This document shows, piece after piece, positions 1 to 64,000 of a DNA stretch of 64,000 nt (positions are counted from its first letter, which is position 1; each line of letters begins with the position of its first letter). Source of the DNA: Pseudooceanicola nanhaiensis DSM 18065 (GTDB taxonomy: Bacteria > Pseudomonadota > Alphaproteobacteria > Rhodobacterales > Rhodobacteraceae). Made by a program: the position numbers and the translations under genes. The DNA is taken from positions 838,288-902,287 of the forward strand of contig NZ_JHZF01000011.1 in NCBI RefSeq assembly GCF_000688295.1, given 5' to 3'. Below the pieces are notes generated by a model. The model was not told where the DNA came from. It saw only the letters and a list, made by a program, of their open reading frames with translations, and ran no database searches.

Positions 1-1004
1 GAGATCAGCTGCGTCACGAGGACGACGAAGACCGACACGACCGAGATGCCGAGCAGGAGGTCGATGTCGTTGTTGCCCGCCGCCTGCACCAGCGCCCAGC
101 CGAAGCCCTTGTAGTTGAAGAGCGTCTCGACGATCACCACGCCGTTCAGCAGCCAGGGAAACTGGAGCATGATGACCGTGAAGGGCGCGATGAGGGCGTT
201 CCGGAGCGCGTGTTTCATCACGATGTTCGGGAAGGCCACGCCCTTGAGCCGGGCGGTGCGGATGTATTGCGCGGTCATCACCTCGGCCATCGCGGCGCGG
301 GTCATCCGGGCGATGTAGCCCATGCCGTAGAGCGAGATCGTCAGGACCGGCAGGAAGAAGTTCTCGAAGGTGGCGTCGTTCATGGCGCTGGTGGCGGTGC
401 CCTTGAACCATTTCAGGCCCACCGTGGAAGAGGCGAAGACCGCGATCAGGATCACGCCCGAGACGTATTCCGGTGTCGCGGTGGTGGCGATCGAGAAGGT
501 GGAGAGGGTGCGGTCGGTGCGCGACCCTTCGCGCATCCCCGCCAGAACGCCCAGGATCAGCGCCGAGGGCACCATCAGCAGCATCACCCAGAACATCAGC
601 TTGCCGGTCAGCGCCAGCCGGGTGGAGATGATCGAGCTCACCTCCTCGCGGAAGACCCGGCTCTCGCCCCATTCGCCCTGCAGGATGCCGCAATAGGAGG
701 GCGCCTCGGCCGGATCGGTGCCCGCCGGGATGCAGCGCCCGGCGACGGTCTGGCCATCGGCATCTTCGCGCGTCCAGCCGGGCCAGGCACCCAGCCATTC
801 GCCGTAGCGGATCGCGAGGGGCTGTGCGAAGCCGTTGTTGCTCAGCCAGTTCTCGACCTCCTGGTCGCTCATCCGGCTGTTGCCTTCGTATTTCGCGACC
901 TTCTCGAGGTTCGGTTCGAGATTGGTCAGGAAGAAGACGATGAAGCTGAGGCAGAGCGCCGTCAGGATCATCGTCCCGGTCCTCCGCAAGAGGAAAAAGA
1001 CCAT
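1..1004 (-). CDS. Peptide-type ABC transporter permease (DppB/OppB family), C-terminus cut by window edge
   Basis: Inner-membrane permease of a binding-protein-dependent importer of the peptide/nickel/opine class. From an ATG at 1004 on the minus strand 334 codons stay open to the left edge. The protein begins with a membrane helix (MILTALCLSFIVFFLTNL), continues with an extracytoplasmic stretch of roughly 100 residues, and then shows several hydrophobic helices. A segment reading YIRTARLKGV lies where this family has its EAA loop, which contacts the ATPase. It sits about 110 nt downstream of a family 5 solute-binding protein on the same strand, so the two should form one import operon, with a second permease and ATPases expected beyond the edge. 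The substrate cannot be told from sequence. Confidence 0.93.
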   Translation of the reverse strand, partial: MVFFLLRRTGTMILTALCLSFIVFFLTNLEPNLEKVAKYEGNSRMSDQEVENWLSNNGFAQPLAIRYGEWLGAWPGWTREDADGQTVAGRCIPAGTDPAEAPSYCGILQGEWGESRVFREEVSSIISTRLALTGKLMFWVMLLMVPSALILGVLAGMREGSRTDRTLSTFSIATTATPEYVSGVILIAVFASSTVGLKWFKGTATSAMNDATFENFFLPVLTISLYGMGYIARMTRAAMAEVMTAQYIRTARLKGVAFPNIVMKHALRNALIAPFTVIMLQFPWLLNGVVIVETLFNYKGFGWALVQAAGNNDIDLLLGISVVSVFVVLVTQLI

Positions 1005-1112
1005 TCATGCATCCCCGTCTGGCCCCGCGCGCCTGGCCCTTGCGGCTCTGTCGCTCGGCACGGTGCTGGATATGGTCCGGGGCCGCTGCGCAGGCGGCCC
1101 CGGCACCGGGCG

Positions 1113-2750
1113 TCAGCTTTCGATCCACCACTTGTAGTGATGCATCTCGAAGGTCGGATGCATCTCGGCGCCGTGCACTGTGTCCTTGTAATGGCGGAAG
1201 AGCGAGCGCCAGTAGGGCTGGATGACCACGCCCTCGTCGATCATGATCTTCTCGATTTCGGCCATGATCTGCGACCGCTGCTCGGCATCGGCGATGGACA
1301 TCGCCTCGGCCAGCTTCGCGTCGAACGTCTCGTTGCTGAAGGCGGTCTCGTTCCAGGCCACGCCCGAACGGTAGGCCAGCGCGAGGATCTGCACGCCGAG
1401 CGGGCGCATGTTCCATTCGGTCGCCGACCACGGATAGGTCAGCCAGTCGTTCCAGAAGGTCGAGCCGGGCAGGATCGTCCGCCTCACGTTGATGCCGGCG
1501 TCGCGGCACTGGGCGGCGACCGCATCGCAGGTGGCCGACTGCCATTCATCGTCGATCGAGATCAGCTCGAACTCGGTGTCGGTGTGGCCGGCCTCCTCGA
1601 GCAGGCGCTGCGCCTCTTCGACGGAAGGCTCGGGCGTCTCGATCTCGGCGTATTCGGGGTGGATCGGGCAGACGTGGAAGTTCTCGGCCACGGTGCCGAG
1701 GCCGGAATAGCCCAGTTCGAGCACGACGGCATTGTCGGTCGCGCGCTGGAGCGCCTTGCGGACGTTGACGTCGCCGTAGGGCGCGTTGTCCTGGTTGAAG
1801 CGGACGCAGAGCGTGGCGGCGGTGACGACCTCGGACCTGGTCCATCCGATCGCGTCCAGCACCTCGACGAATTCGCCGGTGGACTGGTAGGTCATGTCGA
1901 CCTCGTCGGCGTCCGCGGCCGCGACCCATGCGGCCATGTCGGTGCCGAAGTCGATGAACTCGATCCGGTCGAGATAGGCCTCGCCGCCCCACCAGTCGTG
2001 GTCGGTGTTCTTCACCAGCACCTGGTTGACGCCGGGATTGTTCTCTTCCGGCAGGAAGGGCCCGGTGCCGATCGGGTTCTCGGACGGGTCCTCTCCGGAA
2101 TAGGAGGGATGGACGACCTGCGCGGGGTAATCGGCGAAATTCGGGATGATCGCGATGTCCGGGGCCGAGCAGGTCAGCTTGACCGTGTAATCGTCCACCT
2201 TCTCGATCGCATCCTCCCGCGCGTTGCCGGTGTCCTCGTCGGCCAGCGTCGCGAGACGGCCGGCCATCGAATTCCCCTCGACCCCGCTTTCGCACCAGCG
2301 CCTGATGTTGAAGATCACGTCATCGGCGGTGAAGGGATCGCCGTTGTTCCAGGTCACGCCCTCGCGGACCTTCAGCGTGTATTCGGTGGCGTCCTCGTTG
2401 GTCTCCCAGCTTTCCAGCAGGCGCCCCTCGAAGGTGCCGTCGGCGTTGTACTGGACGAGGTATTCGAGCCACCCGCGCGAGAAGTTGGCCATCTGCGACC
2501 AGTCGTAGTTCCGCGGGTCCTTCAGCGCCTTGCATTCCATCTGGACGCGCAGGGTGCCGCCCATCTGGGGCTCTTCCTGCGCCAGGGCCGGCTGGGCGAG
2601 GCCGCCGAGCGCGTAGATCGCGGGTGTCGCCACCCCGAGCGCCGAGGCGCGGGCGAGGAATTCGCGGCGGTCGAGTTTGCCCTCGCGGAACTCTCTCGCG
2701 TACATCTGGGCGGCCGGATGGATCCGCCCCTCGGTCGTCATCTGCGTCAT
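1113..2750 (-). CDS. Peptide-type ABC transporter solute-binding protein (SBP family 5), Tat-exported
   Basis: Periplasmic ligand-capture subunit of the importer whose permease follows downstream. The protein has 545 residues, the usual family 5 size. An N-terminal twin-arginine-like motif (DRREFL, residues 27-32), then a hydrophobic stretch and an ALAQ cleavage site near residue 58, suggest export of the folded protein by the Tat pathway. The mature part shows typical family 5 elements: a GGTLRVQ start, a [12 protein letters not shown] motif (roughly residues 130-145) and a C-terminal lobe ending in a [11 protein letters not shown] segment. An AraC regulator lies directly upstream on the same strand. 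Ligand classes bound by this family include oligopeptides, opines and sugars; nothing here settles which. Confidence 0.93.
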
Positions 2751-2966
2751 CTTGTTCTCCCTGTGACACGGTGGTCCGTTGGTCGTCTGTCGCCCGTTTG
2801 CCCGGGTCTATGGGGGGCGCGGCACCCGCGCCGTCGCATGCATTTCCGCACGGAGGCTCCCCTTGCGTCAATCTTCCCGTTCCGCAATCGGAGGCGCATT
2901 TGCGACGTCTTCACCAGACAAAAGCGACACCCGGTCCGCATGCAACATAAATTGCGGGAAACTCCG

Positions 2967-3776
2967 TCACTTCCCGGTGGTTGCGGCGCGGCGAAGCTCG
3001 GTCGGGCTGCGCCCGGTGTGGTGGTGCACGAACCGGGAAAAGTAGGCGGGGCTGGAGAAGCCGAGGCGGCCCGCGATCTCGGACACGGGCTCGGTCGTGT
3101 CGGCCAGCCCGCAACGGGCGGCGTGCAGGACACGCGCGCTCAGCATGGCCGCGGCCGTCAGGCCCGCGCAGTGGCGGCAGACCCGTGTCAGGTGGGTCGG
3201 CGTGACGCCCAGCATCTCGGCGTAATCGGCCATCGGGCGCCCCGAGGCATGGTGCCGCTCGGCCAGTTCGGTGAAGGCGGCAGCCAGCCGTTCGGCGGCC
3301 GTGGGCGAGGGGTCGCGCTCCGGAACGGCATCGCGGGTGCGGCGGAACCAGACCGAGATCAGCGCGGCATGGGCCTGCGCGGCCTCGGCCGTCAGGGGAC
3401 GTTCGGTGCTCTGCTCGCGCAGGAGCGCTTCGAGCAGGTTGGTGATCTCGCCCTGCATCTGCACGTCGCGCACCCGCAGCAGCACCGGCTCGCGCGGGAA
3501 GCCCGCGACGGTCCCGGCCGGCACCGTCATGGCCTGTGCGAAGCCCTGCTTGCCGAGGTCGATCGCGATCATCGCGCCGGCGGGCACCAGCAGCGCGTTG
3601 TGCACGCCCAGCCCGCGGCGCCGCCCGGTAACATGGACGATGCCCTGGCCCCGCGTGGTCCAGACGAAGAGGTCGTGATCGTGCGAATGTGGCAGGGTCA
3701 GGCGCCATGCGCCGCCCCGGGCCAGCTGGCCGAGCGAGGAGAGATACGGGCGCGACGTGGGGATTGAAATGGGCAT
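2967..3776 (-). CDS. AraC-family transcriptional regulator
   Basis: DNA-binding regulator of 269 residues. The N-terminal half is a cupin-like sensor (PHSHDHDLFVWTTRGQG, then a VPAGAMIAI strand). The C-terminal half carries the two AraC helix-turn-helix units: MADYAEMLGVTPTHLTRVCR and a second one with the family signature EIAGRLGFSSPAYFSRFVHH. It ends with the usual RSPTELRR tail. It lies about 215 nt upstream of the peptide-type ABC transporter operon in the same orientation, so control of that operon is the likely role, by position only. No effector can be named. Confidence 0.92.
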   Translation of the reverse strand: MPISIPTSRPYLSSLGQLARGGAWRLTLPHSHDHDLFVWTTRGQGIVHVTGRRRGLGVHNALLVPAGAMIAIDLGKQGFAQAMTVPAGTVAGFPREPVLLRVRDVQMQGEITNLLEALLREQSTERPLTAEAAQAHAALISVWFRRTRDAVPERDPSPTAAERLAAAFTELAERHHASGRPMADYAEMLGVTPTHLTRVCRHCAGLTAAAMLSARVLHAARCGLADTTEPVSEIAGRLGFSSPAYFSRFVHHHTGRSPTELRRAATTGK

Positions 3777-3852
3777 TGTCCGAAATCTGGTGAGCCCGGG
3801 GTGGCCTCAATCGCCGCAGGCTACCCCGTCGGTTCGAATCGGTAAAGTGCCC

Positions 3853-4731
3853 TTAGGTCACGGCCGGAAGCGGCCTCCAGGCCTTCATCCGGGCCCGGAA
3901 CCACGTCCGCTGGCGCTTCGCATATTGCCGGGTGGCGATGGTGGCGGCCGCACGCGCCTCCTCGCGCGTCATCTCGCCGCGCAGGTGCGCGATCAGCTCG
4001 GGCGCGCCGATCGCGCGGGAGGAGGGCAGGGCGGGGTCCCAGCCGGGCAGGTTGGCGCGTGCCTCCTCCAGCGCGCCCTCGGCCAGCATCGCGTCGAACC
4101 GGCGGGCGATCCGGTCGTTGAGCCAGTCCTTCCCGGCCTCGACAAGCAGCGGCTGCGCCCGCTCCAGCGGCAGCAACGGCGGGGGCGTGGCGTCCTGCCA
4201 GGCGGCAAGGCCCCGTCCGGTGGCGCGCTGCACCTCCCACGCCCGCTGCACCCGCATCGGGTTCTGCCGGTCGATCCGCGAGAGCGTCTCCGCGTCGATC
4301 GCGCCGAGCAGCGCATCGACGCCGCCGTCCCTGCGCAGGGCGTCGGCCTCGGCCCGCACCTCGGCCGGGGTCTCGGGGATCTCCGCCAGCCCCTCGGTGA
4401 GCGCGGTGAAATAAAGCCCCGTCCCGCCCACGATGATCGGCCGGGCGCCCCCGAGCAGCGGCGCGACCTCGCGCAGCCAATGCCCGACCGAATAGGCCGC
4501 GTCGCCGGGGACATGCCCGAACAGGCGGTGCGGCACGCGGGCCTCCTCGGCGGCGGAAGGCCGGGCGGTGAGCACGCGCCAGTTGGCGAAGACCTGGCTC
4601 GCGTCGGCGTTCACCACGACTCCGCCGTCGCGTTCGGCGATGGCGATCGCCAGGGCGGATTTGCCCGAGGCGGTCGGGCCCGCGATCAGGACGGGGCGGT
4701 CGGGGTCAAGGTCGGAAGGCAGGAAAACCAA
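3853..4731 (-). CDS. miaA: tRNA dimethylallyltransferase
   Basis: Transfers a dimethylallyl group from DMAPP to N6 of A37 in tRNAs that read UNN codons. The protein has 292 residues, normal for the family. The P-loop GPTASGKS is at residues 18-25, followed by the NADASQVF segment (substrate contact; usually NADSMQVY, so slightly divergent), a [11 protein letters not shown] motif, and a C-terminal [12 protein letters not shown] motif characteristic of MiaA. It is divergent from pyrH with 127 nt between the start codons, so that interval must hold both promoters. Confidence 0.96.
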
Positions 4732-4858
4732 GGGTTCGCGCGCATTTTCAGGGGCGTTCGGCCAGACACCGCGACAGGCGGCGATGGAGCATTGAACCGG
4801 ACGGCGTTTTCGGACAGTTTGCGCGCGATCCTAGACCCCCCCAGCGACGGAGCGCAAC

Positions 4859-5590
4859 ATGGCCGAAACCGAGACCCCCAAGGCGACGTTCCGCCGCGTG
4901 CTTCTGAAAATCTCGGGCGAGGCCCTGATGGGGGACCAGCAATACGGGCTGCATCCGCCGACGGTGGAGCGGATCGCCCGCGAGGTGAAGTCGGTCCACG
5001 ACATGGGCGTCGAGGTCTGCATGGTGATCGGCGGCGGCAACATCTTCCGCGGGCTCTCGGGCTCTGCGCAGGGGATGGAGCGGACAACCGCCGATTACAT
5101 GGGCATGCTGGGCACCGTGATGAACGCGCTCGCCATGCAATCCGCGCTCGAGACGCTGAAGATCCATACCCGCGTGGTCAGCGCGATCCCGATGGACCAG
5201 GTCTGCGAGCCCTACATCCGCCGCCGCGCCGTCCGCCATCTCGAGAAGAAGCGGATCGTGATCTTCGCGGCCGGCACCGGAAACCCCTATTTCACCACCG
5301 ACACCGCGGCGACGCTGCGCGCGTCCGAGATGGCCTGCGAGGCGATCTTCATGGGCAAGCAGGTGGACGGCGTCTACGACAAGGACCCCAAGCACCATCC
5401 GGACGCCAAGCGCTACGACACGATCACCTACGACCAGGTGCTGACGGAATACCTCAAGGTGATGGACGCGAGCGCGATCGCGCTGGCGCGGGACAATTCC
5501 ATGCCGATCATCGTCTTCTCGCTGGATGAACCGGGCGGCTTCCGCACCATACTGGCGGGGGAAGGCACCTATACGCGGGTGCACGGCTGA
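4859..5590 (+). CDS. pyrH: UMP kinase
   Basis: Phosphorylates UMP to UDP in pyrimidine nucleotide synthesis; bacterial UMP kinases are hexamers of the amino-acid-kinase fold. The protein has 243 residues. Visible motifs are [11 protein letters not shown] (phosphate-binding start), [10 protein letters not shown], the uridine-region segment [15 protein letters not shown], and [16 protein letters not shown], all diagnostic of PyrH. It is the first gene of the long plus-strand cluster and is followed by frr after about 75 nt, the standard bacterial pairing. Confidence 0.97.
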
Positions 5591-5666
5591 GCTATACAGT
5601 CGCGGCACCGCGCGATAAGAGGGCAGAACCCGCGCAGACGGGACAGCAAGACCACGGGTGACACAC

Positions 5667-6233
5667 ATGGCTGACGAAGAATTCGACATCGACACCGACG
5701 ATCTGGAACGGCGGATGGAAGGGGCCATGGCCTCGCTCCGGACCGAGTTCGCCTCGCTCAGGACCGGGCGGGCCTCGGCCGCGATGCTGGAGCCGGTGAT
5801 GGTGGACGCCTACGGCCAGCCGACCCCGATCAACCAGGTCGGCACGGTGAACGTGCCCGAACCGCGCATGGTGACGATCAACGTCTGGGACAAGGGCCTG
5901 GTCAACAAGGTCGAAAAGGCGATCCGCGAAAGCGGGCTGGGGATCAATCCCCAGATGAACGGCACGATCATCATGCTGCCGATCCCCGAACTGAACGAGG
6001 AACGCCGCCGGGAGCTGACGAAGGTCGCCGCGCAATATGCCGAACACGGCCGGGTCGCGATCCGCAACGTGCGCCGCGACGGCATGGACCAGATCAAGAA
6101 GGCCAAGGCCGCCGGCATGTCGGAAGACGACGTGAAGCTCTGGGAAACCGAGGTCCAGGAACTGACCAACCGCTATATCGGCGCCGTCGACAAGGCGCTG
6201 GAGACCAAGCAAGCCGAGATCATGCAGGTCTGA
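5667..6233 (+). CDS. frr: Ribosome recycling factor
   Basis: Splits post-termination ribosomes together with EF-G. From the ATG at 5667 the protein has 188 residues, close to the family's usual 185. A GTG nine bases upstream (5658) is in frame but would give an atypical three-residue addition, so the ATG is preferred. Recognisable elements include the [14 protein letters not shown] segment, [20 protein letters not shown], the ERRRELTK motif and RNVRRDGMD, which together define the two-domain RRF fold. It lies between pyrH and uppS. Confidence 0.97.
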
Positions 6234-6257
6234 CCCGCGTGACGGGAGGAGACAGCC

Positions 6258-6986
6258 TTGCCCGATGATGCCAGAGAACCGAAGGCCGGCCCGAGCCACG
6301 TCGCCATCATCATGGACGGCAACGGACGCTGGGCCGAGCGTCGCGGCCAGCCGCGCCTCTTCGGGCACCACGCGGGCGCCAAGCGCGTGCGCGAGGTGGT
6401 CGAGGCCTGTCCCGATCTCGGCGTCGACTACCTGACGATCTTCGCCTTCTCGACCGAGAACTGGAAGCGCACGCAGCGCGAGGTGGCCGGGCTGATGAGC
6501 CTCTTCCGCACCTATATCCGGCGCGAGGCGCGGGGCCTGCGCGACCACGACGTGCGGGTGCGCTTCATCGGCGACCGGCCGGGGCTGGACAAGAAGCTGC
6601 AGAACCTGATGGACGAGCTGGAAGAGACGACCTCGACCTGCCAGGGCACGAACCTCACCATCGCGATGAACTACGGCGGCCGGGACGAGGTGGCGCGCGC
6701 CACCAAGCGCCTGGCCGAGGACGTCGCGGCCGGACGGCTCGATCCCGCCGCGGTGAACGAGGAAACCCTGCCGCGCTACCTCGACACCTGCGTGCTGCCG
6801 GACCCGGACCTCGTGATCCGGACCAGCGGCGAGGCGCGGATCTCGAACTTCCTGCTCTGGCAGTCGGCCTATGCCGAATACGAATTCATCGAGACGCTCT
6901 GGCCCGATTTCACCCGCGACATTTTTGCCAACCTCGTCAAGAGCTACGCCGGGCGCGAACGGCGCTACGGCGGGGTGAAGGTCTGA
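6258..6986 (+). CDS. uppS: Isoprenyl (undecaprenyl) diphosphate synthase
   Basis: Cis-prenyltransferase that builds the C55 undecaprenyl diphosphate carrier for peptidoglycan and O-antigen synthesis. The protein has 242 residues. The catalytic Asp lies in the MDGNGRWAERRG motif (Asp20), followed by GHHAGAKRVREVV, FAFSTENWKR and the C-terminal RTSGEARISNFLLWQSAYAE block. The start is a TTG at 6258, chosen because a strong GGAGG (6245-6249) sits 8 nt before it and translation enters the conserved domain at once. The downstream cdsA start codon follows the stop codon by one base. Confidence 0.96.
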   Translation: MPDDAREPKAGPSHVAIIMDGNGRWAERRGQPRLFGHHAGAKRVREVVEACPDLGVDYLTIFAFSTENWKRTQREVAGLMSLFRTYIRREARGLRDHDVRVRFIGDRPGLDKKLQNLMDELEETTSTCQGTNLTIAMNYGGRDEVARATKRLAEDVAAGRLDPAAVNEETLPRYLDTCVLPDPDLVIRTSGEARISNFLLWQSAYAEYEFIETLWPDFTRDIFANLVKSYAGRERRYGGVKV

Positions 6987-6987
6987 C

Positions 6988-7797
6988 ATGGTCGAGCAGG
7001 CGCCTTCCAGCCCGGGCCGCAACTGGGGCGATCTCTGGCCACGCCTCCTGTCGGGCCTCGCGATGGTGCTCGTCGGCGCCCTGCTGATCTGGGCGGGCGG
7101 GCACTGGTTCCGGATCGGCGCCGCGCTGATCGGCGCGGGCATGGTGTGGGAACTGGCGCGGATGATCGTGCCGGCGCGGCCCGGTGTCGCGCTCCAGATG
7201 GGCGGGATCGCGGGGGGCTGCCTCGCGCTCGCGATCTACCTGCCGCCGTTCGCCGCGCTTCCGCTGCTGCTGGCGCCCTCCATGGTCTCGATCTCTCTGG
7301 TGCCCAGCAAACGCTCGATCTTCATGGCCTATTGCGCGCTGATCCTGATCGCCGCCTTCGGCATGGTGAACATCCGCGACGATCTGGGCTTCGGCTGGCT
7401 GCTCTGGCTGGTCGCCGTCGTCGTCGTGACCGACGTGATGGGCTATTTCGCCGGCCGGCTGATCGGCGGGCCGAAGTTCTGGCCGCGCGTCTCGCCCAAG
7501 AAGACGTGGTCCGGCACGATCGCGGGCTGGGTCGGCGCGGCGGTCGTCGGGCTGATCTTCGGCGGCATCTCGGACGCGGGCGCCATGGTCGCGGGCGTTT
7601 CGGTGGCGGTCTCCATGGCCTCCCAGATGGGCGACATGGCGGAAAGCGCCGTGAAGCGGAAGGTGGGCGTGAAGGACAGCTCCTCGCTCATTCCCGGGCA
7701 TGGCGGTCTGCTCGACCGGTTCGACGGCATGCTCGGCGGGTCGGTCTTCCTGCTGCTCGCAGGGCCGGTGGTGGGCTTCCCGCCGGGGCTTGGATAG
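6988..7797 (+). CDS. cdsA: Phosphatidate cytidylyltransferase
   Basis: Integral membrane enzyme that converts phosphatidic acid and CTP to CDP-diacylglycerol, the branch point of phospholipid synthesis. The protein has 269 residues, mostly hydrophobic with about seven or eight membrane helices. The C-terminal family signature is intact: SAVKRKVGVKD, then LIPGHGGLLDRFD. Its ATG lies one base after the uppS stop, so the two are translationally linked; dxr follows after 7 nt. Confidence 0.95.
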   Translation: MVEQAPSSPGRNWGDLWPRLLSGLAMVLVGALLIWAGGHWFRIGAALIGAGMVWELARMIVPARPGVALQMGGIAGGCLALAIYLPPFAALPLLLAPSMVSISLVPSKRSIFMAYCALILIAAFGMVNIRDDLGFGWLLWLVAVVVVTDVMGYFAGRLIGGPKFWPRVSPKKTWSGTIAGWVGAAVVGLIFGGISDAGAMVAGVSVAVSMASQMGDMAESAVKRKVGVKDSSSLIPGHGGLLDRFDGMLGGSVFLLLAGPVVGFPPGLG

Positions 7798-7804
7798 GAC
7801 AGCC

Positions 7805-8977
7805 ATGCGGCGCATCACGATCCTCGGGGCAACCGGCTCGGTCGGGCAGAGCACCATTGACCTCATCGCCCGGGATCCGGCGCGGTTCGAGGTCGTGGCG
7901 CTGACCGGCGGGCGCAACGTCGCGCAGCTGGCCGAGGATGCGCGGCGGCTTGGCGCCAGGCTCGCCGTGACCGCACATGACGACTGCCTCGACGCGCTGC
8001 GCGCCGCGCTGGCGGGCACGGGGATCGAGGTGGCCGCCGGGGCAGGGGCGCTCTGCGAGGCCGCCGCCCGCCCCGCCGACTGGGTGATGAGCGCGATCAT
8101 CGGCGCCGCCGGGCTCGAACCGGGGCTGGCGGCGATCGGGCAGGGCGCGACGCTGGCGCTGGCCAACAAGGAGACGCTGGTGGCCGCCGGGCCGCTCGTC
8201 ATGGCCGAGGCCGCGGCCTCGGGCGCCACGATCCTGCCGGTCGACAGCGAACATTCCGCCGCCTTCCAGTGCCTCGCGGGCGAGGATCCGGCGCAGGTCG
8301 AGCGGCTGATCCTCACCGCCTCGGGCGGCGCGTTCCGGGACTGGCCGCTCGAGCGGCTGGCCCATGCCACGCCGGAAGAGGCCGCGACCCACCCGAACTG
8401 GTCGATGGGCCAGCGGATCACCATCGACAGCGCCTCGATGTTCAACAAGGCGCTCGAGGTGATCGAGGCGAAGGAGTTCTTCGGCCTGCCGCCCGAGAAG
8501 ATCGAGGTGCTGCTGCATCCCGAAAGCCTGATCCATGCCCTCGTCGGCCATACCGACGGCGCGCTGATGGCGCATCTGGGCGCGGCCGACATGCGCCATG
8601 CCATCGGCTACGCGCTGAACTGGCCCGAACGGGCAGCGCTGCCGGTGGCCCGGCTCGACCTGGCCGAGATCGGCGCGCTGACCTTTCGCCGCCCCGACGA
8701 CACGCGTTATCCCGCGCTCGCGCTCGCGCGGCAGGTGATGGCGCGGGGCGGGCTCTCGGGCGCGGTCTTCAACGCGGCCAAGGAGCGCGCGCTCGACGCC
8801 TTCATCGACGGCAAGCTGCCCTTCATGGCGATGGCCGACACCGTGGCCGCGGTGCTCGACCGGGCCGAGCGCGAGGCGGGCCTGATTGATGCGGAAATGA
8901 CGCTGGATACCATCCTTCACGCAGATGCGATGGCGCGTCACTGGGCCGGTGAGTATATCCTCGGCAGGACGAATTAG
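7805..8977 (+). CDS. dxr: 1-deoxy-D-xylulose-5-phosphate reductoisomerase
   Basis: First committed enzyme of the MEP isoprenoid pathway: NADPH-dependent conversion of DXP to MEP. Starting at the ATG at 7805 gives 390 residues; the Rossmann motif ILGATGSVGQST then falls at residues 5-16, as expected. Other motifs are ALANKETLVAAG, the metal- and substrate-binding PVDSEHSA, a TASGGAFRDW loop, and the substrate-closing segment THPNWSMGQRITIDSASMFN. It shares an operon with uppS, placing precursor supply and polyprenyl synthesis together. Confidence 0.96.
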   Translation: MRRITILGATGSVGQSTIDLIARDPARFEVVALTGGRNVAQLAEDARRLGARLAVTAHDDCLDALRAALAGTGIEVAAGAGALCEAAARPADWVMSAIIGAAGLEPGLAAIGQGATLALANKETLVAAGPLVMAEAAASGATILPVDSEHSAAFQCLAGEDPAQVERLILTASGGAFRDWPLERLAHATPEEAATHPNWSMGQRITIDSASMFNKALEVIEAKEFFGLPPEKIEVLLHPESLIHALVGHTDGALMAHLGAADMRHAIGYALNWPERAALPVARLDLAEIGALTFRRPDDTRYPALALARQVMARGGLSGAVFNAAKERALDAFIDGKLPFMAMADTVAAVLDRAEREAGLIDAEMTLDTILHADAMARHWAGEYILGRTN

Positions 8978-8996
8978 AGACGGAAGGGATTCAAGC

Positions 8997-10340
8997 ATGG
9001 CATTTCTGCCCGAGTTCGGCGGGTTCGCGATGACCCTCATCGCTTTCGTCGTGGCCCTGTCGATCATCGTGGCGATCCACGAATACGGACATTACATCGT
9101 GGGCCGCTGGTCGGGCATCCATGCCGAGGTCTTCTCGCTGGGCTTCGGGCCGGTCCTCTTCTCGCGCGTCGACAGCCGCGGCACGCGCTGGCAGGTCGCC
9201 GCGCTGCCGTTCGGCGGCTACGTCCGGTTCCTGGGCGACAGCGACGCGGCCTCCGGCAAGGACGGGGACGTGGTGCGCGCGATGACCGAGACCGAGCGCC
9301 GCCGGACCATGCACGGCGCGCCGCTCTGGGCGCGGGCGGCCACCGTGGTCGCGGGGCCGGCCTTCAACTTCGCGCTTTCGATCATCGTCTTCGCGGCGAT
9401 CATCATGGTCCGCGGACAGGTCGCCGAACCGCTGACCGTGGGCGAGATGCGCCCGCTACCCGACATGATCTTCGAGTTGCAGGAGGGCGACGAGGTCCTC
9501 GCGGTCGAGGGGCAGGAGGTTCCGGCCTTCTCGGATGCCGAGGCGATGAACGAATTCTCGAGCGCCATCCCGCAGGCACGTGTGCTCGACTACACCGTCC
9601 GGCGCGACGGCGAGGTGCTTCAGGTGACCGGACCGAACCTCTACCCGCCGCTGATCTCGCAGCTTGCGCCGCAATCCGCGGCCTACGACATCGGGCTCGA
9701 GACCGGGGACGTGATCGTCGCCGTGAACGAGGACGAGGTCAGCGCCTTCGACCAGCTCAAGACCCATGTGGAGGGCGCCGACGGCGCGCCGATCAAGCTG
9801 AAGGTCTTCCGGCCGAGCACCGGCGAGACGCTCGATTTCGTGCTGGCGCCCCGCCGCGTGGATGAGCCGCAGCCCGGCGGCGGCTTCGCGACCAAGTGGC
9901 GGATCGGCATCGTCGGCGGGCTCGCCTTCGAACCGGCGACCGAGGTGATCGGCCCCTTCGAGGCGATCGGTGACGGTGTCTTGCAGACCTACCGCATCAT
10001 GACCGGCTCGATCTCGGGGCTCTGGCACATGATCACCGGCGCGATCTCGACCTGCAACATGACCGGCCCGATCGGCATCGCGCAGACCTCGGGCGCCATG
10101 GCAAGCCAGGGGGCCGAGAGCTTCATCTGGTTCGTCGCCGCGCTGTCGACGGCCGTGGGCCTGCTGAACCTCTTCCCGGTCCCGGTGCTCGACGGCGGCC
10201 ACCTTGTCTTCTACGCCTACGAGGCCGTGGTCGGCCGCCCGCCGTCGGATTTCGCGCTGCGGGTGCTGATGGCGGCCGGGCTGACGCTGGTGCTGTCGGT
10301 GATGGTCTTCGCGCTGACGAACGACATCTTCTGCCCCTGA
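8997..10340 (+). CDS. rseP: Site-2 intramembrane zinc metalloprotease (RseP/RIP family)
   Basis: Membrane-embedded protease that cuts transmembrane substrates such as anti-sigma factors and signal-peptide remnants. The ATG at 8997 gives 447 residues. The zinc motif HEYGH is at residues 28-32 in the first helix. The middle carries PDZ-like sequence (SAAYDIGLETGDVIVAVNEDE) and the C-terminal helix holds the third zinc ligand in NLFPVPVLDGGH. An inverted repeat that includes the stop codon (10338-10344 with 10350-10356) could fold at the mRNA end but has no T-run. The substrate in this organism is unknown. Confidence 0.94.
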   Translation: MAFLPEFGGFAMTLIAFVVALSIIVAIHEYGHYIVGRWSGIHAEVFSLGFGPVLFSRVDSRGTRWQVAALPFGGYVRFLGDSDAASGKDGDVVRAMTETERRRTMHGAPLWARAATVVAGPAFNFALSIIVFAAIIMVRGQVAEPLTVGEMRPLPDMIFELQEGDEVLAVEGQEVPAFSDAEAMNEFSSAIPQARVLDYTVRRDGEVLQVTGPNLYPPLISQLAPQSAAYDIGLETGDVIVAVNEDEVSAFDQLKTHVEGADGAPIKLKVFRPSTGETLDFVLAPRRVDEPQPGGGFATKWRIGIVGGLAFEPATEVIGPFEAIGDGVLQTYRIMTGSISGLWHMITGAISTCNMTGPIGIAQTSGAMASQGAESFIWFVAALSTAVGLLNLFPVPVLDGGHLVFYAYEAVVGRPPSDFALRVLMAAGLTLVLSVMVFALTNDIFCP

Positions 10341-10485
10341 CGCTCCGGAAGCGTCACGGGGCCACCGCGAAGAAGCGCCACAAACGCCATTTTTCGGTCA
10401 CATTCGTGCGCCGATTCCCGCCGTATTCCTCCGAGACTCTGCCGTGCAATCAAAACACGCCACGGTAAACGGTAACGGACAAGAC

Positions 10486-10620
10486 ATGTCGGACGCGATC
10501 CAGAGCGGCTATCACAGCCTGACCCTTCTTTTCGCCCTCAACTGGGACCGGATCGTCTATGTCACCGCGATCTCGGTCGCGCTCGTGCTGGGCGCCTTCG
10601 CGGGCCACGTCCTGGGCTGA
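10486..10620 (+). CDS. Small putative membrane protein, 44 residues
   Basis: A short open frame from ATG 10486 to TGA 10620. The product starts MSDAIQSGYHSLTLLFALNW and continues into one hydrophobic helix of about 20 residues (IVYVTAISVALVLGAFAG), ending HVLG. That is the profile of a single-pass small membrane protein. It lies on the same strand between rseP and bamA, in an interval that otherwise holds no gene. No function can be assigned. The call rests on its helix, clean start and stop, and position; there is no clear Shine-Dalgarno (AACGGACAAGAC precedes the ATG). Confidence 0.6.
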   Translation: MSDAIQSGYHSLTLLFALNWDRIVYVTAISVALVLGAFAGHVLG

Positions 10621-10723
10621 CCCCAAGGCGCCGTCCGGGGCCGGGCGGGACCTGCGGCGAGCGCGATACCCTGTCGGAAATTCTGCGACGCACGACCTAA
10701 ATACGGTTGTGCGTTTTGCTGTT

Positions 10724-10752
10724 TTGACAACATCATGCATAGTGGATACCAC
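10724..10752 (+). promoter_or_regulatory. Candidate promoter for bamA
   Basis: A perfect -35 hexamer TTGACA (10724-10729) is followed, 17 bases later, by a weak TACCAC at 10747-10752. The bamA start codon lies 32 bases further on. The -35 is convincing and the -10 is not, so this is a tentative site; the gene may also be read from the upstream cluster. Confidence 0.35.
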
Positions 10753-10784
10753 GACTCCGACAAGATAAAAGAGCGGGACAGGAT

Positions 10785-13154
10785 ATGCAGTCGAACCACC
10801 GTGCAGCGCCATTTGGCCCGGCCGTCCAAGGCCGTCTTCGTGTCATCCTGGCCTCCTGGATATTCGTTTTTTCCCTTTTGTTCACGGCCTTCGGCACCGC
10901 CGCCGACGCGCAGACCTACAGCTTCTCGTCGGTCACCGTCGCCGGCAACCAGCGGGTCGATTCCGGCACCATCCTCTCCTATGCCGCGATTCCCCGCGGC
11001 CAGCCGGTGAGCGCGGCGCAGCTGAACTCGGCCTATCAGCGGATCAACGAATCCGGATTGTTCGAGTCGGTGGCCCTGGAACCCAGCGGCAGCACGCTCC
11101 GCATCACCGTGGTGGAATTCCCGACGGTCAACCGCATCACCTTCGAGGGCAACCGCCGCGTCGATGACGAGACGCTGGCGAACACGATCGGCTCGCGCTC
11201 GCGCTACGTCTACAGCGCGAACCAGGCCGAGGCGGATGCCCAGGCCATCGCCGAGGCCTATTCCCAGACCGGCCGTGTCGCGGCCCGCGTCACGCCCAAG
11301 GTCATCCGCCGCGGCAATGGCCGCGTCGACCTGGTTTTCGAGATCTTCGAGGGCGACATCGTCGAGCTCGAACGCGTGAGCTTCGTCGGCAACAAGGCGT
11401 TCTCGGATTCCCGTCTGCGCCGCGTGGTGGAATCGAAACAGGCGGGCTTCCTGCGCCAGATCATCCAGCGCGACACCTATTCCGAGGATCGTATCGCCTT
11501 CGACCGCCAGGTGCTGCGGGACTTCTACCTCTCGCGCGGTTATGTCGATTTCCGCATCAACTCGGTGCAGGCGCAGCTGGCGCGGGAACGGGACGGCTAT
11601 TTCCTGACCTTCAACCTGGTCGAGGGGCAGCGCTTCCGGTTCGGCAACATCACCACGTCCTCCGAAGTGCCGGAAGCGGACGCGCAGGCGTTCCAGGACG
11701 TGATCCGCGTGCGCAGCGGCGCCTACTTCTCGCCGACGGATGTCGAGAACACGATCGCCCGGATGGAGCGTCTGGCGATCCAGCAGGGGCTCGATTTCCT
11801 GCGGGTCGAACCCGAGATCTCGCGCAACGACCGCGCCCTGACGCTCGACGTGAACTTCAAGCTCACCCGCGGCCCGCGCGTCTTCGTCGAGCGGATCGAC
11901 ATCGAGGGCAACACGACCACGCTCGACAGCGTGATCCGGCGCCAGTTCGACGTGGCCGAAGGCGACCCGTTCAACCCCCGCGAAATCCGCGAGAGCGCGG
12001 AACGGATCCGGGCGCTCGGCTACTTCGGCAATGCCGACGTGCAGGCGCGCGAAGGCTCCACGCCGCAGCAGGTCGTGGTGGATGTCGACGTGGACGAGGC
12101 GCCGACCGGCTCGCTCTCCTTCGGCGGCACCTATTCGACCAGCTCGGGCATCGGCCTCGTGGCCAACTTCAAGGAAACCAACTTCCTCGGCCGCGGCCAG
12201 ACCGTGAACCTGTCCTTCTCGGGCGCCTCGGAAAGCCGGGTCTACCAGGCGGGCTTCATCGAACCGGCCTTCCTTGGCCGTGACGTCGCCTTCAGCCTGA
12301 ACCTCGGGTACTATGAGACCGACAACGCGAACTCGGAATACGACACCCAGAACGCCAATTTCGAGACCGGGCTGACCTTCCCGCTGTCCGAACAATCGAC
12401 GTTCAAGGCCAAGTACCTGCTCAACTGGACCGACATGCAGATCGACTCCAGCGTCGCGGGCGGCATCGTCACCGCCGAGGCGGCACGCGGCGGGCTGTTC
12501 ACCTCGGCGGTCGGCTATGAATTCACCTACGACAGCCGCCTGACCGGCCTGAACCCGAACGCCGGCGTGCTGCTGAGCTTCGGCCAGGATGTCGCCGGCG
12601 TTGGCGGGGACGCGACCTATGTCAAGAGCTCGGCCCGCGCCATCGCCCAGACCAAGGTCTGGAACGAAGAGGTGACCCTGCGCGCCACGGTGCAGGGCGG
12701 GGCGATCTCGACCTTCTCGGATTACGACACCCGCGTCACCGACCGCTACCTGCTGAGCAACCGTGTCCTGCGCGGCTTCAAACCCGACGGGCTCGGCCCG
12801 CGTGAGATCGACAACGCCACCAACGGCGGCACCACCAGCGACGCGCTCGGCGGCAAGTTCTTCGCCGCGGCGCAGTTCGAGGCGGAATTCCCGCTTGGCC
12901 TGCCCGAGGAATACGGCATCCGCGGCGGCGTGTTCTACGACGTCGGCACGGTCTGGGGCATCGACGGCGCCACCAACGTCGCCGCCGGCAACTCGGTCGT
13001 GCAGAACGATCCGGACCTGCGGCATGTCGTCGGCCTCTCGATCTTCTGGGACACGCCGATCGGGCCGCTGCGCTTCAACTTCTCGCATGCTCTGAAGAAA
13101 GAGACCTACGACGAAGTGCAGGAATTCGACCTGACCATCAGCACGCGGTTCTGA
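10785..13154 (+). CDS. bamA: Outer membrane protein assembly factor BamA
   Basis: Omp85-family barrel that inserts beta-barrel proteins into the outer membrane. The protein has 789 residues. After an N-terminal signal region (hydrophobic through residue ~45, ending near DAQTYSF) come tandem POTRA repeats, visible as ITFEGNRRVDDETL, VSFVGNKAFSDSRLRR and IDIEGNTTTLDSVIRRQF. The C-terminal barrel contains the Omp85 IRGF-like element RGFKPDGLGPR and ends ...TISTRF with the terminal Phe needed for recognition by BAM. It heads the skp-fabZ-lpxA-lpxI-lpxB run. Confidence 0.97.
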   Translation: MQSNHRAAPFGPAVQGRLRVILASWIFVFSLLFTAFGTAADAQTYSFSSVTVAGNQRVDSGTILSYAAIPRGQPVSAAQLNSAYQRINESGLFESVALEPSGSTLRITVVEFPTVNRITFEGNRRVDDETLANTIGSRSRYVYSANQAEADAQAIAEAYSQTGRVAARVTPKVIRRGNGRVDLVFEIFEGDIVELERVSFVGNKAFSDSRLRRVVESKQAGFLRQIIQRDTYSEDRIAFDRQVLRDFYLSRGYVDFRINSVQAQLARERDGYFLTFNLVEGQRFRFGNITTSSEVPEADAQAFQDVIRVRSGAYFSPTDVENTIARMERLAIQQGLDFLRVEPEISRNDRALTLDVNFKLTRGPRVFVERIDIEGNTTTLDSVIRRQFDVAEGDPFNPREIRESAERIRALGYFGNADVQAREGSTPQQVVVDVDVDEAPTGSLSFGGTYSTSSGIGLVANFKETNFLGRGQTVNLSFSGASESRVYQAGFIEPAFLGRDVAFSLNLGYYETDNANSEYDTQNANFETGLTFPLSEQSTFKAKYLLNWTDMQIDSSVAGGIVTAEAARGGLFTSAVGYEFTYDSRLTGLNPNAGVLLSFGQDVAGVGGDATYVKSSARAIAQTKVWNEEVTLRATVQGGAISTFSDYDTRVTDRYLLSNRVLRGFKPDGLGPREIDNATNGGTTSDALGGKFFAAAQFEAEFPLGLPEEYGIRGGVFYDVGTVWGIDGATNVAAGNSVVQNDPDLRHVVGLSIFWDTPIGPLRFNFSHALKKETYDEVQEFDLTISTRF

Positions 13155-13158
13155 CCCG

Positions 13159-13812
13159 ATGGCACGCGCGGGATTCCCGCGCCGGACCGTCTGGCGGATC
13201 GCGGCGCTCTGCGCGGGGCTGGCTCTGTCGGCCCCGCTTGCCGCTCAGGACGCGACCGAAGTCGTCCAGAGCCCGATCCTGCTGATCGACAGCGAAGAGG
13301 CCTTCGCGCGCTCAGATCTCGGCCAGCGCATCGCCACCCGGATGGAGGACGCCACCAAGGAATTGGCGGCCGAGAACCGGCGCATCGAGGCCGAACTGAT
13401 CGAGGAGGAGAAATCCCTCACCGAGAAGCGCAAGGCGATGGAGGCGGACGCCTTCCGCGCCCTCGCCGACGCCTTCGACGAAAAGGTCCGCCGGATCCGC
13501 TCGGAGCAGGATGCCAAGGCCCGCGCGCTCGGCCAGCAGGGCGATGCCGGTCGGCGGGAGTTCCTGACCGCCGCACGCCCGGTGCTGGAACAGATCATGC
13601 GCGAAAGCGGCGCGGCGGTGATCCTCGAGACCCGGGACGTGTTCCTTGGTGCGGAAGGGGTGAACATCACGACGCTGCTGATCGACCGCCTCAACGCGAC
13701 GGGCGATGCCGGAGAGGCCGCCATCCCCGCGCCCGATGCCCCGGCCGAGGCCCCGGCGGACGCGCCGGAGGGGCCTGGGCCAGAGACGGACGAGACCGGC
13801 GCCTCCGACTGA
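13159..13812 (+). CDS. skp: Periplasmic OmpH/Skp-family chaperone
   Basis: Holds unfolded outer-membrane proteins in the periplasm for delivery to BamA. The protein has 217 residues: an N-terminal signal peptide (cleavage likely after LSAPLAAQ), a short strand region beginning SPILLIDSEEAF, a long charged coiled-coil (approximately residues 50-125) and a C-terminal return strand region. The last ~35 residues are Ala/Pro/Glu-rich and probably disordered, longer than in E. coli Skp. It begins 4 nt after the bamA stop, the usual arrangement. Confidence 0.9.
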   Translation: MARAGFPRRTVWRIAALCAGLALSAPLAAQDATEVVQSPILLIDSEEAFARSDLGQRIATRMEDATKELAAENRRIEAELIEEEKSLTEKRKAMEADAFRALADAFDEKVRRIRSEQDAKARALGQQGDAGRREFLTAARPVLEQIMRESGAAVILETRDVFLGAEGVNITTLLIDRLNATGDAGEAAIPAPDAPAEAPADAPEGPGPETDETGASD

Positions 13813-13905
13813 GCCCGCCCTGCGCAAGCTTGCCCGGCGGCGCCCGGCTTGCTAGGGGACGGGCGAGCAGCGCCCGCAGCGGCGCGGGAAAAGGAAAGAC
13901 CGACC

Positions 13906-14370
13906 ATGACCGACGCGCCCACCCGAGCGGATATCGCCCTGATCCAGCGGATCATCCCGCATCGCTACCCGTTCCTTCTGGTGGACCGGGTCGAGGATAT
14001 CGAGGGCTTCCACTCCGCCCGCGGCATCAAGAACGTCACCATGAACGAGCCGCATTTCCAGGGCCACTTCCCGGGCAAGCCGATCATGCCGGGCGTCACC
14101 ATCGTCGAGGCGATGGCACAGACCGCCGCCGTGATGGTGGGCGCGGCGCTCGGGATGGAAGACAAGAACATGCTGGTCTATTTCATGGCCATCGACAGCT
14201 GCAAGTTCCGCCGCATGGTGGTCCCGGGCGACGTGCTCGAGATGCATCTGACCACGGTGCGCGGCAAGCCCGGCGGCAAGGTCTGGAAGTTCTCGGGCCG
14301 CGCCACGGTCGAGGGAGAACTGGCCTGCGAGGCCGATTTCACCGCGATGATGGACCTGCCCAGGGAGTGA
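13906..14370 (+). CDS. fabZ: 3-hydroxyacyl-ACP dehydratase FabZ
   Basis: Dehydrates 3-hydroxyacyl-ACP in fatty-acid elongation and competes with lipid A synthesis for 3-hydroxymyristoyl-ACP. From the ATG at 13906 the protein has 154 residues. The hot-dog fold active site is clear: [10 protein letters not shown] with catalytic His53, and [12 protein letters not shown] with Glu68. An upstream in-frame start at 13849 would add an unconserved Ala/Arg-rich leader and was not used; AAGGAA precedes the chosen start. It is followed 4 nt later by lpxA. Confidence 0.96.
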
Positions 14371-14374
14371 TGGC

Positions 14375-15178
14375 ATGGCGGTAAGTCCCGAGGCGCGCAT
14401 CCATCCCTCGGCGGTGATCGAGGACGGGGCCGGGATCGGTCCGGGCTGCGTCGTGGGTCCGTTCTGCCATGTCGGACCTCAGGCGCGGCTTGGCGCCGGC
14501 GTCGTGCTGCAGAGCCACGTGGTGATCGAGGGCGACACCGAGATCGGCGACGAGACGCGGATCCATCCCTTCGCCGTCATCGGCGGCATCCCCCAGGACC
14601 TGAAGTTCCGGGGCGAGAAGACCCGGCTGGTGATCGGCAGACGCAACCGGATTCGCGAACACGTCACCATGAACACCGGCACCGACGGCGGCGGCGGCGT
14701 GACCCGTGTCGGCGACGACGGGCTCTTCATGGCGGGCTGCCATGTGGCGCATGACGTGCAGATCGGCGACCGGGTGATCCTCGTGAACCACGCCTCGGTC
14801 GCGGGGCATTGCGTGCTGGAGGACGACGTGATCGTCGGCGGGCTCTCGGGCGTGCACCAATGGGTGCGGATCGGGCAGGGCGCGATCATCGGCGCGGTGA
14901 CCATGGTGACGAACGACGTCATCCCGCACGGTCTCGTGCAGGCGGCGCGCGGCGAACTCGACGGGCTGAACCTGGTCGGGCTGAAGCGCAAGGGCGTGGC
15001 GCGGTCCGACATCACCGCGCTCCGCGCCGCCTTCCAGATGCTGGCGCAGGGCGAGGGGACCTTCCAGGACCGCGCCCGCCGCCTCGGTCAGGAGACCGAG
15101 AGCGCCTATGTCCGCCAGATCGTCGATTTCATCACCGCCGAGAGCGACCGCTCCTTCCTGACCCCGGGCCGCGGCTGA
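14375..15178 (+). CDS. lpxA: UDP-N-acetylglucosamine acyltransferase
   Basis: Catalyses the first lipid A step, attaching a 3-hydroxyacyl chain from ACP to UDP-GlcNAc. The protein has 267 residues: a left-handed beta-helix of hexapeptide repeats from IHPSAVIEDGAGIGPG to about residue 185, then a C-terminal helical domain. Family signatures are PQDLKFRGEKTRL, IREHVTMNTGT and the active-site region NHASVAGHCVLEDDV. The stop codon overlaps the lpxI start (TGATG). Confidence 0.97.
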   Translation: MAVSPEARIHPSAVIEDGAGIGPGCVVGPFCHVGPQARLGAGVVLQSHVVIEGDTEIGDETRIHPFAVIGGIPQDLKFRGEKTRLVIGRRNRIREHVTMNTGTDGGGGVTRVGDDGLFMAGCHVAHDVQIGDRVILVNHASVAGHCVLEDDVIVGGLSGVHQWVRIGQGAIIGAVTMVTNDVIPHGLVQAARGELDGLNLVGLKRKGVARSDITALRAAFQMLAQGEGTFQDRARRLGQETESAYVRQIVDFITAESDRSFLTPGRG

Positions 15179-15987
15179 TGCCGGGCCGGCTGGGCCTTCT
15201 GGCCTTTCGCGGCGACCTTCCCGCGCTGGTCGTCGCCGCCAATCCCGACGTGCATGTCGTGACCTTCGAAGGGGTCGCGGCCGAGGTCGCGCCCACCTCG
15301 GGGCAGCCCGCACGGTTCGAGAAGATGGGCGCGGTCATCAAGGCGCTGAAGGCCGCGGGCGTCGACCGGCTGGTCATGGCAGGCGCCCTGGCCCGTCCGC
15401 CGCTGGATGCGAAGCGGCTGGACCTCACGACCATGGCCTTCGCACCGAAGCTGATGGCGGCGCTCAAGCAGGGCGACGACGGGCTTCTGCGCGCGGTGAT
15501 CGGCTTCTTCGAGGGCCACGGCCTGCGGGTCGTCGGGGTGCACGATGTGGTGCCGGACCTGACCGCCGCCCCGGGCCTGCTGGCGGGCCGCGCCCCCGAC
15601 AAGGCGGCGCTTGCCGATGCGGACCGCGCTGCGGCGATCCTCGCCGCGCTGGCGCCTCTGGACCTCGGGCAGGGGGCGGTAGTGGCCGGGGGGCTCTGCC
15701 TCGGGATCGAGACGCTGCAGGGCACCGACGCGATGCTGGCCGGGGTGACGGCGACGGAACCCGCGAAACGCCCGAAGGCGCCGGGCGTGCTGGTGAAGCT
15801 GCCGAAGGCCGGGCAAGACCTGCGCGTCGACATGCCGGCGATCGGGCCCGGAACGGTGGAGGCCGCCGCGCGGGCGGGCCTTGCCGGGATCGTCATCGCG
15901 GCGGGCCAGGTGCTGCTGATCGACCGCCCGGGCATCGTCGCGGCGGCGGAGGCCGCGGGCCTCTTCGTGCTGGCGCGGGCGGTCTGA
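15178..15987 (+). CDS. lpxI: UDP-2,3-diacylglucosamine diphosphatase LpxI
   Basis: Hydrolyses UDP-2,3-diacylglucosamine to lipid X and UMP, the step done by unrelated LpxH in enterics. The protein has 269 residues and belongs to the DUF1009 family. Typical segments are GLLAFRGDLPALV at the start, KMGAVIKALKAAGVDRLVMAG, and the C-terminal block with LVKLPKAGQDLRVDMPAIGP and AAGQVLLIDRPG. The ATG overlaps the lpxA stop by one base and its own stop overlaps the lpxB start in the same way, so translation of the three is coupled. Alphaproteobacteria commonly use LpxI. Confidence 0.94.
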   Translation: MPGRLGLLAFRGDLPALVVAANPDVHVVTFEGVAAEVAPTSGQPARFEKMGAVIKALKAAGVDRLVMAGALARPPLDAKRLDLTTMAFAPKLMAALKQGDDGLLRAVIGFFEGHGLRVVGVHDVVPDLTAAPGLLAGRAPDKAALADADRAAAILAALAPLDLGQGAVVAGGLCLGIETLQGTDAMLAGVTATEPAKRPKAPGVLVKLPKAGQDLRVDMPAIGPGTVEAAARAGLAGIVIAAGQVLLIDRPGIVAAAEAAGLFVLARAV

Positions 15988-17144
15988 TGCGGGTCTTCCT
16001 CATCGCCGGAGAGCCCTCGGGCGACGCGCTCGGCCGCGCGCTGATGGCCGGGCTGAAAGAGCTGGTGCCGGAGGTGGCGTTCCAGGGCGTCGGCGGTCCG
16101 CTGATGGAGGGCGAGGGGATGACCTCGCTCTTTCCGATGGACGAGCTTTCGGTGATGGGGCTGGCCGAGATCCTGCCGCGCTATCCCGCGCTGAAGCGGC
16201 GTCTGAACCAGACCATCGCCGCGGTGCTCGAGGCGAAGCCGGACGTGCTTGTCACCATCGACAGCCCGGATTTCTGCCTGCGCGTCGCCAAGGGCGTGAA
16301 GGCGGCCTCGGACCAGCGGATCGTGCATTACGTGGCGCCGACCGTCTGGGCCTGGCGGCCGAAGCGGGCCGGCAAGATGGCGGGCCTGGTCGACCAGGTC
16401 CTCGCGCTCTTTCCCTTCGAGCCGCCCTACCTGGAACGGGCCGGGGTGCGCTGCGATTTCGTCGGCCACCCGGTCGTGACCGAGCCGCAGGCCACCGAGG
16501 CCGAGGCCGCGGCCTTCCGGCTCGCCCATGGTCTGGGCGACGCGCCGCTGCTGCTGCTGCTGCCGGGATCGCGCCGGGGCGAGGTCTCGCGCCTGGCCCC
16601 GGTGATGGGGCCGGTGCTGGCGCGGATGACGGCAGACCGGCCCGGGCTGCGCGCGGTGCTGCCGGCGGCCCGGTCCGTGGCGGGGCTGGTGCAGGAGGCG
16701 GTTGAGGGCTGGGCCGTGAAGCCCCTCGTGCTCGACCCGCGGGAACTCGGGGCGGGGTTCGCCGCGGCCAAGCGGGCGGCCTTCCGGGCGGCGGACGCGG
16801 CGCTGGCGGCTTCGGGGACGGTGTCGCTGGAACTGGCCGCGGCGGAGACGCCGATGGTGATCGCCTATGACATGCACTGGCTCACCCGCGCGGTGATGCG
16901 GCGGATGCTGCTGACGGACACGGTGACGCTGGTGAACCTCGTGGCGGGCAGCCGGACGGTGCCGGAATTCCTGGGGGCGGCGTGCCGGCCGGAGCCGATC
17001 GCCGCGGCCCTGTCGCAGGTGCTGGACGCGCCGGACGGCCAGCGCGCGGCGATGCGGCTCTGCATGGAGCGGCTCGGCCGGGGGGCGGAGCCGCCGGGGC
17101 TGCGGGCGGCGCGGGCGGTGCTGGACGGGATGGCGCCGGACTGA
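15987..17144 (+). CDS. lpxB: Lipid-A-disaccharide synthase
   Basis: Glycosyltransferase family 19 enzyme that joins UDP-diacylglucosamine and lipid X into the lipid A disaccharide at the inner membrane. The protein has 385 residues. Hallmarks are IAGEPSGDALG at the N-terminus, FQGVGGPLMEGEG, the VTIDSPDFCLRVAK and HYVAPTVWAWRPKRAGK segments, the LLPGSRRGEV motif, and SGTVSLELAAAETPMVIAYD near the C-terminus. Last gene of the envelope cluster; it converges on the liv operon across a 151-nt interval that carries an intergenic hairpin repeat. Confidence 0.97.
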   Translation: MRVFLIAGEPSGDALGRALMAGLKELVPEVAFQGVGGPLMEGEGMTSLFPMDELSVMGLAEILPRYPALKRRLNQTIAAVLEAKPDVLVTIDSPDFCLRVAKGVKAASDQRIVHYVAPTVWAWRPKRAGKMAGLVDQVLALFPFEPPYLERAGVRCDFVGHPVVTEPQATEAEAAAFRLAHGLGDAPLLLLLPGSRRGEVSRLAPVMGPVLARMTADRPGLRAVLPAARSVAGLVQEAVEGWAVKPLVLDPRELGAGFAAAKRAAFRAADAALAASGTVSLELAAAETPMVIAYDMHWLTRAVMRRMLLTDTVTLVNLVAGSRTVPEFLGAACRPEPIAAALSQVLDAPDGQRAAMRLCMERLGRGAEPPGLRAARAVLDGMAPD

Positions 17145-17179
17145 AGCGGCGTCGGCGCGGGGTGGCGGTGTCGAGCGGA

Positions 17180-17275
17180 GCGCGGCCCGGGGGGGCCGCG
17201 CACGCGATGCCTTGCGATTTGGCCCGAGGCCAAATCGCGCTTTGCCTCCGGCGGGGATACGGAACCAGGGGAAGG
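17180..17275 (+). repeat. Intergenic hairpin repeat, copy A
   Basis: Between the converging ends of lpxB and livM. Two perfect inverted repeats lie side by side: a 9-bp stem (17180-17188 with 17193-17201) and an 11-bp stem GCGATTTGGCC (17214-17224) with its complement (17228-17238). They are followed by the tail GGCGGGGATACGGAACCAGG, which recurs in variant form at 28.3, 41.0 and 61.4 kb. No T-run follows, so it is not a plain intrinsic terminator. Similar elements are, to my knowledge, scattered through Rhodobacteraceae intergenic regions. Confidence 0.7.
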
Positions 17276-17295
17276 TGGGGCGTGCCGCCTCCGCC

Positions 17296-18591
17296 CTAGC
17301 GTTCCGGGATCAGGCCCCGGGGCGAGAAGCGCAGGACCACCAGCATCAGGATGCCCATCGTCAGCAGGCGCATATGCGCGGCGCTGTCGAGCAGGTGCGC
17401 CTTGAGCGGGCCCTCGGACATACTGGAGGTCAGCAGCTCCAGCAGCCAGCGGCCGAGCGGTTCGACCTGCACCCAGGCGAACCAGATCAGCATGCCGCCG
17501 AGAACGGCGCCGAAATTGTTGCCCGAGCCGCCGACGATCACCATCACCCAGATCAGGAAGGTGAAGCGCAGCGGCTGGTAGGTGCCCGGTGTGAGCTGGC
17601 CGTCGAGCGTGGTCATCATCGCCCCGGCGATGCCGCAGATCGCCGAGCCCAGGATGAAGATCTGCAGGTGGCGCCCGGTGACGTCCTTGCCCATGGCCTC
17701 GGCCGCCGTCTCGTTGTCGCGGATCGCGCGCATCATCCGGCCCCAGGGCGAATGCAGGGCGCGCTGTGCGAGGATCAGCAGGATCGCGAGGACCACGGCG
17801 AAGAGGCCCGCGTAGAGCAGCTTGACCCAGAGGGTGGAGGCGGTGACCGGGTCGAACCCGAGGCTGGCGGCGCGTTCGGTGAACTCGGGCGCGTTCTGCA
17901 GGTCGATCTCGTAGGGGACCGGGCGGGGCAGGCCGCTCACGTTCTTCACGCCGCGGGCGAGCCAGTCCTCGTTCTTCATCACCGCGACGACGATCTCGGC
18001 GATGCCGAGCGTCGCGATGGCGAGGTAGTCGGAGCGCAGTCCGAGGGCGGTCTTGCCGATGATCCAGGCCGCGCCGGCCGCGAGCAGGCCGCCCACGGGC
18101 CAGGCCAGCAGGACCGGCAGGCCGAGACCGCCGAGGTAGCCCTCGGAGGCGGGGTTGACCGCCTCGACCGCCGCCACGCCGCCGTCGAAGATCCAGCGGT
18201 AAAGGAAGAAGCCCGCCACCAGCACCGCGATCATCGCCGGGATGCGGAAGCGTTTCATCCGGTTCACCACCTGCGCGGCGGCGACGATGACCGCGGCGCC
18301 CGCGAGGAGGCCGAGGATCACGCGCAGCCCGCCCGCCGACCAGGCCGCGGGGACCGGCGGCATCGAGACGAGGACGGCCGCGAGCCCGCCGAGGGCGACG
18401 AAGCCCATGACGCCGACGTTGAAGAGCCCGGCGAAGCCCCATTGCAGGTTGAGCCCGAGCGCCATGATGGCCGAGATCAGGCCCATGTTCAGGATCAGGA
18501 GCGCCGAGTTCCAGCTCTGGACGATGCCGGTGCCGAGGATCAGCAGGGCGACGAGGCCGAAGAGGCCGATCTTGCGGGTGGTGTCGCTCAT
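17296..18591 (-). CDS. livM: Branched-chain amino-acid ABC transporter permease LivM
   Basis: Second membrane subunit of a LIV-type (HAAT) importer. From the ATG at 18591 the protein has 431 residues, longer than E. coli LivM mainly through extra hydrophobic segments between roughly residues 90 and 150. Family features include SAIMALGLNLQWGFAGLFNVG near the N-terminus, the LGLRSDYLAIATLGIAEI stretch, and the RAIRDNETAAEAMGKDV cytoplasmic loop. The start overlaps the livH stop by 4 nt (ATGA), so the start is secure. Confidence 0.95.
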   Translation of the reverse strand: MSDTTRKIGLFGLVALLILGTGIVQSWNSALLILNMGLISAIMALGLNLQWGFAGLFNVGVMGFVALGGLAAVLVSMPPVPAAWSAGGLRVILGLLAGAAVIVAAAQVVNRMKRFRIPAMIAVLVAGFFLYRWIFDGGVAAVEAVNPASEGYLGGLGLPVLLAWPVGGLLAAGAAWIIGKTALGLRSDYLAIATLGIAEIVVAVMKNEDWLARGVKNVSGLPRPVPYEIDLQNAPEFTERAASLGFDPVTASTLWVKLLYAGLFAVVLAILLILAQRALHSPWGRMMRAIRDNETAAEAMGKDVTGRHLQIFILGSAICGIAGAMMTTLDGQLTPGTYQPLRFTFLIWVMVIVGGSGNNFGAVLGGMLIWFAWVQVEPLGRWLLELLTSSMSEGPLKAHLLDSAAHMRLLTMGILMLVVLRFSPRGLIPER

Positions 18592-19598
18592 ACCGATTTC
18601 CCCCGGAACAGGCCCGTCGGACGGAAGAGCAGCACGACGAGGAGGATGATGAAGCTGACCGCGAACTTGTAGTCGGTGGAGAGCAGCTGGACGAGGCCCG
18701 AGGGCTCCAGCGGCTCGGGCAGCGAATAGGCGAGCACCTTCTTCCAGGCGTAGGTCACGAAGACCTCGGAGAAGGCGATGACGAAGCCGCCCGCGATGGC
18801 GCCGAGCGGCGAGCCGAGCCCGCCGACGATCGCCGCCGCGAAGATCGGCAACAGGAGCTGGAAGTAGGTGAAGGGCTTGAAGCTCTTGTCGAGCCCGTAG
18901 AGCACGCCCGCGACGGTGGCGAGCGCGGCGACGATGAGCCAGGTCACCAGCACGACGCGTTCGGGGTTGATGCCGGAGAGCAGCGCGAGGTCCTCGTTGT
19001 CGGAATAGGCGCGCATCGACTTGCCGGTGCGGGTGCGGTTCAGGAACCAGAAGAGCAGGGCGACGACGATCACCGCCGTCACCACCGTCAGCACCTGCGT
19101 CGACTTGATCGCCAGCCCTTCCTCGAGCCCGGACCACGCCTTGAACTCGCGCGCGGTGACGAGGAAGCGTTCGCCATCGGCGAAGTTCTGGTCGTCCGGC
19201 CCGATGACGAAGCGCACGATGCCGTTCATCACGAACATGACCCCGATCGAGACGATCACCAGGATCACGGGTTTGGCGCGCACCTCGCGGTAGAAGCGGT
19301 AGACAAGCCGGTCCGTGGTGAGCACGAGGATCGCCGTGGCCGCGATCCCGATCGGCAGCGCCAGCAGCGCCGTCGGCAGCGGTCCCGCGGTGATGCCCGC
19401 GGCCTGCAGGCCCCAGGTGGCGAGGATGGTGATCATCGTGCCGAAGGCCATCGTGTCGCCATGGGCGAAATTCGAGAACCGCAGGATCCCGTAGACCATG
19501 GTCACGCCGAGCGCGCCGATGGCGAGCTGGCTGCCATAGGCGATGCCGGGGATCAGGACGAAATTGGTGAGCGCCACGATGGCGTTCATGAGGTCCAT
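18588..19598 (-). CDS. livH: Branched-chain amino-acid ABC transporter permease LivH
   Basis: First membrane subunit of the LIV importer, 336 residues from the ATG at 19598. Typical LivH elements are LAIGALGVTMVYGILRFSNF at the N-terminus, FANFAHGD-like sequence (FSNFAHGDTMAFG), the MRAYSDNEDLALLSGIN loop that contacts the ATPases, and GGLGSPLGAIAGGF near the C-terminus. The start codon overlaps the stop of the small secreted-protein gene by one base (TGATG), and its stop overlaps livM by 4 nt. Confidence 0.95.
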   Translation of the reverse strand: MDLMNAIVALTNFVLIPGIAYGSQLAIGALGVTMVYGILRFSNFAHGDTMAFGTMITILATWGLQAAGITAGPLPTALLALPIGIAATAILVLTTDRLVYRFYREVRAKPVILVIVSIGVMFVMNGIVRFVIGPDDQNFADGERFLVTAREFKAWSGLEEGLAIKSTQVLTVVTAVIVVALLFWFLNRTRTGKSMRAYSDNEDLALLSGINPERVVLVTWLIVAALATVAGVLYGLDKSFKPFTYFQLLLPIFAAAIVGGLGSPLGAIAGGFVIAFSEVFVTYAWKKVLAYSLPEPLEPSGLVQLLSTDYKFAVSFIILLVVLLFRPTGLFRGKSV

Positions 19599-20002
19599 CA
19601 GAAGGTCACCTCGCAGGTCATCAGGTCGATCTCGGCGCCGGCGGGGGTCTCGCCCCCGGTGCCCAGGGTCTGGCGGATCCAGAGGGCGGAGGTCTCGCCG
19701 GTCAGGGCGAGCTGCATCCGCACGTCCTCTTCGGGCGCCCATGCGAAGGGGCCCGTGCGCGAGGCGCCGGTGGCGGTGTGGCCCTCGCCGTCGTCGACCC
19801 AGAGGGTGTAGAGGCCCGTGCCGTCGTCGTCGATCGCCTCGGGCTCGACAACAAAGCGGGCGGGACCGTGGCCCGGGGCGCATTGGCCGGCCGCGTCACA
19901 GGCGGTGACGAAGGTGCAGTCCAGTTCCAGCCGGGCGCCCTCGGCGAGGACGGCACCGGGCAGGGCGGCCGCGAGGAGGAATGTGGTCAAACGCATGGTC
20001 AT
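19598..20002 (-). CDS. Small secreted protein of unknown function inside the liv operon
   Basis: A 134-residue protein with an N-terminal signal peptide (MRLTTFLLAAALPGAVLA) and a mature part of about 113 residues. The mature region has four cysteines (LDCTF, TACDAAGQC and TCEVTF), compatible with two disulfides in the periplasm, and looks all-beta. I do not recognise the family. Its ATG overlaps the livF stop by 4 nt and its stop overlaps the livH start by 1 nt, so it is an integral part of the transporter operon rather than a later insertion with its own signals. A role in the periplasmic step of transport is an inference from position only. Confidence 0.8.
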   Translation of the reverse strand: MTMRLTTFLLAAALPGAVLAEGARLELDCTFVTACDAAGQCAPGHGPARFVVEPEAIDDDGTGLYTLWVDDGEGHTATGASRTGPFAWAPEEDVRMQLALTGETSALWIRQTLGTGGETPAGAEIDLMTCEVTF

Positions 20003-20820
20003 CCCCCGAGGAAGCTCTGACGGACCTCGGGGTCGTTCAGCAGGTCGCGGCCGGTGCCGGTATGGGCGTTCCGGCCCTGGACCAGCACATAGCCCTTGTC
20101 GGCGATCTCGAGCGCCTGGCGCGCGTTCTGCTCGACCATCAGGATCGGCAGGCCGGTGCGGGCGACCTCGATGATCCGGTCGAAGAGCTCGTCCATCACG
20201 ATCGGCGAGACGCCGGCGGTCGGTTCGTCCAGCATCAGCACCTTGGGCCGGGTCATCATCGCGCGGCCGACGGCGACCTGCTGGCGCTGCCCGCCCGAAA
20301 GCTCTCCGGCGGGCTGGCGGCGCTTGTCCTTGAGGATCGGGAAGAGGTCGTAGACCTGCTCCATCGTGCCGCGGAAATCGTCGCGGCGGAGGAAGGCGCC
20401 CATCTCGAGGTTCTCCTCGACGGTCATCGAGGTGAAGATGTTCGAGGTCTGGGGCACGAAGCCCATGCCCTTGGCGACGCGGTCCTGCGGAGAGAGGTTC
20501 GTGATGTCCTCACCGTCCAGCCGCACGGCCCCGCCGTGCAGGTCGAGCATCCCGAAGATGGCCTTCATGGCGGTGGACTTGCCGGCACCATTGGGCCCGA
20601 CGATGACGGCGATCTCGCCGGGATCGACGGCCACGGTGCAGCCGTGCAGGATGTCGGGCCCCTTGCCGTAGCCGCCGGTCATCGCGTCGCCGATGAGGAA
20701 GGGGCCGGGGGCGCCCGGTTTCACCGCGCCCGAGTGTTTCGGCCGGGGCGCGCCACCCTCGTTGTCGCGGGTGATCGAGCGGTCGTTGTTGCCGTGGTCG
20801 TCCTGGTAGGCGTCGCTCAC
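19999..20820 (-). CDS. livF: Branched-chain amino-acid ABC transporter ATP-binding protein LivF
   Basis: One of two ATPases energising the LIV importer, 273 residues. The Walker A motif is GPNGAGKST, the signature is LSGGQRQQVAVGRAM and Walker B is VLMLDEPTAGVSP. The ATPase core begins near residue 41 (FLIGDAMTGGYG); the first 40 residues are hydrophilic, rich in Asp, Asn, Lys and Pro, and absent from standard LivF. The ATG overlaps the livG stop by 4 nt, which supports the long start, although an internal start could also be used. Confidence 0.94.
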   Translation of the reverse strand: MSDAYQDDHGNNDRSITRDNEGGAPRPKHSGAVKPGAPGPFLIGDAMTGGYGKGPDILHGCTVAVDPGEIAVIVGPNGAGKSTAMKAIFGMLDLHGGAVRLDGEDITNLSPQDRVAKGMGFVPQTSNIFTSMTVEENLEMGAFLRRDDFRGTMEQVYDLFPILKDKRRQPAGELSGGQRQQVAVGRAMMTRPKVLMLDEPTAGVSPIVMDELFDRIIEVARTGLPILMVEQNARQALEIADKGYVLVQGRNAHTGTGRDLLNDPEVRQSFLGG

Positions 20821-21602
20821 TGGGCCTGGACCTTCTGCTTGTTCTTGAGACCGGTGCCCAGATAGGCCTCGATCACGTGTTCGTTCGCCTTGATCTCGTC
20901 GAGCGTTCCCTCGGCCAGCACCTTGCCCTCGGCCATGCAGATGACGGGCTCGCAGAGGCGGGCAATGAAATCCATGTCGTGCTCGATCACGACGAAGGTG
21001 TAGTTGCGTTCCCGGTTGAGCCGGAGGATCGCGTCGCCGATGGTGTTCAGGAGCGTCCGGTTCACGCCGGCGCCGACCTCGTCGAGGAAGACGATGCGCG
21101 CGTCGACCATCATCGTGCGGCCAAGCTCGAGCAGCTTCTTCTGGCCGCCGGAGAGGTTGCCGGCCTTTTCATCCGCCAGATGAGAAATGGTCAGGAAGTC
21201 GAGGACTTCGTTGGCCTTTTCCGCCAGAGCGCGCTCTTCCTCCGCGATCCGGCCACGGCGGAACCAGGCGTTCCACAGCGTCTCTCCGGCCTGACCGCCG
21301 GGCACCATCATCAGGTTCTCGCGCACGGTCATGGAGGAGAATTCGTGCGCGATCTGAAAGGTGCGCAGCAAGCCCTTGTGAAACAACGTATGCGGCGGCA
21401 GGCCGGTGATGTCCTCCCCGTTCATCGTGACGCGGCCGGAGGTTGGTTGAAGAACCCCGGCGATCACGTTGAAAAGAGTGGTCTTCCCGGCCCCATTCGG
21501 GCCGATGAGGCCGGTGATCGACCCTTCGCGGATCGTCAGGCTGGCCCCGTCAACGGCATGAAATCCGCCGAAGTGCTTGTGCACGTCCTCGACTACGATC
21601 AT
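20817..21602 (-). CDS. livG: Branched-chain amino-acid ABC transporter ATP-binding protein LivG
   Basis: Second ATPase of the LIV importer, 261 residues. Motifs are Walker A GPNGAGKTT, the signature LSGGQKKLLELGR, Walker B IVFLDEVGAGVN and the switch histidine in VVIEHDMDFI. LivG normally reads DEP(A/M)AG after Walker B; here it is DEVGAG, a small departure. It overlaps livF by 4 nt and lies 87 nt after the substrate-binding protein gene. Confidence 0.95.
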   Translation of the reverse strand: MIVVEDVHKHFGGFHAVDGASLTIREGSITGLIGPNGAGKTTLFNVIAGVLQPTSGRVTMNGEDITGLPPHTLFHKGLLRTFQIAHEFSSMTVRENLMMVPGGQAGETLWNAWFRRGRIAEEERALAEKANEVLDFLTISHLADEKAGNLSGGQKKLLELGRTMMVDARIVFLDEVGAGVNRTLLNTIGDAILRLNRERNYTFVVIEHDMDFIARLCEPVICMAEGKVLAEGTLDEIKANEHVIEAYLGTGLKNKQKVQAQ

Positions 21603-21689
21603 GTCTGATGATGTCCCCGTGTTGCAGGCGGCGCGTTTCGTGCCCTGGCCCGCGTGAGGCGGCCCCCGGAGGGACCGCCCCGTTGCTGG

Positions 21690-22871
21690 TTAGCGGTACT
21701 TGACCGTGGTGAGCTTGCCGCCGTCGAAGACCACCTGGCGGTAGCTCCCCGCGGATTCACCGGGTCCGATCAGTTCCACGGCGGTGGCGCCGACGTAGTC
21801 GATGTCGGTGCCGTTCGCGATCAGCTCCAGCGCCTTGTCGAGCTCGCCGGGATAGATCTTCTCGCCCGGCTCGTTGGCGACTTCCATCACCTTTTCCTTG
21901 TAGGCGGCGGGGTCGGAGGACCCGGCAGCCTGCATGGCGAGCAGGATCAGCGCGGCGGCGTCATAGCTCTCGGGCGTGAAGGGCGAGGTCGCGTCGAACT
22001 TGTCGCCGACGAGCTCGCCGAACATCGAGGCGCCTTCGCTGTCGGTGCCCGGGTGCTGACCGGTGGAGCCGTCGATCTCTTCGCCGAAGTTCTCTTCCAG
22101 CTTCGTGCCGATCATGCCGTCCGGGAAGTGGAAGCTGTCGAAGGCGCCGGAATCGAGCGCCGCGCGCACGATGCCCGAGCCCCCCTGGTCCACGTAGCCC
22201 GCGACGACCAGGCGGTCGCCACCGGCGGAGGCGAGGGAAGCGACCTCGGCGGAGTAGTCCGCCTTGCCGTCCTCATGCGCGGCCGAGATGGTGATCGTGC
22301 CGCCGGCTTCCTCGTAGGCCTGCTGGAAGCTGTCGGCGAGGCCCTTGCCGTAATCGTTGTTGGTGTAGGTCAGCGCGACGGTCTCGATGCCTTCTTCCAT
22401 CAGCACGTCGGCCATGATCTGGCCCTGGCGCGCGTCGGAGGGCGCGGTGCGGAAGAAGAGACCGTTGTCCTCGGCCGTCGAGAGCGCGGGCGAGGTGGCC
22501 GAGGGCGAGATCATCACGATGCCGTTCGGCACCGCGGCGTTCGCCAGGATCGCGCCGGTCACGCCGGAGCAATCCGCGCCCATGATGCCCTTGATCCCGT
22601 CCGAGGTGATCAGGCGCTCGGCGGCGGCGGTGGCGGCGGCGCTGTCGACGCAGGTCGAATCCGCCTGGACGGCCGACACGGTGGAGCCGTCGAACAGCTT
22701 GCCGCTGTCGTTGACTTCCTGGATCGCGAGCTCGGCGCCCGCGGCCATCGACGGCGTCAGGCTTTCGATCGGGCCGGTGAAGCCGAGGATGATCCCCAGC
22801 TTGATGTCCTCGGCGGACGCGGCCCCGGCGAGAAGCGCCGTGGCGGTCGTTGCCAGAAGCAGTTTTTTCAT
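21690..22871 (-). CDS. LIV-type ABC transporter substrate-binding protein
   Basis: Periplasmic binding protein of the Peripla_BP_6 (LivJ/LivK-like) family, 393 residues. It has a clear signal peptide (MKKLLLATTATALLAGAASA, cut before EDIK). The mature protein opens with IKLGIILGFTGP and contains GIMGADCSGVTGAILANAA, SPSATSPALS and LTYTNNDYGKGLADSF, the typical ligand-pocket and hinge regions. A good ribosome site (GGGAGA) precedes the ATG at 22871. It is first in the liv operon; the ligand could be a branched-chain amino acid, another amino acid, an amide or urea. Confidence 0.93.
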   Translation of the reverse strand: MKKLLLATTATALLAGAASAEDIKLGIILGFTGPIESLTPSMAAGAELAIQEVNDSGKLFDGSTVSAVQADSTCVDSAAATAAAERLITSDGIKGIMGADCSGVTGAILANAAVPNGIVMISPSATSPALSTAEDNGLFFRTAPSDARQGQIMADVLMEEGIETVALTYTNNDYGKGLADSFQQAYEEAGGTITISAAHEDGKADYSAEVASLASAGGDRLVVAGYVDQGGSGIVRAALDSGAFDSFHFPDGMIGTKLEENFGEEIDGSTGQHPGTDSEGASMFGELVGDKFDATSPFTPESYDAAALILLAMQAAGSSDPAAYKEKVMEVANEPGEKIYPGELDKALELIANGTDIDYVGATAVELIGPGESAGSYRQVVFDGGKLTTVKYR

Positions 22872-23096
22872 GGCTTGTCTCCCTGTTTGGATCTGGGTCC
22901 GAGCCGAGCCTAAATGCGCCTATTGCAAAAGAAAAGCGGATTGAAAGTCCGGACGTAACGGAAACGCTATCGCGCTTACACGTCCGGGCCGGCCGGGCCG
23001 TGCTGCATCGCAATGCAAACCGGCAGGATATCGAGGATTCCGCCCATGCCCGACCCGTTCACCCGGGCGCGCCCTGCCGGATGATCCCGGAACAGC

Positions 23097-24119
23097 TCAG
23101 ATCGACAGGCGAGAGCCGTGGCTGCCGCGTTCGCGGTAGGGCGTCGTGTTGTAATGCGCCCGGTAGCATTTCGAGAAATGAGAGGGGCTGGCGAAGCCGC
23201 AGGCGAGCGCGACGTTGATCACGCTCATGTCTGTCTGCATCAGCAGGTTCCGCGCCTTCTGGAGCCGCAGTTCCATGTAATACCGCTTGGGCGAGCGGCT
23301 GAGATAGCGACGGAAGAGCCGCTCCAGCTGCCGGGTCGACATGCCGACGTCCTTCGCCAGCACCGCGGGGCTGATCGGCTCCTCGATGTTGCTCTCCATC
23401 ATCTGGATGACCTGGGAGAGCTTCGGGTGCCGCACGCCGATCCGGGTCGGCACGGACAGGCGCTGCGTGTCCTGGTCGGTCCGGATCGAGGAATAGATCA
23501 GCTGGTCGGCCACCGCGTTGGCAAGATCCTCGCCCTGCTGGTCGGCGATCACCTTCAGCATCAGGTCGATGGAGGAGGTCCCCCCGGCCGTCGTCATCCG
23601 GTTGCCGTCGACCACGAAGACGGATTTCGTCAGCGTCACCTCCTCGAATTCCTCCGAGAAGCTGTCCTGGTTCTCCCAGTGGATGGTCGCCCGCTTGCCG
23701 TCGAGCAGCCCGGCCTTGGCCAGCGCGTAGGAGGCGGTGCAGAGCCCGCCGACGCTGAGGCCGCGGCGGGCCTCGCGGCGCAGCCAGTTGAGAAGCCGGC
23801 GCGAGGTTTCGTCCTGGACCGCGATCCCGGCACAGAGGATGACGGTGTCCTCGCGCGTCAGTTCCTCGAGCCCGCAATCGACGGCGAAGGAGGTTCCGGC
23901 CGAACAGCTGACCATCTCGCCCGTCTCGCTGGCGAGTTTCCAGCTGTAGAGCTCGCGTCCCGACATCCGGTTCGCGATCCGCAGGCATTCCATGGCCGAG
24001 GCGAAACTGAGAAGCGAGAAGTTGTTCAGCAGGACAAAGATGAACCTGCGCGTCTTCGCGGCGGGGGCGATGACGGGTGTCTTCGGGATGCGGTTCTCGC
24101 TCAGGCCCATGCCTACCAT
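23097..24119 (-). CDS. GlxA-family transcriptional regulator (DJ-1/PfpI domain plus AraC domain)
   Basis: Regulator of 340 residues. Residues ~24-190 form a DJ-1/PfpI-like (amidase-1-like) sensor with the nucleophile-elbow region [20 protein letters not shown]. The last ~100 residues hold the AraC DNA-binding domain, with [20 protein letters not shown] as first helix-turn-helix and [20 protein letters not shown]-like sequence (read [20 protein letters not shown]) as second. This architecture is shared with GbdR/CdhR-type regulators of quaternary-amine use, but the ligand cannot be inferred. It sits directly upstream of the liv operon in the same orientation and is divergent from the DAHP synthase gene. 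Confidence 0.9.
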
Positions 24120-24202
24120 CCTTCCGGGGTCGGTTGAATCAAATGGGCAGAGACGGAATGCGAGGTCAAGAGGGCGGCGATAAATCGGTGGCCCCCGCGC
24201 CC

Positions 24203-24220
24203 TGCCTTGGCTATAAGGCA
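24203..24220. promoter_or_regulatory. Dyad in the divergent glxA-type/aroF promoter region
   Basis: An inverted repeat TGCCTT-N6-AAGGCA (24203-24208 and 24215-24220) lies 33 bases before the DAHP synthase start, in the 134-nt divergent interval. The central bases contain a TATAAG that could be a -10. A regulator site here is only a possibility. Confidence 0.25.
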
Positions 24221-24253
24221 GCCCTCAACCTTTACCCCAGCGGAGACGAGACA

Positions 24254-25630
24254 ATGGGCGATTGGCAAAAGACCGGGTGGCGCAGCAAGCCGCGGGTTCA
24301 GATGCCCGACTATACCGACGCCGCGGCGCTGTCCGCGGTCGAGGCGAAGCTCTCGAAATATCCGCCGCTCGTGTTCGCGGGCGAGGCGCGGCGGCTGAAG
24401 GCCGCCCTGGCGGCCGCCTCGCGCGGCGAAGCGTTCCTGCTTCAGGGCGGCGATTGTGCCGAGGCCTTCGACCAGTTCAGCGCGGACAGCATCCGGGACA
24501 CCTTCAAGGTGATGCTCCAGATGGCGATGGTGCTGACCTTCGGCGCCAAGGTGCCGGTGATCAAGATGGGTCGGATGGCGGGCCAGTTCGCCAAGCCGCG
24601 CTCGGCCCCGACCGAGACGATCGAGGGGGTGGAACTGCCCTCCTACCGGGGCGACATCATCAACGACATCGCCTTCGACGAGGCCTCGCGCCTGCCGGAT
24701 CCGGCGCGGATGCTGCAGGCCTACACCCAGGCGGCGGCGACGCTGAACCTGCTCCGGGCCTTTTCCACGGGGGGCTATGCGGACGTGAACGAGGTCCATC
24801 GCTGGACCCTCGGCTTCACCGAGAGCGACGAGGCCGAGCGTTTCCGGGACATGGCGAACCGGATCAGCGACACGCTCGACTTCATCCGCGCCGCCGGCGT
24901 CACGGCCGAGCGCCAGCATGCGCTGCGGCAGGTGGATTTCTACACCAGCCACGAGGCGCTGCTGCTGGAATACGAAGAGGCGCTGACCCGGGTCGATTCG
25001 ACCAGCGGCCAGTGGCTCGCGGGCTCGGGCCACTTCCTCTGGATCGGCGACCGGACCCGGCAGCCCGACGGGGCGCATGTGGAGTTCCTGCGCGGCGTGC
25101 AGAACCCGATCGGGATGAAATGCGGTCCCTCGCTCGAGGTCGACGACCTCAAGCGGCTGATGGCGACGCTCAACCCGAAGAACGAGGAGGGGCGGCTGAC
25201 GCTCATCGCACGCTTCGGGGCGGGCAAGGTGGATGCGCATCTGCCGAAACTCGTGCGGGCCGTGGAACAGGAAGGCGCCAAGGTGACCTGGGTCTGCGAC
25301 CCGATGCACGGCAACACGATCAAGTCCAACACCGGCTACAAGACCCGGCCGTTCGATCTGGTCCTGCGCGAGGTGCAGGAGTTCTTCGGCGTTCACCGGG
25401 CCGAGGGCACGATCCCCGGCGGCGTGCATTTCGAGATGACCGGCCTCGACGTGACCGAATGTGTCGGCGGCGTGAAGGCGGTGACCTACGAGGACCTCTC
25501 GGACCGCTACCACACGGCCTGCGATCCGCGGCTGAACGCCTCGCAATCGCTGGAGCTCGCCTTCCTCGTGGCCGAGGAACTGACCGCGCGCCGCAACCAC
25601 GACAACGACCGCGCGGCGGCCTCGGCCTGA
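24254..25630 (+). CDS. Class II 3-deoxy-7-phosphoheptulonate (DAHP) synthase
   Basis: Condenses phosphoenolpyruvate and erythrose-4-phosphate at the entry of the shikimate pathway. The protein has 458 residues, the size of plant-type (class II) enzymes rather than the ~350 of class I AroG/F/H. Signatures include [26 protein letters not shown], the [13 protein letters not shown] segment, [13 protein letters not shown] and the metal-site region [11 protein letters not shown]. The ATG at 24254 is preferred over a far-upstream in-frame start at 24077 because GGAGACGAGACA precedes it and the family begins with a W-rich segment here ([12 protein letters not shown]). Confidence 0.96.
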
Positions 25631-25655
25631 GCCGCTTCCGCGTCGCGGATTTCAA

Positions 25656-25685
25656 CCCCCCGCCGGTCCCGCCGGCGGGGGTTTT
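25656..25685 (+). terminator. Rho-independent terminator after the DAHP synthase gene
   Basis: A 10-bp GC stem CCCCCGCCGG (25656-25665) pairs with CCGGCGGGGG (25672-25681) across a six-base loop and is followed by TTTT. Confidence 0.85.
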
Positions 25686-25844
25686 GCATGCACATTCGCT
25701 TGATCCGCAGCTCTTTGCCGACGCTCCGGCGACCTCCTGCTGATCGGCCGGTCGGGCCCTCAAACCGACAGGAACGGACCGCGGGGCGGCGTGTTCTCCA
25801 TTCACCGGCGCCGGTAAGGGCGCCAGCAACGAGAGGAGAAAACC

Positions 25845-26408
25845 ATGCAACGCAAGACCCAGACCGCACTCGCAGCCCTCATGGCACTCGGGATCGCAGG
25901 CGGCGCCGCAGCGCAATCCGCCAACGCCAATGCCAATGCGAGCGGCGCATCGGGCAACACCGGCTCCGTGGCCGCGGATGTCGGCATCGGCGCCGACGCG
26001 AGCGTCGCGAAGAGCGACAACGCCAGCCCCAAGGCCGGGTCCAAGGAAATGGGCTCCGACATGTCGGCGGCGTCCGCCAACAGCGGCGTGAAGACCTACG
26101 GCCAGCTGGTGTCGAGCATGAAGACCATGAACACCGCCAGCGCGGACCTGTCCGGCTTCGACACCGACAGCGACGTGACCTTCACGACCCTGTCCTCGCT
26201 GCAGGGTGAAGGGGCCGAGAACGCCCAGGCACTGGACAACGCGATCAGCGAGAACCAGGCGCAGATCGACGAGATGCGCTCCAGCATCACGGCCAACGCC
26301 GACCTGATGGCCGCGCTCGAGGCGGAAGGCTACGAGGCCGAGGACGTCGTTGCCGTCGAGACCGACGGGGACACGGGCTTCACCTTCTACGTCGACGACA
26401 CGATGTAA
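25845..26408 (+). CDS. Secreted protein of unknown function, Ala/Asn/Ser-rich N-terminus
   Basis: A 187-residue protein with a signal peptide ending near GGAAAQS. The next ~50 residues are low-complexity, rich in Ala, Asn, Ser, Gly and Asp (SANANANASGASGN and similar). A more ordered C-terminal half follows, with a predicted helical stretch (ENAQALDNAISENQAQIDEM) and an acidic end (VAVETDGDTGFTFYVDDTM). A GAGAGGAG ribosome site precedes the ATG. It stands alone, bounded by its own terminator downstream and by the DAHP synthase terminator upstream, so it is a single-gene unit. I do not recognise the family; a periplasmic or surface location is likely. Confidence 0.8.
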   Translation: MQRKTQTALAALMALGIAGGAAAQSANANANASGASGNTGSVAADVGIGADASVAKSDNASPKAGSKEMGSDMSAASANSGVKTYGQLVSSMKTMNTASADLSGFDTDSDVTFTTLSSLQGEGAENAQALDNAISENQAQIDEMRSSITANADLMAALEAEGYEAEDVVAVETDGDTGFTFYVDDTM

Positions 26409-26422
26409 GGCACGCGATTTCG

Positions 26423-26446
26423 CGGACCGTTCTCCCCGACGGTCCG
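26423..26446 (+). other. Stem-loop in the 3' untranslated region
   Basis: CGGACCGT (26423-26430) pairs with ACGGTCCG (26439-26446) over an eight-base loop. It precedes the true terminator and has no T-run of its own, so it may protect the transcript end. Confidence 0.45.
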
Positions 26447-26460
26447 TGAAGACGGGAAGG

Positions 26461-26485
26461 CCCCGCCGGGTTCCGGCGGGGTTTT
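26461..26485 (+). terminator. Rho-independent terminator after the 187-residue secreted protein gene
   Basis: A perfect 9-bp stem CCCCGCCGG (26461-26469) and CCGGCGGGG (26473-26481) with a GTT loop is followed by TTTT. It is also the boundary to the convergent PAS-protein gene, whose stop is at 26487. Confidence 0.9.
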
Positions 26486-26486
26486 C

Positions 26487-27152
26487 TCATTCCGCGTCGT
26501 CGTCCTGCACGAGGCGGAGATAGGCGCGTTCGCCGGGCCGGGGCGCAGCGGAGAATTGCGGCGCCGGCTCGGCAAAGCCGGTCAGGGGCGCGGCGGGAAC
26601 CTTCGGCGCGGCCACCGTGTCGTCGAGCAGTTTCGAGATGCGTTGGCCCATGACGTCGAAGCGGCGCGGCGTGCGGCCGATCTCCCCCTGGGTGGAGAGG
26701 ACGCCGAGCGCGCGGGTGATGTCGCCGAGGTCGCTCTTGAGCGGCAGCAGCAGCATCTTCGCCTCCACGGCGGGCTTGCCCATTCCGCGCTCGGCCTCGA
26801 GTTTCAGCTCGGCAACCGCGGGCGTATCGAAGACCTGTTCCAGCACCTCGCCGCAGCTCGCGCGACCGTCCGGCGTGAAGAAGGCCGACAGCGGCATCCC
26901 ACGCACCTCCATTCCCATCAGTTCGCTCAGGTGCGAGCCTGCGATCCGCATCCGCGCGAGGCCCGGCGCGATCCGTTCGAGGATGAAGGCGAATTCCAGT
27001 GCGCGCTCGATGCCGCGCGGATCGACCTCGGACCGGCGCGGCACGAGGCGCCCGGCGCGGAGCGCCTGCCAGTAGCCCTCGACCTCGCGGATGGCGGGAT
27101 GGCGGTTGTCCTGCAGAAAGGCAGACATGTCGATGATGTTTCGCTTATCCAT
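26487..27152 (-). CDS. PAS domain protein (PAS_5 / DUF1457-like family)
   Basis: A 221-residue protein starting at ATG 27152 (MDKRNIIDMSAFLQ). Residues ~20-160 match the alphaproteobacterial PAS_5 family: HPAIREVEGYWQALRAGRLV, then SEVDPRGIERALEFAFILER and RIAGSHLSELMGMEVRGMPL. Proteins of this type are small cytosolic sensors lacking an output domain; some are linked to motility or cell-cycle control in related bacteria. The C-terminal 45 residues are Pro/Ala-rich. An earlier in-frame start at 27245 would add an Arg-rich leader and was not used. It is divergent from yicC. Confidence 0.85.
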   Translation of the reverse strand: MDKRNIIDMSAFLQDNRHPAIREVEGYWQALRAGRLVPRRSEVDPRGIERALEFAFILERIAPGLARMRIAGSHLSELMGMEVRGMPLSAFFTPDGRASCGEVLEQVFDTPAVAELKLEAERGMGKPAVEAKMLLLPLKSDLGDITRALGVLSTQGEIGRTPRRFDVMGQRISKLLDDTVAAPKVPAAPLTGFAEPAPQFSAAPRPGERAYLRLVQDDDAE

Positions 27153-27237
27153 TGGTGCCGTCCGGTCCGGAATGTCTGACCTCCCGCGACAGATGTCGCG
27201 CCGGGCCCTGGCGTGCCCCGGATCGACACGGCTGACG

Positions 27238-27323
27238 TTAACCATGTGTTGCGAGAGATTACGGAATCATTAATAGCGCGTCAGCCCGCCGGATTTCGCT
27301 AAAATTCTCTCGAAATGGTTAAC
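27238..27323. promoter_or_regulatory. Paired GTTAACCAT / ATGGTTAAC sites in a divergent promoter region
   Basis: The 9-bp sequence GTTAACCAT (27238-27246) recurs as its exact reverse complement ATGGTTAAC (27315-27323), 68 bases away, between the PAS gene and yicC. GTTAAC resembles half of the CtrA recognition sequence known in alphaproteobacteria (TTAA-N7-TTAA), but neither site carries a second half at the right spacing, so the assignment is open. Confidence 0.35.
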
Positions 27324-27395
27324 CGCCCCCTGACGCTCGCTTGCCCCCGAGAGAGCGGCGGCCTAACAGGGCGCAACTTGGCAAGGAGACCAAAG

Positions 27396-28286
<891 letters not shown>

Positions 28287-28307
28287 CGCGCGCGGTGGCT
28301 GGCCGGG

Positions 28308-28372
28308 CAGGGGGGCCAGCCCCCCGCCGGCCTGCGGCCGACTCCCCCCGGGATATTTCCGGCAAGAGGAAG
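28308..28372 (+). repeat. Intergenic hairpin repeat, copy B
   Basis: Just after yicC. A GGGGGG (28310-28315) and CCCCCC (28320-28325) stem is followed by a second GC stem around CCGGCCTGCGGCCG and then the conserved tail CCCCGGGATATTTCCGGCAA. Same layout as copies at 17.2, 41.0 and 61.4 kb. Confidence 0.65.
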
Positions 28373-28532
28373 CGGGCGGTTTTGCGCTTGCGGCGGCGGG
28401 AGGGAGCGTGTATTGCGCGCGCACTCAACTTCGCTGGCGGGGTTGGGCGTGCCGGGGAGACATCCCGGACCGTCCGCCGGTTGACCACATGGTCGTCCCC
28501 CGCCGAGGCATGAAACCGGAAAGGACATATGC

Positions 28533-29303
28533 ATGGCTCTGCCTGAGTTCTCCATGCGTCAGCTGCTGGAAGCTGGCGTTCACTTCGGCCACCAGACGCA
28601 GCGCTGGAACCCCCGCATGGGCGAGTTCATCTACGGCGCGCGCAACGGCATCCACATTCTCGACCTGACGCAGACCGTCCCGATGCTGGACGCCGCGCTC
28701 AACGTCGTGCGCGAGACCGTGGCCAAGAACGGCCGCGTGCTTTTCGTGGGCACCAAGCGCCAGGCCTCGCAGCCCGTCGCCGACGCCGCCGAGAAATGCG
28801 CGCAATACTACATGAACCACCGCTGGCTCGGCGGCACGCTGACCAACTGGAAGACCGTCTCCCAGTCGATCAACCGCCTGAAGGCCATCGACGAGCAGCT
28901 CGACGGCGGGGCCGAAGGCCTCACCAAGAAAGAGCGCCTCGGCATGGAGCGCGAGCAGACCAAGCTGCAGGCCTCGCTCGGCGGGATCCGCGAGATGGGC
29001 GGCCTGCCCGACCTGCTCTTCGTCATCGACGTCAAGAAGGAGGCGCTGGCCATCCTCGAGGCGCGCAAGCTGGGCATCCCGGTCGTCGCGGTCGTGGACA
29101 CCAACTGCTCGCCCGAGGGCGTGGACTACATCATCCCGGGCAACGACGACGCGGCCCGCGCGATCTCGCTCTATTGCGACCTGGTGAGCCGTGCCGCGCT
29201 TGACGGCATGTCGGCCCAGATGGGCGCTGCCGGCGTGGACGTCGGCGCGCTCGAGGAAGCGCCCTCCGAGGACGCCGTCGAAGAGACCGCCGCGGACGCG
29301 TAA
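28533..29303 (+). CDS. rpsB: 30S ribosomal protein S2
   Basis: Structural protein of the small subunit, needed for S1 binding. The protein has 256 residues. Conserved segments are [20 protein letters not shown], the FVGTKRQA motif, [12 protein letters not shown] and [25 protein letters not shown]. The C-terminal ~25 residues are acidic ([16 protein letters not shown]), as in other alphaproteobacteria. AAGGA lies 8 bases before the ATG. It forms the standard operon with tsf, 84 nt downstream. Confidence 0.98.
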
Positions 29304-29387
29304 GCGTCACGCCGTCATGATACCGTTACCGGCTGCGGGCAGACCCGCGGCCGGAACGATCCGTTCCAGAACCAAGGAGAGCCCAAA

Positions 29388-30263
29388 ATGGCGATCACTG
29401 CCGCACAGGTGAAAGAACTGCGCGAGATGACCGGCGCAGGCATGATGGATGCCAAGAAGGCCCTGACCGAAACCGATGGTGACATGGAAGCCGCCGTTGA
29501 CTGGCTCCGCACCAAGGGTCTCGCCAAGGCCGCCAAGAAATCCGGCCGGACCGCGGCCGAGGGCCTCGTCGCCGTCGCCGTCGAAGGTGGCAAGGGCGTG
29601 GCGATCGAGGTGAACTCGGAAACCGACTTCGTCGCGAAGAACAAGGAATTCCAGGACATGGTCGCCAGCTTCGCCGAAGCCGCGCTGACCGTCTCGGACG
29701 TCGAGGCGCTGAAGACCACCGAGATCGGCGGCAAGACCGTGGCCGACATCCTGACCGACAAGATCGCGAAGATCGGCGAGAACATGACCCTGCGCCGGAT
29801 GCAGAAGATCGAAGGCGGACAGGTCGTCTCCTACGTGCACAACGCCGCTGCGCCCGGCATGGGCTCGATCGGCGTGCTCGTCGCGCTGTCGGCCGAGAAT
29901 GAAGCCTTCGGCAAGCAGGTCGCGATGCACATCGCGGCGGCCAACCCGGCGTCGCTGGGTGAAGCCGACCTCGACCCCGCGCTCGTCGAGCGCGAGCGCA
30001 ACGTCCTGACCGAGCAGGCCCGCGAGAGCGGCAAGCCCGAGGCCGTCATCGAGAAGATGATCGAAGGCCGGATGAAGAAGTTCTTCGCCGAGGTCACGCT
30101 GCTGGGCCAGGCCTTCGTCATCGACCCGGACAAGACCGTGGCCGAGGCCGCCAAGGACGCCGGCGTCGAGATCACCGGCTACGTCCGTCTGGCCGTGGGT
30201 GAAGGCATCGAGCGCCAGGAAGAGGACTTCGCAGCCGAGGTCGCGAAAGCGGCACAGGGCTGA
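29388..30263 (+). CDS. tsf: Elongation factor Ts
   Basis: Guanine-nucleotide exchange factor for EF-Tu. The protein has 291 residues: the N-terminal UBA-like domain with [20 protein letters not shown], then the core with [12 protein letters not shown] (the TDFV contact with EF-Tu) and the C-terminal module around [26 protein letters not shown] precedes the ATG. An intrinsic terminator follows 41 nt after the stop, ending the rpsB-tsf operon. Confidence 0.98.
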
Positions 30264-30304
30264 CCGGGCAGGGGGCGCGCGCGCCTCTCACCGGAACGAT
30301 CGGA

Positions 30305-30333
30305 CCGCCGGGTGGCAACGCCCGGCGGTTTTT
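30305..30333 (+). terminator. Rho-independent terminator of rpsB-tsf
   Basis: CCGCCGGG (30305-30312) pairs with CCCGGCGG (30321-30328) over an eight-base loop and is followed directly by TTTTT. Confidence 0.9.
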
Positions 30334-30726
30334 CGTTGCGCGGGCGCCAAAAGGAAACGGTGCCGGCCTGCTGACCGACACCGTCCTTTCGTCGTCGCCC
30401 CTGGATGGGGATGTGAGGAGCGCGATCGAAGTGCCGACTGGAGGCTGACCAATACACCCCCAGCCGACGTCCGGTGTTACCCGGTCGAACACACAGAGCC
30501 GCGCCAATACGACGGGTGCTGTCCGAATGTTCCATGGCATCAAAGCCACCACTCACGGAACGTTTACAGGATGCCTTCTGACGCCGCGTCAGGAAAGTAT
30601 GGGAATCCATACTCGTTGGTAAAAAAATTGCGGCAAACCCCCGAAAAGCATGGTTTTCCTTACCCGTTAACAGGTTAGAAGCTGCTTTTGAGATATGTGT
30701 TAGCGATCACGGTGCCGTGAGAAGCG
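30334..30726. other. Non-coding interval rich in dyads between tsf and the LuxR gene
   Basis: No supported gene. Several inverted repeats are visible. AAAGG-AA-ACGGTG (30350-30362) pairs with CACCGTCCTTT (30379-30389). CTGACGC-C-GCGTCAG lies at 30578-30592, GTATGG-GAAT-CCATAC at 30597-30612, and a near-palindrome TACCCGTTAACAGGTTA at 30661-30677. CACGG-TG-CCGTG (30708-30719) and GAAGCG-TTA-CGCTTC (30721-30735) flank the LuxR stop codon. Local base composition drops in GC after 30590. It could hold operators or a structured RNA; nothing decides between them. Confidence 0.5.
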
Positions 30727-31485
30727 TTACGCTTCGATCACGAACATCTGGTTGAGAAAGGCGGCCTTGAGCACGGCCTGTGCCGTCGTCTCGACGTTGA
30801 GGTTTTCGCGGGCGAGTCGCAGGTGCTTTTCCACCGTCGCCGCGGTCAGTCCCATGAGCAGCGCGATGTCCTGCGTGGTCTTGCCGTCGCCGACCCATTG
30901 CAGCGCCTCGCGCTGGCGCTTTGTCAGCTCGCGCGCGGGGCCCGCATAGGGCAGCGTCAGGATCTTCAGATGCGCGACATTGTTGAAGATGACGATGTCC
31001 CGGCCATGTTCGTCCCAGATCGCGTCGACATCGTCCTGGGTCATCCCTGCGCGACCGGTCAGCGCGATGGCGCCCTTGGTGCGGGGCGAGATCGACTTGA
31101 AGCTGATCGCGTAGCCCGCGGTCACGTTCATGGTGCGGTTGAACTCCAGCACCTTGCGCTCGCTCTCGGTGATCGTGCCGCTGGCCAGCATGTCGGCCGC
31201 GATGCGCCAGGAACAGGCGCCTTCATGTTCGAGGGCCCATTTCACCATCGGGGCGTGGAAATAGAGACCCTGGCCCATGAAGACATCGGTATAGGCGGTC
31301 GAGTGGTTCGTGAGGATCACGAAATCCTCGGGATCGCCCAGCGAGGTGTTGGTCCGGTAGCGGGTGAAGCCGTAGAGCAGACGGTCGAAGCCGTATTCGG
31401 CCATCTTCTCGCAATGCTGCGTCCAGAGCTGTTCGATGTTCGGTGCGTTGGTCAGCTTCTCGAGGTAGTCGCGGCGCGCCGTCAT
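30727..31485 (-). CDS. Orphan LuxR-family regulator with altered autoinducer pocket
   Basis: Transcription factor of 252 residues with an autoinducer-binding-type domain (about residues 15-165) and a GerE/LuxR helix-turn-helix (about 187-252: LTKRQREALQWVGDGKTTQD, then MGLTAATVEKHLRLARENL). No luxI-type synthase lies in the window. Aligned by eye to TraR, the conserved pocket residues are changed: the Trp57 and Tyr61 equivalents are Tyr65 and Phe69, and the Asp70 of the DP motif, which contacts the homoserine-lactone amide, is Ala78 in HAP (77-79). Trp93 is kept. A non-AHL ligand or ligand-free action is therefore plausible. A 7-bp hairpin (31512-31532) sits in its leader. Confidence 0.92.
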   Translation of the reverse strand: MTARRDYLEKLTNAPNIEQLWTQHCEKMAEYGFDRLLYGFTRYRTNTSLGDPEDFVILTNHSTAYTDVFMGQGLYFHAPMVKWALEHEGACSWRIAADMLASGTITESERKVLEFNRTMNVTAGYAISFKSISPRTKGAIALTGRAGMTQDDVDAIWDEHGRDIVIFNNVAHLKILTLPYAGPARELTKRQREALQWVGDGKTTQDIALLMGLTAATVEKHLRLARENLNVETTAQAVLKAAFLNQMFVIEA

Positions 31486-31856
31486 TCAGTGACCTCCGAC
31501 GGGCAGCAGGACGCGGGCCGAAGAAGCCCGCGCGGAATGAGAGCTGAAAAGCCGGAACTGGGACCGTCCAAAATCATGATCTGGTGTTGGCTTTCGATTG
31601 CCAGAATGGCGAAATTGCTTTTTGTATGCAGCCTTTTGACAGAAGCCGGATGACAATGTCCAGCGTGGGAAGCCCCATGATACCTCAAATGGGCGTCTCG
31701 TGCATTACGGTAAAACTACGTATTACGGGCGGGCCGCCGCCGCAGGGCGCGTCGCCGGGGCAAGCGGGGTGCGGGCAACCCGCACACCCGGCCGGTCACC
31801 ACAGGATATTTACATAATACCGATTACACGATTAACCGATGCGGTGACGTCCAGGC
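31486..31856. other. Non-coding interval upstream of the LuxR gene and downstream of phoB
   Basis: No supported gene in 371 bases. It holds a hairpin CGCGGGC-N7-GCCCGCG (31512-31532), 27 nt before the luxR-type start codon and able to fold in its leader. A direct repeat ATTACGG occurs at 31704-31710 and 31722-31728, 18 bases apart. A stem GTGCGGG-CAA-CCCGCAC (31769-31785) lies below the phoB stop but has no T-run. The LuxR promoter should be in this interval. Confidence 0.5.
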
Positions 31857-32543
31857 TCAGCCAAGCGCGTAGCCGGCTCCCCTGACGGTGCGCAGGACAT
31901 CGTTTCCGCCGTGCTGGCAGAGCGCCTTGCGCAGCCGCCCGATGTGCACGTCGACGGTGCGCGTGTCGACGTAGATGTCGCGGCCCCACACCCGGTCGAG
32001 CAGCTGCTCGCGGGACCAGACGCGACCCGGCTTCTCCATGAAGGTGGTCAGCAGCCGGAATTCCGTGGGCCCGAGCTTGAGCGGCTTCTCGTCCCGCGTC
32101 ACGCGGTGCGTGTCGCTGTCGAGCACGATGTCCTCGTATTCCAGCCGCTCGCCCACCGTGGAGGGCCGCGTCCGGCGCAGCTGCGCGCGGACCCGCGCCA
32201 TCAGCTCGACCACGGAATACGGCTTCACCACGTAATCGTCGGCGCCGGTCTCCAGGCCGCGGACCTTGTCCACCTCCTCGGAACGCGCCGAGAGCATGAT
32301 GATCGGCACCGACCGCGTCTCGGAGCGCATCTTCAGCTGGCGGCAGACCTCGATGCCCGAGACGTTGGGCAGCATCCAGTCCAGCACGATGATGTCGGGC
32401 ATCGTTTCGTCCACGAGGACGAGCGCTTCCTCGCCATTGCCGGCCTTGGCGACGCGGAAGCCTTCGGCCTCGAGGTTGTAGGCCAGGACCTCACGCTGCG
32501 CAGGCTCGTCTTCGACAACAAGAACAGTGGGTTGCTGGCTCAT
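31857..32543 (-). CDS. phoB: Phosphate regulon response regulator PhoB
   Basis: OmpR-type response regulator that binds Pho boxes when phosphorylated. The protein has 228 residues. The receiver domain has acidic pocket Glu11/Asp12, phosphoacceptor Asp55 (IIVLDW) and the conserved Lys in GADDYVVKPYS. The C-terminal winged helix contains LGPTEFRLLTTFMEKPGRVW and the recognition region VDVHIGRLRKAL. It ends the phoR-pstSCAB-phoU-phoB block, starting 2 nt after phoU. Autoregulation through the Pho box upstream of pstS is expected. Confidence 0.96.
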   Translation of the reverse strand: MSQQPTVLVVEDEPAQREVLAYNLEAEGFRVAKAGNGEEALVLVDETMPDIIVLDWMLPNVSGIEVCRQLKMRSETRSVPIIMLSARSEEVDKVRGLETGADDYVVKPYSVVELMARVRAQLRRTRPSTVGERLEYEDIVLDSDTHRVTRDEKPLKLGPTEFRLLTTFMEKPGRVWSREQLLDRVWGRDIYVDTRTVDVHIGRLRKALCQHGGNDVLRTVRGAGYALG

Positions 32544-32545
32544 CT

Positions 32546-33289
32546 TCAGGTATCCTTCGAACCGGGCGTGGGCGCATCCGGCGCAACCGAGATGTCCGTG
32601 GAGGTCTTGTCCTCCTTCGGCCGGTTGTCGTCGGGCTTCACGCCCGAGACCAGATAGACCACCTGCTCGGCGATCGAGGTCACGTGGTCGCCCATGCGTT
32701 CGTTGTTCTTGGCGATGAAATGCAGGTGCATGCAGGCGGTGATGTTGCGCGGATCTTCCAGCATGAAGGTCAGGAATTCGCGGAACAGCGCGTTGTACAT
32801 CTGGTCGACGTCGCGGTCGCGCTGGATCACGTCGCGGGCCAGATCGGCGTCGCGCTTGATGTAGGCGTCGAGCGCATCCTTCAGCATCAGCTGCACCTCG
32901 CGCGCCATACGGCGGAGCGCGGCGTGGGTGCCCTCGATCGGCGACATCTGGATCAGCACGCCGGTCCGTTTCGCCATGTTCTTCGCGTAATCGCCGATCC
33001 GCTCCAGGTTGCCGGCGATCTTCATCACCGAAAGCACGACGCGCAGGTCGATGGCCGTGGGGCTGCGGAGCGCGATCAGGCGGGCGCTCTCCTCGTTGAT
33101 GAGCTCTTCGAGCTCGTCGATGGCCTTGTCCCCTGCCCTGACCTTCTCGGCCGCCTCCTCGTCGCGGTCCACGAGCGATTGCGCGGCGTCGAGGATCGCG
33201 GTTTCGACCAGCCCGCCCATCTTCATGATGCGCGCCTGGATGGCCTCCAGGTCGCGGTCGAAGGCGCTGGCGATGTGTTGTTCCTTCAT
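32546..33289 (-). CDS. phoU: Phosphate signalling regulator PhoU
   Basis: Negative regulator linking the PstSCAB transporter to PhoR. The protein has 247 residues, made of two three-helix PhoU repeats. Metal-binding-type segments are visible in each: the first repeat has RSPTAIDLRVVLSVMKIAGN and LERIGDYAKNMAKR, the second has AKNNERMGDHVTSIAEQVVY. The C-terminal ~25 residues are polar and probably unstructured. It is between pstB and phoB on the same strand, the classic order. Confidence 0.96.
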   Translation of the reverse strand: MKEQHIASAFDRDLEAIQARIMKMGGLVETAILDAAQSLVDRDEEAAEKVRAGDKAIDELEELINEESARLIALRSPTAIDLRVVLSVMKIAGNLERIGDYAKNMAKRTGVLIQMSPIEGTHAALRRMAREVQLMLKDALDAYIKRDADLARDVIQRDRDVDQMYNALFREFLTFMLEDPRNITACMHLHFIAKNNERMGDHVTSIAEQVVYLVSGVKPDDNRPKEDKTSTDISVAPDAPTPGSKDT

Positions 33290-33302
33290 GGCGTATGCCT
33301 CC

Positions 33303-34100
33303 TCAGCCGATCCGGCCGGTGATGTAGCTTTCCGTCCGCGGGTCCTGCGGCTTGGTGAAGATCTGCCCCGTCTCGCCGTATTCCACGAGGTTGCCGAGGT
33401 GGAAGAACGCGGTCTTCTGAGACACGCGCGCCGCCTGCTGCATGGAGTGCGTGACGATGACGACCGAATAATTCTCGCGCAGCTCGTCGATCAGCTCCTC
33501 GACCTGGCCGGTCGCGATCGGGTCGAGCGCCGAGCACGGCTCGTCCATCAGCAGGACCTCGGGCTCCGTCGCCACGGCCCGCGCGATGCAGAGCCGCTGC
33601 TGCTGGCCACCCGAAAGCCCGGTGCCGGGCGCGTGCAGGCGGTCCTTGACCTCGTTCCAGATCGCGCCGCGCTTCAGGGCGCGTTCGACGATGTCATCGA
33701 GATCGGCCTTGTTCTTGGCCAGCCCGTGGATCCGCGGCCCGTAGGCGATGTTGTCGTAGATCGACTTCGGGAACGGGTTCGGCTTCTGGAACACCATGCC
33801 GACCTTGGCGCGCAGCTGCACCGGATCGACCCGCTTGTCGTAGATGTCCTCGCCGTCCAGCCGGATGTTGCCCTCGACCCGGCAGCTGTCGATCGTGTCG
33901 TTCATCCGGTTGAGGCAGCGCAGGAAGGTGGACTTGCCGCAGCCCGAGGGGCCGATGAACGCGGTGACCGTCTTGTCCTCGATCTGCACGTTCACGTCCT
34001 TGATGGCATGGGTGTCGCCATAGAACACCTGCACGCCCTCGGCGGCGATCTTGATCTCTTTCTGGTCCAACTTGGCCTCGGCTTTCGGTGAATCGTACAT
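33303..34100 (-). CDS. pstB: Phosphate ABC transporter ATP-binding protein PstB
   Basis: ATPase of the high-affinity phosphate importer. The ATG at 34100 gives 265 residues; the longer frame from 34244 reads through pstA out of frame and is not the gene. Motifs are Walker [10 protein letters not shown], the PstB-typical LRCLNRMND, the [18 protein letters not shown] segment, the signature [14 protein letters not shown] and Walker [14 protein letters not shown]. It is 14 nt after pstA. Confidence 0.97.
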
Positions 34101-34114
34101 TGTGAGGTCCCTTC

Positions 34115-35473
34115 TTACCACCGGCGCTCGAACCGGCGGCGGAGAATGATGGCGATGATGTTCATGGTCATCAGGAAGCACAGCAGGATGATGATCCCGC
34201 CCCAGGCCCGTTCGTAATAGGCCGGGTCCGCCCGTTTCGCCCATTCGTAGATCTGCGCGGGCATGGCAGAGTTGGGGTCCATGAAGCCCGAGACAACCCC
34301 GTCGGGATAGTTCGAGGCGATGTAGCCCACCATGCCGATCAGCAGCAGCGGTGCGGTCTCGCCAAGCGCCTGCGCCAGGCCGATGATCGTCCCGGTCAGG
34401 ATGCCGGGCATGGCGAGCGGCAGGACGTGGTGGAAGGTCGACTGCATCTTCGAGGCCCCGACCCCGAGCGCCGCGTCACGGATCGACGGCGGCACCGCCT
34501 TCAGCGAGGCGCGGGTCGAGATGATGACCGTCGGCAGCGTCATCAGCGTCAGCACGAGACCACCGACCAGCGGTGCGGATTGCGGCAGGTGCGCGATCTG
34601 GATGAAGACCGCGAGGCCCAGGATGCCGAAAACGATCGACGGCACGGCGGCGAGGTTCGAGATGTTCACCTCGATCAGGTCGGTCCAGCGGTTCTTGGGC
34701 GCGAATTCCTCGAGATAGATCGAGGCCGCGACGCCGATCGGCAGGGCCAGCGCCAGCACGACGAGCATCATGAAGAACGAGCCCAGCATCGCGACCCCGA
34801 TCCCGGCCTGTTCGGGCCGGCTTTCGGAGGCATCGGCGCCGAAGATGAAGTCCCAGTTGAAGGTGCGCTCCAGCATGCCCGCATCCTTCATGGCGTCGAC
34901 CACGTCGAGGTGTTCGGCATCGAGGTTCTTGTCGCGCGCGAGGTCCCCGCGCGTCACGCGGCCCTTCTCGTATCCGTCCACGCGGGAGGAGGCGAGGAAG
35001 CGGAACTCGACCGTCTGGCCCACGAGCTCGGGGTTCGCGAGCACGGTGTCGCGCACCTGCGCCGGGGCGGCGGCCGAGATCATCTTCTCGACGTCCGCCT
35101 TGTCCTCGAACGGGATCTCGATCCCCGCATCCTCGAGTGCCCGGACCAGCCCGTCGACGATCACCGGCTTGTAGCCGAAGGTCGAGACCTTGGCCATTTC
35201 CTCCGGGTCACGGTTGCCGGTCTTGTCCAGCCTGTCTCCGGGCAGCGCGATCTCGGCGGTGATGAAGGTCTGGGTGAAGGCCGGGATGCCGTTCCGGACG
35301 ATCGCGAAGAGCAGCACGCAGAGGAAGAAGATGCCGATGCCGATGGCGGCGATGCCGTACATCTTGAACCGGGATTCCGCCGCGTTGCGTTTCCTTGTGC
35401 GCGCGTCCTGTTCCAGGATCGACGAGCTGCGGGCCGGGCGCGGTGCGGCGCCGGCAGAGGTTGCGTCGGTCAT
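34115..35473 (-). CDS. pstA: Phosphate ABC transporter permease PstA
   Basis: Membrane subunit of the phosphate importer, 452 residues from the ATG at 35473. It is much longer than E. coli PstA (about 300). After the first membrane helix ([20 protein letters not shown]) there is a periplasmic insertion of roughly 170 residues (from about [14 protein letters not shown] to [16 protein letters not shown]) before the conserved permease core. The core carries [14 protein letters not shown], the EAA-like loop. It overlaps the pstC stop by 4 nt. Such enlarged PstA proteins are common in alphaproteobacteria. Confidence 0.95.
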
Positions 35474-36939
35474 TCGTATTGCTCCCGGTATTTCCGGACG
35501 ATCCAGAGGGCGAAGATGTTGAGGCACAGCGTGATGACGAAGAGCGTCATGCCGAGCGCGAAGGCGACGAGTGCCTCGGGGCTGGCGAAATCGGCGTCAC
35601 CGGTGAGCTGGCTGACGATCTTGGCGGTGACGGTGGTCATCGCCTCGAACGGGTTGAGCGAGAGCCGGGCCGCGGCCCCTGCCCCGAGCACCACGATCAT
35701 CGTCTCGCCGATGGCACGGGAGGCCGCGAGCAGGATGGCGCCCACGATGCCCGGCAGCGCGGCCGGGAAGACGACCTGCTTGATCGTCTCGGACTTCGTC
35801 GCGCCAAGCCCGAGGGAGCCGTCACGCATCGACTGCGGAACCGCGTTGATGATGTCGTCGGACAGCGAGGAGACGAAGGGGATCAGCATGATCCCCATGA
35901 CGAGGCCCGCGGTCATCACCGAGGTCGCGCCGCCCATCCAGTCGACGCCCAGGACACCGCCCGAGCCGAAGACGTTCACCAGGAGCGGGCCGACCGTCAG
36001 CAGCGCGAAGAGGCCGTAGACGATCGTCGGAATGCCGGCCAGCACCTCGAGGGCGGGTTTCACCGTGCCGCGGACCCTGGGGCTTGCGTATTCCGACAGG
36101 TAGATCGCCGCGAAAAGTCCGATCGGCACCGCCACCGCCAGCGCGATGAACGATATGTAGAGCGTGCCCCAGAGCAGCGGAAGGATGCCCAGCTCCGAGC
36201 CGCCCCCGAAGGACGGCGACCAGGTGGTGCCGAAGAAGAAATCGCGCGCCGGGTAGAGGCGGAAGAACTCCACCGTGTTGAAGATCAGCGACAGGATGAT
36301 GCCGACGGTTGTCAGGATCGCGACCGAGGCCGCGCCGATCAGCAGCAGCAGCACGCCCTTCTCGACCGTGTTGCGGGCGCGGAAGTCGGCGTTCGTGCGC
36401 ATCCAGGCGAGGGCGAACCCGGCCAGCGCAAGCGCGATGACGAGGATGTTGCGCACCATCGTCCCGGTCGCGTTCAGCACGCGGTAGCGCTGCGCCGCGG
36501 CCAGCGTCGTGGGCTCGATCTCGGACCCGAGCGCCACGCCGAGCGCGCCGAGCGTGCCGCGCAGGCCCTCCGGATCCGAGAGCGCGGCGGCTTCGTCGGC
36601 GCTCATCTGGCGGGCCGCGACGGCGAGGTCGAGCCCCTCGGCCACCCGGCGGACGTCGGACATGATCAGGGACAGCTCGCCGGGTCCGGCATAGCTGTCC
36701 TCGGGAATGAGCTGGGTGACGCTCCGCTCGATCAGCAACGGCTGCGCGACCAGCCAGATCAGCAGGACCAGCAGCGCGGGGACCATCGTCCAGAGGGCGA
36801 CGTTCCAGCCGTAGTAGCTGGGGAGCGAATGAAGATGCCGGCTGTCACCGCCGGCAGAGGACAGCGCGCGGACGCGCCCCAGGATGAACCCGATCGCGGC
36901 CAGGGCCAGGACGATCAGCAGGAGCATGGAAGCGGACAT
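35470..36939 (-). CDS. pstC: Phosphate ABC transporter permease PstC
   Basis: Partner permease of PstA, 489 residues, again enlarged relative to E. coli (about 319). The N-terminal ~200 residues contain extra helices and a periplasmic segment (QLIPEDSYAGPGELSLIMSD). The conserved core follows, with FGTTWSPSFGGGSELGILPL, LAGIPTIVYGLFAL, and the cytoplasmic loop SMRDGSLGLGATKSE. Its stop overlaps the pstA start (ATGA). A strong GC hairpin separates it from pstS upstream. Confidence 0.95.
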   Translation of the reverse strand: MSASMLLLIVLALAAIGFILGRVRALSSAGGDSRHLHSLPSYYGWNVALWTMVPALLVLLIWLVAQPLLIERSVTQLIPEDSYAGPGELSLIMSDVRRVAEGLDLAVAARQMSADEAAALSDPEGLRGTLGALGVALGSEIEPTTLAAAQRYRVLNATGTMVRNILVIALALAGFALAWMRTNADFRARNTVEKGVLLLLIGAASVAILTTVGIILSLIFNTVEFFRLYPARDFFFGTTWSPSFGGGSELGILPLLWGTLYISFIALAVAVPIGLFAAIYLSEYASPRVRGTVKPALEVLAGIPTIVYGLFALLTVGPLLVNVFGSGGVLGVDWMGGATSVMTAGLVMGIMLIPFVSSLSDDIINAVPQSMRDGSLGLGATKSETIKQVVFPAALPGIVGAILLAASRAIGETMIVVLGAGAAARLSLNPFEAMTTVTAKIVSQLTGDADFASPEALVAFALGMTLFVITLCLNIFALWIVRKYREQYE

Positions 36940-37007
36940 TTGGGCTCGCAGGGGGTCAGTGTCAGAAATCCGGCCCCCCGCAGGCTCACCTGCCGGACGT
37001 CGGGGTC

Positions 37008-37032
37008 GGGCGGCGCCGGTGCGGCGCCGCCC
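37008..37032 (-). other. Intercistronic hairpin between pstS and pstC
   Basis: A perfect 11-bp stem, GGGCGGCGCCG (37008-37018) with CGGCGCCGCCC (37022-37032) and a GTG loop, begins 12 nt after the pstS stop. No T-run follows on the minus strand. In other bacteria similar hairpins stabilise the abundant pstS message and reduce read-through into the less needed permease genes; that role is inferred here. Confidence 0.7.
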
Positions 37033-37044
37033 GGGGGCGGGCGA

Positions 37045-38088
37045 TTACATCGCGTTGCCCATGGTCTTTTCGTCAGCCACGACCGCCTGGGTCTCGGCGA
37101 GTTCGGGGTCGGAGACGAGGCCATAGTTGCTGAGCGGGCCGTCCGGGCCTGCGATGTCGTCCGAGACGAAGAACTCGGCGAATTCCTTCAGGCCGGGGAT
37201 GACGCCGATGTGGGCCTTCTTGATGTAGAAGTACAGCGGACGCGACACCGGGTATTCGCCGGATGCGATGGTCTCGGTCGAGGGCTCGACACCGGACATG
37301 GTCGCCACTTTCAGCTTGTCGGTGTTGTTCTCGTAGAACGCGAGGCCGAAGACGCCGACACCGTTGGTGTTCGAGTCGATCCGCGCAAGCGTCTCGGTGT
37401 AGTCGCCGTCGATGTCGACCGACTTGCCGTCGGTGCGGACCGCCATGCAGGCGGCTTCCGCGTCATCTTCCGACATGCCCGAAGCGGTGAAGGCTTCCAT
37501 CGCGCCGGTGTCTTCGCAGCCCTGCAGCAGGACCTTCTCTTCGAACACTTCGCGGGTGCCGTGCTTGGTGCCGGGGATGAAGGTCAGGATCTCTTCGGCC
37601 GGCAGGTCCGCGTTCACGTCGGCCCAGGTCATGTTCGGGTTGGCGACGATCTCGCCGGCTTCGTTCGGGACCTTGGCGGCCAGCGCCTTGAACCAGTCGG
37701 CGGGTTCGAAGGCGGTGAACTCGGGGCCGTTCAGCTGGGAGGCGAAGACGATCCCGTCATAGCCGATGCGCACTTCGATGATGTCGGTCACGCCGGCATC
37801 GGCGCAGGCCTTGATCTCTTTCTCGCGAATGGCGCGCGAGGCGTTCGCGATGTCGATGGTGTTCTCGCCCACGCCTTCGCAGAAGCGCTTGAGGCCGGCC
37901 GAGGAGCCGCCCGATTCCACGACCGGGGTCGGGAAGTCGAAGTTCTCGCCGAAGGCTTCCGCCACGATCGAGGCGTAGGGAAGGACGGTCGAGGACCCAG
38001 CGACCTGCACCTGGTCACGTGCGGCAGCCGCGGTGGCGGAGACGGCGGCGATCGCCACGGCCGAGGCGGTAAGTTTCAACGGGTTCAT
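37045..38088 (-). CDS. pstS: Phosphate-binding periplasmic protein PstS
   Basis: Captures phosphate for the PstCAB importer. From the ATG at 38088 it has 347 residues, with a signal peptide ending near ATAAAA before RDQVQVAGSSTVLP. The AGSSTVLPYA and VESGGSSAGLKRFC segments are phosphate-contacting loops of this family, and TKHGTREVFEE is another conserved element. The longer frame from 38127 would add 13 residues without family support. A three-unit Pho box lies 84-116 nt upstream of the start. Confidence 0.96.
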   Translation of the reverse strand: MNPLKLTASAVAIAAVSATAAAARDQVQVAGSSTVLPYASIVAEAFGENFDFPTPVVESGGSSAGLKRFCEGVGENTIDIANASRAIREKEIKACADAGVTDIIEVRIGYDGIVFASQLNGPEFTAFEPADWFKALAAKVPNEAGEIVANPNMTWADVNADLPAEEILTFIPGTKHGTREVFEEKVLLQGCEDTGAMEAFTASGMSEDDAEAACMAVRTDGKSVDIDGDYTETLARIDSNTNGVGVFGLAFYENNTDKLKVATMSGVEPSTETIASGEYPVSRPLYFYIKKAHIGVIPGLKEFAEFFVSDDIAGPDGPLSNYGLVSDPELAETQAVVADEKTMGNAM

Positions 38089-38171
38089 GCGGATTGCTCC
38101 TGCTAACGGTAAGTTCATGACCACCATCCCCGGGTGGCCTTGATGAGCGTGCTAGAGGTTGCCCGCGATGC

Positions 38172-38204
38172 TTTTGTGACACTTGCGTAACGCTTTTATG
38201 ACAG
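38172..38204 (-). promoter_or_regulatory. Three-unit Pho box upstream of pstS
   Basis: Read on the minus strand, three contiguous 11-base units run CTGTCATAAAA, GCGTTACGCAA, GTGTCACAAAA. Each matches the PhoB unit (a TGTCA-like 7-mer followed by four A/T-rich bases), the first best and the middle worst. It lies between the phoR stop and the pstS start, the right place for PhoB-activated transcription of pstSCAB-phoU-phoB. Confidence 0.85.
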
Positions 38205-38260
38205 CGCAGGTGACGTCAGGAAAAGCGGCTTTCCCCCGCCGGTCCGCCGGGCCCGGCCCA

Positions 38261-39301
38261 TCAGGTCCGGAGGGGAAGTTCCACAATGAACTCAGCGCCC
38301 TGCCCCGGTTCGCTCTCGACCCGCATCCGGCCGCGATGGCGGTTGACGATGTGCTTTACGATGGCCAGGCCCAGCCCGGTGCCGCCCATTTCGCGCGATC
38401 TGTGACTGTCGATTCGGTAGAATCGCTCGGTCAGGCGCGGAATGTGAACCCGGTCGATCCCCGGCCCGTGGTCGCGCACGGTGATCCGCGCGCCAGGGCC
38501 CCGCAGGCCGGCGATCTCGTCGGGCGTGACCAGCCCCACCTCGACCGGGCCGCCCGCGCCGCCGTACTTGATCGCGTTCTCCACGAGGTTCGTGATCACC
38601 TGCCTCAGCTGGTCCTCGTCGCCCGGCACCAGGACCTCGCCTTCCGGCAGGTGGCGCCGCAGCTCCACCCCGCCGGTCCGGGCCACCGGTTCCAGCCGCC
38701 GCAGCACCGACTCGATCAGACCCGTCAGCTCCACCCGGCCCGTGGGCCGCATCCGCTCCTCGCTCTCCACGCGCGAAAGCGACAGAAGATCGGCCACCAG
38801 CCGCTCCATCCGCTGCGCCTCGGCCGCCATGATCCCGAGGAACCGCTCCCGCGCGTCGGCATCGTTGCGGGCGGGGCCGCGCAGGGTCTCGATGAAACCC
38901 AGAAGCGCCGTCAGCGGGGTCCTGAGCTCGTGGCTGACATTGGCCACGAAGTCGCGCCGCATCTGGCCCGCCTGTTCGACATGGGTCAGGTCCTCGAACG
39001 ACGCCAGCACGCCCTGCGCGCCGGGGATGTCGAGGAAGGCGCAATGCACCACGAAGGTCATGTCCTGTCCGCCCATGCTGGTCAGCATCCGCGCCTTCTG
39101 CGGCGTCCGGTCGGCGAAGCAGGCCTCCACCACGTCCAGCACCGCCGGATGCCGGATCGCGGTGATGAAATGGCGCCCCTCCAGCCCGGTGCCCAGGAGC
39201 GTCTCGGCCCGGGCGTTCAGCCCGAGGATGCGTTCGTCGCGCCCGATCAGGACGGTGGCAAGCGGCAGCGTCCGCAGCAGCGGCGCGATCACGTCGGACA
39301 T
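38261..39301 (-). CDS. phoR: Phosphate regulon sensor histidine kinase PhoR, without membrane anchor
   Basis: Kinase/phosphatase partner of PhoB, 346 residues. A PAS domain (about residues 10-110) is followed by the H-box VSHELRTPL with His124, the N-box NLVENAIKY, and the G1 and G2 boxes DHGPGI and GGTGLGLAI. E. coli PhoR has N-terminal membrane helices; this protein begins almost directly with the PAS domain and shows no convincing transmembrane segment, so it may be cytosolic and rely on PhoU or the transporter for its signal. It lies immediately upstream of pstS, separated by 172 nt that hold the Pho box. Confidence 0.92.
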   Translation of the reverse strand: MSDVIAPLLRTLPLATVLIGRDERILGLNARAETLLGTGLEGRHFITAIRHPAVLDVVEACFADRTPQKARMLTSMGGQDMTFVVHCAFLDIPGAQGVLASFEDLTHVEQAGQMRRDFVANVSHELRTPLTALLGFIETLRGPARNDADARERFLGIMAAEAQRMERLVADLLSLSRVESEERMRPTGRVELTGLIESVLRRLEPVARTGGVELRRHLPEGEVLVPGDEDQLRQVITNLVENAIKYGGAGGPVEVGLVTPDEIAGLRGPGARITVRDHGPGIDRVHIPRLTERFYRIDSHRSREMGGTGLGLAIVKHIVNRHRGRMRVESEPGQGAEFIVELPLRT

Positions 39302-39526
39302 CGGCAGGCTCCCGGTGGCGAGTCGCGGTCAGATATGACCTCTCGGGCGCGCTCTGGCCAGTGCCGGGCGCCCTGCCCTCTGCTGCAATTTTCAGCGGCG
39401 GCCCGTGCCGGCAGGCCGGCGGCCGCCGTCCGCACGCCCGATCGGCATCCGGCGATTGCGCGATGGCCCGCCCCGGCGCAGCATCGGGCCAGGGCCCCGC
39501 GCCTGCCGGGACCGAGGAACGCCACG

Positions 39527-39775
39527 ATGCCCTGCTACGTGATCGCGCGGACCCGCTTCCGCCGGATGACCGAGTTTCACAGCTTCCGCCGCAGCCTGCA
39601 GGCGCTGGCCGATGGCGCCCAGCTCAAGCTCCTGCCGCTGGACGCGTCCACGACCGCGCCGGACGACCAGTCGGTGATGATGGAATTCGACAGCGCCGCC
39701 AGGGCGAGCGCCTTCATGGTCTCGGACGGCTACCGCCGGATCGCGACGCCCGGGCCGGAGCGGCCCGGGACCTGA
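39527..39775 (+). CDS. Small protein of unknown function, 82 residues
   Basis: An open frame from ATG 39527 to TGA 39775 on the plus strand, in the otherwise empty interval between phoR and the gamma carbonic anhydrase gene. The product (MPCYVIARTRFRRMTEFHSF and onward) has a beta-alpha-beta-like pattern ending VMMEFDSAARASAFMVSDGY, vaguely like small dimeric alpha-beta barrel proteins, but I cannot assign a family. GAGGA lies 9-10 bases before the ATG. It is convergent with the carbonic anhydrase gene, their stop codons touching. A shadow frame cannot be excluded. Confidence 0.5.
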   Translation: MPCYVIARTRFRRMTEFHSFRRSLQALADGAQLKLLPLDASTTAPDDQSVMMEFDSAARASAFMVSDGYRRIATPGPERPGT

Positions 39776-40306
39776 TCAGCCGAGGGGTTTCAGCCCGTCG
39801 CGGAACCGGCGCATCTTGTCCTGGTAGGATTTCGCGGACAGCGCGAGGCGTTCGGCAAAGTCCGGCCCCAGCTCCTTGACCACCTTGCCGGGCGATCCGA
39901 GCACCATGGAATTGTCCGGGATCACCTTGTCCTCGGTGATCAGCGCGCCCGCGCCGATCAGGCAGTTCTTCCCGATGACGGCACGGTTCAGAACCGTGGC
40001 GCCCATGCCGATCAGGGAATTGTCCCCGATCGTGCAGCCGTGCAGCATCGCCTTGTGGCCCACGGTCACGTTCCGGCCCACCGTCAGCGGACAGCCCGGA
40101 TCGGTGTGCATCACGACGTTCTCCTGCACGTTGGACCCTTCGCCGATCTCGATCACCTCGTTGTCGCCGCGCAGCGTGGCGCAGAACCAGACCGAGGCGC
40201 CGGAGCGCAGCACCACCTTGCCGATCACGTTGGCATCGGGGGCAATCCAGAAATCGCCGTCGTCGGGCAGTTGCGGTTCGTGGGTCTCGAAAGCGTAGAG
40301 CGTCAT
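39776..40306 (-). CDS. Gamma-class carbonic anhydrase-like protein
   Basis: Left-handed beta-helix protein of 176 residues with hexapeptide repeats. Three zinc-ligand-type histidines are present: His67 (VVMHTD), His84 and His89 ([11 protein letters not shown]), the gamma-CA/YrdA pattern. Many such proteins hydrate CO2; some have no measured activity. Its ATG overlaps the gmk stop by 4 nt, so the two are co-translated. The C-terminal helix ([16 protein letters not shown]) is typical of the family. Confidence 0.92.
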
Positions 40307-40944
40307 CGCATGTCCTCGAATTCGGATTGCAGCGCCCGGACATGCGCGGTGATGCCCGGCTGCTGGCTCAGCCGCAGGCGGGCCGCGGTCAGGATCGCCT
40401 GCAGCTTCGCTTCGGTCGCGTCCAGGTCGTCGTTGACCAGGACGAAATCGTAGCCGTCCCAGTGGCTGATCTCGTCCCAGCTCTTCTGCATGCGCCGCTC
40501 GATGACCTCGGGCGAATCCTGGCCGCGCTCGCGCAGACGGCGGTGCAGCTCGGAGATCGAGGGCGGCAGGATGAAGATCGACAGCGTGTGCGGCCCGAGC
40601 GCCGAGTTCCGGATCTGCTGCGCGCCCTGCCAGTCGATGTCGAAGAGCACGTCCTCGCCGCGCTCGATCGCCTGTTCCACGGCGCTGCGGGGCGAGCCGT
40701 AGAAATTGCCGAAGACATGGGCATGCTCCAGCATGCCGCCGTCGGCCACCAGCGACTTGAAGCGGTGTTCGTCCATGAAGTGGTAATGCTCGCCGTCGAT
40801 CTCGCCCGGACGCGGGGCCCGCGTGGTGGCGGAGACGGAGAAGCGGATCGAGGGATCCCAGGCCATCAGCCGCCGCGCCAGCGTCGATTTCCCCGCCCCC
40901 GAGGGCGAGGAAAGAATGATGAGAAGCCCGCGTCTGTCAGCCAT
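40303..40944 (-). CDS. gmk: Guanylate kinase
   Basis: Phosphorylates GMP to GDP. The protein has 213 residues. The P-loop is [10 protein letters not shown] (with leading LIIL strand), followed by [23 protein letters not shown], the GMP-binding segment, and then [20 protein letters not shown] and [22 protein letters not shown]. It is co-translated with the downstream carbonic anhydrase gene. A variant intergenic repeat separates it from proA upstream. Confidence 0.97.
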
Positions 40945-41030
40945 GCGTCCGTCCGAAAATCAACCTGTCCGGCATGTCGCATCAAACGCGCCGCATGGCA
41001 ACTCCGGGAGGTTTCCCACGTCCTGCGACC

Positions 41031-41074
41031 CGGAATATCCCCGCCGGAGGCTCCGCGCGCCCGAGGGCGCGCGA
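41031..41074 (-). repeat. Intergenic hairpin repeat, copy C
   Basis: Between proA and gmk, read on the minus strand. A GCGCGCC/GGCGCGC stem (41055-41061 with 41066-41072) is followed by the tail GGCGGGGATATTCCGGGTCG. It is the shortest and most diverged of the four copies. Confidence 0.55.
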
Positions 41075-41076
41075 AG

Positions 41077-42342
41077 TCAGGCCCTGAGGGCTCCCTTCCC
41101 GACCACGAGATACTTGAAGCTCGTCAGCTGCTCCGCGCCCACGGGGCCGCGCGCATGCATCTTGCCCGTGGCGATGCCGATCTCGGCCCCCATCCCGAAC
41201 TCGCCACCATCGGCGAACTGGGTCGAGGCGTTGCGCATCAGGATCGCGCTGTCGAGCCGGTCGAAGAAATAGGCCGCGGCCGCGTCGTCGGCGGTGATGA
41301 TCGCCTCGGTGTGGCTGGAGCCATAGGTGCGGATATGCTCCACCGCCTCCTCGACCCCGTCGACGATCCTCGCCGCGCAGATCATGTCGAGGAACTCGGT
41401 CCCGAAATCCTCCGGCCTTGCCTCGACCACGCCCTCGATCGCAGAGAGCGCCCCTGCCCCGCGCACCTCGACGCCCGCCGCGACCAGCGCTTCGACCACC
41501 GCGTCGCCGTGGCGCGCGCGGAAGGCGCTGTCGATCAGCAGGCATTCCATCGCCCCGCAGATCCCCGTCCGCCGGGTCTTGGCGTTCAGCACGACCTCGA
41601 CGGCCATCGCCGGATCCGCGTCGGCGCCCACGTAGATGTGGCAGATGCCCTCCAGATGCGCGAAGACCGGCACCCGCGCCTCGCGCTGGACGAGGCCGAC
41701 GAGGCCCTTGCCGCCGCGGGGCACGATGACGTCGATATGTTCGACCATGCCCAGCATCTCGCTCACCGCCGCGCGGTCCCGGGTCGGCACCCGCTGGATC
41801 GCGGCCTCGGGCAGGCCCGCGACGCGGAGCCCCTCGACGAGGCAGGCATGGATCGCGCCCGAGGAATGGAAGCTCTCGGACCCGCCGCGCAGGATCACCG
41901 CATTGCCGGATTTCAGGCAGAGCGCGCCCGCGTCGGCGGTCACGTTGGGCCGGCTTTCATAGATCACGCCGACGACGCCCAGAGGCGTGCGTACGCGGCG
42001 GATGTTGAGCCCCGTGGGCATGTCCCATTCCGCGATCACCTGGCCGACCGGATCCGTCTGGGCGGCGACCGCGCGCAGCCCCGCGACGATGCCCTCGATC
42101 CGCGCCTCGTCCAGCCTGAGCCGGTCGAGCATGGCGTCGGTGAGACCCTTCTCCCGGCCGAATTCCATGTCTTTTCCGTTGGCTGCGAGGATCTCCTCAC
42201 GCTTTTCCCAAACCGCGTCGGCGGCGGCTTCCAGCGCCAGCCGCTTCGCCTCGGCTGGGGTGAAGGCCAGAACCGCCGCGGCCGCGCGGGCGTTCTCGCC
42301 CAGTTCGCGCATCACTTCGGGTATGTTGTCCATGTCCTTCAT
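41077..42342 (-). CDS. proA: Gamma-glutamyl phosphate reductase
   Basis: Second enzyme of proline synthesis: NADPH reduction of glutamyl-5-phosphate to the semialdehyde. The protein has 421 residues, the usual size. Motifs are [36 protein letters not shown], the catalytic cysteine in [15 protein letters not shown], and the C-terminal [17 protein letters not shown]. It starts 16 nt after the proB stop. Confidence 0.97.
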
Positions 42343-42357
42343 CTCAAAGCCTTTCGC

Positions 42358-45132
<2,775 letters not shown>

Positions 45133-45163
45133 GGGCTACTCTCCTCTACAGCCCCTCAACACG

Positions 45164-45191
45164 AAAGGGGACCGGCTGCCTGCCGATCCCC
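45164..45191 (-). terminator. Weak intrinsic terminator after rpmA
   Basis: On the minus strand GGGGATCGGC pairs with GCCGGTCCCC (10 bp with one G-T, loop of five) and is followed by only TTT. It lies 28 nt after the rpmA stop and may partly separate rplU-rpmA from the GNAT-obgE genes. Confidence 0.55.
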
Positions 45192-45219
45192 TATCTGTTC
45201 ATCAGACCTTAAGGTCGGC

Positions 45220-45489
45220 TTACTCCGCGGCCTCCACCGCTGGGAGGACCGAAATAAAGGTGCGGCCCTTGAGGCCCTTGTGGAACTTCACGTTGCCGTC
45301 GACGGTGGCGAAGATCGTGTGATCCTTGCCCAGGCCGACGCCCTCGCCCGGCCACCAGCGGGTGCCGCGCTGACGTGCGATGATGTTCCCGGAGATGACA
45401 GATTCACCGCCGTATTTCTTGATGCCGAGGCGGCGACCCGCAGAGTCGCGGCCGTTGCGGGAGCTACCGCCAGCTTTCTTGTGTGCCAT
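45220..45489 (-). CDS. rpmA: 50S ribosomal protein L27
   Basis: Large-subunit protein near the peptidyl transferase centre. The protein has 89 residues and starts [20 protein letters not shown], the invariant L27 N-terminus, with [19 protein letters not shown] in the body. It follows rplU by 15 nt. Confidence 0.98.
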
Positions 45490-45504
45490 TGGTCGTGTCT
45501 CCTC

Positions 45505-46113
45505 TTACTTCGCCAGGTCTTTGGCCTGTTCGACCCACTCGGGCTTCACCTTGACGGCGTCAAAGGTGTCCGGGTCGATCTGGGCCATCTGGGCGTAGGT
45601 GGTGATGCCGGCTTCGTTCAGCTTCTTCTGCGCGGCGGGGCCGACACCGGTGATCGCGGTCAGGTCGTCGCCTGCTGCGGCCGGGGCTTCGGCTTTCGTC
45701 TCGGCTTTCGGAGCCGCGGCTTTCTTGTCGGCCTTCGGAGCGGAGGTCACGGCGGCACCTGCGGCGCCGACTGCAGCCTTCACGCCGGACTTGGCGGCGC
45801 CCGAGGACAGGATGTCGGTCACGCGGAGCAGCGTCAGTTGCTGACGGTGGCCCTTGGTGCGCTTCGACGAATGCTTACGACGGCGACGGACGAAGTTGAT
45901 CGTCTTCTCGCCCTTGATCTGGTCGATGACCTCGGCCTGCACGGCCGCGTCGTCAATGAGAGGCGCGCCGAGAACGGTGTTGTCACCGCCCAGCATCAGC
46001 ACTTCGTTGAACTGAACCGTCTCACCGGCGTCGGCCGCCAGCTTTTCCACGCGGAGCACGTCGCCGGACTGGACCCGGTACTGCTTTCCGCCGGTCTTGA
46101 GGACCGCAAACAT
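45505..46113 (-). CDS. rplU: 50S ribosomal protein L21 with C-terminal helix-hairpin-helix extension
   Basis: Large-subunit protein, 202 residues against the usual ~103. Residues 1-103 are a standard L21 (MFAVLKTGGKQYRVQSGDV; NFVRRRRKHSSKRTKGHRQQ). Residues ~104-148 form an Ala/Lys/Pro-rich linker. Residues 149-202 (DDLTAITGVGPAAQKKLNEA and onward) are a helix-hairpin-helix of the kind found in DNA- or RNA-binding and polymerase-associated proteins. The frame is continuous, so this is a real fusion, and I believe similar long L21 proteins occur in related genomes. It precedes rpmA as usual. Confidence 0.96.
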   Translation of the reverse strand: MFAVLKTGGKQYRVQSGDVLRVEKLAADAGETVQFNEVLMLGGDNTVLGAPLIDDAAVQAEVIDQIKGEKTINFVRRRRKHSSKRTKGHRQQLTLLRVTDILSSGAAKSGVKAAVGAAGAAVTSAPKADKKAAAPKAETKAEAPAAAGDDLTAITGVGPAAQKKLNEAGITTYAQMAQIDPDTFDAVKVKPEWVEQAKDLAK

Positions 46114-46295
46114 GATGCTCTTCCTTCTTCACCGCGTCCTGTGGCCCCCAAACCTGGGTGTTTTCGGGGCTCTTCCCCGCCTGCGGACAGCGCGCCCCGG
46201 CATGGGGCGACATTACGATTGACCGCCGAAGCCCGGGGGGATCCGTCGGAAGCCCGGCTTATGCGCGGGACGGCGGGGCAAGTCAAGGGCCGGGA

Positions 46296-47132
46296 TCAAA
46301 GATCCTGCGTGTCCATCTGGTCCGCCACCGCAAGCCCGAGCGCATAGTAGATGTCGTCGTACATGCGTTCGAATCCCTGGAAAAGGGCCCGGTTCAGGCG
46401 CTGGCCCTCGGGCGAGCCCGAGAGCGCGATATAGGCGCGCAGCTCGTCGTCCGAAAGACCCGCATAGGCATGGTGCAGATAGGCGCGCAGCCATTCGCGG
46501 GTGTCGACGCGGGTGCTCTCCTCCTGCGACCAGACCTGCGCCAGCATCTCGTCCTCGGCGATGTCGATGCCGCCGCCCTCGGCGAGGCCCTGGAAGAAGC
46601 TGAAGTTCGAGTTGAGCGCGCCCATCACGTTGAACTCCACGAGGTCGTTCACCGCGATGTATTCGTCGATCAGCGCCAGCCGCCCGTCCTCGGCCCCGGG
46701 CGCGGTCAGCGCCTCGCGCGCCTTCTCCTCGACCGCGGGGTCGAGGAAGTCGCGCCGCGCGGCCAGCTCCAGTTCGACGATACGCCGGCCCTCGGGGGAT
46801 TCGAAGAACTCGGTGAGCCCGTCCACCGCGCCCTCGCCAAGCGCGGCCCCGAAGGCGCGGCGCATGGCCACTTCCATCTTCTCGGCATCGTAGATGCGGC
46901 GGGTCAGCGCGGTCCAGCCGTCGCCCGGCGGGTATGGCAGGTATTCGAAGCCCAGCGACTCGGTCTGCGAGAGCCCCTCCTCCTGCATCACCTCGACCAG
47001 AGGCGAGAGGCCGAGCGCATCCCACAGCCGGTCGAACCCGCGCGGCACGTCGGCGCGCAGCGGCGCGGAAAGCGCGAGGATGGCCGCCAGCAAGACCAGC
47101 GGCCGGACCAGGAATGCGACGGGCGCCATCAC
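46296..47132 (-). CDS. DUF2059-family secreted protein (second of a pair)
   Basis: A 278-residue protein with a signal peptide (hydrophobic residues ~8-25, cut near LRADV). The rest is helical. The C-terminal third (SPEGQRLNRALFQGFERMYD, preceded by YAGLSDDELRAYIALS) matches the DUF2059 pattern, in which a helical bundle of unknown function ends many small periplasmic proteins. An earlier copy of the same motif lies at LTEFFESPEGRRIVELELAA. The gene overlaps its upstream paralogue by 4 nt. Function unknown. Confidence 0.85.
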   Translation of the reverse strand: MMAPVAFLVRPLVLLAAILALSAPLRADVPRGFDRLWDALGLSPLVEVMQEEGLSQTESLGFEYLPYPPGDGWTALTRRIYDAEKMEVAMRRAFGAALGEGAVDGLTEFFESPEGRRIVELELAARRDFLDPAVEEKAREALTAPGAEDGRLALIDEYIAVNDLVEFNVMGALNSNFSFFQGLAEGGGIDIAEDEMLAQVWSQEESTRVDTREWLRAYLHHAYAGLSDDELRAYIALSGSPEGQRLNRALFQGFERMYDDIYYALGLAVADQMDTQDL

Positions 47133-47962
47133 AGCTCCTGCCCGGGGTCGAGCCCGCGCATCCGGCTGGCGACCACCTCGAAGCGGTTCGCCATGACCTC
47201 GAACTGAACCGCGTTCATCAGGTCATAGACCTCCCGCATCAGCGGATCCTCCAGTGCCTCGGCATAGGTCTCGAGCTCTTCGTTCGAGAAATCGCGATAG
47301 GTGAGGGCAGAGCCGCGCAGGCCGCCCTGCCGGATCGACTCGAGCCCCTCTTCCTTGCGCTCCTCCTGCATGGCGCGCATCCCCTCCTCGTCGGTCTTGA
47401 GGGTGACGATCCCGGCATCCGCGGCGGCCATCAGGAAGCGGATCTGGATCTCGTTCGACGCCTTCCAGGTGGATTCGGCGGATCCGATCGCCTTCATCAT
47501 CCGGTCGAGAATCGCGACCCGCTCCGGCTCCTCGGCCTTGAGCCGTTCGATCAGCGTCTCGCCCAGCTCGCGCTTCTCGTCGCGGTCGGCGAGGTGCGAC
47601 TCGTTCTCGGCCTCGACCAGCCGCTGGCCGAGGTCGGTCGCATAGAACTCGGCCGCATGGGCCAGCGCCTCGTCGCTCAGAGCCTCTTCGAGGATATCGA
47701 CCCCCATCTCCTTCATCAGCTCGACATCGAAGACCTCGTGCGCGAGCTGCGTCCAGCTTGCCCCGAAATCCTGCGCGTTCACGCCCAGCATGGCGGGCGC
47801 GTCGGCGGCCGAGAGCTTGATGCTCTCGAGCGCCACGTCGAATCCGGTGACGTTCAGGAAGGCGCGCACCCGGTCACGGTCCGCCGCCTGGACGGCCGCC
47901 GCCGTCAGAACCAGGAGAACCGCCATGTGAAGAAGGGTGACGCCACGTTGCAGCAGACGCAT
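47129..47962 (-). CDS. DUF2059-family secreted protein (first of a pair)
   Basis: Starting at ATG 47962 (MRLLQRGVTLLHMAVLLVLT) it has 277 residues; AAAAGGAC precedes this ATG, so it is preferred to the ATG 24 bases upstream. A signal peptide ends near AAVQAADR. The helical mature part repeats the DUF2059-type element twice: ALAHAAEFYATDLGQRLVEA and the C-terminal FSNEELETYAEALEDPLMRE. It is a distant paralogue of the next gene, with which it overlaps by 4 nt (ATGA). No function is known to me. Confidence 0.85.
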   Translation of the reverse strand: MRLLQRGVTLLHMAVLLVLTAAAVQAADRDRVRAFLNVTGFDVALESIKLSAADAPAMLGVNAQDFGASWTQLAHEVFDVELMKEMGVDILEEALSDEALAHAAEFYATDLGQRLVEAENESHLADRDEKRELGETLIERLKAEEPERVAILDRMMKAIGSAESTWKASNEIQIRFLMAAADAGIVTLKTDEEGMRAMQEERKEEGLESIRQGGLRGSALTYRDFSNEELETYAEALEDPLMREVYDLMNAVQFEVMANRFEVVASRMRGLDPGQEL

Positions 47963-48089
47963 GATCCAAAGTCCTTTTCTGCTCACCTCGGATGTCGCGG
48001 GATCCTAGGACATCTTCGTGCACTTGCAATGCAAAACCCCTCTTGCAGCCCGGAGAGGAATCCACTACTCGGGCCTTCCAGACCCCCGC

Positions 48090-48179
48090 GGAGAGGTGCC
48101 GGAGTGGTCGAACGGGGCGGTCTCGAAAACCGTTGAGGGTGCAAGCCCTCCCAGGGTTCGAATCCCTGTCTCTCCGCCA
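48090..48179 (+). tRNA. tRNA-Ser (anticodon CGA)
   Basis: A class II tRNA of 90 nt. The acceptor stem GGAGAGG pairs with TCTCTCC (one G-T). The anticodon arm has loop CTCGAAA with anticodon CGA at 48124-48126. The long variable arm (GAGGGTGCAAGCCCTC) is typical of serine tRNAs. The T-arm reads CAGGGTTCGAATCCCTG and CCA is encoded at 48177-48179. It reads UCG codons, frequent in this GC-rich genome. Confidence 0.97.
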
Positions 48180-48261
48180 CTATCCCCCATCCGAAAACCC
48201 CCGTTCAGACGCCCGCAAGGGCGCCCGATGCCGGACGTTCACATCTGCGGCAACGGCCCGT

Positions 48262-49032
48262 TCATTCGTGGAGCGTGGCGAATCCCAGCCGGGTGAAGAT
48301 GTCCTGCGCCTCGGCGCTGCCCAGGAACTTGAGGAAGGCGCGTGCCCCCTCGCCCGACCCGTCGGTGGCGGCCGCCGGGTAGATGATCGGCGGATGGGAG
48401 TCCTCGGCGAAGCGTGCGACGACATGGACGCCGGGCTCGGCCTGCGCGTCGGTCGCATAGACGATCCCGAGCGGCGCCTCGCCGGCGGCGACGAGCGCCA
48501 GCGCGGCGCGGGCATTGTCGACCTGCGCCACCTGCGGCGCGAGCGCCTCCCACACCCCGAGGGATTCGAGCGCCATCCGGCCGTAGATCCCCGCGGGCAC
48601 CGCATCGACCAGCGCCATGGCCAGCCGCCCGCCCGCGAGATGTCCGGCGAAGTCGAAGCCGGGACCGACGGGCGCGCTCTCGGACGCCCCCTCCGCCCCG
48701 GGTGCGATCAGCACCAGGCCGTTCCCGAGGATGTCGCGCCGGGTGCCCTTCACCAGCATCCCCTCGGCCCCGAGCTGGTCCATCCAGCCGACATTGGCCG
48801 ACAGGAAGACCCCGGCGGGCGCGCCCTGCGCGATCTGCCGGGCCAGCGCCGAGGACCCGGCGAGCGAGACCACCGCCTCGTGCCGGCTCGCCTCGGCGAA
48901 GGCGGGCACGAGCGCGTCCATCGCCTCCTTCAGGCTGGCCGCGGCGTAGACATAGACCTTCTCGGCCCGGGCGGCAGCCGGCAGGACGAGGGCAAGCGAG
49001 AAGGCGAGAAAAGCGCGGCGAAACAGGTTCAT
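48262..49032 (-). CDS. modA: Molybdate-type ABC transporter substrate-binding protein (ModA-like)
   Basis: Periplasmic oxyanion-binding protein, 256 residues from ATG 49032. It has a signal peptide ending ARAEKV. The mature protein follows the ModA pattern: YVYAAASLKEAMDAL, SLAGSSALARQI (oxyanion loop), GIYGRMALESLGVW and APLGIVYATDA. Molybdate or tungstate is the expected ligand. No modB or modC is adjacent; an MFS transporter gene lies immediately upstream (stop 13 nt before), so the partner permease must be elsewhere. Confidence 0.9.
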   Translation of the reverse strand: MNLFRRAFLAFSLALVLPAAARAEKVYVYAAASLKEAMDALVPAFAEASRHEAVVSLAGSSALARQIAQGAPAGVFLSANVGWMDQLGAEGMLVKGTRRDILGNGLVLIAPGAEGASESAPVGPGFDFAGHLAGGRLAMALVDAVPAGIYGRMALESLGVWEALAPQVAQVDNARAALALVAAGEAPLGIVYATDAQAEPGVHVVARFAEDSHPPIIYPAAATDGSGEGARAFLKFLGSAEAQDIFTRLGFATLHE

Positions 49033-49045
49033 GGCGATTCCGATA

Positions 49046-50602
49046 TCATACCTTTCGCAGCGGCACACGCGCGGCGATGACCGCGCCCAGCACCGCGATG
49101 CCCGCCAGCAGGAGGAAGGCGTTCCGGAAGGCCGGCCAGGCGATCGAGACGTCGCTGCGGGTCCCGTCGAGCAGCTCGGCCAGCGGCAGGGGGCCGAAGC
49201 CCGGCGTCAGCAGCATGACGACCGGCACGATCGCGGTGCCGATCGCCGCGCCCAGCGAGCGCGACAGCTGGGTGACCGAGGTCACGGCGCCGAAATCCTC
49301 GGGCTCGCCCTCGGCCAGCACGATGATCTGAACCGTCGGCATGACCGTGCCCAGCCAGATCGTGGTGCAGGTGAACCATATGGAATAGCCCATCTGGCCG
49401 AGATGCGGATGGATCAGGGCGAAGCTGCCCAGCATCAGCGCCAGCATGGCGAAACCGATGCCGGGAAAGAGCGTCGTCCAGCCGGTGACGTTGACCATCT
49501 TGCCGGTGATCGAGGCGCCGACCGCCGTGGCCGCGACCATCGGCACCAGCGCCGTGCCGATCTGCGAGGCCGAGATGCCGAGCTGCACGCGCAGGAAGAC
49601 CGGCAGCAGCGCGAGGATGGCGAGGATCAGCGCCCCCTGGCAGAGCGCCATGGCATTCGAGCGCCGGATCGAGGGGTTCTGGAACACCTGCCGCGGCAGC
49701 AGCGGCGTCTCGACCCGCCGCTCCCACCAGAAAAGCACCGCGGCGGAGAGAAGGCACAGCCCCCCGAAGGCGCCGAGCCGCGCGATCTGCGACAGCCCGC
49801 CCTGCCGCAGCGCGTCGATGGAGAGGACGAGGCTCGCGAAGGCCACGGCGAGGATCAGCGCGCCGAGAATGTCGATCCCCTTGCGCGAACTGGCCGAATT
49901 GGTCAGCTCCAGCCGCCGCAGCAGCACCAGCGCCACGACGACGAGGATCGGGTTCAGCAGGAAGATGCTGCGCCAGCCGAAATGATCGGTCAGCAGCCCG
50001 CCGATCACCGGGCCGAGCGCATTGGCGGTGACCGCGACCGTCGCGATATAGGCCTGGTAGCGCCCGCGTTCGCGCGCGCCGACCGCCTGTCCGACCAGGG
50101 CGCTTGCCAATGCCATCAGACCGCCCGCGCCCAGGCCCTGCACCACGCGGAAGAGCGTCAGCATGTCCATCGAGGGCGCGAAATGGCACAGCAGCGAGCC
50201 CAGGGTCGAGATGCCGAGCCCGACGCCCATCATCAGCTTGCGCCCGTACATGTCGCCGAGCCGGCCGTAGACCGGCGCGGCCACGGCGGCGGCGATCAGG
50301 TAGGCGGTGACCGGCCAGGTGATCTTGGCGACCTCGCCCAGCTCGGCCGCGACGAAGGGCATCGCGGTGGTGATCACCGACTGGTCCACGAGGGCGATGA
50401 AGATGGGCAGCGCGATCGAGGGGAAGACGGCGAAAAAGGCCTTTCGGCTGTCGGCTCTGGTCGGCAAATCGCTGTCTCGCTGTCGGTCCGGTGCTGCGGC
50501 CCGGGCGAAGGTTGCACCGCCACCGTGCCTTGTCGAGGCGACAAAATTCGTTTTCACACCCTTGCGACGGGTGCCCTTGCATCCCGCAAACCCCGCGGGC
50601 AT
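49046..50602 (-). CDS. MFS multidrug exporter, DHA2 (EmrB/QacA) type
   Basis: Proton-driven efflux transporter with about 14 membrane helices. Motif A is GRLGDMYGRKLMMGVG and motif C-like sequence is ANALGPVIGGLLTDHFGWRS, with DQSVITTAMPFVAAELG (motif D1) in the first helix. The listed ATG gives 518 residues, but the first ~50 are hydrophilic and atypical; a GTG at 50557 is a credible alternative start. The gene is divergent from the AbrB-family gene and precedes modA. Substrates are not predictable. Confidence 0.9.
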   Translation of the reverse strand: MPAGFAGCKGTRRKGVKTNFVASTRHGGGATFARAAAPDRQRDSDLPTRADSRKAFFAVFPSIALPIFIALVDQSVITTAMPFVAAELGEVAKITWPVTAYLIAAAVAAPVYGRLGDMYGRKLMMGVGLGISTLGSLLCHFAPSMDMLTLFRVVQGLGAGGLMALASALVGQAVGARERGRYQAYIATVAVTANALGPVIGGLLTDHFGWRSIFLLNPILVVVALVLLRRLELTNSASSRKGIDILGALILAVAFASLVLSIDALRQGGLSQIARLGAFGGLCLLSAAVLFWWERRVETPLLPRQVFQNPSIRRSNAMALCQGALILAILALLPVFLRVQLGISASQIGTALVPMVAATAVGASITGKMVNVTGWTTLFPGIGFAMLALMLGSFALIHPHLGQMGYSIWFTCTTIWLGTVMPTVQIIVLAEGEPEDFGAVTSVTQLSRSLGAAIGTAIVPVVMLLTPGFGPLPLAELLDGTRSDVSIAWPAFRNAFLLLAGIAVLGAVIAARVPLRKV

Positions 50603-50669
50603 ACGGATCCGACGATGACGTTACGGCGCCGCATGTCGCGGCGGCCAAGGCGCCGGACCGGACCCTCAC

Positions 50670-51740
50670 GTGCTATCCTTCCGAACCAAAGTCACCTACA
50701 CCGCGCTCTATGTTCTGCTGGGCGCGGCGGGCGGTATCGCGGCGAACCTCGTGGGGCTTCCCCTGCCCTACATGCTGGGCTCGCTGCTCGCGACCAGCCT
50801 CGTGACCATCCTCGTGCCCCGCGCGGTGCCCGAAGGCTACACCACCCCGAACGACTTCCGCGCCGTCTTCATCGCGCTCATCGGCCTGAGCATCGGGGCG
50901 CAGGTGAACTGGAGCGTGCTGTCCGAACTGCGCCATGCCTGGGCGAGCTTCCTTGCCCTCACGGTCTTCGTGCCGCTGGTGCTCTTCACCAATTACCAGG
51001 TGTTTCGGCGCCTCGGCGGCTACGATCCCGCGACCGCGTATTTCTGTTCGACCCCCGGCGGGCTGATCGAGGCCATGCTGATGGGCGAGCAGGAAGGCGC
51101 GGTCGAGCATATCGTGACGCTCCAGCAGTTCCTGCGGATCATCTTCGTGGTGACGCTGCTGCCGGTCGGGCTGTCGTTCTGGTACGGCCACCCGGTCGGC
51201 AGCTCGGCGGGCATGACGCTCTCGCGCGCGGATGCGGGGTTCGAGCATCTGCCCGAGGTCGCGGTGCTGCTGGTGATCGGCGTGCTTCTGGGCAAGTACA
51301 CGCCCCTGCCGGCGGGACAGCTGGTCGGCCCGCTACTGGTCGGCGCGGCCGCGACGCTCTCGGGGCTCGCGGTGATCGAGATGCCGCCCTACATGATCTC
51401 GGCCGCGCAGGTGGTGATCGGCGCCTTCCTCGGCACCCGGTTCCACGGCATCGGGATGCGGATGATCGCGCGGGGGGCGTGGCTGTCGTTCCTCTCCGTC
51501 GGTTCCATGCTGCTGATCGGGCTGGGCTTCTCCGCCCTCGCCCAGGGCCCGACCGGAGAGCCGATCGACGTGCTCCTCATCAGCTTCTCGCCGGGCGGCG
51601 TGACCGAGATGGCCCTGATCGCCCTGTCGCTGAGCGCCAACCCCGCCTTCGTCTCGGCCCACCACATCTACCGGATCCTGCTGACCGTGGGGCTGATGCG
51701 GCCGTTCTACCGGCGCTTCGTGCGCAGCAGCGCCGGTTGA
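50670..51740 (+). CDS. AbrB-family membrane protein
   Basis: Integral membrane protein of 356 residues made of two repeats of an AbrB/ammonia-monooxygenase-regulator-like duplicated domain (Pfam AbrB, not the Bacillus DNA-binding AbrB). The repeats show as AGGIAANLVGLPLPYMLGSL with YFCSTPGGLIEAMLMGEQEG, and again as LPAGQLVGPLLVGAAATLSG with LISFSPGGVTEMALIALSLS. About ten helices are predicted. The start is GTG 50670. Members are putative transporters with no settled substrate. Confidence 0.88.
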   Translation: MLSFRTKVTYTALYVLLGAAGGIAANLVGLPLPYMLGSLLATSLVTILVPRAVPEGYTTPNDFRAVFIALIGLSIGAQVNWSVLSELRHAWASFLALTVFVPLVLFTNYQVFRRLGGYDPATAYFCSTPGGLIEAMLMGEQEGAVEHIVTLQQFLRIIFVVTLLPVGLSFWYGHPVGSSAGMTLSRADAGFEHLPEVAVLLVIGVLLGKYTPLPAGQLVGPLLVGAAATLSGLAVIEMPPYMISAAQVVIGAFLGTRFHGIGMRMIARGAWLSFLSVGSMLLIGLGFSALAQGPTGEPIDVLLISFSPGGVTEMALIALSLSANPAFVSAHHIYRILLTVGLMRPFYRRFVRSSAG

Positions 51741-51811
51741 CGCGCGCTGCGAAAGATGGTCAACCGGACCGCATGACACGCTGGATGACCCTCACCTCGA
51801 TGGCCTATTAC

Positions 51812-51830
51812 CCGCTGCCCTAGGTAGCGG
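51812..51830 (+). other. Hairpin downstream of the AbrB-family gene
   Basis: CCGCTGCC (51812-51819) pairs with GGTAGCGG (51823-51830), one G-T, across a CTA loop. No T-run follows, so it is at most a weak or Rho-assisted end. Confidence 0.4.
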
Positions 51831-51917
51831 AACCCCGTGTCACGTTCCCGCTGCCCCCGAGCCGGCGGTCGAACGAATAAGATCATGACCCCGGCCCGCC
51901 CATTCCGGATCAGGATC

Positions 51918-54148
<2,231 letters not shown>

Positions 54149-54223
54149 TCATCTCCATGGACAGCTCGTTTGGCGCTTCCCTATCTCATGGATGGGCCAG
54201 AGTGGAAAGGGCGAAAAGCCGCC

Positions 54224-55441
54224 TCAGGCCGCGGCCGACCGACGCCCCTCGCGCAGCGAGGACAGCCCCGCGACGAGCCCCGCGCAGATTGGCAGGACGG
54301 CGACGGCCATCAGCCCTCCGGACAGGCCGAAGGCGGCGACCAGCGGGCCCGAGACGAGCGGCGACAGGAACTGGCCGCCGAAGATCGCGGTGGTCAGAAG
54401 GCCCGAGGCCCGGCCCCGCATCGACGGCGGCACCAGCGCCATGAAGAGCGCGATGAAGTTCGGGAACATCACCCCGAGCGGCGCACCGCAGAGCGCGACG
54501 CCGAGGATCGTGACCGGCAGCGAATGCGCCCGCGAAATGACCAGAAGCCCCGCCCCGAGCGTCAGCATACCGAACGCCACCACCGAGCGCGGCGACACGA
54601 AGCGCCGGATCCGCCCGTAGAGCAGTGCCCCGGGGATCGACATCAGCGTGACCGTCGACAGGACCAGCCCGGTCAGGATCGGCCCGCCGATGCCGCGCTC
54701 GGCCAGCAGGAACGGCAGCCGGGTCGGCAGGGCGTAGAAGGTGATCATGAGGATCGCCGCGAAGGGTCCGACGAAGAAGAAGGCCCCCCAGGGGAAGCGT
54801 TCGTCTTCGGCGGGCGCGTCCACGGCGCGCGGCTCGGCGGTGTAGCGGCCGGGCACGCGGCTCAGCATGAACCAGGCGAAGATGCCGATCGGGATCGCGA
54901 CCGCATAGATCACGAAGGGCAGCCGCCAGTTGATCGAGGCCATGACGCCGCCCGCGGTCATGAAGATGATCCCGCCGAAGTTCATCGCCGCCACCTGGTG
55001 CCCCGCGAAGCGGTCCCGGGCGCTGCCGTGCCAGAGCGTGCCGACATAGGCCTGCGCCAGCGTCATCGTCCCCGCGACGCCCAGCCCGAGCGCGACACGG
55101 CCCGCAAGCATCCAGCCCATCGTCTGCGCCAGCAGCCCCGACGCCCCGCCGAGCGCGTAGATCAGCATCGACAGCATCACCAGCGGCCGCTTGTCGAAGC
55201 GGTCCGCGAGGATCCCGAACAGCCCTGCCGTCAGAACGACAAAGAGCGAGGGCAGCGTCACCACCAGCCCCGCGAGCGTCTCGATCCCAGGCGTGTCGCC
55301 GAAATGGTCGCGCAGGCCCGGCAGCGCGGGGGCGATGGTGGCGTTGGCCATCACCGTGAGCGACGAGATGCCGAGAATGGCAAGCGTGACGCCGGGAGGC
55401 GGTGCATCCGGGCGCGGAGCGGCGGTGGCGGGCTGGGTCAT
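54224..55441 (-). CDS. MFS transporter, sugar/drug efflux type
   Basis: Twelve-helix exporter of 405 residues starting at ATG 55441 (MTQPATAAPR). Motif A is LFGILADRFDKRPLVMLSM and the first helix holds SLTVMANATIAPALPGL. The last residues are Arg-rich. The longer frame from 55510 would add a hydrophilic leader and was not used. It is divergent from a LysR gene across 101 nt, a layout that usually means control of the transporter by that regulator. Substrate unknown. Confidence 0.9.
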   Translation of the reverse strand: MTQPATAAPRPDAPPPGVTLAILGISSLTVMANATIAPALPGLRDHFGDTPGIETLAGLVVTLPSLFVVLTAGLFGILADRFDKRPLVMLSMLIYALGGASGLLAQTMGWMLAGRVALGLGVAGTMTLAQAYVGTLWHGSARDRFAGHQVAAMNFGGIIFMTAGGVMASINWRLPFVIYAVAIPIGIFAWFMLSRVPGRYTAEPRAVDAPAEDERFPWGAFFFVGPFAAILMITFYALPTRLPFLLAERGIGGPILTGLVLSTVTLMSIPGALLYGRIRRFVSPRSVVAFGMLTLGAGLLVISRAHSLPVTILGVALCGAPLGVMFPNFIALFMALVPPSMRGRASGLLTTAIFGGQFLSPLVSGPLVAAFGLSGGLMAVAVLPICAGLVAGLSSLREGRRSAAA

Positions 55442-55504
55442 GGGATTCCTGATCGGCGAGGTCAAACGCGTGTTGCACCGGGAGATGCCTTCGGACAAGA
55501 CTAT

Positions 55505-55522
55505 GTTCAATTGGCGCAGAAC
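55505..55522. promoter_or_regulatory. Candidate LysR operator between the MFS and LysR genes
   Basis: GTTC (55505-55508) and GAAC (55519-55522) form an interrupted dyad, GTTC-N10-GAAC, which contains the T-N11-A core of LysR-type sites. It lies 20 nt before the LysR start codon. Confidence 0.4.
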
Positions 55523-55542
55523 TGAAAACAGCTGACAGAATC

Positions 55543-56454
55543 ATGGACAATGACTTCGACCTGACGGCTTTGCGGGTGTTTCACTCGGTCGTGCGCTCGG
55601 GAAGCTTCTCGGCCGCGGCGCGTGACCTCGGGGCACCGCGGTCGACGGTGGCCAAGAAAGTGGCGGATCTCGAAAGCTCTCTCGGGGTGCGGCTGGTGGA
55701 GCGCACGACGCGCTCCATGCGGGTGACGACCGAGGGCGAGGTGCTGGCGAGCCGGGCGGAGCGCCTGCTGGCCGATGCCTCGGACCTGCGGCGCCGCCTG
55801 ACGGACGCGGGACAGGCGCCGCGCGGCCACCTCCGGGTCGGCATGCCGGAGCTTTTCGAGCAGATCAGCATGGGCCCGATCGCGGCGCATTTCCGGCACC
55901 GCTATCCCGAGATCACGCTCGAGCTGGTGACCTCGCGCCAGCCCGGCGACCTGATCGAGGCCGAGCTCGACGCGATCATCGCCTTCGGCCCGCTGCCCGA
56001 ATCCTCGCTGGTCGCGCGGCAGCTCATCAAGGGATCCATGACCACCGTCGCGGCACCCGGCCTGCCGGGCCTCGATGCCGTGCGCCACCCGCGCGATCTG
56101 GACGGGATGCCGCTGATCGACGTGCCCCAGCACTGGATCCGGCAATGGGCCTTCGTCCGCGGCGACGAGGAGGAGGTGCTGCGGATCACCCCGGTCCTGA
56201 CCTTCGGCTCGATGCTGACGGCGCGGGACGCGGCGGTGGCGGGTGGCGGCGTCACGAAGATCCCCACGATCCTCGCCCGGCCCGAGATCGCGGCGGGACG
56301 GCTGGTGGAGGTTCTGCCGGACTGGCGCGGGCCCGCCAAGGACCTCTTCGTCGTGTTTCCCTCCGCGCGTTCGGTCACCACCCGGCTGCGCGCCTTCCTC
56401 GACGTGCTGCGCGAGCATGTCGAGGCCGCCGCCGCCGCGCGCAGGCAGGACTGA
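55543..56454 (+). CDS. LysR-family transcriptional regulator
   Basis: DNA-binding regulator of 303 residues. The winged helix-turn-helix is at the N-terminus (LRVFHSVVRSGSFSAAARDL, then VAKKVADLESSLGVRLVERT), followed by the two-lobed effector domain starting near GHLRVGMPELFE. The C-terminal region (AAGRLVEVLPDWRGPAKDLF, then VVFPSARSVTTRLRAFLD) is typical of the AaeR/DmlR-like subgroup. It is divergent from an MFS exporter, its probable target. The effector is unknown. Confidence 0.94.
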   Translation: MDNDFDLTALRVFHSVVRSGSFSAAARDLGAPRSTVAKKVADLESSLGVRLVERTTRSMRVTTEGEVLASRAERLLADASDLRRRLTDAGQAPRGHLRVGMPELFEQISMGPIAAHFRHRYPEITLELVTSRQPGDLIEAELDAIIAFGPLPESSLVARQLIKGSMTTVAAPGLPGLDAVRHPRDLDGMPLIDVPQHWIRQWAFVRGDEEEVLRITPVLTFGSMLTARDAAVAGGGVTKIPTILARPEIAAGRLVEVLPDWRGPAKDLFVVFPSARSVTTRLRAFLDVLREHVEAAAAARRQD

Positions 56455-56457
56455 CGC

Positions 56458-57606
56458 TCAGAGGACGGTGCGTTCGAGGAACCAGTAGGCACCGACCAGC
56501 GCGATGGCGGCCGAGGCGGGCACCGCGATCCGGGCGCGATACCACGGCTTGTCGCGGAACCAGACGCCGACGGCGAGAAAGGCGATCGCCACGACCGTGA
56601 GCTGGCCGATCTCGACCCCGATGTTGAAGCCCAGAAGCGCGGGCAGGAACAGCCCCTCGGGCAGCCCGAAATCCCCGAGAACCGCGGCGAAGCCCAGGCC
56701 GTGCAGCAGCCCGAAGCCGAAGACGATGGCAGGCCGCCAGGCGTGCATCCGGGTGGCGAAGATGTTCTCGGCGGCGACGAAGACGATCGAGGCCGCGATC
56801 AGCGGCTCGACCAGGTCGGGCGGGAGCCGCACGGTCCCGAGCGCGCCGAGCGCCAGCGTCACCGTGTGCGCCGCCGTGAAGGCGGTGATCTGCCAGACCA
56901 GCGGAGGCAGGCGGGTGGAGAAGAAGTAGAGCCCCAGCACGAAGAGGATATGGTCGAGCCCCTTGGGCAGGATATGCGCGAAGCCCACCGGGACATAGGC
57001 CGCGAGGACCGAAAGCCCGCCCTGGTCGGATCCGCCCGCCACGGGGATCGGGTCCGAGGTGGCGCCACCTGCGAGGTAGGTCGCGAGCCCGCCCCGCGCC
57101 GCGCCGTGGCGCAGCACCAGCGCGCCCTGCCCCCTGCCCCAGTGGAAACGCACCGCCTCGGTGCCCGCGGGCAGGTTTCCCGTCAGGATCACGCGGGTCG
57201 GACGCGGCAGGCCGGCGTCGCCGATCTCGCTCGAGTCGATCGTGTCGATCTCCATCGCCACCGGCTCACCGTTGCGGGTCGTGAGCCGCATGCCCTCCGC
57301 CAGCCGGGGCCACGCGGCCTCGAGCTGTGCGACGAGGTCCTCGGGGTCGAACATGCGGAGGCGGTCGTAGGCGTCGCTCTGCGGGGCGGCATCGGTGGTC
57401 TCGAGATCGTCGAGGTCGATCCCCGCCAGAAGCGCCTCGGCGTTCAGCCGCAGATCGAGCCGGGCGGCGCCCCCGTCGAAGCCCAGGGTGGCGATGGAGG
57501 GACGGACCTCGTGCGCCGCGGCCGCCGGGACCCACAGCAGGAGCGCCCACACCAGCACGAGCGCGCCCCGGGCGCCCGCCATCCTTCTCCGCGCCGCTGC
57601 CTGCAT
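56458..57606 (-). CDS. HupE/UreJ-family membrane protein
   Basis: From ATG 57606 it has 382 residues: a signal peptide (GALVLVWALLLWVPAAAAHE), a periplasmic domain of about 170 residues starting HEVRPSIATLGF, then about six membrane helices with the HupE/UreJ_2 motifs GFAHILPKGLDHILFVLGLY, AAHTVTLALGAL and GFGLLHGLGFA. The His and Asp residues inside these helices are the presumed nickel or cobalt route in the family. No hydrogenase or urease gene lies nearby, so its metal and its client enzyme are unknown. ATG 57618 and 57582 are alternative starts. Confidence 0.85.
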   Translation of the reverse strand: MQAAARRRMAGARGALVLVWALLLWVPAAAAHEVRPSIATLGFDGGAARLDLRLNAEALLAGIDLDDLETTDAAPQSDAYDRLRMFDPEDLVAQLEAAWPRLAEGMRLTTRNGEPVAMEIDTIDSSEIGDAGLPRPTRVILTGNLPAGTEAVRFHWGRGQGALVLRHGAARGGLATYLAGGATSDPIPVAGGSDQGGLSVLAAYVPVGFAHILPKGLDHILFVLGLYFFSTRLPPLVWQITAFTAAHTVTLALGALGTVRLPPDLVEPLIAASIVFVAAENIFATRMHAWRPAIVFGFGLLHGLGFAAVLGDFGLPEGLFLPALLGFNIGVEIGQLTVVAIAFLAVGVWFRDKPWYRARIAVPASAAIALVGAYWFLERTVL

Positions 57607-57751
57607 GCCCGATCCCATCCTGCTGATCCGGCGCCTTCTGACCCGCTGGCGCGCCCTTGGGCAAGCCCTTTCGGCCCGATGCGGCCCCGTCCTGTCGGAC
57701 CGCGGCGCCGCCCTCTCTTGCCTCCGCGCGCCGGGCGGGCCATGAGGGGGC

Positions 57752-58645
57752 ATGACGGCTCAACCGGATATCCTCTGCATCGGCGCGGTCCTGTGGGACA
57801 TCATCGGCCGCTCGGCCTCTCACATGGAGCGCGGCTCGGACGTGCCCGGGCGGATCACCCGCCTGCCCGGCGGCGTGGCGATGAACATCGCCATGGCGGC
57901 GCAGCGCTTCGGGATGCGTCCGGCGCTGCTGACCGCCGTGGGGCGCGATCCGGAGGGCGAGGAGCTGATGAAGGCCTGCGCCCGGATGGGCATGGACATG
58001 CGCCATGCCTACCGGTCCGAGGACCTGCCGACGGATCGCTACATGGCGGTCGAGGGCGGCAACGGCCTGATCGCCGCGATTGCCGATGCCCATTCGCTCG
58101 AGGCCGCCGGGGGGCGCATCCTGGCCACGCTGCGCGACGGGACGCTCGGCTCGGCCGAGACCCCGTGGGAGGGCCGCGTGGCGCTCGACGGGAACCTGAA
58201 GACCGACCTTCTGCGCGAGATCGCGCTCGATCCGGCCTTCGCGCGGGCCGATCTAAGGATCGCGCCCGCCTCGCCCGGCAAGGCCGAGCGGCTGCATGTC
58301 TTCCTCGGCCATCCGAGCGCCGTCTTCTACGTCAACCTCGAAGAGGCCGGGCTGCTGTGCCAGACCCGCTTTGCCGACAGCGCCGAGGCGGCCCGGGCCC
58401 TGCACGACCGCGGGGCCGCCCGGGCCGTCGTCACCGATGGCGGCAACGCGGCGAGCGACGCGGGCGCCCATGGCCTCGTGACGAAACGCCCGCGCGCGGT
58501 GCTGGTGACGCGGGTCACCGGCGCCGGCGACACTTTCATGGCGGCCCACATGGCGGCCGAGGCCCGCGGCGCCGCGCCCGAAGCGGCGATGGAGACCGCG
58601 CTGACCGCCGCCGCAGATTACGTATCCGGAGACACCAACCTTTGA
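57752..58645 (+). CDS. psuK: Pseudouridine kinase (PfkB family)
   Basis: Phosphorylates pseudouridine to its 5'-phosphate. The protein has 297 residues of PfkB fold with RITRLPGGVAMNIAMAAQRF (substrate Gly-Gly) near the N-terminus and the catalytic signature VTGAGDTFMAAH near the C-terminus. The assignment to pseudouridine rests mainly on the next gene, psuG, whose start overlaps this gene's stop. It is shorter than E. coli PsuK (about 313) and lacks an N-terminal regulator domain. No pseudouridine transporter is adjacent. Confidence 0.9.
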   Translation: MTAQPDILCIGAVLWDIIGRSASHMERGSDVPGRITRLPGGVAMNIAMAAQRFGMRPALLTAVGRDPEGEELMKACARMGMDMRHAYRSEDLPTDRYMAVEGGNGLIAAIADAHSLEAAGGRILATLRDGTLGSAETPWEGRVALDGNLKTDLLREIALDPAFARADLRIAPASPGKAERLHVFLGHPSAVFYVNLEEAGLLCQTRFADSAEAARALHDRGAARAVVTDGGNAASDAGAHGLVTKRPRAVLVTRVTGAGDTFMAAHMAAEARGAAPEAAMETALTAAADYVSGDTNL

Positions 58646-59562
58646 CCGATTTCATGGACATCGCCCCCGAGGTGCAGACCGCGCTGGACGCGAAGGCGCC
58701 GGTCGTGGCGCTGGAGAGCACCATCATCACCCACGGCATGCCCTGGCCGCAGAACCTGCAGACCGCCCAGGCGGTCGAGGCGGCGGTCCGCGCGGGCGGC
58801 GCGGTGCCCGCCACCATGGCCGTGATCGAGGGACGGCTCTGCATCGGGCTGCCGCCCGAACGGCTCGAGGCGCTGGCGCAGGCCGAGGGCGTCGCGAAAC
58901 TGTCGCGCGCCGATCTCGCGGCCTGCATCGCCACCGGCGGCACCGGGGCGACGACCGTCGCCTCGACGATGATCGCGGCCCGGATGGCGGGGATCGAGGT
59001 CTTCGCCACCGGCGGGATCGGCGGCGTCCACCGCGGCGCGGAGGAGAGCTTCGACATCTCCGCCGATCTCTCGGAACTCGCCCAGACCCCGGTGACCGTC
59101 GTCGCGGCCGGGGCCAAGGCGATCCTCGATCTTCCGAAGACGCTCGAGGTACTCGAGACCGGCGGCGTGCCCGTCATTGCCTATGGTCAGGACGATTTCC
59201 CCGCCTTCTGGTCGCGCTCCTCGGGCCTGGCCGCACCGCTCCGCATGGACGATGCCGCCGCGATCGCCCGCGCCCACAGGATGCGGGCGGCGCTGGCGCT
59301 GCCGGGCGGGCAGCTTGTCGCGAACCCGGTGCCCGCGGGCGACGAGATCCCGCGCGAGGAGATCGCGCCCATCGTCGAGCGCGCGCTGGCCGAGGCCGAG
59401 GCGCAGGGCATCGCCGGAAAGGCCGTCACGCCCTACCTGCTCGGCCGGATATTCGAGCTGACGGAGGGCCGGTCGCTGGCGACCAACATCGCGCTGGTGC
59501 TCAACAATGCCCGGCTCGCGGCCGGGATTGCGCGGGAACTTGCGGCACTGCCCCGGACGTGA
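58642..59562 (+). CDS. psuG: Pseudouridine-5'-phosphate glycosidase
   Basis: Cleaves pseudouridine-5'-phosphate to uracil and ribose-5-phosphate, completing RNA-derived pseudouridine breakdown. The protein has 306 residues. Motifs are PVVALESTIITHGMPWPQN, TGGTGATTVASTM, VFATGGIGGVHRGAE (active site) and a C-terminal TNIALVLNNARLAAGIA. The start is TTG 58642, overlapping the psuK stop; GGAG at 58628-58631 is spaced 10 nt from it but 22 nt from the nearest ATG (58654), which decides for the TTG. Confidence 0.95.
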   Translation: MTDFMDIAPEVQTALDAKAPVVALESTIITHGMPWPQNLQTAQAVEAAVRAGGAVPATMAVIEGRLCIGLPPERLEALAQAEGVAKLSRADLAACIATGGTGATTVASTMIAARMAGIEVFATGGIGGVHRGAEESFDISADLSELAQTPVTVVAAGAKAILDLPKTLEVLETGGVPVIAYGQDDFPAFWSRSSGLAAPLRMDDAAAIARAHRMRAALALPGGQLVANPVPAGDEIPREEIAPIVERALAEAEAQGIAGKAVTPYLLGRIFELTEGRSLATNIALVLNNARLAAGIARELAALPRT

Positions 59563-59655
59563 CGCGCAATTTGCGTCGCGGCGACCGGCGGAGCATTGCC
59601 GAGCGCCGCGCGAGTGCCTAGATTTCAGCGGGACCCCCCCTCAGCCAGTGGTGCG

Positions 59656-60345
59656 ATGACAAACCCTCTCCAAGATCCCCTCCGCAGGCCGACGATCTTC
59701 TCGCGCCTGCGGTCCAGTTTCCTGACCGGGATCGTCGTCATCATGCCCATCGGTCTGACGATCTGGCTGCTCTGGACGCTGGCCGGATGGGTGGACAGCG
59801 TGGTGCTGCCGCTGGTGCCGCAGACCGTGCGCCCCGAGCAGTACATCGGGATCAACCTGCGCGGCGTGGGCGTGATCATCTTCCTGATCTTCACGATCCT
59901 CGTGGGCTGGATCGCCAAGGGCCTGCTGGGCCGGTCTCTGCTGCGCTTCGCCGAAAGCCTGGTGGACCAGCTGCCGGTCGTGCGCTCGATCTACAACGGG
60001 GTGAAGCAGATCGCCGAAACCGTGTTCGCCCAGTCCGACCGCAGCTTCGAGAAGGCCTGCCTGATCCAGTACCCGCGCCGCGACATCTGGGCCATCGGCT
60101 TCATCTCGACCGAGGCCAAGGGCGAGATCAACGCGCGGGCCGAGACCGGTTCGCAGCTGCTCTCGGTCTTCGTGCCGACGACGCCGAACCCGACCTCGGG
60201 ATTCCTTCTCTATTTCCCCGAGGAGGACGTGATCGAGCTCGACATGAGTGTCGAGGACGCGGCCAAGCTCGTCATCTCCGCGGGCCTCGTCTATCCGAAC
60301 CCGAAGGACCCGTCGAAACCCCTGCCCGCGCAGGCCGCCCGCTGA
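59656..60345 (+). CDS. DUF502 family membrane protein
   Basis: A 229-residue protein from ATG 59656. Two membrane helices lie at about residues 22-50 (FLTGIVVIMPIGLTIWLLWT) and 75-95 (VGVIIFLIFTILVGWIAKG). A soluble part follows with the family landmarks VRSIYNGVKQIAETVF, PRRDIWAIGFIS and VPTTPNPTSGFLLYF. Relatives in plants (LCV/COV proteins) and many bacteria are of unknown biochemical role. It converges on the patatin gene with 18 nt between stops. Confidence 0.92.
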   Translation: MTNPLQDPLRRPTIFSRLRSSFLTGIVVIMPIGLTIWLLWTLAGWVDSVVLPLVPQTVRPEQYIGINLRGVGVIIFLIFTILVGWIAKGLLGRSLLRFAESLVDQLPVVRSIYNGVKQIAETVFAQSDRSFEKACLIQYPRRDIWAIGFISTEAKGEINARAETGSQLLSVFVPTTPNPTSGFLLYFPEEDVIELDMSVEDAAKLVISAGLVYPNPKDPSKPLPAQAAR

Positions 60346-60363
60346 GACAGGGCGCCCGCGCCG

Positions 60364-61395
60364 TCAGTCGAACATCGCCCTGAGGTCCACCGTCGAGCTC
60401 TTGCCGAGGTCCGCCTTGTGCGCCTCGAGGAACATCTCGGCCGAGAGCCGCCCGGCCGCCTTGAGCCGGTTCAGCAGGAACGGGTTCGGCACCAGCTTGG
60501 TCGCGACCGACAGCTCGGTCATCAGCTCGTCGTCCGAGATCATGTGCACGAGGACGTTCTTCATCTCGCCTTCCCGTACATAGCGGCGCACGATCAGGCG
60601 CTGGACGAACTCGATCGCGCGCAGCTCGCGCAGGAGCGAGGAGTTGAAGCTGATCTCGTTGATCCGGTTCTGGATCGCCTGAGGGCTCTTCGGCACCTCG
60701 TCGCGCACCAGCGGGTTGATGTTGACCACCACGACGTCGCCCGGCAGGTGCGGCGCGAAGAGCGGGAAGAGCGCCGGGTTGCCGGTATAGCCGCCGTCCC
60801 AGTAGGCCTCGGTCCTGCCGGTCACCGGATCGGGGATCTCGACCGCCTGGAACAGCGTCGGCAGGCAGGCCGAGGCGAGGATGGCGTCCGTGGTGATCGC
60901 CTCGCCCGAGAAGACGCGGATCTTGCCGGTGCGCACGTTGGTGGCGCAGACGAAGAGGTCGGGACCGCCCTCGCTGCAGACCTGTCCGTAATCGAACTCC
61001 TCCACCACCGGACGCAGCGGGTTGGTCCAGAACGGGCCGTAGGCATAGGGCGAGCTCATCCGCGAGACCGCGTCGGCGAAGGTATAGGGGAAGGAATACT
61101 CGAGCGCGCGCGAGACCTGGCCGGCGAGGCTCATGTTGCCGGCCATCCAGAGCGGCAGCCGCATGTCGGCCACCGCGCCCATCCGGGCCCAGAGCGCGTC
61201 GAGCGCCCCCCGCGCCCCCTCGCGGCCCGCGGCGGCCATGCCCGCCTTGAAGGCGGCCCCGTTCAGCGCGCCGGCGGAGGTGCCGGTGATCGCGGCGACC
61301 TCAACGTCGTCCTCGTCGAGCAGACGGTCGAGCACGCCCCAGGTGTAGGCGCCATGCGCGCCGCCGCCCTGGAGGGCAAGGTTGATGCGGATCAT
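60364..61395 (-). CDS. Patatin-like phospholipase
   Basis: Serine acyl hydrolase of 343 residues. The oxyanion loop is QGGGAHGAYTWG at residues 9-20, the nucleophile Ser40 lies in GTSAG, and the catalytic Asp200 in WDGG (199-202) is present. There is no signal peptide, so it acts in the cytosol or at the inner face of membranes or storage granules. It lies downstream of bdhA in the same direction. In related bacteria patatin proteins have been found with polyhydroxybutyrate metabolism genes; a role in lipid or PHB turnover is therefore likely but not shown. Confidence 0.92.
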   Translation of the reverse strand: MIRINLALQGGGAHGAYTWGVLDRLLDEDDVEVAAITGTSAGALNGAAFKAGMAAAGREGARGALDALWARMGAVADMRLPLWMAGNMSLAGQVSRALEYSFPYTFADAVSRMSSPYAYGPFWTNPLRPVVEEFDYGQVCSEGGPDLFVCATNVRTGKIRVFSGEAITTDAILASACLPTLFQAVEIPDPVTGRTEAYWDGGYTGNPALFPLFAPHLPGDVVVVNINPLVRDEVPKSPQAIQNRINEISFNSSLLRELRAIEFVQRLIVRRYVREGEMKNVLVHMISDDELMTELSVATKLVPNPFLLNRLKAAGRLSAEMFLEAHKADLGKSSTVDLRAMFD

Positions 61396-61426
61396 GACGA
61401 CCTCCTGCGCGTGTGGCGGGGGCGGA

Positions 61427-61495
61427 GGGGGGCTGTCTGCCCCCCACTGGCCTGACGGCCAGTTCCCCCCGAGGATACATGGACCAGAGGAAGGA
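61427..61495 (+). repeat. Intergenic hairpin repeat, copy D
   Basis: Between bdhA and the patatin gene. Stem one is GGGGGGC-N5-GCCCCCC (61427-61445), stem two ACTGGCC-N4-GGCCAGT (61446-61463), directly adjacent. The conserved tail CCCCGAGGATACATGGACCA follows. It is the most regular of the four copies in the window. Confidence 0.7.
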
Positions 61496-61498
61496 GGG

Positions 61499-62272
61499 TC
61501 AGAGCGCCGTCCACCCGCCGTCGACGCTGATCGTGGTGCCGGTGATCTGCTCGGCCGCCGCGGAGCAGAGGAAACTGGCGACGCCGCCGATCTGCTCCAC
61601 CGTCGCGAACTGCTTGGAGGGCTGGCGTTGCAGGATCACGTCGCGCAGCGCATCCTCGCGGCTGAGGTCGTATTTCTTCATCGTGTCGGGGATCTGCGCC
61701 TCGACCAGCGGGGTGTGCACGTAGCCGGGGCAGATCGCATTGGCGGTGATCGGCTCTTCCGCGGTTTCCAGGGCGACGACCTTGGTCATGCCGACGATGC
61801 CGTGCTTGGCGGTCACATAGGCCGACTTGTAGGGCGAGGCGGTGAGACCATGCGCCGAGGCGACGTTGATGACCCGGCCCCAGCCCGCCTTGCGCATCAT
61901 CGGCAGTGCCACGGCGGTGGTATGGAAGGCCGAGGACATGTTGATCGCGATGATCGCGTCCCATTTCTCGACCGGGAACTCGTCGATGGCCGCGACATGC
62001 TGGATCCCGGCGTTGTTCACGAGGATGTCGCAGGCACCCGCCGTCTCCACCAATGCGCGGCACTGGTCGGCCTTCGACATGTCGGCCTGGACATAGCGCG
62101 CCTTCACCCCGAACTCGGAGGCGATTCCCTCCGCGATTCCGTGGTCTTCCTGCGAATCGCTGAACGAGTTGACGACGATGTCCGCCCCCTGCCCGGCCAG
62201 GGCGCGGGCGATTCCCAGCCCGATGCCGGAGGTCGAGCCGGTGATGATTGCTGTCTTGCCGCTGAGTGACAT
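61499..62272 (-). CDS. bdhA: 3-hydroxybutyrate dehydrogenase
   Basis: Short-chain dehydrogenase interconverting 3-hydroxybutyrate and acetoacetate with NAD, used when PHB is mobilised. The protein has 257 residues. The cofactor motif TGSTSGIG is at residues 11-18, NNAG near 86-89, and the catalytic triad is Ser139, Tyr152 and Lys156 (YVTAK). The C-terminal part contains the bdhA-type segment CPGYVHTPLVEAQIPD and LQRQPSKQFATVEQIGGVA. The promoter region holds a TGC-rich dyad and, further up, a terminator. Confidence 0.95.
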   Translation of the reverse strand: MSLSGKTAIITGSTSGIGLGIARALAGQGADIVVNSFSDSQEDHGIAEGIASEFGVKARYVQADMSKADQCRALVETAGACDILVNNAGIQHVAAIDEFPVEKWDAIIAINMSSAFHTTAVALPMMRKAGWGRVINVASAHGLTASPYKSAYVTAKHGIVGMTKVVALETAEEPITANAICPGYVHTPLVEAQIPDTMKKYDLSREDALRDVILQRQPSKQFATVEQIGGVASFLCSAAAEQITGTTISVDGGWTAL

Positions 62273-62318
62273 GGCGGGTCTCCTGGATGTTTTCGCCCAA
62301 TGAATATTGGTGCTGCAG

Positions 62319-62331
62319 GTGCAAAATGCAC
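62319..62331. promoter_or_regulatory. TGC-rich dyad in the bdhA promoter region
   Basis: GTGCA-AAA-TGCAC forms a perfect 13-bp dyad, 47-59 nt upstream of the bdhA start, next to CTGCAG (62313-62318). PhaR, the PHB regulator of Paracoccus and relatives, is known to bind TGC-rich repeats, so this is a possible PhaR site. Confidence 0.4.
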
Positions 62332-62391
62332 TGTCGCGGCGGCGCGCGCCAGAGCGCGATCACATTTGCGCCAGCAGCGGATGCGGGAGAC

Positions 62392-62420
62392 AAAAAAAAC
62401 GCCGGCACAAGGCCGGCGTT
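62392..62420 (-). terminator. Strong Rho-independent terminator on the minus strand
   Basis: Read on the minus strand, AACGCCGGC (62420-62412) pairs with GCCGGCGTT (62406-62398) over a five-base loop and runs into eight T residues. No coding gene ends here: bdhA has not yet started, so it ends a short upstream transcript. Confidence 0.92.
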
Positions 62421-62467
62421 CAGTTATTGAGGCAGGTTTCATACAGGCAAGAAACCTATCGAGCAGT
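62392..62467 (-). ncRNA. Candidate small RNA or attenuated bdhA leader
   Basis: About 76 nt between a good promoter and the terminator at 62392-62420. The predicted first base is A at 62467, seven bases after the -10. The RNA would have a 5' stem AGGTTTC-N10-GAAACCT (62457-62451 with 62440-62434), a single-stranded linker GCCTCAATAACTG-like region, and the terminator hairpin. Two readings fit: an independent sRNA, or a leader with premature termination controlling bdhA, whose start is 120 nt downstream on the same strand. An ATG in the loop (62442) opens a frame that runs through the terminator and is unlikely to be a real gene. Confidence 0.65.
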
Positions 62468-62473
62468 GCACCC

Positions 62474-62502
62474 TTTATAAGCGCTCCTACGCTCGTGTCC
62501 AA
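62474..62502 (-). promoter_or_regulatory. Sigma-70-type promoter for the short minus-strand transcript
   Basis: On the minus strand TTGGAC (62502-62497) and TATAAA (62479-62474) are separated by exactly 17 bases. Both hexamers are close to consensus, and the match is the best promoter I see in the window. Confidence 0.7.
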
Positions 62503-62581
62503 GCGTAAAGTTTGCGATCCCCCCGCTGCACAGATAAAAACATCGCGAATAAACAGGGATCAGGGCGGCATTGTTGCGGAT

Positions 62582-64000
62582 ATGCGACCGGTAATTTTCT
62601 TCGTCAGGCTGATGGTTTGCAGCCTCTTGCTGATCCTCGGCGCAATCGCTAGCGCGCAGGCCGAGCCCGCCCATGGCATAGCTATGTATGGCGCCCCCGC
62701 GCTTCCACCGGATTTTGTGGCCCTCCCCTACGTGAACCCCGATGCGCCCAAGGGCGGGCGCGTGGTGACCGGCAATACCGGCGGCTTCGACAGCGTGAAC
62801 CCTTTCGTCCAGAAAGGCACACCGCCGTGGCAATTGCGCTACCTGACCCACGAGAGCCTGCTCTACCGCTCGCAGGACGAACCCTTCACGCTCTACGGCC
62901 TGCTGGCCGAATCGGTCGAGGTGCCCGAGGACCGGTCCTGGGTGGAATTCACCCTCAGGCCTGAGGCGCGTTTCTCCGATGGCAGCCCGGTGACCGTCGA
63001 GGACGTGATCTGGTCGCTCGAGACGCTGGGGACGCAGGGCAACGCCCGCTACCTGACGTTCTGGACCCAGGTGGACGCGATCGAGCAGACCGGCCCGCGC
63101 AGCCTCAGGATCACCTTCCGCGATCCCGACCGTGAGCTGCCGCTGATCGCCGGGCTGCGCCCGATCCTCAAGAAGGCGCAGTGGCAGGGCAAGACCTTCG
63201 CCGAGGCCACGCTGGAGGAGGCCCCGATCGGCACCGCGCCCTACGTGATCGAGAGCTTCGAGGCCTCGCGCAACGTCGTGCTGAAACGCAACCCCGACTA
63301 CTGGGGCAAGGACCTGCCGATCCGGCGCGGGACCAACAATTTCGACGAGATCCGGATCGAGTTCTACGGCGACACCAACGTGCTCTTCGAAGCGTTCAAG
63401 GCGGGCGAGATCTCGTATCTGCGGGAATTCAACGCCGAGAAATGGGCGCGCGATTACGATTTTCCCGCCATGCAGGACGGCCGTGTGCTGCAGTCGGAAT
63501 TCGCCGACGGCACCCCCTCGGGCATCACCGGCTTCGTCTTCAACACCCGCCGCCCGCCCTTCGACGACATCCGGGTCCGCGACGCGCTGATCCACGCCTT
63601 CAACTTCGAGTTCATCAACGAGACGATGACCGGCTCGCGCCAGCCGCGCATCACCTCGTATTTCTCGGGCTCCGATCTGGGGATGCAGCCCGGCCCGGCG
63701 GATCCGGCCGTGGCCGCGCTGCTGGAGCCCTTCAAGGACGAGATCCCCGAAGAGGCGCTGACCGGATACGCACTGCCGGTTGCCGACGGCTCCGCCCGCA
63801 ACCGCGGCAACCTCCGCAAGGCGATGGCGCTGCTGAAGGACGCGGGCTTCACGATCGAGCGCGGTCGCATGATGAGGCCGGACGGCACGCCCTTCACCTT
63901 CGAGATCCTGCTGCGGCAGGGCTCGACCGAGCAGATCTCGATCATCGACCTTTATCGCGACGCGCTGTCCCGGCTGGGGATCGGCGTGAAGGTCTCGACC
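62582..64000 (+). CDS. YejA-type ABC transporter solute-binding protein, C-terminus beyond window edge
   Basis: Periplasmic family 5 binding protein of the YejA (microcin C / peptide) branch. Starting at ATG 62582, 473 codons run open to the edge. A signal peptide covers the first ~31 residues (hydrophobic VRLMVCSLLLILGAIASAQA). The mature N-terminus HGIAMYGAPALPPDFVALPY and the following NPDAPKGGRVV are the YejA hallmark, with ALIHAFNFEFINETMT further on. The start lacks a strong Shine-Dalgarno (GCGGAT). A yejBEF-like permease and ATPase set is expected downstream but is not visible. Confidence 0.92.
   Translation, partial: MRPVIFFVRLMVCSLLLILGAIASAQAEPAHGIAMYGAPALPPDFVALPYVNPDAPKGGRVVTGNTGGFDSVNPFVQKGTPPWQLRYLTHESLLYRSQDEPFTLYGLLAESVEVPEDRSWVEFTLRPEARFSDGSPVTVEDVIWSLETLGTQGNARYLTFWTQVDAIEQTGPRSLRITFRDPDRELPLIAGLRPILKKAQWQGKTFAEATLEEAPIGTAPYVIESFEASRNVVLKRNPDYWGKDLPIRRGTNNFDEIRIEFYGDTNVLFEAFKAGEISYLREFNAEKWARDYDFPAMQDGRVLQSEFADGTPSGITGFVFNTRRPPFDDIRVRDALIHAFNFEFINETMTGSRQPRITSYFSGSDLGMQPGPADPAVAALLEPFKDEIPEEALTGYALPVADGSARNRGNLRKAMALLKDAGFTIERGRMMRPDGTPFTFEILLRQGSTEQISIIDLYRDALSRLGIGVKVST

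Follow-up and report, generated by a model that had tools for sequence, protein, structure and literature searches.

A small RNA gene conserved across the Rhodobacteraceae and neighboring bdhA is most likely an ortholog of StsR

The window analyzed here, a 64,000-nucleotide stretch of the Pseudooceanicola nanhaiensis DSM 18065 genome, carries near its right-hand end a compact promoter-hairpin-terminator unit on the minus strand, set between bdhA and a divergently oriented gene for a solute-binding protein. The features of this region are as follows.

61499 to 62272, minus strand: bdhA, D-3-hydroxybutyrate dehydrogenase (PDB 1wmb, E 2.5e-97; Pfam SDR families)
62311 to 62324, minus strand: TTGCACCTGCAGCA box, 38 nt ahead of the bdhA ATG and past the terminator (from a pattern in relatives)
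62392 to 62468, minus strand: sRNA gene, putative StsR ortholog (covariance model R1, invariant columns, fold z −4.47)
62397 to 62421, minus strand: intrinsic terminator stem-loop of 10 pairs (terminator scan), with eight T at 62392 to 62399
62429 to 62450, minus strand: UUGCCUGUAUGAAACCUGCCUC, 22 nt predicted to pair with the genome's own mraZ leader at its E1 and E2 blocks, with one bulged leader base (L089 duplex)
62433 to 62458, minus strand: 5′ hairpin with loop UUGCCUGUAU (fold: eight pairs, closing U-G)
62460 to 62466, minus strand: CUGCUCG, predicted to pair with leader block E4, GCGAGCAG (duplex prediction, 19 family leaders and genome G096)
62474 to 62479, minus strand: −10 element TATAAA, 17 nt from the −35 element
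62497 to 62502, minus strand: −35 element TTGGAC (family consensus CTTGGA)
62582 to 64000, plus strand, running off the window: extracellular solute-binding protein, family 5 (PF00496, E 4.9e-65)

A preliminary description of this DNA had pointed to a minus-strand TTGGAC-N17-TATAAA promoter, a 7-bp hairpin, and a terminator with eight T residues. The promoter lies at 62502 to 62497 and 62479 to 62474, and the terminator is present as a 10-pair stem (62421 to 62397) running into its T tract (62399 to 62392); the hairpin is also there, with eight pairs rather than seven once the closing U-G is counted. The predicted RNA is ≈72 to 77 nt long, with a start placed near 62468 to 62466 and an end within the T run. 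Folding of 62468 to 62392 gave −26.3 kcal/mol (z = −4.47), an energy equaled by none of 200 shuffles. Our promoter scan listed no promoter at the sRNA because its rule accepts only −10 elements whose last base is T, and TATAAA ends in A. The terminator alone is not strong evidence for a gene, since the scan found four terminator-like sites in 4 kb, this one among them, against 2.3 expected.

To see how widely the unit occurs, we searched relatives with a covariance model. Covariance model R1 matches 384 of 394 family genomes (393 genera) and 345 of the 347 of good quality; by our own count from the result table, nine family genomes have two matches each. A class-wide draw of 289 genomes returned four strong matches, all in family members, as well as weak ones (28.9 to 35.3 bits) in 5 of the 285 non-family genomes. 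In blastn searches with a 121-nt query, all 36 family genomes gave a match (the genome itself, 21 of the same genus, and 14 of other genera), as did 1 of 24 other genomes of the class, at the terminator end only. The locus alignment, built from the best 30 of the 36 family genomes, shows that the sRNA is far better conserved than its flanks, with 41 contiguous columns of its 5′ part invariant in all 21 distinct rows. This invariance is not absolute, because two Paracoccus loci are one base short at the end of the 41-nt core. The terminator stem covaries: three of its pairs carry compensating changes (11 cells), which none of 500 shuffles matched. Because all eight pairs of the 5′ hairpin are unvarying in the 21 rows, covariation can neither support nor contradict that element. 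Loss of the promoter and hairpin in relatives had been named as the pattern that would speak against the unit; we found the opposite, as both are kept. With its own promoter, its own terminator, and near-universal presence in the family, the unit has the sequence features of the free small RNA that had been suggested, and we conclude from these features that it is real and is a predicted sRNA gene.

Named carriers of the sRNA were identified as well. A scan with a G096-type pattern found two named carriers, Fuscibacter oryzae and a Rhodobacteraceae MAG (two records), and the sRNA also occurs on replicons of Paracoccus versutus, P. ferrooxidans, and P. pantotrophus. All four matches in the plasmid collection are on large Paracoccus replicons, and an exact scan of viral contigs gave no match. 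The passages available of one report describe a Paracoccus denitrificans RNA, "Intergenic 134," that is 84 nt long, conserved in Rhodobacteraceae, and found in the same context in Rhodobacter sphaeroides (PMC5107571). Because the four plasmid matches sit on large Paracoccus replicons, Intergenic 134 could be the sRNA described here; the Streptomyces matches listed for it in those passages speak against that identity.

The loop of the 5′ hairpin contains an ATG that opens a frame reading MKPASIT, and this start is conserved, as a small coding gene would require. A stop, however, is found in only part of the 21 rows, with the frame then varying or entering the T run, and third codon positions are unvarying within the 41-nt core. 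We consider a coding gene extremely improbable, and the small peptide was rejected on its variable frame and stop across the 21 rows.

We also asked whether the sRNA belongs to a described family. Rfam 15 gave no match at the gathering score to the sRNA in the window, nor for loci L111, L116, and L089 (the last being the mraZ leader of the window's own genome). Membership in SorX (RF02784) or in the alphaproteobacterial mmgR/suhB sRNA family (RF00519) would account for the overall shape, since SorX has a 5′ hairpin, a CCUC-containing linker, and a terminator, as the sRNA does, and mmgR is similarly built; both gave sub-threshold matches. These scores, however, are 24.1 bits against the 46.6 needed for SorX and 18.9 against 41 for mmgR, and we give membership in either almost no credence. 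SorX, Hrs13, and mmgR were all set aside as below the gathering score, and their weak matches reflect shared shape. One source, in the part available to us, connects mmgR with PHB in Sinorhizobium (PMC12542648). A literature search with the loop sequence gave unrelated primer papers throughout the matches listed (20 of 21), and the main text passages of a paper on Ruegeria pomeroyi sRNAs contained nothing tied to the sRNA locus (PMC4809877). Elsewhere in the window, positions 200 to 378 (plus strand) match Cis52_sRNA (RF02647), a Ruegeria antisense RNA family, at 148.6 bits against the 56 needed, and 48090 to 48176 (plus strand) is a tRNA gene.

The bdhA ATG, at 62272, is located ≈119 nt past the sRNA terminator, in agreement with the 120 nt given earlier, and this arrangement had led to the proposal that the unit is a leader whose terminator gates bdhA as an attenuator or riboswitch. 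We surveyed the neighbors of 65 sRNA loci from 63 genomes, in which L002/L062 and L019/L033 are repeats; the sample is not random, because it includes the 30 top-scoring loci of the covariance search. As a leader would require, 56 of the 65 loci have bdhA as the next gene downstream, in the same orientation. The remaining nine keep the sRNA, but no bdhA was found within their 1.5-kb flanks, and across the 56 loci the gap from terminator to bdhA ATG ranges from 44 to 510 nt. The terminator stem is a plain covarying hairpin. The minimum-energy and centroid folds of 62468 to 62270 both keep it, and the minimum-energy fold of the leader up to the bdhA ATG contains no alternative terminator pairing.

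Moreover, bdhA often has a separate box of its own. The pattern T[TC]GCN3[TC]GC[AG]GCA occurs 25 to 79 nt ahead of the bdhA ATG in 37 of 56 loci and in none of 1120 shuffled gaps, a count that is not independent because 16 of these very loci supplied the pattern; it is missing in the other 19, G096 included. The box suggests a separate, putative bdhA promoter in many family members. Its form in the window (TTGC-N3-TGCAGCA) resembles the PhaR motif, given as YGCRNYGCR in the passages available (PMC12542648), with unlike spacing, and because of that difference in spacing we name no regulator. Taken together, the nine loci where bdhA was not found, the variable gap, and the separate box weigh against the attenuator, which we regard as very improbable. 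Rather, bdhA does not appear to be part of the sRNA unit and is a bystander, although transcripts started at the sRNA promoter may read on into it. Directly downstream of bdhA, a patatin-like protein is encoded at 60364 to 61395 (minus strand; PF01734, E 6e-17); by position only, it is a possible partner in storage-polymer use.

On its other side, the sRNA is flanked by the divergent solute-binding protein gene in 61 of 65 loci; in the other four, this gene was not found within the 1.5-kb flanks. At 62512 to 62540 (plus strand), the back of the sRNA promoter in relatives looks like a divergent promoter, TTGAAA-17-TAnnnT, directed toward the solute-binding protein gene; in the window itself, this promoter-like copy (TTGCGA, TAAAAA) is weaker.

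Columns of the sRNA promoter were counted over 64 distinct upstream sequences. The −35 element reads C in 61, T in 64, T in 62, G in 52, G in 51, and A in 45; the −10 element begins with TATA in all 64, the next base is A in 61, and a GC stands two bases ahead, giving the pattern GC-N-TATAA. In the passages available, published RpoHI and RpoHII promoters share TTG, and RpoHII promoters have an excess of C at −14 and of T at −13 (PMC3441632). With TTG at −35 and C followed by T ahead of TATAA, the combination of CTTGGA and GC-N-TATAA fits these features as judged by eye, and the promoter may be one for RpoH-type sigma factors.

An sRNA of this kind has been described in R. sphaeroides: StsR, a stress RNA that acts as a brake on cell division through its pairing to the dcw leader. 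According to the parts of one report we could draw on, StsR is 72 nt long, depends on RpoHI/RpoHII, and is strongly induced in stationary phase; it takes its name from binding UpsM, a shortened RNA derived from the dcw leader ahead of mraZ (PMC8307010). Because StsR is named for this pairing, we searched upstream of mraZ for sequences complementary to the sRNA. Three or four ordered blocks of the mraZ/dcw leader, E1 to E4, have an antisense match in the sRNA: CUGCCU of the sRNA is complementary to E1 (AGGCAG), its UGCCUGUAUG to E2 (CATACAGGCA), and, in most relatives, its GGUUUCU to E3 (AGAGATC), with the E4 match as given above. In the window's own genome, the duplex with the leader reaches −50.0 kcal/mol, with 22 paired nucleotides and one bulge. 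When the sRNA core was shuffled 1000 times, no shuffle reached this energy; the test is favorable because the 206-nt piece of leader used was chosen around the match.

The match recurs in relatives. At the equivalent position, an E2 10-mer core of the TACAGGCA type is present with at most one mismatch in 14 of 20 family mraZ leaders and with at most two in 18 of 20; among 11 outgroup loci it is found in none with at most one mismatch and in six, somewhere, with two. In duplex predictions, which ignore the internal structure of either RNA, the best duplex also sits there in 13 of 19 family leaders, and E3 takes part in 12 of the 13; in the other six leaders the best duplex lies elsewhere. Over 1.5 kb, three of four leaders tested beat 100 shuffles; for the fourth, L097, at least 1 of the 100 equaled the duplex. 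The mraZ leaders L078 and L079 (2 of 20), from two related genomes, contain no antisense match. The genomes of L078 and L079 still carry the sRNA (L018 and L017). From these complementarities, we deduce that the putative partner of the sRNA is the mraZ/dcw leader, the source of UpsM and a separate locus and RNA. The suggested tie to 3-hydroxybutyrate metabolism loses its support together with the attenuator.

To compare the blocks with the published cleavage of UpsM, we turned to genome G096. A 65-residue stretch of its CoxI is 100% identical to a PDB chain, which we take to be that of R. sphaeroides, and the genome has one copy of the sRNA with the same neighbor genes. As reported in the sections available, UpsM is 206 nt long, RNase E yields a 130-nt 3′ fragment, and the cut needs Hfq and RpoHI or RpoHII (PMC5089854). 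We placed UpsM in G096 using the published 268 nt from the UpsM start to mraZ, taking the GTG of L116 as the start codon. The blocks then fall at nucleotides 53 to 58 (E1), 60 to 71 (E2), 90 to 96 (E3), and 106 to 113 (E4), and the published 206-to-130-nt processing puts the cut at about nucleotide 76/77, between E2 and E3. The main blocks thus flank the estimated cut, E2 ending at nucleotide 71 and E4 starting at nucleotide 106. The G096 duplex has an energy of −40.3 kcal/mol, reached by 6 of 1000 shuffles, and folding the two strands together is 11.3 kcal/mol more favorable than folding each alone. Its lowest-energy form comprises E1, E2, and E4, with a 4-bp alternative across the estimated cut in place of E3, which lies outside the lowest-energy duplex both here and in the window's own genome. 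This predicted layout of the blocks around the estimated cut matches StsR.

We therefore weighed whether the sRNA is StsR itself or another RNA of similar habit. Like StsR, an orphan RNA of 72 nt, the sRNA is predicted to be an orphan of ≈72 to 77 nt; it has complementarity to UpsM and the dcw leader, a candidate RpoH promoter as judged by eye, and a single copy in the R. sphaeroides-like G096. StsR was described in R. sphaeroides, whereas the sRNA here comes from a different organism and is near-universal in the family sample. Another target of StsR is rpoE mRNA, where pairing begins 10 nt past the GTG; rpoE-chrR was not found in the G096 DNA searched. The RNA could instead be a conserved trans-acting sRNA other than StsR, either a second RNA pairing with the mraZ leader or one with its main targets elsewhere: we found no tie between StsR's former name, RSs0827, and this locus, 2 of 20 leaders are without a match, and 41 invariant nucleotides exceed the seeming need of one target that tolerates changes. 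Against this, StsR is, in the passages available, the one named partner of UpsM cleavage and has nearly the same length, and the block layout fits the estimated cleavage point. We consider a different sRNA unlikely, if worth keeping in mind. With good confidence, we read the gene as encoding a free trans-acting sRNA that is most likely the ortholog of R. sphaeroides StsR, the name resting on likeness of description rather than of sequence. A literature search for StsR with Rhodobacteraceae found no paper; the main StsR paper lies outside the reach of that search, and the conservation may have been published.

On this StsR reading, we propose the following model. The sRNA would be switched on by sigma factors of the RpoH type when cells are stressed or enter stationary phase. 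The 5′ end of the sRNA, its loop, and the 3′ strand of its stem would open and pair with the leader blocks, both in UpsM and in read-through dcw mRNA, so that RNase E could reach the leader segment lying between them. Cutting of UpsM and dcw mRNA would then slow cell division, and bdhA would be transcribed apart from the sRNA.

If correct, this removes the proposed link to 3-hydroxybutyrate metabolism and gives the family an annotatable sRNA gene that has no Rfam 15 gathering-score match. The StsR literature found here covers one species, and the family-wide map presented here would make the RNA a comparative system: the sRNA is nearly constant, the leader shows slight variation, and which leader blocks must stay can be predicted from the published mechanism. 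It is quite possible, and we advance this tentatively, that across the family, marine roseobacters included, a near-invariant stress RNA and matching dcw-leader blocks form a conserved brake on cell division, and that, because 41 nt are invariant, the RNA has many targets beyond UpsM and rpoE. Were there many such targets, the sRNA would be a core growth-arrest regulator of the family.
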